A DNA stretch of 39,230 bases. It comes from Anaerolineae bacterium. GTDB taxonomy: Bacteria > Chloroflexota > Anaerolineae > Aggregatilineales > J027. Position 1 is the stretch's first letter. The number at the start of each line of letters is the position of its first letter. Positions 1-39,230 of the stretch are shown piece by piece. A model generated the notes under the pieces. The model saw only the letters and a program-made list of their open reading frames with translations. It ran no database searches and was not told the DNA's origin. Made by a program: the position numbers and the translations under genes. The DNA is taken from NCBI GenBank assembly GCA_019913005.1, contig JAIOHL010000105.1:75177-114406 (forward strand), given 5' to 3'.

Positions 1-1
1 T

Positions 2-601
2 CAGTCCATCGGCAAGACTTATACCGACTTCCACAGTATTTTGGATTTTGGGGTCGGCTGCGGGCGCATCATGCGCTGGATGAAAGACCTTAGCCTGACC
101 GCCAAACTCTATGGCACGGACATTGATGAGTTAGCCATCAATTGGAGCAAAAAGCATATTCGCTATGCTGAATATGAGGTAAATCAAGGACTGCCCCCGC
201 TCAACTATGCCGATGAGCAGTTCGATCTGGTCTATGCCCACAGTGTTTTTAGCCATCTGGACGAGAAATACCAAGATGCGTGGTTAGGTGAACTAAAACG
301 GGTCACGAAACCCGGCGCAGTGCTTCTATTAACCATACACGGTGATTTTGCGTGGCAGAGTTTCTATAACAGCGCCCCCGATCTTCCCGCCATGATCCAC
401 CATGTCATGGCCTATGAAGAAAATGGCTTCTGTTTTGCCTCGGATGATGAATGGACAGGTGTGTTCCCTGATTTTTACCATTCCATGTTCCATCAAAAAA
501 GCTATATTATGAAGCATTGGGGTCAATTCTTTACCGTTCGCAACTACCTGTTACGGGGCATGTTAAGCTATCAAGATATTGTGGTTTTGCAGAAGGAATA
601 A
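2..601 (+). CDS. Class I SAM-dependent methyltransferase (5'-truncated by window edge)
   Basis: The reading frame is open from base 2, so the gene starts before the window; 199 residues are visible. Near the start is a glycine-rich SAM-binding motif I (DFGVGCGRI), followed about 20 residues later by an acidic residue after a beta strand (YGTDID). A motif-II/III-like DLVYAHSVFSHL stretch comes next, then a KRVTKPGAVLLLT strand. This is the order of a Methyltransf_11/25 Rossmann fold. The substrate cannot be read. It lies 3 bp upstream of a second methyltransferase and then a membrane glycosyltransferase, so modification of a surface glycan or its lipid precursor is a reasonable inference. A TTG at 41 is only an internal codon, not a convincing start. 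Confidence 0.85.
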   Translation, partial: QSIGKTYTDFHSILDFGVGCGRIMRWMKDLSLTAKLYGTDIDELAINWSKKHIRYAEYEVNQGLPPLNYADEQFDLVYAHSVFSHLDEKYQDAWLGELKRVTKPGAVLLLTIHGDFAWQSFYNSAPDLPAMIHHVMAYEENGFCFASDDEWTGVFPDFYHSMFHQKSYIMKHWGQFFTVRNYLLRGMLSYQDIVVLQKE

Positions 602-604
602 GCC

Positions 605-1903
605 ATGACCAACCCTGCGATTACCGACCCAGCCGAAATTCGCCGTCTCGTAGATTCGTTTACGGGCTGGTATCACCGCATCACTCTCCCCGGTGGCATC
701 GTCACCCCCGGCACCAATCACTCAGAACACACCCTTGCTGAATTGGATGCACTTGGCCTGCCGCAAGATTGCACAGGTCTGCGAGTGCTCGACATCAGTT
801 GTCGGGATGGTTTTTTCACCTTTGAGCTTGAACGACGCGGGGCCGAGGTGGTGGGGATTGATTATGTTCAAGTCGAAAATACGGGTTTTCCCATCGCCAG
901 CAAAATCCTCGGCAGCAAGGCCACCTATCTGGTCGAAAATATCTATAATCTCTCACCAGAGAGACATGGCACCTTCGACATTGTATTATTTTTGGGCCTG
1001 CTCTATCACCTGCGCAACCCCATGCTGGCGATTGACCACGTGCGCTCCGTCACCAAACTGGGCGGCAAAGTTTTTGTCGAAAGCCACCTGATTGATAATT
1101 TTGTGAGTCTGCCCAACGGCTCATCCGTCAAATTAGGCGATGTGGCCCCCCTATTGGAGGATGTGGCCCTCATCCAATTCTATCCCGGTGACTCGCTGCT
1201 CGGTGACCACACCAACAAAGTTGGCCCGAATATGGCCGCTCTCAAGGCTTTGTTTTACGAGGGACAGTTCGAGGTTGAGCAAACCGCCATCTACTCCAAC
1301 CGGGGTTATTTAACGGGCATTGCCGTCTACAATGAGGCGCTCGAAATTTCGCGGCGGGTAGATCAAGGGATTGAAAATGCCTCCGATGCAGGCAAAAAAG
1401 AATCTATCCCACTTCAACAAGTTGCACAATCCGGCCCTGATCTAAGCGGTAGCTTTTGGAAAATCTCTGAGTCTTCGGCGGCGGTTTCGGCGGCACTGGA
1501 TTTGCAGAGCCGTCAATGGGAGGAGGAGCGCCAAAGCCTGCATGAAAACATCAAACGGGCCGAAGAATATGCCACCGCGCTCAAAACATTGGTCGGTGAC
1601 CGTGAACAAGAATTAGCCGAGAGCAAAAAAACCATCGCTGCCCTTGAAGAGATGGTCAAAACGAAAGATACTGAGCTTGCTGCCGTGCATGAGGTATTAA
1701 ACGCCACCCGGAGCGCTGCTGAATCTCAACGAGACAGCATCATGGAAATTTTGAAAGCCCGTGAAGCCGAACTCGCGGCGGCTTTGGAGCAGTTATCAGC
1801 GGCCAAGACCACCATTGACCAACAGCAAACCGAACTACAAACGATTAAACAAACCTTCGCCTATAAAGCCGATCAACGACTGCGGCGGCGGTCATCTCAA
1901 TAA
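605..1903 (+). CDS. Methyltransferase with C-terminal coiled coil
   Basis: 432 aa. Residues about 55-200 form a class I SAM fold: motif I LRVLDISCRDGFF, then GIDYV, then a DIVLFLGLLYHL segment and a GGKVFVESH strand. This pattern resembles the CmoB/DUF1698 (tRNA mo5U34 methyltransferase-like) group often found in polysaccharide gene clusters. From about residue 300 to the end the protein is rich in E, A, K, Q and L in heptad-like order, so a long coiled coil is likely, perhaps for oligomerisation or membrane-complex assembly. It starts 3 bp after the upstream methyltransferase and ends 5 bp before the DUF2723 protein, which implies one operon. The substrate is unknown; a tRNA role is unlikely in this context. 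Confidence 0.8.
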   Translation: MTNPAITDPAEIRRLVDSFTGWYHRITLPGGIVTPGTNHSEHTLAELDALGLPQDCTGLRVLDISCRDGFFTFELERRGAEVVGIDYVQVENTGFPIASKILGSKATYLVENIYNLSPERHGTFDIVLFLGLLYHLRNPMLAIDHVRSVTKLGGKVFVESHLIDNFVSLPNGSSVKLGDVAPLLEDVALIQFYPGDSLLGDHTNKVGPNMAALKALFYEGQFEVEQTAIYSNRGYLTGIAVYNEALEISRRVDQGIENASDAGKKESIPLQQVAQSGPDLSGSFWKISESSAAVSAALDLQSRQWEEERQSLHENIKRAEEYATALKTLVGDREQELAESKKTIAALEEMVKTKDTELAAVHEVLNATRSAAESQRDSIMEILKAREAELAAALEQLSAAKTTIDQQQTELQTIKQTFAYKADQRLRRRSSQ

Positions 1904-1908
1904 ATTTC

Positions 1909-3822
1909 ATGAAATCAGCGACCCTGCAAGCCAAAATATTGAACCGAAGCACGACATTGGTACTGCTGATTGTTCTTGTCTTGCTTGTTCTGTCGCTGAT
2001 TTACCACCCCACCTTCCAAACCATCATCAACGGCTCGTCGCACATTATGATGATTGATGTAGGCGAGACCCAAGCCGTTCTCAACACGTGGGGCACGCTG
2101 CATCCTACTGGCTACCCCCTTTATGTAATGCTCAGTAGCGGAATCGTTGCGGGGCTAAAACTGATGGGGGTCTCTGCCACCACCGCCCCGGCACTTGTCT
2201 CATGGTTATGGGGAGGGGTGGCCCTGATCCTGGTCTACCTATTGGCGACCCACCTCACTCAAAAACCTATTCTCGCCGCGGGTATGACCTTTGTGCTTGG
2301 CCTAACGCGGTTTGTATGGGTACATAATGTTATTGCCGAGGTCTATTCATTCACCTTCCTGCTGCAAATCCTTCTCTTACTGGTGGCCCTCTGGCGGAGA
2401 CCCATTCGACATCGTATCCTTTGGTTGGCGTTCATCGGGGGGATTGGCGTGTTTCATCACCGCACCATTACGCTGTTGATCCCCGCCCTCCTCTATGCCG
2501 CATGGCCCGATTTAAAGTCCTTCCTCCGCAAACCACCAATGTTGATAGCGGCACTGCTACTCGGTTTGATCGGTTTTCTGCCTTACTTGTATCTCCCCAT
2601 CCGTGCCAACACGGATGCAACATGGGTCTATGGTGAACCAAATACACTATCAGGATTTTGGGAACAGTTTATTGGAAAAGAAGCCGATCATTTTTTTGGT
2701 TTGCCAGACTCTCAAGCGGCCTTCCAGCAAAATTTCGACAAAATCAACGATATTATGGTGCAAGGGGTGAGCATTCCGGGGATTCTGCTGGGCCTGCTGG
2801 GGTTAGGCATTGCCCTGCGCAACCCCCATTGTCACCGTCCCAGCATAACGCTCATTTTGGCAGGGATACCTAATTACATCTTCGCCGTAGGTCTTTTTAG
2901 CGATGTTCTTGCCCCAAACATCTTCGCCGTGCAAGTGGCATTGGCTTTTGGTTGGTTATTTTTGGCGGATGAGGTCTTGCAGATAGCCTCACGCAATCGT
3001 CAGGGACAGGCCCATCGTTGGCACACTGAATTACAATTCGTGGTCTATTCCACCCTAATCGCCGCCCCAATCTACTATGGACTATGGCTTTACGACCAGA
3101 ACCACAACTTTATACAGGACATCACCCATAACCGCACGGGTCTGGCGACGATTGCCCTTGCCGAAAATGCTCCCCCCAACTCCACCTTCATGCTGGCATG
3201 GGGGCCGCGTTTTTATGCCGTTGGCTTCGCACAGGATGTCGAACATCAATTAACCCATATCCGCCGCGCCGACCACAAAGCCGATTTTGATGCCCTATTA
3301 CAGCAAGGGCCATTGATTACCCCTGAATATACGTTCTTTAATCAACCCATTGCATGGTGGGAAAACCGTCTCGGTACAAAAATTTATCTGCGAGCCGTTG
3401 CCCCATATCTGGTGCAGATTGATACCAAACCCCGCTTGGCCGAAATGCCAGTTACCCTGCCCCCCGATTTTGATGCCCCGGTTCCAGTCATAGCGCTTGA
3501 TGCCCAAATCACCTGTACCCGTCAATACATTGTCCTAACCGTAGATTGGGCCGCAACGGAAACTCCATCCCGCAATTTACATATCATGGTGCATTTGTTA
3601 GATGTAGATGGGGCTGTCATTGACCAAGCCGATCAGTCCGCTCCCATTTACGGTTGGCGACCCATGACCGATTGGTTGCCCAACGAAATCGTGACGGATG
3701 TGTATCCCTTGCCACGCCGCTCTGATGGACAAAGTGTACGGTTCGGCCTGTATGAACAACTCTCCACCGAGACCTTCCGAAACTACAGCGTCCAGACCTT
3801 GCCCGTCCAATGTGAACCATAA
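1909..3822 (+). CDS. DUF2723 family multi-spanning membrane protein, GT-C-like glycosyltransferase
   Basis: 637 aa. An N-terminal transmembrane helix (about 14-33) is followed by the DUF2723 signature: an acidic pair (D50, E53) and the WGTLHPTGYPLY segment at residues 61-72. About ten more hydrophobic segments run to residue 400. Acidic residues in the first extracytoplasmic loop and the multi-pass topology are typical of GT-C enzymes using lipid-phosphate sugars (TMEM260/O-mannosyltransferase-like). The last 230 residues are soluble, probably extracytoplasmic, and end in a beta-rich domain (about 540-635). That domain resembles the C-terminal domain of the glycosyltransferase at 35868 in its HLLD...DWLP...PLP pattern. 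It ends directly at a terminator-like hairpin belonging to the opposite strand. Confidence 0.8.
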   Translation: MKSATLQAKILNRSTTLVLLIVLVLLVLSLIYHPTFQTIINGSSHIMMIDVGETQAVLNTWGTLHPTGYPLYVMLSSGIVAGLKLMGVSATTAPALVSWLWGGVALILVYLLATHLTQKPILAAGMTFVLGLTRFVWVHNVIAEVYSFTFLLQILLLLVALWRRPIRHRILWLAFIGGIGVFHHRTITLLIPALLYAAWPDLKSFLRKPPMLIAALLLGLIGFLPYLYLPIRANTDATWVYGEPNTLSGFWEQFIGKEADHFFGLPDSQAAFQQNFDKINDIMVQGVSIPGILLGLLGLGIALRNPHCHRPSITLILAGIPNYIFAVGLFSDVLAPNIFAVQVALAFGWLFLADEVLQIASRNRQGQAHRWHTELQFVVYSTLIAAPIYYGLWLYDQNHNFIQDITHNRTGLATIALAENAPPNSTFMLAWGPRFYAVGFAQDVEHQLTHIRRADHKADFDALLQQGPLITPEYTFFNQPIAWWENRLGTKIYLRAVAPYLVQIDTKPRLAEMPVTLPPDFDAPVPVIALDAQITCTRQYIVLTVDWAATETPSRNLHIMVHLLDVDGAVIDQADQSAPIYGWRPMTDWLPNEIVTDVYPLPRRSDGQSVRFGLYEQLSTETFRNYSVQTLPVQCEP

Positions 3823-3850
3823 AAAAACCCCGGAGATAATGCCGAGGGTT
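3821..3850 (-). terminator. Rho-independent terminator of the second Flp pilin gene
   Basis: Read on the minus strand, a CCTCGG / CCGGGG stem (one G-U pair, extended by A-T pairs past a mismatch) with an 8-base loop is followed by seven T residues. It sits 23 bp after the stop of the 51-aa pilin and abuts the stop codon of the convergent DUF2723 gene. Confidence 0.8.
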
Positions 3851-3873
3851 AATGAGTTCCGGATAATTTCGTG

Positions 3874-4029
3874 TTATGGCAGGGCATTCACGGCAGAAGA
3901 GTATAAATTTCCAACGCCGGGGCCGAGTACAACCAGCACGATGATTACGATAAGCGCAACCAGCATAATAATTAAGCCATACTCCACCAATCCCTGCCCA
4001 TCTTGATTCTTCTTAAACCAAGCGGACAT
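3874..4029 (-). CDS. Flp/Fap-type pilin (51 aa)
   Basis: Short minus-strand gene starting at ATG 4029. It encodes a short charged N-terminus (MSAWFKKNQDG), then GQGLVEYGLI, then one hydrophobic helix (about residues 20-36) and a short GVGNLYSS tail. The Q-G-x-x-x-x-E-Y-x-x-I pattern with the Glu five residues into the mature helix is the hallmark of Flp pilins, cut after Gly by a prepilin peptidase (TadV type) and assembled by the Tad machinery. Two SD-like AAAGGAG boxes lie upstream (at about 4037-4043 and 4052-4058), the nearer one seven bases from the ATG. No tad assembly genes are in the window. Confidence 0.9.
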   Translation of the reverse strand: MSAWFKKNQDGQGLVEYGLIIMLVALIVIIVLVVLGPGVGNLYSSAVNALP

Positions 4030-4070
4030 GGGTTTACTCCTTTGTCACACTTCTCCTTTGCTTCGGTATG

Positions 4071-4099
4071 AAAAAACCCCCGGCACAAGCCGAGGGTTT
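4071..4099 (-). terminator. Strong terminator between the two Flp pilin genes
   Basis: On the minus strand, AAACCCTCGGC pairs with GCCGGGGGTTT around a 4-base loop (11 bp with one G-U pair) and runs into six T residues. It lies 25 bp after the stop of the first pilin and about 40 bp before the ATG of the second. No room is left for a full second promoter plus leader, so the second pilin probably depends on read-through. Confidence 0.85.
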
Positions 4100-4124
4100 A
4101 GACTTTGAGTCGAGCGTTCTGCGA

Positions 4125-4271
4125 TTACAGCGAACGAATGATGCTGCTGAAAATGTTACCAATGGCTGGGCCGAGGACAATCAAGATGATAATCACGACG
4201 ACGGCAACCAGAACAAGAATCAGGGCATATTCAACGAGGCCTTGGCCTTTTTCACGTGGCAGATACAGCAT
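4125..4271 (-). CDS. Flp/Fap-type pilin (48 aa)
   Basis: Short minus-strand gene starting at ATG 4271 with a GAGGAG Shine-Dalgarno sequence about six bases upstream. The product begins MLYLPREKG, continues GQGLVEYALI, and has a single hydrophobic helix followed by GPAIGNIFSSI. The processing Gly, Glu+5 and Tyr+6 of Flp pilins are all present. It shares the helix and the GNxxSS tail with the neighbouring 51-aa pilin, so the pair is a tandem duplication. The role is a structural subunit of Tad-type adhesive pili. It is the first gene of the pilin transcript and is preceded by a clear sigma-70-type promoter. Confidence 0.9.
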   Translation of the reverse strand: MLYLPREKGQGLVEYALILVLVAVVVIIILIVLGPAIGNIFSSIIRSL

Positions 4272-4315
4272 GTTGGATCTCCTCAAATAGATGGAAAATT
4301 GCAGATGATGACTAC

Positions 4316-4344
4316 AGTGTACAATGAAGTATAGAGAGAATCAA
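4316..4344 (-). promoter_or_regulatory. Promoter of the Flp pilin genes
   Basis: On the minus strand a -35 box TTGATT (4344-4339), a 17-bp spacer and a -10 box TACACT (4321-4316) are well placed, giving a leader of roughly 35-40 bases before ATG 4271. Assigned by consensus match only. Confidence 0.6.
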
Positions 4345-4453
4345 GCGCCATTTATGAATTTTTTGTAAAGTTTACCCGCCATCTCAATTTTAACTTTATT
4401 ATTAGTGGCTCCCGGTCTTGACCCCATTCAGCTACACGTTAAAATGTCACGCC

Positions 4454-5749
4454 ATGAAAAACAATCTCCTTACACGCTTTGCGTCATTACTGCCGGGGTG
4501 GGCATGGTTTGGCCTTGCAATCGCCCTCACCAGCGCCATTACAATGGGCATCCTTGCCGGGGTCGTCGTCTCAAACGATAAGAACGACCCGTCCGATATT
4601 GAGGCGGAGGAAAACCCCTTGCCCGTCGTGATGGATGTCACCCGTCTACCCACCTTCACGCCCCTGCCGACCCATACTCCTACCCAAACGGCCTCCCCCA
4701 CTATCACACCTACAGTGACACAAGCGCCCCCAACTGTGATTGCCCAAATCGCAACCGTCTCGACGCCAGTACCAACCGCCACGCTATTACCAGTCACCTC
4801 TGCTGCTGCCACCTGCCCTCCGCCTGAGGGTTGGGTCAGTTATATGGTGCAAGACGGCGATACATTATTTGCCTTCCAATTGGGTGCGGGTCGGGCTGGT
4901 AATCCAGCGACGGTGGATGAAATCTTGGCCGCCAACTGCCTAACCTCTTCATTTTTGACCATTGGGCAAACCTTGTGGCTACCCCCCGGTGCGGCGGATC
5001 AAGCACCACCCTCCCAGCCCGTCGTGGCCGGATTACCAGCGGGAACACACCGTAATGCGAACTGTCCCTGCACCATCGAAGTCAAACCCGGCTGGCGTCT
5101 GGAACAAATCGCCGATGCCATCAACAGCACCCCCGTCGCTTTCACAGGTGCGGATTTTATGGCGGTGACAGGTCGTAGCGCCGCCATCCCCCCGCGTGAT
5201 TTTCTGGCTTCCGTGCCAGCGGGATCGGGCTTAGAGGGCTTCATGTTCCCCGGCACATACACCCTACAAAACGACTCCACCGCTGAAGGATTCCGCGATA
5301 TGATGTTGGATGCCTTTGGTGCGAACGCCAGTGGATTTGTCGCTCCCGGCTACACCCTCTATCAAACCGTTATTTTGGCCTCCATCATCCAGCGCGAGGT
5401 CAATATGCCAAGTGAGCAACCGACGGTCAGCAGCGTGTTTCATAATCGGCTGGCGGCTGGCAAAGGTCTAGGGGCGACGGTCACGCTTATGTATGGCTTA
5501 GGCACTCCCGGCGATTGGTGGCCGCACATTTGCTGTGGCATGACGGGCATAGACATCCCCTATAACACCAACCTTCATGCGGGTCTGACTCCCACCCCCA
5601 TCAGCAGTCCCGGCCTGACCGCCCTCCAAGCCGCCGCCAGCCCTGCCCAAACTGGCTATATGTATTTCACCTCCCGCTGCGACGGCACAGGCATCGCCTA
5701 TTCCGTCACCTACGAAGAACACCTCGCCAATGTGAACTGCGGGCAATGA
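4454..5749 (+). CDS. mltG: LysM domain / MltG (YceG)-like membrane-anchored murein transglycosylase
   Basis: 431 aa from ATG 4454; an in-frame TTG at 4418 is possible but adds only a poor N-terminus. One transmembrane helix lies near residues 16-40, then a Thr/Pro linker, a LysM peptidoglycan-binding domain (about 130-180, QDGDTLFAF to LWLPPG), and a YceG/MltG domain to the end. Family landmarks are FMFPGTYTL, LASII, SSVFHNRL, LMYGLG, DIPYNTNLHAGL, PISSPGLTAL and YMYFTS. The family cuts nascent glycan strands at the membrane. At the position of the catalytic Glu of E. coli MltG (LASIVEKE), this protein reads LASIIQRE, so Gln replaces Glu, with the following Glu retained. Whether it is active is therefore uncertain. 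The TPR gene follows 48 bp downstream. Confidence 0.85.
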   Translation: MKNNLLTRFASLLPGWAWFGLAIALTSAITMGILAGVVVSNDKNDPSDIEAEENPLPVVMDVTRLPTFTPLPTHTPTQTASPTITPTVTQAPPTVIAQIATVSTPVPTATLLPVTSAAATCPPPEGWVSYMVQDGDTLFAFQLGAGRAGNPATVDEILAANCLTSSFLTIGQTLWLPPGAADQAPPSQPVVAGLPAGTHRNANCPCTIEVKPGWRLEQIADAINSTPVAFTGADFMAVTGRSAAIPPRDFLASVPAGSGLEGFMFPGTYTLQNDSTAEGFRDMMLDAFGANASGFVAPGYTLYQTVILASIIQREVNMPSEQPTVSSVFHNRLAAGKGLGATVTLMYGLGTPGDWWPHICCGMTGIDIPYNTNLHAGLTPTPISSPGLTALQAAASPAQTGYMYFTSRCDGTGIAYSVTYEEHLANVNCGQ

Positions 5750-5797
5750 GTTTTTGACAGGTATTCGGTAAATGAGGGGTCAAGGAGAGCAATTCCA

Positions 5798-7072
5798 ATG
5801 AAGAAATGGATAATCATCTTAATCGTAACTCTAATGCTTATACCTGCAACTAGAGTCAATGGTCAAAATTCTTGTAGCTTACCTTCATATTTACTCGAGG
5901 ATTTATCATTAGCGAAAACACAAGCGGCTATTGATATTAGCAAATCAATTGATGCGAGTCCTGATATAGCCGAGAATTATGTTTTGCGAGGCACGCTTTT
6001 ATTTGAAATCGAATTGGATAATTACGCAACAGATAATTATGAGGCCGCTATTAGGTTAAATCCTCAAGATTCAATGGCCTTTATTCTCAAGGGCAATGTC
6101 CTTTTCTTCTCTGGCGATTATCATGGAGCGATAGCAAGTTACATGCAAGCTGAACAAGTCGCTTCAGATAATGTGGATCAGCTTTACGAAGCCTATATCA
6201 TGCACACCGATTCTCTGCTTGCTTTGGAAGAATATGATAGCGTGACAGTAACCCTTGAGGCAGCAATTGAACTAAAACCAACTGATGCCCGTGCTTATGC
6301 GCTTATGGGCTTTCTTTCCGATCAATTAGGTGATTTGGTGGGCGCAACAGATAATTGGAATCGTGCGCTTTCTCTGAATTTGGATATTGCATCATATTTT
6401 GTCAAAAATGCCGTCCAATATTTCGAAAGGGACAACTATACACAGGCTACCAATAACTTGAATCGAGCGATCCACCTTTCGGAGGAGCACCCAACCACTA
6501 CAGCAAGTGCCTACTATTTACTGGGAAAAGTTTACGCCGGGGAAGGAAGCTATGAGCAGTCACTTGCGGCTCTAAATGAGGCAATAGACCTTGATTCAAA
6601 TTGTGCCCCAATGTATGTGGCACGGGGAACTACACACAACTTATTAGGCAACTTTGACTTGGCCCTTGAAGATTTCAACCAAGCCCTTGAACTAGACCCT
6701 ACTTATTTTCCTGCATATAATGGTCGTTCCGTAAGTTATTCATATCTTGGATACGATGATCTCTCAGCACAAGATAGAGATTATTTAACTGAGCAAACAG
6801 CCAATTCCGATCTTCATTTTCTTGTACTAACGGGAAATCTCTTTATTGAATTGAAAGACTATGAAAGCGCACGGCTAACTTTTATTACGGTGTTTATCTT
6901 GAAACCAACTTACAGCGGGGCAGTAATAGCACTGGGAGACCTATATCGACTTCAGGGAAGAAATGACCTTGAATTAGAAATTTACCTTGAATACGTCAGA
7001 ATAGTAGGTGAAAATTTAGCCGATCCAATTATTATCAGTCGAATTCAGGAACTAGAATCTGGATCAGGCTAA
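5798..7072 (+). CDS. Secreted tetratricopeptide-repeat protein
   Basis: 424 aa. The N-terminus (MKKWIIILIVTLMLIPATRV) is a signal peptide, probably cut near VNGQ. The rest is a run of about ten 34-residue TPR units with the usual A-x-x-Y/F-x-x-A-L and D/N-P spacing, for example LEDFNQALELDPTYFPAY and SLAALNEAIDLDSNCAPMY. TPRs form protein-binding solenoids, here outside the cytoplasm; the partner is unknown. AAGGAGA at 5782-5788 is a good ribosome site. Base composition is clearly more AT-rich than the genes on both sides, which could mean later acquisition or a relaxed, fast-evolving gene. No enzyme domain is visible. Confidence 0.85.
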   Translation: MKKWIIILIVTLMLIPATRVNGQNSCSLPSYLLEDLSLAKTQAAIDISKSIDASPDIAENYVLRGTLLFEIELDNYATDNYEAAIRLNPQDSMAFILKGNVLFFSGDYHGAIASYMQAEQVASDNVDQLYEAYIMHTDSLLALEEYDSVTVTLEAAIELKPTDARAYALMGFLSDQLGDLVGATDNWNRALSLNLDIASYFVKNAVQYFERDNYTQATNNLNRAIHLSEEHPTTTASAYYLLGKVYAGEGSYEQSLAALNEAIDLDSNCAPMYVARGTTHNLLGNFDLALEDFNQALELDPTYFPAYNGRSVSYSYLGYDDLSAQDRDYLTEQTANSDLHFLVLTGNLFIELKDYESARLTFITVFILKPTYSGAVIALGDLYRLQGRNDLELEIYLEYVRIVGENLADPIIISRIQELESGSG

Positions 7073-7118
7073 ATTTCGAATCCTTATACAATTTAGACGG
7101 ATACTACTCCTTATTCCT

Positions 7119-7148
7119 AATTTCAGCGCGGCGGATTTATCCCCGCGT
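7119..7148 (+). repeat. REP-like palindrome, diverged copy 1
   Basis: Reads AATTTCAGCGCGGCGGATTT followed by ATCCCCGCGT. The stem CGCGG-C-GGA / TCC-CCGCG around TTTA has the same architecture as the copies at 20567, 22713, 34247 and 38747, but with compensatory changes on both arms (A-T to G-C in the outer stem, C-G to A-T next to the loop). Confidence 0.65.
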
Positions 7149-7163
7149 CCATATTTCACAATC

Positions 7164-8375
7164 CTATCCCGCCAACCCCTGCTCCAAATCGGCGATAATA
7201 TCCTGCACATCCTCAATCCCCACCGACAGCCGCACCAAGCCTTCGCTAATCCCCATCACAGCCCGATCCTCCGGCGACAATCGAAAATGGGTCATACTCG
7301 CAGGGTGCTGGATCAACGTATCCACCGTCCCCAAGCTGACCGCCAATTCGCACAATTGCACCCGATTCATCAATCGTGCCCCCGCTGCATAGCCATCCTG
7401 TAATTCAAACGACAACATCGCCCCAAAATCATCCATCTGCCGTTTCGCCAATTCATGCTGACCAAACGATGTCAACCCCGGATAATAAACCCGCTTGACC
7501 GCCGGATGGGCCTCCAAAAATCCCGCCACTGCCATCGCGTTTTCGCAGTGCCGTTCCATTCGCACATGCAGCGTCCGCATTCCCAACAGCGTCAGCCACG
7601 CATCCATTGGCCCTGCCACCCCACCATAATGATAGAGAGTCGTTTTGAAAAGCCGCATTAAATCATCATGGGGAGTCACAATCGCCCCGCCAACCACCTG
7701 CCCATGCCCACTCAAATATTTGGTTGTGCTGTGGATACTAACATCCACGCCCATTTCAAGAGGTCGTTGCAGATACGGCGTCGCAAAGGTGTTATCAATC
7801 ACCACCCGCGCCCCCACCGCCTGTGCCCGTTCGACCACTCCACGTATATCCGTCAGCGCCATTGTTGGATTCACCGGGGTCTCGATATAGACCACCTTCA
7901 CGTTTTCGGTCTCAGATAACACCCGTTCCAAATCCGCCAAATTCGGGCCGTCAAACACGACATGCCGCACACCCTTTTCTTTGAGGTGATAGGCGAACAA
8001 ATTATACGAATAGCCATAAATCGCCTGCTGTGAAACAATCGTGTCCCCCGCATTCACCAGCGGCAAAATGACCGTGCTAATTGCCGCCATGCCCGATCCG
8101 CACATTAACCCATATGGTGTTTCCGCCAGATTTTTGCCTTCAAGTGCCGCGATTGCTGCCGCTGTCGCATCGGTATTGGGATTGCTCAACCGCCCATAGA
8201 TATAGCCATCACGTTCTTCTTTCCAAATCGCCTGCCCACTTTCCACGCTGTCGAACCAATACGTCGAAGATTGATAAATCGGCTGGACATGCGCGTGCGT
8301 CTCATTGACCTCTTTGCCCGCATGGGTCGCCACCGTGCCAAATCCTGCTTTTTGCCCATCGAGTTTCTTCGCCAC
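7164..8375 (-). CDS. Cys/Met metabolism PLP-dependent enzyme (cystathionine gamma-synthase / gamma-lyase / methionine gamma-lyase family)
   Basis: 403 aa from a GTG at 8375, with AGGGGG about seven bases upstream. Family marks are the N-terminal FGTVATHAG, the YIYGRLSNPN segment (phosphate and substrate binding), GSGMAAIS, the TPVNPTMALTDI strand, DNTFATPYLQRPLE, and the PLP lysine in SIHSTTKYLSGHG. The length matches the family (about 380-410). The family covers gamma-replacement in methionine synthesis and gamma-elimination in Cys/Met breakdown; the motifs do not separate these. The gene lies directly downstream of an Lrp/AsnC regulator on the same strand. That arrangement is common for amino-acid lyases induced by their substrate, so a catabolic methionine gamma-lyase role is slightly favoured. 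A terminator lies between the two genes. Confidence 0.88.
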   Translation of the reverse strand: MAKKLDGQKAGFGTVATHAGKEVNETHAHVQPIYQSSTYWFDSVESGQAIWKEERDGYIYGRLSNPNTDATAAAIAALEGKNLAETPYGLMCGSGMAAISTVILPLVNAGDTIVSQQAIYGYSYNLFAYHLKEKGVRHVVFDGPNLADLERVLSETENVKVVYIETPVNPTMALTDIRGVVERAQAVGARVVIDNTFATPYLQRPLEMGVDVSIHSTTKYLSGHGQVVGGAIVTPHDDLMRLFKTTLYHYGGVAGPMDAWLTLLGMRTLHVRMERHCENAMAVAGFLEAHPAVKRVYYPGLTSFGQHELAKRQMDDFGAMLSFELQDGYAAGARLMNRVQLCELAVSLGTVDTLIQHPASMTHFRLSPEDRAVMGISEGLVRLSVGIEDVQDIIADLEQGLAG

Positions 8376-8411
8376 AAAAATATCCCCCTATTCGAGATGC
8401 AATTACAAAAT

Positions 8412-8440
8412 AAAAAAGCCCCCGCCAATGACAGGAGCTT
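8412..8440 (-). terminator. Terminator downstream of the Lrp/AsnC gene
   Basis: On the minus strand AAGCTCCTG pairs with CGGGGGCTT (9 bp, two G-U pairs, 7-base loop) and is followed by TTTTTTATTTT. It separates the regulator gene from the PLP gene. A second perfect hairpin without a T run (CGCTAGA-A-TCTAGCG as written on the plus strand, 8469-8483) overlaps the regulator stop codon. Confidence 0.7.
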
Positions 8441-8477
8441 CAATCTATGCTCAATAAGCTGGCGGAATCGCTAGAAT

Positions 8478-8987
8478 CTAGCGTCCATTACCCACTACAT
8501 GATAACCATTGGATGATTCTTCGCCGACCTCGACGGGTACAACGCCGTTGGTCTTAATCGCCGACAGCACCATGCTGGTATGCACTTTGTCCACACCGGG
8601 GATAATGGTCAATTCTTCCATCAAGAAATTTTCAAGGGCCTGAATGCTGGGAACGGCGACTTTGAGGAGATAATCCGTAGAGCCAGTGAGGTGATAGGCT
8701 TCCAGCACTTGGGGGAATTCCCGTATCCGCGCCGAAACTTGCTGCAAGGGTTCGCGCTGATGATGCACCAATGTCACCCCCACATAACAAATGAGTGGAT
8801 TACCGACACTGGCAGGGTCAACAATGGCTTGATACCCCTGAATAATACCCTGCTCTTCCAATTTGCGTACCCGTGCCAACACCGCTGGTGCAGATAAATC
8901 CACAATTTCTGCCAGCCGTGTATGGGCAATACGCCCATCTTGCTGCAATACTTCAAGTATCTGACGATCTTTTTTGTCCATAACCAT
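8478..8987 (-). CDS. Lrp/AsnC family transcriptional regulator
   Basis: 169 aa. Residues 3-55 form the winged helix-turn-helix of the family (MDKKDRQILEVLQQDGR, then LAEIVDLSAPAVLARVRKLEEQGII). Residues about 65-145 form the RAM/effector domain with the expected LTGSTDYLLKV strand and the EELTIIPGVDKVHT segment. These proteins form octamers or hexadecamers that sense amino acids and bind AT-rich palindromes. The gene is upstream of, and co-directional with, a sulfur amino-acid PLP enzyme, so it is probably its regulator and an autoregulator. Two perfect inverted repeats lie in its upstream region. The last 20 residues extend slightly beyond the usual family end. ATG 8987 is used; ATG 8981 is an equal alternative. 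Confidence 0.9.
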   Translation of the reverse strand: MVMDKKDRQILEVLQQDGRIAHTRLAEIVDLSAPAVLARVRKLEEQGIIQGYQAIVDPASVGNPLICYVGVTLVHHQREPLQQVSARIREFPQVLEAYHLTGSTDYLLKVAVPSIQALENFLMEELTIIPGVDKVHTSMVLSAIKTNGVVPVEVGEESSNGYHVVGNGR

Positions 8988-9002
8988 CTAAGCCTTAATC
9001 AA

Positions 9003-9018
9003 CCTCTAGTCATAGAGG
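9003..9018. promoter_or_regulatory. Candidate operator: inverted repeat upstream of the Lrp gene
   Basis: CCTCTA-GTCA-TAGAGG is a perfect 6-bp dyad with a 4-bp spacer, 16 bp upstream of the regulator start. The function is inferred from position only. Confidence 0.35.
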
Positions 9019-9069
9019 ATTACCCACACCATAGTTCGTTTCTCAAACTATCTTTTGTTTATAAATTGA

Positions 9070-9091
9070 AAGTTTATCAGGGGATAAACTT
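9070..9091. promoter_or_regulatory. Candidate Lrp/AsnC operator: 9-bp inverted repeat
   Basis: AAGTTTATC-AGGG-GATAAACTT is a perfect 9-bp dyad with a 4-bp spacer, AT-rich in its arms, 83 bp upstream of the Lrp/AsnC start codon and in the 150-bp gap between the two minus-strand genes. The position fits an autoregulatory operator. It could instead be a stem after the upstream gene, but that gene is not transcribed toward it. Confidence 0.45.
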
Positions 9092-9137
9092 AGAGACAAT
9101 AGCCCGACATTGGTAGATTTCTACAAATGTTTAGGCA

Positions 9138-10043
9138 TTATTTCTCAAAGAGGGCACGATGCGGATAGACCAATTCACGCGGGCGGATGTGGTTTCCTTC
9201 CAATACCTGCGAATTGGCTCGTTCAAAGTCGCGCTGCATATCTTCAATGCGCTGCAACTGAGCCGGGGAAGGCTCTAATGAAAACACGATCACCGAAACC
9301 GTATAGAGGCCGGGGACAAACACCACCCACCGTTCATCCTGCAACTTGCGGCGGGCGAGATTGGCAAACCCGCGTTCATTCACAATCGCACGTAGCTTGG
9401 TCAGCAGCGGCGCAACCTGTTGCAAAGGGAGTTGCACCGTGCCTGTGACAATGATGGGTTTTTGCAGAGCCAGATGGTAAATCGCATACGATTCAATCTT
9501 GGCCTGATAATAATCCCGCAAAAATCCGGTATGGCCGGGGCGCATCACCGATTGCCAAGCCCCTGTTTGGGGGTCACGCTTCAGCAGCATTTCGGTGATC
9601 TGCCGTTGTTCCTGATAGCGTTGATAGATGGCATGGAATTGTGCCCGATTAATTTTGCCCTGTGCAAATTCCTCCGCCACCACCGCCATTTTTTGGCGCA
9701 GCCGTTCCAGCGCTTGGGCAGCCTGTTCTTCAACTGAGGCAGATTGGTCAATTTCTTCGGTTGGCGTCGGGTCAGCTTTGGGTGGCATCGCGGGCCGGGA
9801 TGGACGACGCGGCATGGTTGGCTTGACAGGTTGGCGCTGGGGTTCCGGGTCTTCGGGGCGTACAGGCGACGTGTTATAACCCGGCACAGGTGAAACCCGC
9901 GAACTGGGCTGGATAGGACTCATCGGCTCAATCGGCGGTTCATTGGGCGGCTGGCTTTGTCCGGCCTTAATAGCCCGTTGAATGAGGGATTGTTCGTCAG
10001 AGTTTTCGAGCGGAGTATTGGGGTCCACGCGCTTTACCTTCAA
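9138..10043 (-). CDS. Proline-rich protein of unknown function, neighbour of a small GTPase
   Basis: 301 aa from a TTG at 10043 with AAGG upstream. Residues 1-100 are disordered and rich in P, S, R and Q. Residues about 105-160 form a charged helical segment (QALERLRQKMAVVAEEFAQG, then INRAQFHAIYQRYQEQR) resembling the short SHOCT-like oligomerisation helices. Residues 170-300 look alpha/beta (PIIVTGTVQLPL, WVVFVPGLYTVSVIVFSLEP) and match no family I can name. There is no signal peptide or membrane helix. It lies 79 bp downstream of the GTPase gene on the same strand, so it is probably co-transcribed and may be the GTPase's regulator or effector; that is inference from position. Confidence 0.7.
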   Translation of the reverse strand: MKVKRVDPNTPLENSDEQSLIQRAIKAGQSQPPNEPPIEPMSPIQPSSRVSPVPGYNTSPVRPEDPEPQRQPVKPTMPRRPSRPAMPPKADPTPTEEIDQSASVEEQAAQALERLRQKMAVVAEEFAQGKINRAQFHAIYQRYQEQRQITEMLLKRDPQTGAWQSVMRPGHTGFLRDYYQAKIESYAIYHLALQKPIIVTGTVQLPLQQVAPLLTKLRAIVNERGFANLARRKLQDERWVVFVPGLYTVSVIVFSLEPSPAQLQRIEDMQRDFERANSQVLEGNHIRPRELVYPHRALFEK

Positions 10044-10122
10044 AACCTACCTTGCGATCATTTTTAATACTATCAGAAAAGCGATTGACGCGAAAATCAG
10101 TCAAGCCCGACCAAACCACTTT

Positions 10123-10716
10123 CTAACGCGACAGCGACCACTGATGGTTGAGCAAATCATGATGCTCATGGGCTAGTTGGCCTGCTTGCCGAAAAATTTC
10201 CGCCACGCCCTCTCCCGTTGCCGCGCTGACACTCATAAAGCGAATTCCCTCAAAGGTAGCCCAACCCTGCGCCTCGCTCATCGGCACAATCGAAGGTAGA
10301 TCATTTTTGTTGCCGACCACGACGAGGGGCATATTGGAGCGTATACGCTGAACTTCCTGTTTCCAGCGATATAGCCCAAAAAAGGACACGGGTGAGGTTA
10401 CATCATACACCATGACGACGGCTAAGGTATCCGCAAAAAGGATTTGGGGAGGAGTACGCCGATAATCGGTGCTTTCAAAAATATCCAGTGTAACGGGGAC
10501 TTCCGCAACCAGTCCCACCAATACGTTGTCCTTGTGCAAAGAAGTCCCAATGGCTTCAGCCTCAAAACGATTTTGGCAGGCGCGGCGAATCAGGCTTGTT
10601 TTGCCCACCTGCGGGTCCCCTACCACGACAATCCTATAGATGAGATTTTCAGCGTCGCCCTTATCATTTTCTAGGGTGCTTCTCGTATCTACCATTCCGA
10701 CTGTTTTCCAATTCAT
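10123..10716 (-). CDS. Small Ras/Rab-like GTPase with degenerate switch motifs
   Basis: 197 aa from ATG 10716; ATG 10695 is also possible and a TTG at 10779 is unlikely. G1 is intact (VVVGDPQVGKTSLIRR), as are G4 (VGNKNDLP) and G5 (SVSAATGEG). The G2 Thr of Rab-type proteins (PTIG) is replaced (EAIG). G3, normally DTAGQE, reads DIFESTD, so the switch-II Gly and catalytic Gln are missing. The strand after it (LAVVMVYDVTSPVSFFGL) is typical of Rab/Ras proteins. The protein should bind a guanine nucleotide, but hydrolysis by the classical mechanism is doubtful. It is probably co-transcribed with the proline-rich protein at 9138. Bacterial relatives act in polarity, motility or surface organisation. 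Confidence 0.85.
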   Translation of the reverse strand: MNWKTVGMVDTRSTLENDKGDAENLIYRIVVVGDPQVGKTSLIRRACQNRFEAEAIGTSLHKDNVLVGLVAEVPVTLDIFESTDYRRTPPQILFADTLAVVMVYDVTSPVSFFGLYRWKQEVQRIRSNMPLVVVGNKNDLPSIVPMSEAQGWATFEGIRFMSVSAATGEGVAEIFRQAGQLAHEHHDLLNHQWSLSR

Positions 10717-10732
10717 TCGTGTCAATATTTGT

Positions 10733-10738
10733 AGTATA
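10733..10738 (-). promoter_or_regulatory. -10 element for the GTPase gene
   Basis: TATACT on the minus strand, about 17 bases upstream of ATG 10716. No convincing -35 box is found at normal spacing (TTGTTA sits 14 bp away), so the call is tentative. If used, the leader to ATG 10716 would be only about 10 bases, which leaves ATG 10695 open as the true start. Confidence 0.4.
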
Positions 10739-10766
10739 ACACACCCCCTTTTTAACAATTGTCGGG

Positions 10767-10794
10767 TTGCAGAAATCAACGTGACCGCTATACT
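10767..10794 (+). promoter_or_regulatory. Promoter of the PpiC-type lipoprotein gene
   Basis: TTGCAG (10767-10772), a 16-bp spacer and TATACT (10789-10794), about 45 bp upstream of the TTG start at 10839. It diverges from the GTPase promoter region. Confidence 0.55.
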
Positions 10795-10838
10795 AACGGC
10801 GTTTGAATAGAATAACGCAGCGAAGTTGAGGAATAGAT

Positions 10839-11783
10839 TTGAAACGTCTGTTAGGTTGGCAAAAATTCATAATTTCCGTCGGAATGTTACTGAGCCTAAC
10901 CCTTGCTTTGGTAGCTTGTAATGGTGAAAAATCTGACGAGGCCAACAAACCTGCCCCCCAAATTGAAAATAACGCCCAAACGCCGCAACCCACCGCTACC
11001 GCTGGCCCTGCGCTTGCGGGTATGGTCAATGACGATCCTATCACCCAAGAGCAATTCGAAATGGAAGTAGCTGCCAGCCTGACCGCGCTCGGTGATCAAC
11101 AACCCGCTGACCTCTTAGCTTTTGAAACCGAGATTCTGGATCGCATGATTGACCAAAAATTGGTGGAGCAATACGCCGCCGCCAATAACATCATCATCAC
11201 CGACGAAATGGTGCAAACCGAACTGCAAACCCTAGAGGAGACTGCGGCCCAAAGTGGCTCATCGTTGGAAGTTGCCTTCGTCGGCTACCCACCTGAGATG
11301 TATGCCCAAAAAGTCCGCGAAAATTTGATCTGGCAGGCCGTGAGCCAAGCTATCACTGCCAATGTACCGACCACCACAACCCAAATTCATGCCCGTCACA
11401 TTTTGGTCAAAGACGAACAGATGGGGCACTCTCTATTAGAGCAGCTTGCCAATGGTGGCGATTTTGCCCAACTCGCGCTCGAATTTTCCAAAGATGGCTC
11501 AACCGCCAGTGCAGGCGGCGATTTAGGTTGGATTTCCCCCGGTGATCTATTGCAACCCGAAGTGGAAAAGGTCTTGTTCCAAATGCCTGCCAATTCGCGC
11601 TGGCCCGATCCTATTCCGAGCAGTCTCGGCTATCATGTCGTGGAAGTTTTGGAAGTAGCCGAAGGGCGTCCCATTGACCCAGTTCATCGCACTGAACTCC
11701 AAGACCGGATGTTTACTGACTGGCTTGCTGAACAGCGATCAACCGCAAATATCACCCACTTGGTCGGCATGAATGCTCAATAG
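10839..11783 (+). CDS. SurA/PpiC-type peptidyl-prolyl isomerase lipoprotein
   Basis: 314 aa from a TTG at 10839, supported by GAGG about eight bases upstream. The N-terminus is a lipoprotein signal with lipobox LVAC (Cys 27). A short Pro/Thr linker is followed by a SurA_N-like helical domain (about 65-160, MVNDDPITQEQFEMEV). A rotamase/PpiC parvulin domain covers about 185-280, with the landmarks ARHILV, FAQLALEFSKDGSTASAGGDLGW, SSLGYHVVEV. These enzymes fold secreted proteins at the outer face of the membrane (PrsA/SurA role). It is upstream of two secreted membrane-anchored proteins that may be clients, but a separate extended -10 precedes those genes. Confidence 0.9.
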   Translation: MKRLLGWQKFIISVGMLLSLTLALVACNGEKSDEANKPAPQIENNAQTPQPTATAGPALAGMVNDDPITQEQFEMEVAASLTALGDQQPADLLAFETEILDRMIDQKLVEQYAAANNIIITDEMVQTELQTLEETAAQSGSSLEVAFVGYPPEMYAQKVRENLIWQAVSQAITANVPTTTTQIHARHILVKDEQMGHSLLEQLANGGDFAQLALEFSKDGSTASAGGDLGWISPGDLLQPEVEKVLFQMPANSRWPDPIPSSLGYHVVEVLEVAEGRPIDPVHRTELQDRMFTDWLAEQRSTANITHLVGMNAQ

Positions 11784-11801
11784 CGAATATCAATGGATAA
11801 A

Positions 11802-11810
11802 TGCTATACT
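11802..11810 (+). promoter_or_regulatory. Extended -10 promoter for the T-P-T paralog operon
   Basis: TGCTATACT matches the extended -10 form (TGnTATAAT), which can work without a good -35 box, and none is seen. It lies 66 bp upstream of ATG 11876 and 19 bp after the stop of the PpiC gene. Confidence 0.45.
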
Positions 11811-11875
11811 GTTCAACACACTTATAAGTATCGGTATGCCTATTCGTCGTCTACGCGCTCATAAGGAGCCAAAAA

Positions 11876-12739
11876 ATGGCCCAACGCGATAATACCCTTT
11901 ATAACCTCATTACTTTATTTTTTATGGGATTAAGCCTTATTGCTTGTGTGGTCTCCCTTTTGATTGTCGGTGGCGCGGTGGATGCTGGCCCGTTTGAACC
12001 TGCGACAGATGTCCCCATTCCAACTGTCCAAACGTCAGTTCCCAGCTTCACCCCCAGCTTGACCCCACCGCCCAGTGAAACACCAGTGGCGACCAATACA
12101 CCCGCCGATACGGCCACATGGACACCATTCCCAAGCGCCACCCCTAGCAACACATTTGTTCCGACCACTACCCATACACCCACCCGCACCCGCACCTTTA
12201 CCCCATCGGCCACTTTTACAGGGACACCGCAGCCAACCGAGACCAGTACACCAACCAGTACGCCAACTGAAACCCTAACCCTGACGCCCTCCTTTACCGC
12301 GACCTTTACCGTGACGCCATCGCCAACCGGCCCAACCGCGACCCCATCCTTTACAACCGCGCCCTTCGCCTTAACGGTTGGGGAGGGGACACCGCTCTTC
12401 CGCGACGCCTACCTGCACCCCGGCTGTCAATGGCAGGGCTTTGCGGGCCAAATTCGCGGGCTAGACACCAGTCCACTGATTGGTTATATCATCCAAGTCA
12501 CCACCGAAGCGGGCACCAAGCTCACACAGGTCAGCGGCACCAATACCAATTATGGCCCGTCCGGTTGGGAAATTCAGGTCAGTTCCAATGGGCAAGCTAC
12601 AGGCCGCTATCGGGTGCAGGTCTTTACCGCCAATGGAGCAACCGCCGTTTCACCCGAAATCACTATTTCCTTTAGCGCGAATTGCCAGCAAAACCTGACT
12701 CTGCTGAACTTCGTCCAAGTCGCGCCCCTGCCACAATAA
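11876..12739 (+). CDS. Membrane-anchored protein with Thr/Pro-rich linker and C-terminal beta domain (paralog 1)
   Basis: 287 aa, with AAGGAG ten bases upstream of the ATG. A cytoplasmic tail of about 10 residues is followed by one transmembrane helix (about 12-35). Residues 45-165 are almost only T, P, S and A in T-P-T steps, a long stiff linker of the kind seen in Chloroflexota surface proteins and likely O-glycosylated. Residues about 175-287 form a beta-rich domain with [13 protein letters not shown] near its start, GPSGWEIQV in the middle and a final LLNFVQVAP. The same pattern recurs in the next gene. No enzyme motif is seen; surface display or cell-wall spanning is the likely role. Confidence 0.8.
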
Positions 12740-12747
12740 AGGGTGTT

Positions 12748-13536
12748 ATGAGCAACTCGTCGCTTGAACGCCACACTCCCCCTGCTCACAAAAGTGGGGG
12801 GATGAACTGCCTAGATGTCATGACCGTTTTGTTTTTGTTGGCCTCCGTCGTCATCATCAGCGCTACCGTACTGATTATCAATGACCCCGAAGCGCCCTTT
12901 AACCCATTTCCCAAAGCGACCCTGCCCAAATTAGTCGAATTTCCGACGGCTGGCCCATCCAGCACACCGTCCAATACACCCACCATGACCGTCACACCGC
13001 TACCACCGACGCCTTTCCCAACCTTTACACCCACGAGCACATTTACGCCGACGGCCTCCCCCACCATCACCCCGACGCTTGTTATTCCGGGGGCCGCCGC
13101 AACTGCCGACCCCAGCCTCCCCGCCGATGCTCAACCCGGACTCAATTTAGTCACCCCTACCGAGGAGATCACCTCCGCTTTCCCGTTTATTTCACGCGAT
13201 GTGCGTTATGAGGCTAATCTCAATTCACAGGGTTGCCAATGGGTCAGTATCGCCGGGAATGTGACAGGCATCAGTGGTGAACCCCTCACCGACCTAGCCA
13301 TTGAGGTCATCGGGGATGGCTATCAAAAGATTTTGTTCAGCGGAAGTGCCCAACAATTTGGCCTATCCGGGTTTGAATTTCCGGTTGGCACAACCCCCCG
13401 CCGCCTCCAATTTTCAGTTCAACTCCTCAACTCAACGGGTGTGCCGATTTCCGACTTTATTTTTGTGACAACGGGCGAAACCTGCTCGGACAATGTAGCC
13501 ATCGTCGAATTTGTCCAGACCCGCTCCTATCAATAG
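12748..13536 (+). CDS. Membrane-anchored Thr/Pro-linker protein (paralog 2)
   Basis: 262 aa from ATG 12748, eight bases after the previous stop; the upstream in-frame extension to 12682 would lie inside the previous gene and is rejected. Topology matches paralog 1: a 25-residue N-terminal tail, a transmembrane helix (about 27-49), a T/P/S linker (about 65-125), then a beta domain. Shared landmarks are GCQWVSIAGNVTGISG (compare [13 protein letters not shown]), GLSGFEFPV (compare GPSGWEIQV) and a C-terminal IVEFVQT (compare LLNFVQV). Two cysteines (one in GCQW, one near GETCSDN) are also conserved and may form a disulfide. Tandem duplication is evident. A KaiC-like ATPase gene starts 9 bp downstream. 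Confidence 0.8.
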   Translation: MSNSSLERHTPPAHKSGGMNCLDVMTVLFLLASVVIISATVLIINDPEAPFNPFPKATLPKLVEFPTAGPSSTPSNTPTMTVTPLPPTPFPTFTPTSTFTPTASPTITPTLVIPGAAATADPSLPADAQPGLNLVTPTEEITSAFPFISRDVRYEANLNSQGCQWVSIAGNVTGISGEPLTDLAIEVIGDGYQKILFSGSAQQFGLSGFEFPVGTTPRRLQFSVQLLNSTGVPISDFIFVTTGETCSDNVAIVEFVQTRSYQ

Positions 13537-13545
13537 AGGGCTATC

Positions 13546-14319
13546 ATGAACATCCCCCGTATCAGCAGCGGCATCCCTGCCCTAGATAATATGCTCAGTG
13601 GTGGCTTTATTCCCGAATCCTCCACCTTGCTGCGCGGCGCTCCCGGCACTGGCAAGACGACCTTTGCCTTTCAATTTTTGATCGAGGGCCTGCGCCAAAA
13701 TCAACCCGGTTTGCTGGTCGCCTTCGAGGAATTTCCCGAATCACTCTATCGAGATGCCGCCTCATTGGGATGGGACTTAAAATCTTTTGAAGCATCCGGT
13801 TTGCTGCATATCATGTTCACTTCCCCCGAGGTCTTTTTACACAGCCTATCCACCCCCGAAAGCACCTTGACGCGCCGCCTCCATGAGCACAATATTCAAC
13901 GCATCGCACTGGACAGCCTGACCCATTTCACCCGTATAACCACCAACACCCATGAACTGCGCGACATCTATAATCGGGTCATTAACGGCATCCGCCGCGA
14001 ACAATTAACGGGTCTCTATCTGGCCGAAGAAATGCGCTCAGATTTCACCGCCGATGAAAAAGGCCGCCTGTCGTTCATTGTGGATTGCATTGTGCTGCTG
14101 CGTTATCTGGAAATTGACAGCGCCATCGAGCGAGCCATCACCGTCCTCAAAATGCGCTCCTCTGACCATGACAAACAAATTCACCGTTTCACCATCGAGG
14201 CCAACGATGCCCCCTATGCCTCACGTATTCACATTGGCCCACGCCTTCAAGGCAAAGCTGGACTGCTTGCAGGCTTGACAGAACGCCGAATTATTAGTAA
14301 CGTTCGCTCCACACAATAA
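13546..14319 (+). CDS. KaiC/RadA-like RecA-superfamily ATPase
   Basis: 257 aa. It opens with the KaiC-domain signature ISSGIPALDNMLSGGFIP, then Walker A GAPGTGKTT (about residues 31-39), the acidic pair in FEEFPESLY (general base), and Walker B RIALDSLTHF. The domain is single and complete, without a second KaiC copy. Family members act as signalling ATPases, often coupled to gene regulation, gas vesicles or motility; circadian function cannot be assumed with a single domain. It is 9 bp downstream of two membrane-anchored T-P-T proteins, so they probably form one transcript, though the topologies (extracellular versus cytosolic) make direct contact possible only through the short N-terminal tails. 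Confidence 0.88.
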   Translation: MNIPRISSGIPALDNMLSGGFIPESSTLLRGAPGTGKTTFAFQFLIEGLRQNQPGLLVAFEEFPESLYRDAASLGWDLKSFEASGLLHIMFTSPEVFLHSLSTPESTLTRRLHEHNIQRIALDSLTHFTRITTNTHELRDIYNRVINGIRREQLTGLYLAEEMRSDFTADEKGRLSFIVDCIVLLRYLEIDSAIERAITVLKMRSSDHDKQIHRFTIEANDAPYASRIHIGPRLQGKAGLLAGLTERRIISNVRSTQ

Positions 14320-14353
14320 TCGAAATTCAACCCTGCCCCCAATAACTTCTTGT

Positions 14354-14395
14354 CTCCCCCTCGCTACGCAGTGGAGAGGGGGTTGGGGGGTGAGG
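14354..14395 (+). repeat. G/C-run palindromic intergenic repeat
   Basis: CTCCCCCTCGCTACGCAGTG followed by GAGAGGGGGTTGGGGGGTGAGG. A perfect CCCCCTC / GAGGGGG stem (14356-14362 with 14376-14382) encloses a 13-base loop, with a G-rich tail. It is in the gap between the KaiC-like gene and rsmI. Similar elements are widespread in cyanobacterial and Chloroflexota genomes; only one copy is in this window, so the call rests on recall and on the hairpin. Confidence 0.45.
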
Positions 14396-14433
14396 TTAGC
14401 TTTTCCGCACCAACACACAATCTTAACCAAGCC

Positions 14434-15273
14434 ATGTCCTACGAAAACCTACCCATGCACAATCTCTATATCGTCCCTACCCCCATCGGCAACCTAGAAG
14501 ATTTGACCCTGCGTGCGCTGCGGATTTTGCGCGAAGTCGCCCTCATCGCCGCCGAGGACACCCGTACCTCTCGCGTTTTGCTGGATCATTACGACATCAA
14601 GACTCCCCTCATCAGCTATCACGAACACAACAAGCTGATCCGCCTCAAAGATATTATCGAGACCCTTCAGCAAGGCGATGTCGCGCTTATTTCGGATGCT
14701 GGCACCCCCGGCATCTCCGACCCCGGCTATGAATTAGTGCAGGCCGCTATCTCAATGGGCATTAATGTCATTCCCCTGCCCGGTGCGAACGCCGCCACCA
14801 CTGCTCTTGTCGCGTCCGGCCTCCCCACCGACAGTTATCTCTATCTCGGTTTCCCCCCGCGCAAAACCACCCAACTGCGGCAATATATCGAAGACCTCTC
14901 CATTGAACGCCGCACCATGATTTTTTATGAAAGCCCCAACCGCCTGACCAAAACGCTGGCCGTCATGTTGGAGATTCTTGAAGATCGCCCTGCTGTCGTC
15001 GCCCGTGAACTGACCAAGCTCTATGAGGAAATTTTGCGCGGCAGCCTGACCGAACTGATGCAGCACTTTCTGGAAACACCCCCACGTGGCGAAATTACCC
15101 TGCTGGTCGCGGGTTATGTCGAAGAAGGGGTACCAGAATTATGGGATGAAGCACGAGTACGGGCAGTTTTGGCGGGTCGTCTGGCGCAGGGGGAAAAACG
15201 CAGTGCCGCCGTCAAAGCCGTTGCTCAAGAATCTGGCTGGGATCGCCGCACGCTGTACGATATGGAGTTGTAA
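14434..15273 (+). CDS. rsmI: 16S rRNA (cytidine-1402-2'-O)-methyltransferase
   Basis: 279 aa from ATG 14434 (ATG 14455 is also possible). An upstream in-frame extension to 14350 would read through the G/C-run repeat and is rejected. RsmI landmarks are all present: LYIVPTPIGNLEDLTLRA, AEDTRTSRVLL, SYHEHN, ALISDAGTPGISDPG, PLPGANAATTALVASGL, FYESPNR, ARELTKLYEE and RGEITLLVAG. This is the tetrapyrrole-methylase fold. The enzyme methylates the ribose of C1402 in 16S rRNA with SAM, next to the m4C made by RsmH. It is a housekeeping gene with the usual family length, with no sign of damage. Confidence 0.95.
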   Translation: MSYENLPMHNLYIVPTPIGNLEDLTLRALRILREVALIAAEDTRTSRVLLDHYDIKTPLISYHEHNKLIRLKDIIETLQQGDVALISDAGTPGISDPGYELVQAAISMGINVIPLPGANAATTALVASGLPTDSYLYLGFPPRKTTQLRQYIEDLSIERRTMIFYESPNRLTKTLAVMLEILEDRPAVVARELTKLYEEILRGSLTELMQHFLETPPRGEITLLVAGYVEEGVPELWDEARVRAVLAGRLAQGEKRSAAVKAVAQESGWDRRTLYDMEL

Positions 15274-15350
15274 AATCCAACTCAGTTGTGTGGATAATAT
15301 TTACTAACTCCCATTAGTTAAAAATCAAGACTTTGAGTTAAATTTAACTC
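15265..15350. terminator. Inverted-repeat cluster between convergent genes
   Basis: Three dyads built on AACTC/GAGTT occur in 86 bases: GAGTTG...CAACTC (15265-15283, overlapping the rsmI stop), TAACT...AGTTA (about 15304-15320), and the perfect 16-mer GAGTTAAATTTAACTC (15335-15350). There is no T run, so this is at best a weak bidirectional terminator for rsmI and the convergent minus-strand gene. Confidence 0.4.
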
Positions 15351-15362
15351 GTAGCAAAATAA

Positions 15363-16277
15363 TCAGACCTTATTTTCATCAAGTGTGGAAGGTTTGTCTT
15401 GATAATTGAAGCCATACGCATCGGCAAGGATTTCTGCCCAAGGCATCGCTCCAAGTTGAATGACATCAATTGCTGACATTATCGTTGCAAGTGCTATCCC
15501 AAACGAGATTTGTGGCGTTTCAATGCACCCATATTGGGATTTTTCAGGCATAAAGAATGGCGAGGCCCACAAACGATTCCCCTCAGTATCTAGAGGAGTA
15601 AAAGGGCTAACGACATTATGGGACCCCAATACCATCATATCAACACTTCTCATTTTACCTTGTTGAGAAAGGGACTGAAGTTTTTCATTAATAACAGCAG
15701 GATTTTGGATAATCACTCCATGTTTCTGGATTTTCACATTTCTTGCCAAAATCATTGAAAAAAATGGGTTCTTTATATTAGGGATATTTTCCGAACGCGA
15801 TAGTATCAGAACTTGACTTAAATCAAGAGCTGGGCTAATGAAGGCCAAACCAACTGGTTTACGTCGAGCAATAAGATCTTTTACTTTGGATACTTGATCT
15901 ATAGCATGTTCTAGGCTTTGCGCATCAGCTCCTGCTAAATGTATGGTATGTTTTGCCTCGATGTAACAATAAATGGCTTCTATCGGAATATATTCTTTAC
16001 GTGCAAAGTCTTGCTTATCTCTAGGCTTTAAACTAGGAAAGCGGACCCTTTCATAGATGATGATATCGTCGCCAGCAGTTTCTCCATTTTTGTCAACGGC
16101 GTAACCTCGCACTACTCCATATTGGGTAGGCAAAACACTCTGTATAACTTCACAGATCGCTACCTCAAACTCATCTCCATAATCAAAATTATGGGTGGTA
16201 GCTATTTCAGATAATTTACCAGTAAATCTGTTGGATAGAGTGACGATATAATCTCGATACAAATATTTCTTTGTCAT
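15363..16277 (-). CDS. DUF6602-like protein with putative PD-(D/E)XK nuclease fold
   Basis: 304 aa, AGGA eight bases before the ATG. Residues about 32-110 carry the pattern GDEFEVAICEVI, YGVVRGYAVD, AGDDIIIYER, IPIEAIYCYIEAK. A Glu helix, then a D-D-I-I-I-Y strand (D70/D71), then a strand ending E107-A-K109 is the order of the PD-(D/E)XK core. The same order is found in the DUF6602 family as I remember it. The C-terminal half (about 130-290) has no recognised motif. No methyltransferase or helicase partner is nearby, so restriction or defence is only a suggestion. AT content is higher than in neighbouring housekeeping genes, which suggests transfer. It diverges from the membrane protein at 16394. 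Confidence 0.6.
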   Translation of the reverse strand: MTKKYLYRDYIVTLSNRFTGKLSEIATTHNFDYGDEFEVAICEVIQSVLPTQYGVVRGYAVDKNGETAGDDIIIYERVRFPSLKPRDKQDFARKEYIPIEAIYCYIEAKHTIHLAGADAQSLEHAIDQVSKVKDLIARRKPVGLAFISPALDLSQVLILSRSENIPNIKNPFFSMILARNVKIQKHGVIIQNPAVINEKLQSLSQQGKMRSVDMMVLGSHNVVSPFTPLDTEGNRLWASPFFMPEKSQYGCIETPQISFGIALATIMSAIDVIQLGAMPWAEILADAYGFNYQDKPSTLDENKV

Positions 16278-16393
16278 CAGATGTTTCCTAAGAAAGCATT
16301 ATGATATATGATAATAGAACATTAATTATTTCAAATCGAAAATTCTGTAGTATGCTATTCGGATAGTTTAACATATTATAGCTGTGGAAATTG

Positions 16394-17080
16394 ATGATCG
16401 TGAAAAAGTTCATTTATAACCCGTATACAGTTACGATAGCAGGGAGTGTAATAGCAGCTATTACTGCCACCATCATTTTATCAAACAGTGGAAATCTAGT
16501 ACGACAGTTTTCTTCTATTATGGAGAAGTTTTTTGGGCTAACTATCAGACTGCCTATGTTTGTATTTTTATTGGCTATCGCCAGTCTGATTTTGATACCC
16601 GTTATCCTTAAATTGAAGCTATTGCCTATTCCAGCAATTTATAAAATAAATGTAGTGGGTTTTTGGAGAGTATTGGGAGGAATCTATTGTCTAACAGGAA
16701 AGCCTACCGAGAAATGCTCATGGGAAATTAAGCTAAAAGAAGCTAACGGAAATGGCTTTTATGGGCCTTATATTACCCTTCGGCAAGGTTACTATCGAGT
16801 CATTTTTCGCCTTAAGATAAGTAATAATGAGGGTCATGATAATATCGGACTTTTAGATGTAGTTTCTGGTACGGGACCAGCAGTAGGAACAACTCGCCAT
16901 GCCGAAACAAAATTAAGTGCCTCCCATTTTGTCAGAAGTGAGGGCTATCAAGAATTCAAGCTTGAATTCAGTCTTGAAAAGGAAACTGAAGGAGTCGAAT
17001 TTAGGGTAAATGTTGCTAAGGATCAACAAAAAGAGCGAAGTCTTAGTCTAGACTATATTGCTTTGGTCAAGATTTCTTAA
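16394..17080 (+). CDS. Two-helix membrane protein with C-terminal beta-sandwich (carbohydrate-binding-like) domain
   Basis: 228 aa from ATG 16394 (a TTG at 16391 adds one residue). Transmembrane helices lie at about 11-31 and 54-76. Residues 85-228 are beta-rich: CSWEIKLKEANG, ITLRQGYYRVIFRLKIS, GYQEFKLEFSLEKE, VEFRVNV and a final LSLDYIALV. The ordered pattern of strand, F-x-x-x-F and a final D-Y-I-x-L strand resembles jelly-roll carbohydrate-binding modules (CBM6/35-like), but no binding residues can be assigned. It is AT-rich like its divergent neighbour. A surface-glycan contact or assembly role is possible. No family is recognised with confidence. Confidence 0.65.
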   Translation: MIVKKFIYNPYTVTIAGSVIAAITATIILSNSGNLVRQFSSIMEKFFGLTIRLPMFVFLLAIASLILIPVILKLKLLPIPAIYKINVVGFWRVLGGIYCLTGKPTEKCSWEIKLKEANGNGFYGPYITLRQGYYRVIFRLKISNNEGHDNIGLLDVVSGTGPAVGTTRHAETKLSASHFVRSEGYQEFKLEFSLEKETEGVEFRVNVAKDQQKERSLSLDYIALVKIS

Positions 17081-17419
17081 ATTCAATGCAATTCGATTGA
17101 CCCTTGCACCCTACTTTCGAACTACCTCGCTTGACTTGCCAGCGATCTATAGTCCCGGGAATTTTCTTCCTCGGCTTGTACAAAAATATAGACAACCTAC
17201 CTTTTAAACCCACTCCTCATATATCATAAAATGGCCCATTGACGGCCTTGTGTCTTTTTTAACAATTACTTGACAAAAATTAGAGATTTCACATTCTAAC
17301 CATAACCCTATGGTAATCCGTAAAAGAATTGTGAATAATGTAAAGAGGCCTACCGTATTAATTCTATCTTTACAACACTATTGCTCTACGCTGTAGGTAG
17401 CCTTTATCGGAGGTATGAT
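17081..17419. other. Long AT-rich intergenic region upstream of the beta-helix gene
   Basis: This 339-bp gap has no credible ORF. It contains a TTGACA box (17270-17275) with AT-rich sequence at -10 distance, the perfect dyad ACCATA-ACCC-TATGGT (17299-17314) just downstream of that box, and a possible leader stem. In the stem, GGCCTAC near 17347-17353 can pair with GTAGG and CC near 17393-17403, closing just before the GGAGG ribosome site (17409-17413). Together these look like a regulated promoter and leader; none is confirmed. Confidence 0.4.
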
Positions 17420-20400
17420 TTGATTTCATTCAAGCGATTTGTAGGAATTGCTTTTGTCGTAGCCTTTATCGGCATCGCCGTCGTCGCCTCACCCGCACGC
17501 CCATCCGAGGCATCGCTATCCATTACACAGGATAATATGGGCGGAAGCCCCGCTCAATTTGTAGATGATCCAGTCGGTACTCCCTCCCCTGCCCAAACAA
17601 GCGGCAACCAATATTATGTCGCCACCAATGGCAATAATAGCTGGCCCGGTACGGTGGCCCAGCCGTGGCGCACCATTCAATATGCGGCGGGTCGCGTGGT
17701 TGCAGGCGATGTCGTCTGGATTCGCGGCGGCACCTATGTTGAACAAGTGACGCCAGCCAATTCTGGTCAATCAGGCCTCCCGATTACCTATAAAGCCTAT
17801 CCGGGCGAACAACCGATCATTGACGGGCAAAACAACAGTGCCCGCCTCTACAATATTTTGCTGGTCAATCGCCGTTTTATCACCTTTGACGGCATCCGGG
17901 TCGAAGAACCCTGGGTCTCATGGGCACTGATCGAAAATAGCGACTACATCACCATGCAAAATATGCAGTTCATGAACCCCACTTACCCCAGTAGTATGCA
18001 GCGGAATTTCTGGGGCATTGATATTCGCAACAGCAACAACAATCGCATCACAAGTTCAGTGTTGGATCGTTGGGGTCGCTACCAAAACGGCGATAGCGAA
18101 GGTAATCATATCGGGATTCATGGCAACAACAACATGACGCGCGGTATCTACAATGTCATTGAATACAACACCTTCACCTATGGCGCACAGGGCTGCATTA
18201 TCTTAAATGCGTCCTATAATGTCATTCGCAACAACACCTTCTACAACGATTGGCAAAAGGGCATTTATGTAGGCTGGTTTACCAACCCCGGTGGCGAACC
18301 CGCTGGCACGGATTGGGTCGCCTATCGCAATCTCATCGAGAACAACCAGTTTATCCGCTCCAATAATTCAGAGTACGATCATGGTGGATTAGGCATCGAA
18401 TCCACCGCCGCTGGCTCCATCATCCGCCGCAACGTCATGCGCAATAACGACCACTTTGGCCTAATCGTGACCGTGTTCGGCAATGGCTACGCCCTGCGCG
18501 ATTGGCAGACCCATATCTATAACAATACCATCGTCTACAATGGGCTAGACCGCTTCCAATATCGTGGGCATGGTCTCACCATCAGCAATCACGGCCTCGG
18601 CCTAGAACTGCATGATACGGTTGTCAAGAACAACATCATCTATGGCAATTTGACCCATGCGGATGGCAATGTCAACCATATCAATATCGAGGTGACAGGT
18701 TCTGCCAACAATCCACCGCATGGCCGGACGGTTTTCGCAGGTAATCTGATCGAAAATCCTCGCCCCACGACCTGCCAAAATAACATCAATCGCAATGGAC
18801 AAGGCGGCGCAGATTGCCCCATCTACATGGATGGAGTCGGGTCCGGGAATGTCGCGTTCTGGCAAGCCCGCTATCCCACCTATTTCTACGGCAATCGCGA
18901 GGGCAATCCCAGCTTTGCCAGCTATGACCCCGCCAACGGTGTATTCGATTTGACGCTCACCGCTGGTTCACCCGCCATAGATGGGGGGTCGCCCCTCACA
19001 GCCACCCGGTCTGCTGGTACGGGCAACGTGCTTCCGGTCTGGGATGCCTATTATTTTGCCGACAGCTATGGGGGTATGATTCAGCCGGACATCATTCGCG
19101 TTGGCAATTCGGTTGCGCGTATCGTCTCGATAGACATCAATAACCACAACATCACCCTTGACCGAACGTTGACGTGGACTGCCAATGCCTATGTGAATCT
19201 TCAATATTTTGGAACAGGCCCAGATATTGGCGCCTACGAATTTAGCCAACCCGACACGGTTGTGTTATTTAATCCCGCCATCCCGCGTGCCGCTCTCTTA
19301 AACACGCTACAAGATTTGCCACCGAACTCGGCCTATACCGTGTTCGATACCGGTTCGAGCTTTACCACTGGCCGATGGGTCATGGGTGACTGGAATGCGG
19401 ATGGGTTACGCACACTTGGCGTATTTAACGCCGGGGCTTTCTATTACACCAATAATTATGGACAGAGTGGAAATTGGACAGGCATTTGGATTGGGCCAAA
19501 TGGCATTCCGGTCTCTGGTCGTTTCAGTGCTGCTGCCCCCAACGACTGCATCGGTGTGGTAGACAGCGCCAATTTCCCGCCCTATGGTACAGCCTTCGCG
19601 CTATATTTCACCTGTAATCTTACCAGTGGGCCGACACCCCCCTTGACCTATCAATGGCTCAGTGTGCTGCTGCCAGATGCCCAAGGATTTTCAGGTGTGC
19701 ATCAATTTGGCGCAGGTGATTTTGACGGGGATGGCGTAGATTCTGTTGCAGTTCGTCGTGGTCCGTACATCGCCTTCACCAATGTGCCACCCACAACAGT
19801 GAACTCAGCTTTCAACTATGCCCAATATATCGGAGCACCAAGCACCAATGACTACGGCACATTCGTCGTTGGCGACTGGAATTCTGACCTGTTTGATACC
19901 TTCGGCTTGGTCTACAACAACGGCAATTTCTATCGCCGCAACGACCTCTCATGGAACTCAGGGCAATACTTCCTTCAGCGCGTTGGACAACCCATTGGCA
20001 GTACCATTACGGCTGCTACATGGCGTAGCGGCGGTGGTGAGGCTGGCACCAGCGGCGCCGAAGTCGTGGCTGAACAGCCCACCCCAGAGGCGACTCCCTC
20101 AATTTTAACCGAGCGGCGCTTGGTTGAATCGGACGATCCGCTCGTCACGCCTGTCGGCCAATGGATAGGGATAGAGAATTCAAGTGCCAGTGGTGGACGT
20201 TATCTAACCGCCCTCGGTGAAAAGACCGGACAAAATGTCTTGACCATCGAATTTTCGGGTACAGCGTTGGAAGTCGTCTATGTGGAGACACCCGAACCGG
20301 GGGCGTTTACGATCATCGTAGATGATGTCGCTGTCCGCACCGTCATAATCCCCGGCGGCATCACGCAACCGCTCTTCAATCAGCGTTCGGTGATTTCCTA

Positions 20401-20491
20401 CCTTGAACCCGGCCCGCACACCCTCAAGATCGTGGCGATTGATGGCACAGTAGCCATTGATGCCTTCGATTTAACCGTGCTGGTCGAATAA
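17420..20491 (+). CDS. Large secreted right-handed beta-helix protein with FG-GAP/VCBS-like repeats
   Basis: 1023 aa from a TTG at 17420, chosen because GGAGG (17409-17413) stands six bases before it. Residues 1-31 are a signal peptide. Residues about 65-180 include YYVATNGNNSWPGT and AQPWRTIQYAAGRVVAGDVV, the DUF1565/pectate-lyase-like entry to a parallel beta-helix. The helix follows with many N-N-T-F / I-x-x-N-x-I rungs (about 180-480). Residues about 630-880 hold repeats of the GDWNADG, GDFDGDG and GDWNSD type, typical of calcium-binding FG-GAP/VCBS blades. A final beta domain covers about 920-1023. The likely role is binding or cleaving an extracellular polysaccharide. No catalytic residues are assigned. 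Confidence 0.88.
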   Translation: MISFKRFVGIAFVVAFIGIAVVASPARPSEASLSITQDNMGGSPAQFVDDPVGTPSPAQTSGNQYYVATNGNNSWPGTVAQPWRTIQYAAGRVVAGDVVWIRGGTYVEQVTPANSGQSGLPITYKAYPGEQPIIDGQNNSARLYNILLVNRRFITFDGIRVEEPWVSWALIENSDYITMQNMQFMNPTYPSSMQRNFWGIDIRNSNNNRITSSVLDRWGRYQNGDSEGNHIGIHGNNNMTRGIYNVIEYNTFTYGAQGCIILNASYNVIRNNTFYNDWQKGIYVGWFTNPGGEPAGTDWVAYRNLIENNQFIRSNNSEYDHGGLGIESTAAGSIIRRNVMRNNDHFGLIVTVFGNGYALRDWQTHIYNNTIVYNGLDRFQYRGHGLTISNHGLGLELHDTVVKNNIIYGNLTHADGNVNHINIEVTGSANNPPHGRTVFAGNLIENPRPTTCQNNINRNGQGGADCPIYMDGVGSGNVAFWQARYPTYFYGNREGNPSFASYDPANGVFDLTLTAGSPAIDGGSPLTATRSAGTGNVLPVWDAYYFADSYGGMIQPDIIRVGNSVARIVSIDINNHNITLDRTLTWTANAYVNLQYFGTGPDIGAYEFSQPDTVVLFNPAIPRAALLNTLQDLPPNSAYTVFDTGSSFTTGRWVMGDWNADGLRTLGVFNAGAFYYTNNYGQSGNWTGIWIGPNGIPVSGRFSAAAPNDCIGVVDSANFPPYGTAFALYFTCNLTSGPTPPLTYQWLSVLLPDAQGFSGVHQFGAGDFDGDGVDSVAVRRGPYIAFTNVPPTTVNSAFNYAQYIGAPSTNDYGTFVVGDWNSDLFDTFGLVYNNGNFYRRNDLSWNSGQYFLQRVGQPIGSTITAATWRSGGGEAGTSGAEVVAEQPTPEATPSILTERRLVESDDPLVTPVGQWIGIENSSASGGRYLTALGEKTGQNVLTIEFSGTALEVVYVETPEPGAFTIIVDDVAVRTVIIPGGITQPLFNQRSVISYLEPGPHTLKIVAIDGTVAIDAFDLTVLVE

Positions 20492-20518
20492 GCACCATCA
20501 ACCGAAATAAAAGAAACC

Positions 20519-20554
20519 AACTGCTCCAATGACTCGCTCAAAGGGGCAGTTTTT
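20519..20554 (+). terminator. Terminator of the beta-helix gene
   Basis: AACTGCTCC pairs with GGGGCAGTT (9 bp, one G-U) and runs into TTTTGTTT. It lies 28 bp after the stop codon. Confidence 0.85.
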
Positions 20555-20566
20555 GTTTCAAGCTAG

Positions 20567-20594
20567 ACTCAGCACGATAGCTTTAGCCCCGTGT
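20567..20594 (+). repeat. REP-like palindrome, copy 2 (degenerate left arm)
   Basis: ACTCAGCACGATAGCTTTAG followed by CCCCGTGT. The right arm and loop match the 34247 and 38747 copies exactly. The left arm carries GATAGC instead of GGCGGC, which weakens the stem. Confidence 0.7.
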
Positions 20595-20611
20595 GCAAAT
20601 GACGAAAAACA

Positions 20612-21958
20612 TCAAAGCGTCGCCCGCGCAAACTGTTCATAGCGTGCCCAAACTGACGGAGCCAGCGCCTTCGCCTCCTCCATAATCGCCCGTTCATCTA
20701 GCGTCAACAACTGCCGATCTCGCATCAACACCCGCCCCGCCGCAATCGTTGTCCGTACCATCGAAGCCTCAAATCCGAACAGGATATGCCACGCCAAATT
20801 GCCAGCTGTTAACGGGGTATAAGGCCGATAATCCACTACGATCAAATCCGCTGTCGCCCCCACCTCAATTTTGCCGATTTGCTGCTCCGGGAAAAACAGC
20901 GAAGCCAAACGTGCATTATTGACCAATGCCATCTTCGCAATCCCATCACCGGGGGCACGGCGTGGGTCGCCATAGGTCACTTTTTGCAGCAGATAGGCAG
21001 TTTTCCAATCGGCCCACATATTATTCGAGAAGCCATCATTACCCAAACATAGATTCATGTCCGCAGTCAACATCGCATCAATTTGGGCCGCCCCAACCGC
21101 GTTATTCATGTTGCTGCGCGGCTGATGGCTCACCCATGTCCCCGTATCCCGTAAAATCTCAAGTTCCCATGGGTCGCAATGCACCGCATGGGCCACAATC
21201 GTTTTTGGTCCTAAAATCCCCGCGTCACGCAGACGGTGTACTACTGGTTTGCCATATTTTTGCAGGCTGTCCCATTCATCCGCCTCATGTTCCGCCACAT
21301 GAATATGGAAACCTGTATCCAAGCCCTGCGCGGCACTCACACAATCCGCCAGTGTTTTTTCTGAGAGTGTCAAACTGGCATGGAGGCCAAATGTTGCCGA
21401 GACCATCGGGCGATTTTTCGCCGCCTGTAGAAAACGTACATTTTCAGCAATCCCCGCCTGCGTTTTTGCTACCCCGTCTCGATCTGTCACCTCATAACAC
21501 AGCACGGCTCGCACCCCGGCCTGTTCCACCGCATTAGCGATGATGTCCAACGACCCATCAATACAATTGGGGCTGGCGTGGTGGTCAATCAACGTTGTTG
21601 TGCCATGTTTGACCGCATCCACCAGACATACCAACGCACTCATCCGCACCGCATCCGCATCCAGCGCCTTATCCAGCGGCCACCACAACCGCTGCAAAAT
21701 TTCCGGGAAATCTTTGGGGGCCGGGCCGGGAATCGCCATCCCCCGTGCATACGCCCCGTAAAAATGGGTATGAGCACAAATACTCCCCGGCATCAACAAG
21801 CTGCCATCCGCATCTATCGTATCCGCATCAGGATATTCGGCCTGCAATTTTGCCGACAGCCCAATCGCCTTGATTTTGTCGCCCTCAATATAAACCGCGT
21901 GATTTTCAAGCAAACCACTGTCGGTCAGGGTTACAAGGGTTGCGTTCGTAATAAGCAT
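20612..21958 (-). CDS. ssnA: SsnA-like amidohydrolase (aminohydrolase of the purine-degradation cluster)
   Basis: 448 aa. Metal-dependent amidohydrolase marks: PGSICAHTHFYG (H63, H65), HIHVAEHEADEW, VAHAVHCDPWEL, LCLGNDGFSNNMW (Asp ligand), and a C-terminal GATADLIVVDY. LWWPLDKALD, TLIDHHASP, CYEVTDRDG and SHQPRSNMNNAVG also match E. coli SsnA closely as I remember it, more than they match guanine or cytosine deaminases. SsnA sits next to xdhD in the E. coli ygeW-xdhD region, linked to anaerobic purine breakdown, where it is thought to act on an oxidised purine-derived ring. It is the last gene of a long minus-strand run. A homolog of its usual partner XdhD begins at 38811. Confidence 0.85.
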   Translation of the reverse strand: MLITNATLVTLTDSGLLENHAVYIEGDKIKAIGLSAKLQAEYPDADTIDADGSLLMPGSICAHTHFYGAYARGMAIPGPAPKDFPEILQRLWWPLDKALDADAVRMSALVCLVDAVKHGTTTLIDHHASPNCIDGSLDIIANAVEQAGVRAVLCYEVTDRDGVAKTQAGIAENVRFLQAAKNRPMVSATFGLHASLTLSEKTLADCVSAAQGLDTGFHIHVAEHEADEWDSLQKYGKPVVHRLRDAGILGPKTIVAHAVHCDPWELEILRDTGTWVSHQPRSNMNNAVGAAQIDAMLTADMNLCLGNDGFSNNMWADWKTAYLLQKVTYGDPRRAPGDGIAKMALVNNARLASLFFPEQQIGKIEVGATADLIVVDYRPYTPLTAGNLAWHILFGFEASMVRTTIAAGRVLMRDRQLLTLDERAIMEEAKALAPSVWARYEQFARATL

Positions 21959-21974
21959 CGTTTTTCTTTTTCTC

Positions 21975-22352
21975 TCAATAAGGTCTTCGGGCTAAAGCGC
22001 CAATCAGCGGAGTAAAATGTTTCATATTGCGTGTATAGAGTGGAATTTGTAGACGATGGCTTGCTGCGGCAATAAGACAATCCATCGCGTCTACATTATG
22101 GCTTAGGTGGAATTTTGTCAGGCTTTCCTCAGCCCACTCCAAATCCAAATTATCCATAGGAACGGTTTCAAAATCTTTGAGTAATTTGAGAACAGAACGC
22201 AACGCCGCGCTATTTTCAGTGCCCTCAATCAGTTCTAATGCCACAATAGTGACTATGCCGGGTTTTGATTGACTTGCAATCCATTGACGGGCAGGTTGAT
22301 ATAAACGCAGTAGATCAACCAAAATGGATGTGTCTAATAGACAACCTACCAT
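21975..22352 (-). CDS. VapC-like PIN-domain toxin
   Basis: 125 aa. PIN-domain acidic residues are visible in CLLDTSILVDLL (first Asp), VALELIEGTENS (Glu) and NVDAMDCLIAA (Asp), with the closing YTRNMKHFTPL strand. Family members are Mg-dependent RNases that cut tRNA or rRNA and are held inactive by a partner antitoxin. Its start overlaps the end of the upstream gene by seven bases, the usual antitoxin-toxin order. It lies between two metabolic genes (a conserved unknown and ssnA) and seems to interrupt that run. Confidence 0.88.
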   Translation of the reverse strand: MVGCLLDTSILVDLLRLYQPARQWIASQSKPGIVTIVALELIEGTENSAALRSVLKLLKDFETVPMDNLDLEWAEESLTKFHLSHNVDAMDCLIAAASHRLQIPLYTRNMKHFTPLIGALARRPY

Positions 22353-22657
22353 CCGCGTTTTTCCTTACGCTTGCGGCGTTGTTCTTTCACCCATTCAACA
22401 CTATCCGTTATCCCTTTATGTTCCCATCCACCCATTAGGTTTGCCGCAATTTCTGGCCCCGTTTTAGGTTCTTGCGTGAGATAATAGGCGATTTCCTCAT
22501 CCGTCAGGGGTTGATTTTCAGGGTCATTTTCGTCTGGCGTAGCTTCGGGTAAGTTGATAATGACCTCAACCTCCTGTGGCGGCAAATCGGCTGGAAATTC
22601 ATCAATCACCAATTGACCCTGCTCTGTAATCCGTCCATTCAACCGTAATGTGGTCAT
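22346..22657 (-). CDS. Antitoxin-like partner of the PIN toxin
   Basis: 103 aa, GAGGGA before the ATG. Residues 1-35 start MTTLRLNGRITEQGQLVIDE, an AbrB-like or short beta segment as seen in some VapB antitoxins. An acidic middle (TPDENDPENQPLTDEE) and a basic tail (VKEQRRKRKEKRGW) follow. The DNA-binding class is not clear. The assignment rests mainly on the seven-base overlap with the VapC-like gene. Confidence 0.65.
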   Translation of the reverse strand: MTTLRLNGRITEQGQLVIDEFPADLPPQEVEVIINLPEATPDENDPENQPLTDEEIAYYLTQEPKTGPEIAANLMGGWEHKGITDSVEWVKEQRRKRKEKRGW

Positions 22658-22712
22658 CTTCGTCCCTCAATCCTTGATAATGATTTTCATCCACACGGGC
22701 CTGCATTTCTCT

Positions 22713-22742
22713 AAATTCAGCACGGTGGCTTTAGCCCCGTGT
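22713..22742 (+). repeat. REP-like palindrome, copy 3
   Basis: AAATTCAGCACGGTGGCTTT followed by AGCCCCGTGT. It differs from the 34247 copy only at the bulged base (T for C). It sits in the gap between the conserved unknown and the antitoxin. Confidence 0.85.
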
Positions 22743-22753
22743 TTTTAATGGCT

Positions 22754-23509
22754 TTAATACAATTCTACCGGAATATCAATCATCTTCGCCCCGCCCAACC
22801 GTTCGATGTGCTCCATTATCTGATGGGCGCTCTCTTTTGCATCATCATCCGATAGATAATCATGCGGCTGCAAATAGACAAATTCTTCGCCTTCGCGTTT
22901 GTCTGCCGGATTGGTCGAGGCCGTTACATTGCCATTTTCACACAACACCCGTATCCGCGCCCCAATCGGATATTCAATTTCTGGCTTATCGGTCTTTTTG
23001 CTAGATCGTTCCGTTGACCGTGCCGCCTCCCAACTTCGCAGTGGATTAATCCCTCCTTGTTTAAGGGCATGAAACACCCGATCCACAAAATAATCGCTGG
23101 TGCTGTACAAATCGCGGATGTGGTGGGCCTGCTCAAAACGATCCCACGTAGTATAGATAAACGCGAAACGGTGCGGCTTGGGTTTATTGACAATCGGCGG
23201 GGTGCGTTCGATTAATTCCCGAAATTGGAGTTTGTAGTATTCCTCATCATCCCGTGCATGGGGTGATTCATCCGGCAGCAAGTCCCGCCGATGGGTCAGT
23301 TCATAACCCGCGATTTCAGCATAATACGCAATCGTGCTGGCCTGTTCGCCGAAAGTCTTGGCGCTGCTAAAAAACAGAGCAATATAACGGGCAGTGATAC
23401 CATTAGGGGCTTGTTTAGTGGGGACACGATACCAGTGCTGGTCACGCGCAATCTCAAAATCGCGTTTCCGTGAGACGACACCAACCAGCACCGCATCTTC
23501 AGGATTCAT
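22754..23509 (-). CDS. Conserved hypothetical protein
   Basis: 251 aa. The N-terminal third reads VLVGVVSRKRDFEIARDQHW, then YRVP, ITARYIALFFS, and YYAEIAGYELTHRRDLLPDE. Residues about 100-135 hold HRFAFIYTTWDRFEQAHHIRDLY. I recognise this as a pattern seen in other Chloroflexota unknowns, often next to DNA-binding or restriction genes, but I cannot name a Pfam family. The C-terminal 70 residues are acidic and charged. No catalytic motif stands out. It begins nine bases after the stop of the PLP enzyme at 23519, so the two are probably co-transcribed. Confidence 0.75.
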   Translation of the reverse strand: MNPEDAVLVGVVSRKRDFEIARDQHWYRVPTKQAPNGITARYIALFFSSAKTFGEQASTIAYYAEIAGYELTHRRDLLPDESPHARDDEEYYKLQFRELIERTPPIVNKPKPHRFAFIYTTWDRFEQAHHIRDLYSTSDYFVDRVFHALKQGGINPLRSWEAARSTERSSKKTDKPEIEYPIGARIRVLCENGNVTASTNPADKREGEEFVYLQPHDYLSDDDAKESAHQIMEHIERLGGAKMIDIPVELY

Positions 23510-23518
23510 GCAATGGAC

Positions 23519-24907
23519 TTACCCAACCCCATGCTGCCGACGAAATTCGACCAGCGCCGCGTCAATTTCTTGGATACGCTGTTGATGGCCTTCCCACCAT
23601 GCCGGGTCTTTTTGGGCATCCAGTTCTTCAACCGTTCGACCCTGCTGCTCGACCCATGTGTAATATTTCAGATTGTGCCAGCGGGTACGGGCTTCCTGTG
23701 AGCCATCCTGAATCCAATCGGTCTTTTGCCCATGATAAATCGAGCGCACCACCCCAACGGCCTCCGCTTCATCCAACACCCCATATTTGCCGCGCATCCA
23801 ATCCATCGTGCTGTAATAGCGCGACATCGAATCGGTAGCAATCGTATAGACGGCTTGATTCGGCCCGAAACCATAATGCTTGGCGGCTTTGATCGCCCCC
23901 AAAATATTGCAAATGCCGCTGATACCAAACATCGGCGCCAGTTTTTCAACCGTGCTCGATGGAACGCCAAAGCGCTTGACCAAGGCATCCAGCCCCGCTT
24001 CATCGGCGAACAGTTGCAGGCCGCGTAAACATTCCATATCGTCAATACAGATCATGGCGTCCATGTTCCAAGTATTATGAATCCACGTCACATGCTTGTC
24101 GCCAATCCCCTGAATTTCATGCGTCCCATAGCCATTATTAAACAGAGTCGGGCATTGAATCGGTTCAAGGCCCACAATCTTGTGTTCAGGAAAGGCTTGT
24201 TTCAGGCGATCTCCTGCCGCAATTGTACCTGCGCTGCCCATCGAACTGACATACGCCGCCGCCGTGCCATCACCAATGCCTTTAGCAGCCAATTCCTGTG
24301 CCAATTCGACAATCGTGTTCCCGGTCACATGATAATGGAAACGATAATTCCCCATGACCTCGAACTGATTCAAAATCCGCACATTCGGGTCTTGGCGCAG
24401 TTCCCAAGTTTTATCATAAATTTCTTTGACGTTGCTTTCCGAACCGACGGTGCGAATAATATCCGCCCCATAGCTTTCAATCAGTTGAAAGCGTTCCTCG
24501 CTCATCCCGGCGGGCAACACCACAATACTGCGACACCCCATCCGGCAGCCAACCCATGCTCCGCCGATGCCATAATTGCCCGTCGAGGGCCAGACCAGCG
24601 TATGCACATTTGGGTCAACTTCGCCAAATAACTGTTTCTCAATCAGTACGGAATACGCCGCGCCGACCTTGTGGCTACCACTGGGAAATTCTTTGCCATA
24701 CAACATGACAATCGGCGCTTCGACACCCGTTAATTCCGGTGGCAGCACCACATGGTAAACCTGATTGTTGCCATCACGCCATGTGATATTAAACAGGTTG
24801 ATCGGGTCAAGCGGGTCTTCCGTTCGCATCCGTAAGGCTTTGGCCCGAATCTGCGGGTCAATTTTTTGGGGATGCAGCATTTCTTCAAAGGTTGGGCCAG
24901 TAATCAT
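23519..24907 (-). CDS. Fold-type II PLP-dependent enzyme of uncertain substrate (cysteine synthase superfamily)
   Basis: 462 aa. The PLP lysine is K80 in EFPSGSHKVGAAY. The phosphate or carboxylate loop STGNYGIGGAW is at 108-118, and SSMGSAGTIAAG (about 237-248) matches the glycine-rich PLP phosphate loop. The fold-type II (threonine dehydratase/cysteine synthase) assignment is firm. The signature differs from OASS (TSGNT), DAPAL/YgeX (TDGNHGRG) and threonine synthase, and the protein is longer than these (about 310-400). A long C-terminal extension (about 395-462) is rich in W, Y and charged residues. The substrate is unknown. It lies in the directon with YgeW, carbamate kinase and SsnA homologs, so a diaminopropionate- or ureido-amino-acid lyase role is worth testing. 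Confidence 0.75.
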   Translation of the reverse strand: MITGPTFEEMLHPQKIDPQIRAKALRMRTEDPLDPINLFNITWRDGNNQVYHVVLPPELTGVEAPIVMLYGKEFPSGSHKVGAAYSVLIEKQLFGEVDPNVHTLVWPSTGNYGIGGAWVGCRMGCRSIVVLPAGMSEERFQLIESYGADIIRTVGSESNVKEIYDKTWELRQDPNVRILNQFEVMGNYRFHYHVTGNTIVELAQELAAKGIGDGTAAAYVSSMGSAGTIAAGDRLKQAFPEHKIVGLEPIQCPTLFNNGYGTHEIQGIGDKHVTWIHNTWNMDAMICIDDMECLRGLQLFADEAGLDALVKRFGVPSSTVEKLAPMFGISGICNILGAIKAAKHYGFGPNQAVYTIATDSMSRYYSTMDWMRGKYGVLDEAEAVGVVRSIYHGQKTDWIQDGSQEARTRWHNLKYYTWVEQQGRTVEELDAQKDPAWWEGHQQRIQEIDAALVEFRRQHGVG

Positions 24908-24948
24908 AGCTTTTTGCCTGCTTTTCTGTGGGGATTAATAAACGCCTG

Positions 24949-25191
24949 CTACTTCTCATCGTCCAATAGCTTTTTTTCCAAAACTAGTATTTGATTGTGG
25001 ACTTCATCGCGCCGCTCGGCCAATTCTCGATAGGTACGATAATCCGCATCTGGCATACCCTCAGTATGCCCATTATTCCGCATCAGCAGCGCATCAATCT
25101 GCTCATCTAATTTTTCATACTCAATCACGAGATGCTGATAGAGTTCAATCCGTGTTTTATCGTCGGTGGGGGTCGGATCAGACGACGGCAT
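24949..25191 (-). CDS. Small coiled-coil protein
   Basis: 80 aa from ATG 25191, preceded by GGAGGG; an ATG at 25206 is in frame but has no such site. The product is acidic and helical: IELYQHLVIEYEKLDEQIDAL and ELAERRDEVHNQILVLEKKL suggest a two-helix coiled coil. Its start overlaps the stop of the glycosyltransferase by 14 bases, so translation is coupled. No family is recognised. Confidence 0.65.
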   Translation of the reverse strand: MPSSDPTPTDDKTRIELYQHLVIEYEKLDEQIDALLMRNNGHTEGMPDADYRTYRELAERRDEVHNQILVLEKKLLDDEK

Positions 25192-26218
25192 GGCTTCCCT
25201 CCTCAATATCCTCTTTATGACTACGATTAGAAGGCACTTCGGCCACTACCCGTGCTGGAATAGTACGTTTTTCCATCTCAATCCCAAAGGTATCCGCCAC
25301 CACATAGAGGGGGCGTCCGCGTGTTTCATCATAAATCCGGGCGATGTACTGGCCCATGACGAAAAAGAAGAAAAACTGGAAGGCACTCAAAATCAATACC
25401 ACCGATAGTGTTGTGGCCTGCCCCTCCAAAAACGCATCACTCGTCGCCAATCGCAAGAAAACCACCAATGGCAGCGCCAATACCGCCAGCACACCCAGTA
25501 CAAAACTGAAATAGATGGCAACCTGTAGCGGGAAAAAGCTGAATCCCGTGATGGCATCAATCGCCAAACGCAGCATTTTGCGCAGTGGATATTTGGTCTC
25601 ACCGATTTCACGGGCCTGTCGAACATATTCGACACCCGTCTGCTTAAACCCAACCCAACTGGTCAGCCCCCGGATAAACCGATTATGTTCACGCATCTGG
25701 CTGACCGCATTCACCACCCGCCGATCCATCAAACGAAAATCGCCTGTGTCCAGCGGAATATCCACATCGGTGATGCGATAGATCATGCGATAAAACATCT
25801 TGGCCGTCCAGATTTTGAAGCGGCTTTCACCGCGCCGTTCAGCCCGTACTGCATACACAACCTGATAGCCCTCACGCCATTTTTCGACCAATTTCAAGAT
25901 GACTTCGGGCGGGTCCTGCAAATCAGCATCAATCAGCACCACCGCTTCCCCAGCCGCAAAATCCATGCCTGCCGTAACCGCTGTTTGGTGTCCAAAATTA
26001 CGCGCGAAGTTGACGATGTGTACCCGGTCATCCACCTGATGGACTTCCATCATTTCCTGCAAGGATTTATCGCGGCTGCCATCATTGACCAGTACCAATT
26101 CCCATGTACCGTCAAACTGTTCCATCACACGCTTGATCTCAGCATACAAACGCGGAATGTTGCCTTCCTCATTATAAACAGGCGCAACAATGGACAAAAC
26201 GGGTGGTGCTGTATTCAT
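25178..26218 (-). CDS. Family 2 glycosyltransferase (GtrB/DPM-like, membrane-bound)
   Basis: 346 aa from ATG 26218 (a GTG at 26230 is possible). The GT-A core shows LSIVAPVYNEEGNI, VLVNDGSRDKS, NFARNFGHQTAV, and AVVLIDADLQDPPEVI, with the DxD-like D-A-D. DIPLDTGDFRLMDRRVV is typical of the polyprenyl-phosphate glucosyl/mannosyltransferases (GtrB, DPM1). Two transmembrane helices follow at about 240-262 and 275-300. It makes a lipid-phosphate sugar donor at the cytoplasmic face, the kind of donor a GT-C enzyme such as those at 1909 and 35868 would use. It sits between the two PLP enzymes, out of functional context. Its stop overlaps the small coiled-coil gene. Confidence 0.92.
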   Translation of the reverse strand: MNTAPPVLSIVAPVYNEEGNIPRLYAEIKRVMEQFDGTWELVLVNDGSRDKSLQEMMEVHQVDDRVHIVNFARNFGHQTAVTAGMDFAAGEAVVLIDADLQDPPEVILKLVEKWREGYQVVYAVRAERRGESRFKIWTAKMFYRMIYRITDVDIPLDTGDFRLMDRRVVNAVSQMREHNRFIRGLTSWVGFKQTGVEYVRQAREIGETKYPLRKMLRLAIDAITGFSFFPLQVAIYFSFVLGVLAVLALPLVVFLRLATSDAFLEGQATTLSVVLILSAFQFFFFFVMGQYIARIYDETRGRPLYVVADTFGIEMEKRTIPARVVAEVPSNRSHKEDIEEGSHAVV

Positions 26219-26269
26219 TCCAAAAACCACTTCCTAGTGATCGAATTATCCGTTAATTATGCTTCCAAC

Positions 26270-27547
26270 CTAAGCGATTTGCCAGTGTTTGACCTGACTG
26301 TGTACCGCGTCTAGCGACGGCTCTACCACAGGCGGTTTCTCGGAATTGACACTCTGCATCGCCGAGCGCACATCTTTCAAACCGGTGCCTGTCACCAACA
26401 ACAGCACCCTTTTATGGGGATGAATCATCCCGGCTGCAAGCGCGGGTTTTAGCGCCGCGAATGTTGCCGCCGCTGCGGGTTCTGCAAACACACCACTCCC
26501 CCGTGCCAATGCCGGAATCGCCGCCAAAATTTCTTCATCCGTCACGCGGATAAACGCACCATTGGTTTGACGGACGGCCCGTAGTGCTTTGGCCCGATCA
26601 CGCGGCAAGCGACTACTGATACTGTCCGCGATCGTATTGGCAGGTCGGTCTTGCATCTCAGCAGCGGATAGCTGATTCTCCCACGCATACACCAGCGCAT
26701 CACTGCCAGCGGCTTGCACCCCGATGAGGTGCGGAATTTTATCAAGCCACCCCTGTCGCTGCATATCCACTAAGCCCTTATGTACCCCACCGATGATGCT
26801 GCCATCTCCAACCGAAACAACAATCACATCTGGTAGGTGATAGCGAAGCTGCATGGCGATTTCCAGCGCAACTGTCTTTTTACCTTCCGAGGTAAACGGA
26901 TTGATCCCTGTACTGCGATTGTACCAACCAAATTCATCACAGGCCGCGCCGCATAGGTCAAACGCCGTATCATAGTCAGCATTGACCAGAATGACATTGG
27001 CCCCAAACACCACCATCTGTGCAATCTTGCCTTCTGGTGCTGTGGCTGGCGCAAAAATGACCGCATGTGAACCCGGCGTACTGGCACACACCCCGGCGAG
27101 GGCGGCGGCGGCATTCCCTGTGCTGGCAGTCGCAATCACCTGCCGGCCCAAATTTTGCACAGCATGAGCCACCACCATCGCGCTCGCTCGATCTTTGAGC
27201 GAACCCGTTATATTCAGGCCGTCATGTTTTATATACAGTTCAGCGACGCCGATTTCCGCAGCCAGTTTTGTTAAGGATTCAGGCCCAAGCAATGTTGTCC
27301 CACCAAATTTCTGCAATCCAGCGGGTGGCACGGCAGGTAAAATATCAGGCTGCTGCCACATCGTCAACAACCCCGCTTCAGCTTCATGGCGATGTGCCCC
27401 ACCCCGATACAACACATCCAGCGTTCCAACCGGGCCGCATGTAGGGCAGGTATACATCACCTCATCAAGGCTGTACATGGCCCCACAAATGACACACTGC
27501 AACCCGGTGATATGCGGTAGGCGTTCACTTAATCCGGCAGAATCCAT
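26270..27547 (-). CDS. Threonine synthase-like PLP-dependent enzyme
   Basis: 425 aa. A zinc-ribbon N-terminus (CVICGAMYSLDEVMYTCPTC) and the PLP lysine motif GLNITGSLKDRAS mark the threonine synthase group of fold-type II enzymes, with TASTGNAAAALAGV and a serine/glycine loop (VSVGDGSIIGG) after it. Threonine synthase would convert O-phosphohomoserine to threonine. The start codon overlaps the carbamate kinase gene by 19 bases, so translation is coupled. That neighbour and YgeW suggest a catabolic lyase related to threonine synthase rather than threonine synthesis. No thrA/thrB genes are nearby. The biochemical role is open. Confidence 0.8.
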   Translation of the reverse strand: MDSAGLSERLPHITGLQCVICGAMYSLDEVMYTCPTCGPVGTLDVLYRGGAHRHEAEAGLLTMWQQPDILPAVPPAGLQKFGGTTLLGPESLTKLAAEIGVAELYIKHDGLNITGSLKDRASAMVVAHAVQNLGRQVIATASTGNAAAALAGVCASTPGSHAVIFAPATAPEGKIAQMVVFGANVILVNADYDTAFDLCGAACDEFGWYNRSTGINPFTSEGKKTVALEIAMQLRYHLPDVIVVSVGDGSIIGGVHKGLVDMQRQGWLDKIPHLIGVQAAGSDALVYAWENQLSAAEMQDRPANTIADSISSRLPRDRAKALRAVRQTNGAFIRVTDEEILAAIPALARGSGVFAEPAAAATFAALKPALAAGMIHPHKRVLLLVTGTGLKDVRSAMQSVNSEKPPVVEPSLDAVHSQVKHWQIA

Positions 27548-28485
27548 GTCCCCGTCTCTCCCCGCAGTGCCCGCAAAATATTCGGTGGGTCAGTAATCAA
27601 GGCTTGTTGCCCTTGTTGACCCCCCCGCTCCAAAAATCGAATGGCGGCCTGAATCTTCGGTTTCATACTGCCTTCGGCAAATTCACCCGCTGCCATATAT
27701 TCTTTCGCTTGGGCAACGGTAATGCGGTCAAGATTTTGCTGCTGGGGGGTGTTGAATTTAATCGCTACCTGCTCCACCCCTGTCGAAATAAGAAATAAGT
27801 CGGCTTTCATATGCGAGGCCAGCAAACTCGATGCCCGGTCTTTATCAATCACCGACGGTGGCGCACCTTTGATTTCGCCTTCATCCGTGCGAATGACTGG
27901 AATCCCGCCTCCACCGCAGGCGATCACGATAAACCCGTCCTGAATCATGCGCTGAATCGCATCCAGTTCGACGATTTCCAATGGTTGAGGCGAAGCGATC
28001 ACCCGCCGCCATCCGCGACCCGCATCCTCCACCACCTGCCACCCATCTGCCTCAAATCTACGGGCCGTCGCTTCTTCCAAGAAGCCGCCAATCGGTTTGG
28101 TGGGGTTCTGAAAACCGGGATCATCTTTATTGACCAGCACCTGTGTAATGACCGTGACTACACCCCGCTGAATCTTGCGAGTATGAAGTGCGTTGCTGAG
28201 ACCCTGTTGCAGCATATAGCCAATCGCGCCTTGTGTATCCGCTCCGATCAAATCCAACGGGGTCGTATGGACTTCATGGGCTGCCAATTCATTGCGCCGT
28301 AGAATAAACCCGACCTGTGGGCCATTGCCATGTGTGACGACCACACTCCAGCCTTCTTCAATCATCGCCGCGATATGCTGGCAGGTCTCGTGTACCGCTT
28401 CCCATTGATGTCCCACATCAGGACGATTTTTGTCTAGTATCAGCGAATTGCCGCCAATCGCCACTACTGCGGTTTTGCTTGCCAT
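27529..28485 (-). CDS. arcC: Carbamate kinase
   Basis: 318 aa from ATG 28485 with AAGGA upstream; the in-frame extension to 28530 lacks support. Amino-acid-kinase fold marks: VVAIGGNSLI, VVTHGNGPQVG, TTPLDLIGADTQGAIGYMLQQ, KPIGGFL, IVIACGGGGIPV, IDKDRASSLLA and the C-terminal GSMKPKIQAAI. The length and all these motifs match YqeA/ArcC. The enzyme makes ATP from carbamoyl phosphate and ADP. Placed directly after YgeW, it would harvest the carbamoyl phosphate that enzyme releases (substrate-level phosphorylation), as proposed for the E. coli purine cluster. No arginine deiminase gene is present, so an arginine pathway is not supported here. Confidence 0.95.
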   Translation of the reverse strand: MASKTAVVAIGGNSLILDKNRPDVGHQWEAVHETCQHIAAMIEEGWSVVVTHGNGPQVGFILRRNELAAHEVHTTPLDLIGADTQGAIGYMLQQGLSNALHTRKIQRGVVTVITQVLVNKDDPGFQNPTKPIGGFLEEATARRFEADGWQVVEDAGRGWRRVIASPQPLEIVELDAIQRMIQDGFIVIACGGGGIPVIRTDEGEIKGAPPSVIDKDRASSLLASHMKADLFLISTGVEQVAIKFNTPQQQNLDRITVAQAKEYMAAGEFAEGSMKPKIQAAIRFLERGGQQGQQALITDPPNILRALRGETGTWILPD

Positions 28486-28521
28486 AGGTGCTATTCCTTT
28501 TTTAAATTTAAAGACACAAAG

Positions 28522-28560
28522 AGAGGCCACCTTTTAATCAAAAACCAAAGGCGTGCCTCT
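28522..28560 (-). promoter_or_regulatory. Intercistronic hairpin between ygeW-like and carbamate kinase genes
   Basis: On the minus strand AGAGGC-ACG-CCTTT pairs with AAAGG-TG-GCCTCT around an interior loop (6 bp plus 5 bp). It is in the spacer between the two genes, before an AAGGA ribosome site. It has no T run, so it may be an RNA stability or processing element rather than a terminator. Confidence 0.4.
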
Positions 28561-28593
28561 ACTTTGAAAATGATGCTGAATTTAATTTTATGC

Positions 28594-29577
28594 TTAACCC
28601 ATCGTCAGTGCCATCACCGCTTTTTGGGCGTGTAGGCGATTTTCGGCTTCATCATAGACCACGCTCTGTGGACCATCAATCACGCCGTCGGTGACTTCGA
28701 TATTGCGGTCAGCCGGTAGGCAGTGCATATAAATGGCGTCTTCGTTCGCCAGAGCCATACGGCGTTCGTCGGTGATCCAGTCCGTATATTTCTTCCCAAT
28801 CCGAGCACTTTCGGCGTTGTCAGTGGTGGTCAACAGCGCCCCCCAACTCTTGGGATACAGAATATCCGCGCCCTTGAAGCCCTCATCAAAATCATGCCCA
28901 ATCTCAAAACTGCCATGACTCCGGCGGGCATTTTCTTTGGCCTGTTCCAAAATATCGGGCATCAATTTGTATTCTGGTGGATGAGTCAGGCGCACATTCA
29001 TGCCATAGCGGGTCATCAGCAGAATCAGGCTTTGCGGCACGCTGATCGGTTTTTGATAGCTGGCGGCATAGGCCCAACTGACATTGATGGTTTTACCCTT
29101 GAGGCTTTCACGCCCAAAATATTCCTGAATCGTCATCAGGTCGGCCAGTGCTTGGAAGGGGTGATATACATCACATTGCATGTTCAAAACAGGCACGCGG
29201 CTGGCAGCGGCAACCTCGCGGATGTATTTATTGCCAAAATTCCAGTCACACTGACGAATAGCGATGCCGTCAAAATAGCGCCCAAAAATCTCGCCGATTT
29301 CTTTGGCAGTGTCGCCATGCGAAATTTGAGTGGTGTCGCTGTCAATAAAGGCTGCATGTCCGCCCAACTGGGCCATACCTGCCTCAAAGCTACCACGAGT
29401 ACGGGTGCTGGTGAAGAAAAAGAGCATCGCCAGTGTCCTATCACGCAGATACGCATGGGGTTCGCCCACTGCCCGTTTGCGCTTCAAATCAAAGGCTAAT
29501 TCAAAAACGGTATCTAGTTCGGCGCGTGTCCATTCCTGATCGGTAATCATATCGCGCCCTTTAAGATGGGTTTGCAT
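28594..29577 (-). CDS. ygeW: YgeW-like knotted carbamoyltransferase
   Basis: 327 aa. The carbamoyl-phosphate loop FFTSTRTRGSFE has STRTR at 57-61. It is followed by ISHGDTAKEI, the YHPFQALADL segment (H139-P-x-Q142), and the YgeW-family region around SWAYAASYQKPISVPQSLI and LMTRYGMNV, then KSWG, and MHCLPADRNIEVTDGVID. These match E. coli YgeW better than OTCase, ATCase or the known AOTCases as I remember them. YgeW is linked to phosphorolysis of a ureido-amino acid (proposed 2,3-diureidopropionate) into carbamoyl phosphate in purine breakdown. It is the first gene of the minus run, followed by carbamate kinase, and its upstream region is shared with the F420 operon. Confidence 0.88.
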   Translation of the reverse strand: MQTHLKGRDMITDQEWTRAELDTVFELAFDLKRKRAVGEPHAYLRDRTLAMLFFFTSTRTRGSFEAGMAQLGGHAAFIDSDTTQISHGDTAKEIGEIFGRYFDGIAIRQCDWNFGNKYIREVAAASRVPVLNMQCDVYHPFQALADLMTIQEYFGRESLKGKTINVSWAYAASYQKPISVPQSLILLMTRYGMNVRLTHPPEYKLMPDILEQAKENARRSHGSFEIGHDFDEGFKGADILYPKSWGALLTTTDNAESARIGKKYTDWITDERRMALANEDAIYMHCLPADRNIEVTDGVIDGPQSVVYDEAENRLHAQKAVMALTMG

Positions 29578-29784
29578 GGGGGTCTATCTCCGATAACGAA
29601 AATTAGTGTACTTGATTTTAGTCCTGAAAAGCCCAAATCTGCCAGAGGATTTTTGCCCATTATCAGGGTGCAATTTGATATTTTGACTCGAATAACTAGG
29701 TCTTGACGGCAGGCTGTACCAACATCAAAAATTAGGTTACTCTATCTGAGAACTAATTCGTAAACTTTGTAAGGAATCATTGAC
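29578..29784. other. Divergent intergenic region between the YgeW and F420 operons
   Basis: 207 bp without an ORF. On the plus strand TTGACG (at about 29703) is present but no matching -10 is obvious; AAGGA (29771-29775) is the ribosome site of npdG. On the minus strand a TACACT sequence about 30 bases before the ygeW ATG could be a -10 without a good -35. Both operons must start here. Confidence 0.4.
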
Positions 29785-30462
29785 GTGAACGACGATAAAA
29801 TGATGGTAACAGTTGCCGTATTGGGTGGAACGGGTAAAGAGGGTTCCGGCTTGGCGATGCGATGGGCACAGAGCGGCTATCGTGTCATTGTCGGCTCACG
29901 CGATGCCGAACGCGCCAAGAGCAAAGCGGCTGAATTTAACGAAATTCTGGGCGAATCCCTCATCGAAGGCGCTCATAATCAAGAAGCCGCCGCCCGTGCC
30001 GATATTGTAGTGCTGACCGTCCCCTATGATGCGCACAAAGCCACCCTCGAAAGCGTGCGCAACGAAGTACAGGGCAAAGTTTTGGTAGATGTAACCGTCC
30101 CCATGCAGCCACCGGACATTCGCCGTGTATTTGTCCCCGCAGGCAAAGCCGCCGCGCTTGAAACGCAGGCCATTGTCGGCGATGGGGTCAAGGTTGTTTC
30201 GGCTTTCCAAAATGTCAGCGCCGCCCATCTCAAGAAACTGGAACATGAGGTTGCCTGCGATGTCCTAGTCACTGGCGATGATGACCAAGCCAAAACTGAG
30301 GTTATTCATTTGGTCGAGGCCGCCGGAATGCGTGGCATTGACGCTGGCCCACTCGCAAATGCGGTGGCGGCTGAGGCATTGACCGCCGTGCTGATGTATA
30401 TAAATAAGAAATATAGTGTCAAAGGCGCGGGCATTCATATTACAGGCATCGCTACGGAATAA
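29785..30462 (+). CDS. npdG: F420H2:NADP oxidoreductase
   Basis: 225 aa from a GTG at 29785, nine bases after AAGGA; ATG 29800 is the alternative. The NADP-binding loop is VAVLGGTGKEGSGLAMRW, followed by the VGSRDAERA phosphate-binding stretch. The ADIVVLTVPYDAH, VLVDVTVP and FQNVSAAHL segments match F420-dependent NADP reductases (Fno/NpdG) from methanogens and Actinobacteria. The enzyme moves hydride between F420H2 and NADP+. It is the first gene of the F420 operon and ends five bases before cofE, which supports the assignment over plain NADP dehydrogenases. Confidence 0.93.
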   Translation: MNDDKMMVTVAVLGGTGKEGSGLAMRWAQSGYRVIVGSRDAERAKSKAAEFNEILGESLIEGAHNQEAAARADIVVLTVPYDAHKATLESVRNEVQGKVLVDVTVPMQPPDIRRVFVPAGKAAALETQAIVGDGVKVVSAFQNVSAAHLKKLEHEVACDVLVTGDDDQAKTEVIHLVEAAGMRGIDAGPLANAVAAEALTAVLMYINKKYSVKGAGIHITGIATE

Positions 30463-30467
30463 ACGCT

Positions 30468-31241
30468 ATGCCGACAACGGAACTGAATTTAATCGCCCTA
30501 CCCGGTATCCCGCTGATTCAACCGGGAGACAATCTAGCCGTCGTGATTTTAGCCGCGCTCACACGAGCAGGTTTAACCCTGACCAATGGAGATATTCTCG
30601 TCGTGTCATCCAAAATTGTCTCCAAATCGCAAAATCGTTTTGTGGACTTGCGCGAAATCACCCCTTCACCGGAGGCCGTCTCATTGGGCGAAAAAACGCT
30701 CAAAGACCCCCGTATGGTCGAGGTAGCCCTGCGTGAATCCGTTGGTGTATCCCGCGCCGCACCCAATGTTCTAATCGTGCGCCACAAACTCGGTTTTACC
30801 TCCGCCAACGCAGGGATTGACCAATCCAACACGGGCAGTTTGGGCCATGACCTGATTTTGCTCCTACCCGAAAATCCCGATGAAGCCGCCGATGAATTGG
30901 CCCAATCGCTCGAAAAACAAACAGCGGTACGCCCCGGCATCGTCATCAGCGATACACATGGTCGGCCCTTCCGTATGGGCAATGTCAATGTCGCCATCGG
31001 CATCAGCGGCATCCCGTCCCTTTTAGATCAGCGCGGTTATCACGATTTATTTGGGCGTGAACTCAAGGCCACTGTCACCGCCTTTGCCGATCAACTGGCA
31101 GCAGCGGCAGGCTTGTTAACCGGAGAAGCCGATGAGGGCCAGCCTGTTATTTTGGTGCGCGGCCTAACATGGCCCAGCTATGCCGCGTCCGGTCACGCAA
31201 CGGATATGATTCGTCCGCCCGATATGGACTTGTATCGCTAA
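30468..31241 (+). CDS. cofE: Coenzyme F420-0:L-glutamate ligase
   Basis: 257 aa. CofE/FbiB-N marks: a GDNL loop, DILVVSSKIVSKSQ, RMVEVALRES, RHKLGFTSANAGIDQSN, LLLPENPDE, VISDTHGRPFR, VNVAIGISGIP, and the end VRGLTWP. The enzyme adds gamma-linked glutamates to F420-0 (or dehydro-F420-0) using GTP. It is the single-domain CofE form; the reductase domain that FbiB carries at its C-terminus is the next gene, whose ATG overlaps the CofE stop by one base. Length fits the family (about 250). Confidence 0.95.
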   Translation: MPTTELNLIALPGIPLIQPGDNLAVVILAALTRAGLTLTNGDILVVSSKIVSKSQNRFVDLREITPSPEAVSLGEKTLKDPRMVEVALRESVGVSRAAPNVLIVRHKLGFTSANAGIDQSNTGSLGHDLILLLPENPDEAADELAQSLEKQTAVRPGIVISDTHGRPFRMGNVNVAIGISGIPSLLDQRGYHDLFGRELKATVTAFADQLAAAAGLLTGEADEGQPVILVRGLTWPSYAASGHATDMIRPPDMDLYR

Positions 31242-31852
31242 TGACAGAGCAGTTTCAAGGATTTGCCGCACTTGCCAGAAGCCGTCGTTCGGTGCGTGTC
31301 TATGAAGACCGCCCGCTTGCCGATGACCTACTGCGCGAATTATTAGAAATAGCCATCTGGTCGCCCTCGGCCCACAATCGTCAACCGTGGCGATTTGCCG
31401 TCGTGCGTGACCCGGCCCGTAAGGAACAGTTAGCGAACCAAATGGCCCACCAATTGCGTAAAGATTTAGAGGCCGACGGTGTAGCGGAAGAAATGATTGC
31501 CGCCGATACCGGACGCTCCACTAGCCGCATGATCAGCGCATCGGCCCTTATTGTTTTGTGTTTTACAATGGTAGACATGGATCGTTATCCTGACGCCAAA
31601 CGCAGCGAGGCCGAACGCATCATGGCGATGCAAAGTGCTGCGATGGCTGGGCAAAATTTGCTCCTAGCGGCTCATGCAGCAGGTTTAGGCGCATGTTGGA
31701 TGTGTGCGCCATTGTTTTGCCCGGATGTGATATGCGATTCCCTTGAACTCCCACTCGATTGGGAGCCACAGGCACTCATTACATTGGGCTATCCTGCCCA
31801 ATCGCGGACACGAACCCGCGAACCACTAGAAACGCGAGTCTTATGGCGCTAA
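31241..31852 (+). CDS. Nitroreductase-like FMN enzyme, probable dehydro-F420-0 reductase (FbiB C-terminal type)
   Basis: 203 aa from ATG 31241 (overlap of one base with CofE); an in-frame extension upstream lies inside cofE. Nitroreductase fold marks: RSRRSVRVYEDRPL, AIWSPSAHNRQPWRFAVV, AADTGRSTSRMISAS, MAGQNLLLAAHAAGLGACWM, ITLGYP. The FbiB C-terminal domain of mycobacteria is of this class and reduces dehydro-F420-0, made when CofD uses phosphoenolpyruvate. Here it is a separate protein directly between CofE and CofD. That position supports the reductase role and a PEP-based F420 route. The overlap with cofD is ten bases. Confidence 0.85.
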   Translation: MTEQFQGFAALARSRRSVRVYEDRPLADDLLRELLEIAIWSPSAHNRQPWRFAVVRDPARKEQLANQMAHQLRKDLEADGVAEEMIAADTGRSTSRMISASALIVLCFTMVDMDRYPDAKRSEAERIMAMQSAAMAGQNLLLAAHAAGLGACWMCAPLFCPDVICDSLELPLDWEPQALITLGYPAQSRTRTREPLETRVLWR

Positions 31853-32820
31853 AAAGCGAAAATCTACACCCGAAGATCGTAGCCTTAGCGGGTGGTGTTG
31901 GCGGCGCGAAATTGGCGCATGGCCTAGCTCGGATTTTGCCTCCCAACCACCTCACCGTCATCGTCAACACAGGCGACGATTTTGTGCATCGCGGCCTGAA
32001 TATCTCTCCCGACCTCGACACCGTGATGTATACCCTCGGCGAAATTGCCAACCCAAAAACTGGGTGGGGCATTGACGGCGATACGTTCCAAAATTATGAG
32101 ATGTTGGAACGCTATGGGGTGGCCCCTTGGTTCCGCTTGGGAGATCGTGACCTCGCCACGCATTTTGTACGGACGGAAGCGCTCCAAAACGGGCAAACCC
32201 TCACCGAGGTCACCCAGCAGCTATCCCAAGCATTAGGCATCCAACAGACCATTTTGCCCGCCACCGACGACCCTTTTGCCACGCTAGTAGACACTCAAGA
32301 ATATGGAAGGTTGGAATTTCAGGAATATTTCGTGAAATTTCGGTGGCAACCGACCGTAGTTGGGTTATCCTATAAGGGAGAGGGGGAAGCACAAGCAACC
32401 CAGATGGCACTGGACGCGATTCATGATGCTGATTTGGTTGTGATCTGTCCTTCTAACCCCCTGCTCTCAGTTGAGCCTATTTTAAGGCTAGGTGGTATAC
32501 GTGAGGCGATTCAATCCCGCCACGTTCCCTGCATCGCGGTCAGCCCCTTAATCGGGGGAAAAGCTGTCAAGGGGCCAGCCGCAAAATTGATGGAGGAACT
32601 CAAATTGGATGCCTCGGTTAAGGGTATCGCGGCCTATTATGCGAGTCTGATAGATGGATTAGTCATAGATACCGCCGATACCGACGTCGTTGAGGAGCTA
32701 AGAAAATCCGCTCCCGCCCTGTCTCTAATTGTGACACAGACGCTGATGGAGACCATTGAAGATCGAGAACGTCTGGCAGGCGAAATCCTGAAATGGATAT
32801 TGGAGGGAATTAGTTTGTGA
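31843..32820 (+). CDS. cofD: 2-phospho-L-lactate (or PEP) transferase
   Basis: 325 aa from ATG 31843; the longer in-frame start lies inside the nitroreductase gene. CofD/FbiA marks: VALAGGVGGAKLAHGL near the N-terminus, VIVNTGDDFVHRGLNISPDLDTV, WFRLGDRDLATH, LPATDDP, VVICPSNPLLSVEPIL, and CIAVSPLIGGKAVKGPA. The enzyme joins Fo with the phospholactate or phosphoenolpyruvate moiety carried as a GMP-diphospho intermediate made by CofC. The next gene begins with an overlapping GTGA. FbiC/CofG-CofH, needed to make Fo, is not in the window. Confidence 0.95.
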   Translation: MALKSENLHPKIVALAGGVGGAKLAHGLARILPPNHLTVIVNTGDDFVHRGLNISPDLDTVMYTLGEIANPKTGWGIDGDTFQNYEMLERYGVAPWFRLGDRDLATHFVRTEALQNGQTLTEVTQQLSQALGIQQTILPATDDPFATLVDTQEYGRLEFQEYFVKFRWQPTVVGLSYKGEGEAQATQMALDAIHDADLVVICPSNPLLSVEPILRLGGIREAIQSRHVPCIAVSPLIGGKAVKGPAAKLMEELKLDASVKGIAAYYASLIDGLVIDTADTDVVEELRKSAPALSLIVTQTLMETIEDRERLAGEILKWILEGISL

Positions 32821-33467
32821 AAACGTGGGCCGTACTCCCAGTCAAACCGTTGGTGCGGGGCAAAAGTCGTCTTGCACCCGTTTTATCACCTGCCCAGCGC
32901 GAAAAACTTTCGCTCGGCATGTTACTACACAATATCCAACTGCTTAAAAGTTTAGGCTGTATCAGCAATATTTTGGTGATTAGCCGCGATACCAAAGTGC
33001 TTTCGATTGCACGTGATCTCGGTGTGTATACTGTGCAAGAAAGCGGACAACCAGAACTCAACCCGGCCTTGATGCGTGCCTCCAAATTAATTCACACATG
33101 GGGCGGCGAGGCCATGCTCATCTTACCCAGCGACATCCCGCTAGTCTCTGCCGAAGACATTGAACAGATTGTTCATTTGGGGCGTTTCCCTGCCACGATG
33201 GTCATTGCCCCCGATACCGCCAGAGACGGCACCAACGCCTTATTCGTTCATCCTCCCGGCCTAATTCCTTATAGCTATGGGACGGGGAGTTTTCAACGAC
33301 ACATTGCGGAAGCTGAATTAGCCGGCGCAACCGTCGAAGTCTATGAATCCGAACGCCTCGCCTTAGACGTGGACACTCCCCCCGATTTGGATGAATATGT
33401 CCGTCTAGCCGCCAAATACAACGTCCCCATCATTGATTTTCAATTGCAACAGGTGATCGAAGGCTAA
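32817..33467 (+). CDS. cofC: 2-phospho-L-lactate (or PEP) guanylyltransferase
   Basis: 216 aa from a GTG at 32817 that overlaps the cofD stop by four bases (GTGA), so translational coupling is expected. Marks: WAVLPVKPLVRGKSRLAPVLS, ILVISRDTKV, MLILPSDIPLV, DTARDGTNALFV, and SFQRHIAEAE. CofC activates phospholactate (CofC) or phosphoenolpyruvate (FbiD) with GTP for CofD. The protein is complete and of normal length. It is the last gene of the operon; a terminator hairpin follows 20 bases after the stop. Confidence 0.95.
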   Translation: MKTWAVLPVKPLVRGKSRLAPVLSPAQREKLSLGMLLHNIQLLKSLGCISNILVISRDTKVLSIARDLGVYTVQESGQPELNPALMRASKLIHTWGGEAMLILPSDIPLVSAEDIEQIVHLGRFPATMVIAPDTARDGTNALFVHPPGLIPYSYGTGSFQRHIAEAELAGATVEVYESERLALDVDTPPDLDEYVRLAAKYNVPIIDFQLQQVIEG

Positions 33468-33480
33468 CCATAAAACCAGA

Positions 33481-33519
33481 TATAATCAAAGGGCGGCATA
33501 TCCAGACCCGCCCTTTTTT
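33481..33519 (+). terminator. Terminator after cofC, with an embedded TATAAT
   Basis: AAAGGGCGG pairs with CCGCCCTTT (33488-33496 and 33508-33516, 9 bp, 11-base loop), followed by further T residues. TATAAT (33481-33486) stands just before the hairpin. The same TATAAT-ATCAAA-hairpin-T run-ribosome site order recurs before the gene at 34377. Confidence 0.75.
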
Positions 33520-33534
33520 GTTTGGGAGTTTAAC

Positions 33535-34248
33535 ATGGCGACAGCAAGCCCTCGTTGGTATCTCGCCCAAATCATTGAAGAACAGAAATTTGAGCATGGC
33601 GGCAATCTCCTAGATGTCAACTTTGTGTTGATTTCTGCCACATCCGATGAAGATGCTTATACATTTGCTCTTGAGGTCGGCCATAGATATAAACATTCAT
33701 ATTTGGTGGCTGATATAGAAGATCCGCGTGAATGGGAACAGGCCGAAAAAGAACTGGTCACTAGTATTTTTCGCGGTTTGCGAAATCTCAGTCTCATCGG
33801 CCCGGATTTGAAACATGGCACTGAAATGTACTGTGAAAGACCAAGATTGCTGACCGAAGATGAAATTGGGGAACTGGTCGCCCCAAAAGAGGAGCAGAGC
33901 GTCTTTACCGACTGGATACCCAAACATGCTGAGTGGTATATCGCCGAAATCATAAAATCGGCGAGGCAAAATGATGATGGATTGTTCATCGTTTACCGCT
34001 GCATGATATTGATAAAAGCCGCCCTACCTGATGAGGCATTTGAACGGGCTATGGAGTTCGGAAGAACCCTTAATATTGATACCACTCGATTTTGGGGCAT
34101 CCGTATGGTATACGTCGTACACGACCCATTAGAGCATGGCGAGGAAATGGCATTTGAACGTCAAGAAGATGTCAGTGAAACAGGAATCCAACAAATGATT
34201 TGCCCTAAAGAACATCTGGCTATTTTTGAGAATCCAGATTTTCGCTAA
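33535..34248 (+). CDS. Protein with two tandem DUF4288-like domains
   Basis: 237 aa. Two similar halves are visible: SPRWYLAQIIEE, VNFVLISATSDEDAYTFALE (about residues 4-45), and AEWYIAEIIKSA, YRCMILIKAALPDEAFERAM (about 126-170). Each half ends with a GxEMxFE/CE-type stretch (HGTEMYCERPRLL; HGEEMAFERQEDV). The WYxAxII and ILIxA..DEA pattern fits DUF4288 as I remember it. The function is unknown; it is cytoplasmic with no membrane segments. The gene follows the F420 operon with its own leader, and a REP-like repeat begins at its stop codon. Confidence 0.7.
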   Translation: MATASPRWYLAQIIEEQKFEHGGNLLDVNFVLISATSDEDAYTFALEVGHRYKHSYLVADIEDPREWEQAEKELVTSIFRGLRNLSLIGPDLKHGTEMYCERPRLLTEDEIGELVAPKEEQSVFTDWIPKHAEWYIAEIIKSARQNDDGLFIVYRCMILIKAALPDEAFERAMEFGRTLNIDTTRFWGIRMVYVVHDPLEHGEEMAFERQEDVSETGIQQMICPKEHLAIFENPDFR

Positions 34249-34276
34249 ATTCAGCACGGCGGCTTTAGCCCCGTGT
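34247..34276 (+). repeat. REP-like palindrome, copy 4
   Basis: AAATTCAGCACGGCGGCTTT followed by AGCCCCGTGT. The stem CACGG-C-GGC / GCC-CCGTG closes a TTTA loop with one bulged C. It begins inside the stop codon of the DUF4288-like gene and is identical to the copy at 38747. Confidence 0.9.
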
Positions 34277-34317
34277 GTATGATTGACTACACCCGTGTTC
34301 CAAATAGCCCAACCGGA

Positions 34318-34355
34318 TATAATCAAAAAACGGCGCATCCAAAGGCCGCCTTTTT
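34318..34355 (+). promoter_or_regulatory. TATAAT plus hairpin leader of the LLM oxidoreductase gene
   Basis: TATAAT (34318-34323) followed by a GGCG / CGCC hairpin flanked by A and T runs (34325-34355), then a GGAG ribosome site (34363-34366) and ATG 34377. A -35 is not clear. The architecture is the same as that before 33535. Confidence 0.45.
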
Positions 34356-34376
34356 GCCGAAATGGAGAACTAAATT

Positions 34377-35384
34377 ATGACTGACCGTGCAGCCCTTTAT
34401 TTGCAAGATGCCCACAGCATTCAGCAGGGTATTCAACTGGTGAAATATGCCGAGAAAAAAGGCTTTGAAGCCGTTTGGCAAGCCGAAAGCCGCCTCGTGC
34501 GTGATGCGATTGTCCCGATGGCTGCTTTTGCCGCCCATACGGATCGCATTTTGATTGGGTCGGGGGTGGTCAACAATTGGACGCGCAATGTCGCCCTCCA
34601 TGCCGCCACCTTTTTGACGCTGGACGACCTTGCTCCCAACCGTATCATCTGTGGTATCGGCGCGTGGTGGGATCCGTTAGCTGCCAATGTTGGCATCGAA
34701 CGCCGCAAGCCCCTCCTCGCCATGCGCGAATATGTGACCGTCACCCGCGACCTGCTCAATATGAAGCGTGTCACCTTTCACGGCGAATTTGTGAATGTCG
34801 AAGGCATCGAACTCGACGTGGTGCATGGTCGCCGCGAACCCCGCCATGTGCCGATTTATATCGGGGCGACGGGTGACAAAATGTTGGCGCTCAGTGGGGA
34901 AATCGCTGATGGGGTACTGTTAAATTACATGGTGTCGCCGCAGTATAACATCAAGGCGCTGGAAATGATCGAACAGGGCGCGAAACTGGCAGGCCGCAAG
35001 CTGGATGCGATTGACCGTCCCCAATTGGTCATTTGCTCGGTAGACCGTGATCGCAAACGTGCTTTGAATTCGGCGCGTAAATTGGTGACCCAGTATCTCG
35101 GTCAGCAGCCCCATCTCATGAAAGCCAGTGGCGTGCGCCAAGAATTATTGGACGAAATTCATCAGGTACTGAAGTGGCCCGCCACCGAAGAAGAAATCGA
35201 AAACGCCATGACCCTCGTTCCCGATGATGTGGTACAGGCCGTCACCGCCAGCGGCACACCCGATGAAGTGAAGGCAAAGGTGCGCGAATACTGTCAATAT
35301 GGCTGCACCTGCCCCGTGTTGTATCCGTTAAGCCCCGATGTCGAACTGATGATTGATACCTTCGCGGGTGGCTATTTAAACTAG
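34377..35384 (+). CDS. LLM class F420-dependent oxidoreductase
   Basis: 335 aa, GGAG before the ATG. TIM-barrel luciferase-like monooxygenase fold: [49 protein letters not shown] (family signature), [33 protein letters not shown], and [27 protein letters not shown]. The close sequence to Mer-type F420-dependent reductases (GVV, YIGATG) and the F420 biosynthesis operon just upstream favour F420 over FMN as cofactor. The substrate is not evident. It is followed after eight bases by a thioesterase gene. Confidence 0.88.
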
Positions 35385-35392
35385 GGAAACGC

Positions 35393-35881
35393 ATGTCTGA
35401 GCATCAACACGCCTTACAACCCAATTCGCAGATGTGTTTTGTCTGTGGGGTATCCAATCCAATTGGCCTAAAGAGCCGCTTTTATTCGGTGGGGGATAAT
35501 CGAGTTGAACTACGCTTGACCTTCACCGACCCCTATCAGGGCTACCCCGGCATCACACACGGCGGCATCATCGCCACAATTTTAGATGAAACGATGGGGC
35601 GGGCGCTTTTGGCGTCCAACCAAGAACGCCTCATGATGACCGCCAAGATGGAAATCAAATATCGCCTGTCCGTCCCCCTGAACACCGAGATTTTATTTCG
35701 GGGCGTGGTCATCAAAGACAAAGGCCGTATCGCCCAAGCCGAGGGGTACGCGATTTTGCCGGATGGCAGCATCGCCGTCGAAGCCAATGGAACCCTGATG
35801 CAAATCCCGACTGATAAACTCTCGGAAATGAATACTCCTGAAGTCGGCTGGCGAATTTACGAGGATTATGAAATCGAATAA
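35393..35881 (+). CDS. Hotdog-fold thioesterase (PaaI/acyl-CoA thioesterase-like)
   Basis: 162 aa. NSQMCFVCGVSNPIGLKSRF at the N-terminus and YPGITHGGIIATILDETMGRAL in the middle are the HGG-IxxxLDE motifs of single-hotdog thioesterases; TAKMEIKYRLSVPLNTEI and AEGYAILPDGSIAVEANG complete the fold. The MCFVCG head is typical of the UPF0152/PaaI-like group. It would hydrolyse an acyl-CoA, perhaps linked to the LLM enzyme upstream. The last 14 bases overlap the start of the next gene. Confidence 0.88.
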   Translation: MSEHQHALQPNSQMCFVCGVSNPIGLKSRFYSVGDNRVELRLTFTDPYQGYPGITHGGIIATILDETMGRALLASNQERLMMTAKMEIKYRLSVPLNTEILFRGVVIKDKGRIAQAEGYAILPDGSIAVEANGTLMQIPTDKLSEMNTPEVGWRIYEDYEIE

Positions 35882-38498
35882 GTTTAGATGGTCACGCGAT
35901 CTGACGGCATGGTTCATCATCTGCCTTGCCGTCGGAATCGTCTCTTTGCTTTACCTCTCATTGGGCTTGGCAGCGAGTAATGGCCCGCTGCTGATGCCCC
36001 TTGATGATACCTATATCCATTTTCAATATGCGCGTCAGATGGCATCCGGCGAACCCTATGTCTACAGCCCCGGTGATCACCCGACCTCCGGCGCGACCAG
36101 CTTTTTATATACCCCCCTGCTGGCAGTCGGCTATTTCATCGGTTTTCATGGCCTGTATTTGGCATATTGGGCCGTCGCCATTGGATCACTCAGCTTTTTA
36201 TTGAGCGCGTGGCTGATCTTCCGCCTCATGATGGAATCGCCTGTCGCCAAACGCCCCCTCGATCCCCTATTTGAGCAGGGCGGCGAACATCAAGCCATGT
36301 GGTGGATTGCCCTCCTCATCACGCTGGCCTATATCGTGACTGGCGCGATGGTCTGGGCAGCCGTCAGCGGCATGGAGACGATGCTGTTTTTGCTGGCGGT
36401 GCTGTTGAGTCTGTATACCTATCAGCGCAGCAATCCCAAACATATGGCATGGGCCGGAGCATTTGCCGCCCTCACCCGTCCCGAAGGTGCGATTATTGCC
36501 CTCTCCCTCACTCTGATTTTGTTATACCGCAGCCGCCGTGCCAAGCAATTCCATTGGTTGGATTTCCTGCCCTTTTTTGCCATCTACGTCCAACCGCTGG
36601 TCAATTTTGCGATGACGGGTTCGGTATCTGCCAGTGGCAATCAAGCCAAATCCATCCTGTACGATGTCACCATCCCAATGGATGAACGCATTGGCAAAGT
36701 CATCGGTCAATGGGTGCGGATGTTGGGGGAATTGGTCTTTGGCGCGAGTGAGGTAGACGGGGTTTATATCACCATCATTGTGGCATTTCTGGCGATGCTG
36801 GCGATTTTTGTCTCCCTCCGTACCAGTCTCAGCAAAAAGGAACTTCGCCCCACCGTCTTAGCCTTTATCTGGATTATGCTGTTATCCGCCGCCATCGCCA
36901 CCCTCGATACCGCCTTTTGGCACTTTAAACGTTATCAACTCCCCATGATGGCCTTGCTTTTTCCGCTGGTGGGGTCAATGTTATTCGGCTTCATTTCGAT
37001 TGGTGTGGTCAACCGCCGCTGGATGATTACCATTGCCGCGATTATTTTGTTCTTCCAAGCCAACACCACCCTCGACTTTGCCGGACGCTATCATGACAAC
37101 ATCGGCGTCGTGCATGATCAGCAGTTGGCAATGGCCCGTTGGGTAAACCAAAATTTGCCCAAAGAGGCGCGGGTTGGTGTACATGATGTTGGCATGATAG
37201 CCTATATCGGCAATCGTAAGGTCTATGATGTCGTTGGCCTCACCACCCCCGATGCCGCCGAAGCATGGTGGCAGGGACCGGGTGCGATTTACGAAACAAT
37301 GGCCCATCATCCCTATCGCCCCAATTATTTTGCCATCTATCCCGACGTGCGCGGCCTCCCCATGTTGCAGGAAGCAGGCGTCTTTGGCGAAGAACTCGCC
37401 CGTTTTGAAATTGACCTCCCGCAGCATACCGTCGCCTCCGCCACTGGGACGCAGATTGTCACGAAGGCCGATTGGTCACTGACCAATGCCGAAGATGTAG
37501 TGCATCAGCCCTCCATTCTGCCGTATTTGGAAGGCTATGAACTATTTCAGGTAATTGATGTTGGGAATTTGGAAAGCGAGGCAAAAGCCGACTATGAAGT
37601 TAAGGATAATGAAACTTCAGGTGGTTTTGCCACTGACGTAAGGCATCTATCCTATCTCAACTGCTCGGAGAACTGTGATGTTATAGACGGAGGTCGTATT
37701 ATCACAGGCGGAGAGAAATTCACGATTAACGATCAGGGAACAAATACGAATGCCTATCTGATTATTTTGAGAGTCCACGCATCTGAGCCGGCGAGTCTGA
37801 TTTTAGATGTAGATTGTTTTGGTTGCAGTTTGGAGGATGTCGTCGTACCAAATATTCCCGGACATTGGGTGGATATTCCATTTTTGATAGGAAATCGGCT
37901 TGGTACTCAATCGACTATTTCTATAGATGCTCGCTATGGAACCAGATACTACGCCTATAGCTATTTTATTTTTCGCCATATAGGAGAAAAAAATCTGTCT
38001 GAAACTACTAATGAGACAAATCCTGTAGCGATTTTTGGGATTCCAATGATAGATGCATTTTCTGCAAATGGCACTCCGGCAGTGTGGCCTGTTTGCGAGG
38101 ACAGGGTGTCATGTTACGAGAACCTTGAACTCTCAGCAGTCAGTTTTGAAAACGCAAATAAATCAGTTCAAGTAAATTTAGATTGGTATCTGCCTCTCTC
38201 AGAGAACTTGTCTAGGGACGGCAAAATCTTCGTCCATCTCTACGACGACCCCAACCAACCGCCGATTAAACAAATAGATGTCTGGCCCGGTGGGTCATTG
38301 CCCCCTGCCAACTGGCTTCCGGGCTATCGTTCGGATGCCGTGACCCTGCCCCTCGATGACGTGCCGCCGGGGACATATTCGCTGGCAATCGGCATCTACG
38401 ACCCCAATACCAATGAGCGGTATACTGTAATAGATCAACGCACCGCCGAGTCATCAGATCGGCTGTTTTTGGGAGAGGTGGTAATCGGCAATGACTGA
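35868..38498 (+). CDS. GT-C type membrane glycosyltransferase with C-terminal soluble domains
   Basis: 876 aa. An N-terminal helix (about 14-34) is followed by an acidic first loop (D46-D47 in MPLDDTYIHFQYARQMASGE) and TSGATSFLYTPLLA, then about nine more helices up to residue 410. This DD loop and the following PTSG segment are typical of arabinofuranosyl- or mannosyltransferase-like GT-C enzymes using polyprenyl-phosphate sugars. Residues about 415-540 are soluble (MARWVNQNLPKEARVGVHD, the usual family extracytoplasmic domain). Residues about 560-785 are AT-rich in DNA and look like an added beta-rich domain; residues 785-875 resemble the C-terminal domain of the DUF2723 protein at 1909. 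Confidence 0.85.
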   Translation: MKSNKFRWSRDLTAWFIICLAVGIVSLLYLSLGLAASNGPLLMPLDDTYIHFQYARQMASGEPYVYSPGDHPTSGATSFLYTPLLAVGYFIGFHGLYLAYWAVAIGSLSFLLSAWLIFRLMMESPVAKRPLDPLFEQGGEHQAMWWIALLITLAYIVTGAMVWAAVSGMETMLFLLAVLLSLYTYQRSNPKHMAWAGAFAALTRPEGAIIALSLTLILLYRSRRAKQFHWLDFLPFFAIYVQPLVNFAMTGSVSASGNQAKSILYDVTIPMDERIGKVIGQWVRMLGELVFGASEVDGVYITIIVAFLAMLAIFVSLRTSLSKKELRPTVLAFIWIMLLSAAIATLDTAFWHFKRYQLPMMALLFPLVGSMLFGFISIGVVNRRWMITIAAIILFFQANTTLDFAGRYHDNIGVVHDQQLAMARWVNQNLPKEARVGVHDVGMIAYIGNRKVYDVVGLTTPDAAEAWWQGPGAIYETMAHHPYRPNYFAIYPDVRGLPMLQEAGVFGEELARFEIDLPQHTVASATGTQIVTKADWSLTNAEDVVHQPSILPYLEGYELFQVIDVGNLESEAKADYEVKDNETSGGFATDVRHLSYLNCSENCDVIDGGRIITGGEKFTINDQGTNTNAYLIILRVHASEPASLILDVDCFGCSLEDVVVPNIPGHWVDIPFLIGNRLGTQSTISIDARYGTRYYAYSYFIFRHIGEKNLSETTNETNPVAIFGIPMIDAFSANGTPAVWPVCEDRVSCYENLELSAVSFENANKSVQVNLDWYLPLSENLSRDGKIFVHLYDDPNQPPIKQIDVWPGGSLPPANWLPGYRSDAVTLPLDDVPPGTYSLAIGIYDPNTNERYTVIDQRTAESSDRLFLGEVVIGND

Positions 38499-38724
38499 TG
38501 TGAGCAACCCAACAATTGAACAACTCACCACACTGGCAGAAAAACTTACCTATACGGAAAAACTTAGGTTGCTAGAAAACATCATCGCCATGCTAAAAAT
38601 TCAGGGCGAAAGTAGTGGCGAACCGACTGCAAAAGACACGCTGTACGGCGCATTATCCCATCTTGGGCCTGCCCCCTCGCCTGAAGATATTGATGAAATG
38701 CGGCATGAGGCATGGGCCAATTGA
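38491..38724 (+). CDS. Orphan antitoxin-like protein
   Basis: 77 aa, overlapping the glycosyltransferase stop by eight bases. The product begins with a helix (TIEQLTTLAEKLTYTEKLRL, then LENIIAML) like the small antitoxins paired with PIN toxins in Chloroflexota, and ends LYGALSHLGPAPSPEDIDEM, then RHEAWAN. Relatives usually continue with FPR-type residues and are followed directly by a vapC gene. Here the frame stops right after WAN and no toxin follows; a REP-like repeat starts 23 bases later. The pair may have been truncated, or the protein may act elsewhere. Confidence 0.65.
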   Translation: MTDVSNPTIEQLTTLAEKLTYTEKLRLLENIIAMLKIQGESSGEPTAKDTLYGALSHLGPAPSPEDIDEMRHEAWAN

Positions 38725-38746
38725 GAATTGTTAGCCAATTTACCCT

Positions 38747-38776
38747 AAATTCAGCACGGCGGCTTTAGCCCCGTGT
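38747..38776 (+). repeat. REP-like palindrome, copy 5
   Basis: Identical over 30 bases to copy 4 at 34247. It lies between the orphan antitoxin and the XdhD-like gene. Confidence 0.9.
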
Positions 38777-38810
38777 CACAGATAAAAACTTAATCTCTGA
38801 GGATTTTCCA

Positions 38811-39230
38811 ATGAAAATTGACTTCACCCTCAACAGACAACCGACCACCTTTGAAATCGCCCCCCATGACACCCTATTGCGGGCGTTGCGAAATCACGGC
38901 ATTTTTGGCGTAAAATTCGGCGACGAAACAGGTATGTCCGGTTCGGATACCGTTTTGCTGGATGGCGACCCCGTGCTGGCAGGCATGATGTTGGCGGCGC
39001 AGGTGGCAGGTCGTGATGTGCTGACCATTGAAGGCGTCGGCGGCGCACAGGAGCGTGGGTGGCGGGGCACACAACCCCTCCACCCCCTGCAAACCGCCTT
39101 TATCGAAACCGGCGCGATTCAATGCGGCTACGAATCCCCGGCCTTCATTTTATGTGCGCTGGCCCTCCTGCGAAAAAATCCCTCCCCCACCGAAGCTGAG
39201 GTGCGTGAAGCCATTGCAGGTGTTCTCAGC
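38811..39230 (+). CDS. xdhD: XdhD/YgfN-like molybdenum hydroxylase, N-terminal degenerate ferredoxin domain (3'-truncated by window edge)
   Basis: 140 codons visible from ATG 38811 (GAGGA at 38799-38803). The layout follows the two-[2Fe-2S] domain of xanthine dehydrogenase: an N-terminal MKIDFTLN beta strand, the DTVLLDG loop, a helical segment with QTAFIETGAIQCGYESPAF, then PTEAEVREAIAG. The cysteines of canonical GCxxGxCGxC and DGxPVxSC are D38, S43, D46 and G58, and QCGFCTPG is QCGYESPA (C108 to E). The start of the CRCTGY motif is S140. E. coli XdhD (YgfN) also has this cysteine-poor N-terminus, as I remember it. XdhD is a selenium-linked Mo-hydroxylase next to SsnA, proposed to oxidise purines. 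The catalytic domain is outside the window. Confidence 0.8.
   Translation, partial: MKIDFTLNRQPTTFEIAPHDTLLRALRNHGIFGVKFGDETGMSGSDTVLLDGDPVLAGMMLAAQVAGRDVLTIEGVGGAQERGWRGTQPLHPLQTAFIETGAIQCGYESPAFILCALALLRKNPSPTEAEVREAIAGVLS

Follow-up and report, generated by a model that had tools for sequence, protein, structure and literature searches.

Two [2Fe-2S] clusters are regarded as standard equipment of the xanthine oxidase family, where electrons canonically pass between the Mo centre, the two clusters and a flavin or an external protein (PMC12316806). One of the closest described counterparts of the protein discussed here is E. coli XdhD (b2881, formerly YgfN), which likewise consists of a fused head and Mo domain, has no cluster cysteines and carries Glu606. 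It was reported to reduce urate to yanthine with NADH and to start anaerobic urate breakdown, its gene cluster also contains ssnA, and a protein of about 30 kDa, putatively YgfM, co-purified with it (PMC12507026). In PMC2997495, the xanthine dehydrogenase (XDH) activity of XdhD is predicted only. The initiating urate reductase of the same pathway in Clostridium sporogenes, XdhAC, is likened to it here by its published description, and its physiological electron donor was called undiscovered (PMC12990295).

Two solved structures come closest to L047, a whole copy of our gene from the same genus. 4-Hydroxybenzoyl-CoA reductase (PDB 1rm6), whose Mo domain is the nearest by sequence and which is third by Foldseek, catalyzes a reductive dehydroxylation with FeS and FAD subunits and full clusters, and it differs from the L047 type in substrate. 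Desulfovibrio gigas aldehyde oxidoreductase (PDB 1sij), the best Foldseek match, resembles L047 in having a fused head and Mo domain without FAD but differs in that its two [2Fe-2S] clusters form a relay (PMC12316806). The enzyme family and the pathway are known already. We found no report of cluster loss in XdhD among the listings of an open-access library, a scope too narrow to establish that the loss is undescribed: the accessible text of PMC12507026 contains 'cysteine' 0 times and 'Fe-S' twice, in its section on YgfK, with no mention of cluster loss, and that of PMC12990295 has no mention of cluster loss in XdhD.

The window (the whole stretch of 39,230 nucleotides that was analysed, from an Anaerolineae genome) closes with an open frame of 140 amino acids that continues past the edge (Table 1). 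Its last base is the end of contig C364, hence the xdhD-type gene is cut by the assembly. As papers number the two clusters differently, 'distal' stands here for the ferredoxin-type site, with the first four Cys, and 'proximal' for the site in the helical domain, with the last four. The family hallmark of 4 + 4 Cys for two [2Fe-2S] clusters is absent. The replacements D38, S43, D46, G58, E108 and S140, listed by a first-pass annotation of this DNA, were all found on re-reading the translation, and the cysteines left in the head are C105, a proximal ligand, and one further, C115. With the fourth proximal position read in relatives, the gene retains none of the four distal and one of the four proximal Cys. 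Pfam recognizes the second [2Fe-2S] domain in this head (PF01799, 57.9 bits, cut-off 30.3), and the first domain scores below its cut-off (PF00111, 13 vs 21).

Table 1. Features of the window; scores are followed by the cut-off of the model in brackets.
Feature	Coordinates	Strand	Remarks
SsnA aminohydrolase	20612..21958	-	NF005540 530.7 (444); TIGR03314 508.4 (455.5)
251-aa protein, unknown family	22754..23509	-	no Pfam/NCBIfam match
PLP-dependent enzyme (PALP)	23519..24907	-	no NCBIfam model over cut-off among the 25 listed
PLP-dependent enzyme, threonine synthase-like	26270..27547	-	TIGR00260 169.8 (167.1), just over
Carbamate kinase	27529..28530	-	NF009007 387 bits (266)
Carbamoyltransferase	28594..29577	-	ornithine/acetylornithine models best, YgeW models lower; none over cut-off
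F420-dependent NADP oxidoreductase-like protein	29785..30462	+	PF03807
CofE, F420 biosynthesis	30468..31241	+	TIGR01916 256 bits (181)
Nitroreductase-family protein, FbiB C-terminal-like	31169..31852	+	below NCBIfam cut-offs
CofD, F420 biosynthesis	31759..32820	+	TIGR01819 322 bits (257)
CofC, F420 biosynthesis	32817..33467	+	TIGR03552 161 bits (105)
Luciferase-like (LLM) F420-type oxidoreductase	34377..35384	+	PF00296 215.3 bits; NCBIfam LLM/F420 models below cut-off
Thioesterase-superfamily (4HBT) protein	35393..35881	+	conserved upstream of xdhD
876-aa protein	35868..38498	+	no Pfam match; directly before xdhD in window-clade loci reaching it (canonical, half, clusterless)
XdhD-type Mo protein, N-terminal head, residues 1-140	38811..39230	+	both [2Fe-2S] sites lost; cut by contig end

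Three of the four other genomes of the genus that were searched contain the whole gene (L047-L049), with heads 94-96% identical to that of the window; the fourth (G107) has no close match to the window head (best E 4.9e-27). L047, L048 and L049 show all seven ligand states that can be read in the window, as does L050 (77%), whose gene likewise ends at a contig end. A frameshift, or cysteines restored just beyond the window edge, would have explained the loss as apparent only. Both are rejected: the contig end cuts the gene, and the frames of L047-L049 are open at full length and read RDTGYVKPV after residue 140, so that the CRCTGY motif has become SRDTGY and its second CRC Cys is D142.

Another contig of this genome, C35, starts in frame at the position equivalent to residue 184 of L047, with about 43 residues missing between C364 and C35 and no overlap of the two. 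We infer that it is the continuation of the window gene because of this in-frame start, because it groups with L047-L049 in trees (100/100 support, up to 98% identity), and because the genes that follow it are of the same kind and order as those 3' of xdhD in L047-L049. The Mo-binding catalytic domain, which the first-pass annotation proposed to look for past the edge, is present and ordinary in L047-L049. The Ald_Xan_dh_C and MoCoBD_1/2 domains of the xanthine oxidase family are all over cut-off in L047 (PF01315, PF02738 and PF20256), and PF02738 is over cut-off in C35. The catalytic Glu of the family is present in all 50 aligned rows that reach its position (L057 stops short). An AlphaFold model of L047, built from a 23-row alignment, has the expected head elements, its mean pLDDT of 65.4 is mediocre, and it is too weak for distances; head segments 34-43, 79-87 and 139-145 fall below 50, two of them at the former cluster loops. 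In Foldseek, this model retrieves the D. gigas enzyme first with an E value of 7.9e-57, but with an rmsd of 14.2.

Regarding the family, the assignment as XdhD-like holds, with 41% identity between L047 and E. coli XdhD and Glu606 kept, as does the description of the E. coli XdhD/YgfN head as cysteine-poor. Glu606 was proposed as XdhD-specific from a model (Li et al. 2025, PMC12507026). Of 51 aligned proteins, with E. coli XdhD and C35 among them, all 51 have Glu at the equivalent position, whatever the state of the head; E. coli XdhA and a second Chloroflexota XDH (L062 XDH2) are gapped there. Membership in the selenium-dependent group, claimed by the first-pass annotation, is unsupported: TIGR03311 (selenium-dependent xanthine dehydrogenase) gives 329.7 for C35 and 404.9 for L047 against a cut-off of 830.45. 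That the gene belongs to the XdhD group itself is correct as far as likeness goes, but the cut-off of TIGR03313 (XdhD, Se_sel_red_Mo; 1101.9) is not reached by L047 (717.2) or the C35 part (640.1; E. coli XdhD 2122.8), and the head loss is probably separate from that of E. coli. At E <= 1e-150, TIGR03313 finds matches in 4 of the 301 genomes from the window's phylum and in 6 of the 398 from the phylum of G396, none over cut-off.

The gene neighbourhood points to urate. SsnA is a marker of the reductive urate pathway, and in Chloroflexota an F420-type luciferase-family protein was proposed as the yanthine reductase that replaces YgfK (PMC12507026). The window contains both SsnA and a PF00296 reductase, a profile search of the window genome found no YgfK over cut-off, and YgeY is over cut-off outside the window (C163:61843-63009, 468.8 vs 321.5 bits). 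The window fits the Chloroflexota form of the pathway. SsnA, carbamate kinase and carbamoyltransferase, which the first-pass annotation did not cite, further support the XdhD-like reading. E. coli, in contrast, has YgfK and an adjacent ygfM, where the window genome has the LLM F420-type protein and a YgfM-like gene elsewhere. Contig C163 also encodes a two-gene XDH (30631-33757), with a 747-aa Mo frame and a 537-aa fused FeS/FAD frame.

The order F420 genes, LLM, 4HBT, 876-aa protein, xdhD and xdhC is common to two-cluster loci (L058, L061, L062), proximal-only loci (L051, L056) and clusterless loci (L047-L049), the last with two to four other genes between xdhD and xdhC. The ssnA gene lies directly before the F420-to-xdhD genes in L050, L051, L053, L056, L058, L061 and L062; in the window it is on the strand opposite to the F420 genes and about 7.8 kb away. 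The window and its relatives have the same gene set, not one identical operon. Canonical-headed XdhD-like proteins of Chloroflexota (L058, L061, L062 and L069) share this neighbourhood and clade and are 74-76% identical to L047, yet unlike L047 they keep all eight cluster Cys. The 251-aa protein is found beside ssnA in L051, L053, L056, L058, L061 and L062 (43-55% identity) and is an unnamed urate-locus gene. In L112, a ygfM-like gene is found in the place that the 876-aa protein occupies in the window clade.

Matches to the window head were found in 369 of the 396 genomes of the class. We read the heads of the best-scoring 129 matches, the window itself excluded (29 loci and the next 100); only best-scoring matches were read, and therefore the sample leans towards window-like heads. 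One misplaced row (L024) was left out, and the 128 remaining heads, all from one class, comprise 55 with both clusters, 26 proximal-only, 8 distal-only and 39 with neither cluster or one Cys. Some of the 55 two-cluster heads may be other Mo enzymes. Among 80 loci found by window-like peptides, 61 are proximal-only, nine have all eight Cys and seven have at most one, the other three having truncated, broken or oddly aligned heads. The 47 proximal-less heads keep at most one proximal Cys. Their first proximal position is Ser in 44 and Cys in three, and the position of the second CRC Cys is a carboxylate in every one (Glu 44, Asp 3). Distal replacements vary by lineage (D-S/T-D, S-D-S or S-T-A/S), and 43 of 65 heads have Gly, Val or Ile at position 58. 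Four distal-only heads (L271-L274) keep all four distal Cys and have lost the proximal site on the cofactor side, which would leave the distal cluster stranded. In L116 (10001-10418), the head frame ends after 121 residues and the match resumes in another frame, as from an assembly frameshift.

Both parts of the protein are under purifying selection, the head with a dN/dS of 0.033-0.091 in the seven of ten comparisons where dS could be estimated (three were saturated) and the Mo domain with 0.020-0.035 in six comparisons. The recurrence of the seven ligand states and the low dN/dS of the head confirm that the loss of ligands is real, neither chance nor decay. The second Cys of CRC forms a hydrogen bond with the pterin. 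In its place, a carboxylate could preserve this contact, which may be why the head survives.

The first-pass annotation held that electrons must leave by another subunit, and a nearby FAD or FeS subunit was to be looked for. All 13 genome handles that were searched, that of the window among them, do have a YgfM-like gene (G232 and G1061 appear to be the same genome; G107 has the gene without a close XdhD head). In the window genome, it lies on contig C21 and not beside xdhD, so the adjacent YgfM FAD subunit of XdhD is missing there. There (G000:C21:198452-199240; L154, L164), it follows a pheS-like frame, by reading, and its FAD motifs are altered. The motifs of the window clade are YGG[VAM] and T[IL]GD, and the canonical-headed G1058 is no exception; E. 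coli XdhB has AGGT and YGGN, and E. coli YgfM has AGGS and IGGE. The second motif has AG instead of GG in 33 of 35 YgfM-like neighbours. In L280-L284, no more than about 1.5 kb separates a clusterless XdhD from a YgfM-like gene with an intact second glycine motif; in L285 and L286, the second FAD motif is missing too (by reading). The flavin module thus varies separately as well. Transfer through another subunit is unsupported in the window genome, given the position and the altered motifs of this candidate. Furthermore, the stated direction is unsupported: E. coli XdhD is reported to reduce urate (PMC12507026), so electrons would need to enter.

We favour, with a probability of about two in three, a working urate dehydroxylase of the XdhD type that takes part in the F420 variant of the reductive urate pathway and whose intramolecular [2Fe-2S] relay would have been dismantled while the Mo domain stayed intact. 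The lost cluster ligands are replaced mostly by polar or acidic residues. Selection would retain the ferredoxin-like and helical parts of the head as a scaffold set against the pterin cofactor, and the Mo centre would receive its electrons without the two clusters, most likely directly from a small donor or from a partner docked elsewhere, to convert urate to yanthine. We infer the substrate, the enzyme activity, the scaffold role and the direct route, with gene context and one residue as the basis for urate. That the cluster states form a mosaic speaks against the head as the path of the electrons. A distal-only protein cannot use the canonical chain, yet L271-L274 keep both the catalytic and the XdhD-specific Glu; most simply, electrons in this clade already bypassed the head before the losses. 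Textbook Fe-S wiring is an unlikely route for electrons into these enzymes. It counts against this explanation that many relatives keep all eight Cys, and in those the clusters may still serve.

Direct reduction, or reduction by a partner, ranks first among the routes, a flavin route second and a closed purine loop third. In the flavin route, electrons from NADH would pass through a YgfM-like FAD subunit, by an altered FAD-Mo geometry or as a mobile reduced flavin, which we consider possible but unlikely. The flavin of canonical enzymes sits on the far side of both clusters, at a distance too great for direct transfer to Mo. The gene of the window genus is also away from xdhD and has YGGV or YGGM in place of GGT, and T[IL]GD in place of IGG; L285 and L286 lack the second motif as well. 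Points for the flavin are the E. coli enzyme, reported active with NADH despite its Cys-less head and co-purified with the protein of about 30 kDa (PMC12507026), and a confident AlphaFold3 complex of XdhD and YgfM (ipTM 0.94) cited in a commentary (PMC12990295), so that a flavin partner may be needed; L280-L284, where genes near a clusterless XdhD keep the second glycine motif, and the occurrence of a YgfM-like gene in every handle searched also speak for this route. The usual electron path would be missing from an XdhD-YgfM model of the kind in PMC12507026, which is based on the R. capsulatus XDH complex.

An enzyme that needs no outside electrons at all would be a purine transhydroxylase, in which, for example, C8 of xanthine reduces Mo and C6 of urate re-oxidises it, giving yanthine. 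No relay is needed for such a loop, which fits every cluster state, distal-only included, as well as the altered FAD motifs and the conservation of the catalytic and the XdhD-specific Glu in the rows examined; if it were true, the clusters would be jobless, hence either could be lost first and all four combinations would survive. It is nevertheless rather improbable, as deletion of xdhA in E. coli leaves xanthine unconsumed while deletion of xdhD accumulates urate in the same medium, and urate and NADH give yanthine with E. coli XdhD (PMC12507026). The fuller version of it, an XdhD-type enzyme with no Fe-S cluster and, in the window clade, no working flavin partner, running on a closed purine redox loop, appears improbable to us as well. 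Another metal site, or an unusual cluster with Asp, Ser and Glu ligands that still conducts electrons, is very unlikely: the replacements are mostly polar, and Asp or Glu stands at the second CRC Cys in 47 of 47 heads, but the distal replacements differ by lineage and so do not support a common metal site, position 58 is mostly Gly, Val or Ile, and no more than one proximal Cys is kept in these 47 heads. Gene decay or an assembly error, suggested by the cut at the contig end, is hardly credible given the same states in L047-L050, the full-length open frames of L047-L049 and the low dN/dS of both parts. The natural series from one bacterial class, together with E. coli XdhD, suggests that the Fe-S wire is dispensable, and the loss pattern makes the question of the electron donor testable.

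The history of the losses was read from a tree restricted to the Mo domain. It comprises 50 proteins over 771 columns, with 36 of its 47 inner branches starred; its rows were picked to cover the head states, and E. coli XdhD was left out of it and of the single-origin tests. The tree requires at least seven changes at the distal and at least five at the proximal site. A single proximal loss is rejected (p 5.5e-7 with 30 rows; p 1.7e-44 in a later test), as is a single distal loss (p 1.2e-91 with 30 rows; p 1.5e-4 with 50 rows) and a single loss for the window clade and L106-L122 alone (p 3.2e-4). For the window clade taken by itself, the test does not reject a single distal loss (p 0.104). In the clade of L065 and L108, the tree suggests that the distal site went first; in L271-L274, whose sister group L275-L279 has lost both sites, it suggests that the proximal site did. 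A strict outside-in order (FAD motif, then distal, then proximal) was rejected because distal-only heads exist and because clusterless XdhD genes lie near YgfM-like genes with an intact second motif. A swap of heads by recombination was rejected as well, since a tree of the heads keeps those of the window clade together, canonical ones included. The heads appear to have been inherited with their own Mo domains, for the 34 rows of this tree (157 columns, the eight Cys columns removed), which is weakly resolved in places and lacks the 20 proteins added later. In it, L113 moves beside the window clade.

E. coli XdhD lies elsewhere in the tree, on a long end branch (2.04), so its cluster loss is probably, not certainly, independent of that of the window clade. 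The finding bears on its label. In the records listed, xdhD of E. coli K-12 (L127:16317-19187) is annotated as Mo/Fe-S-binding subunit, yet residues 1-160 contain 0 Cys. The first 584 bases of this gene match in 5131 of 5426 E. coli genomes.
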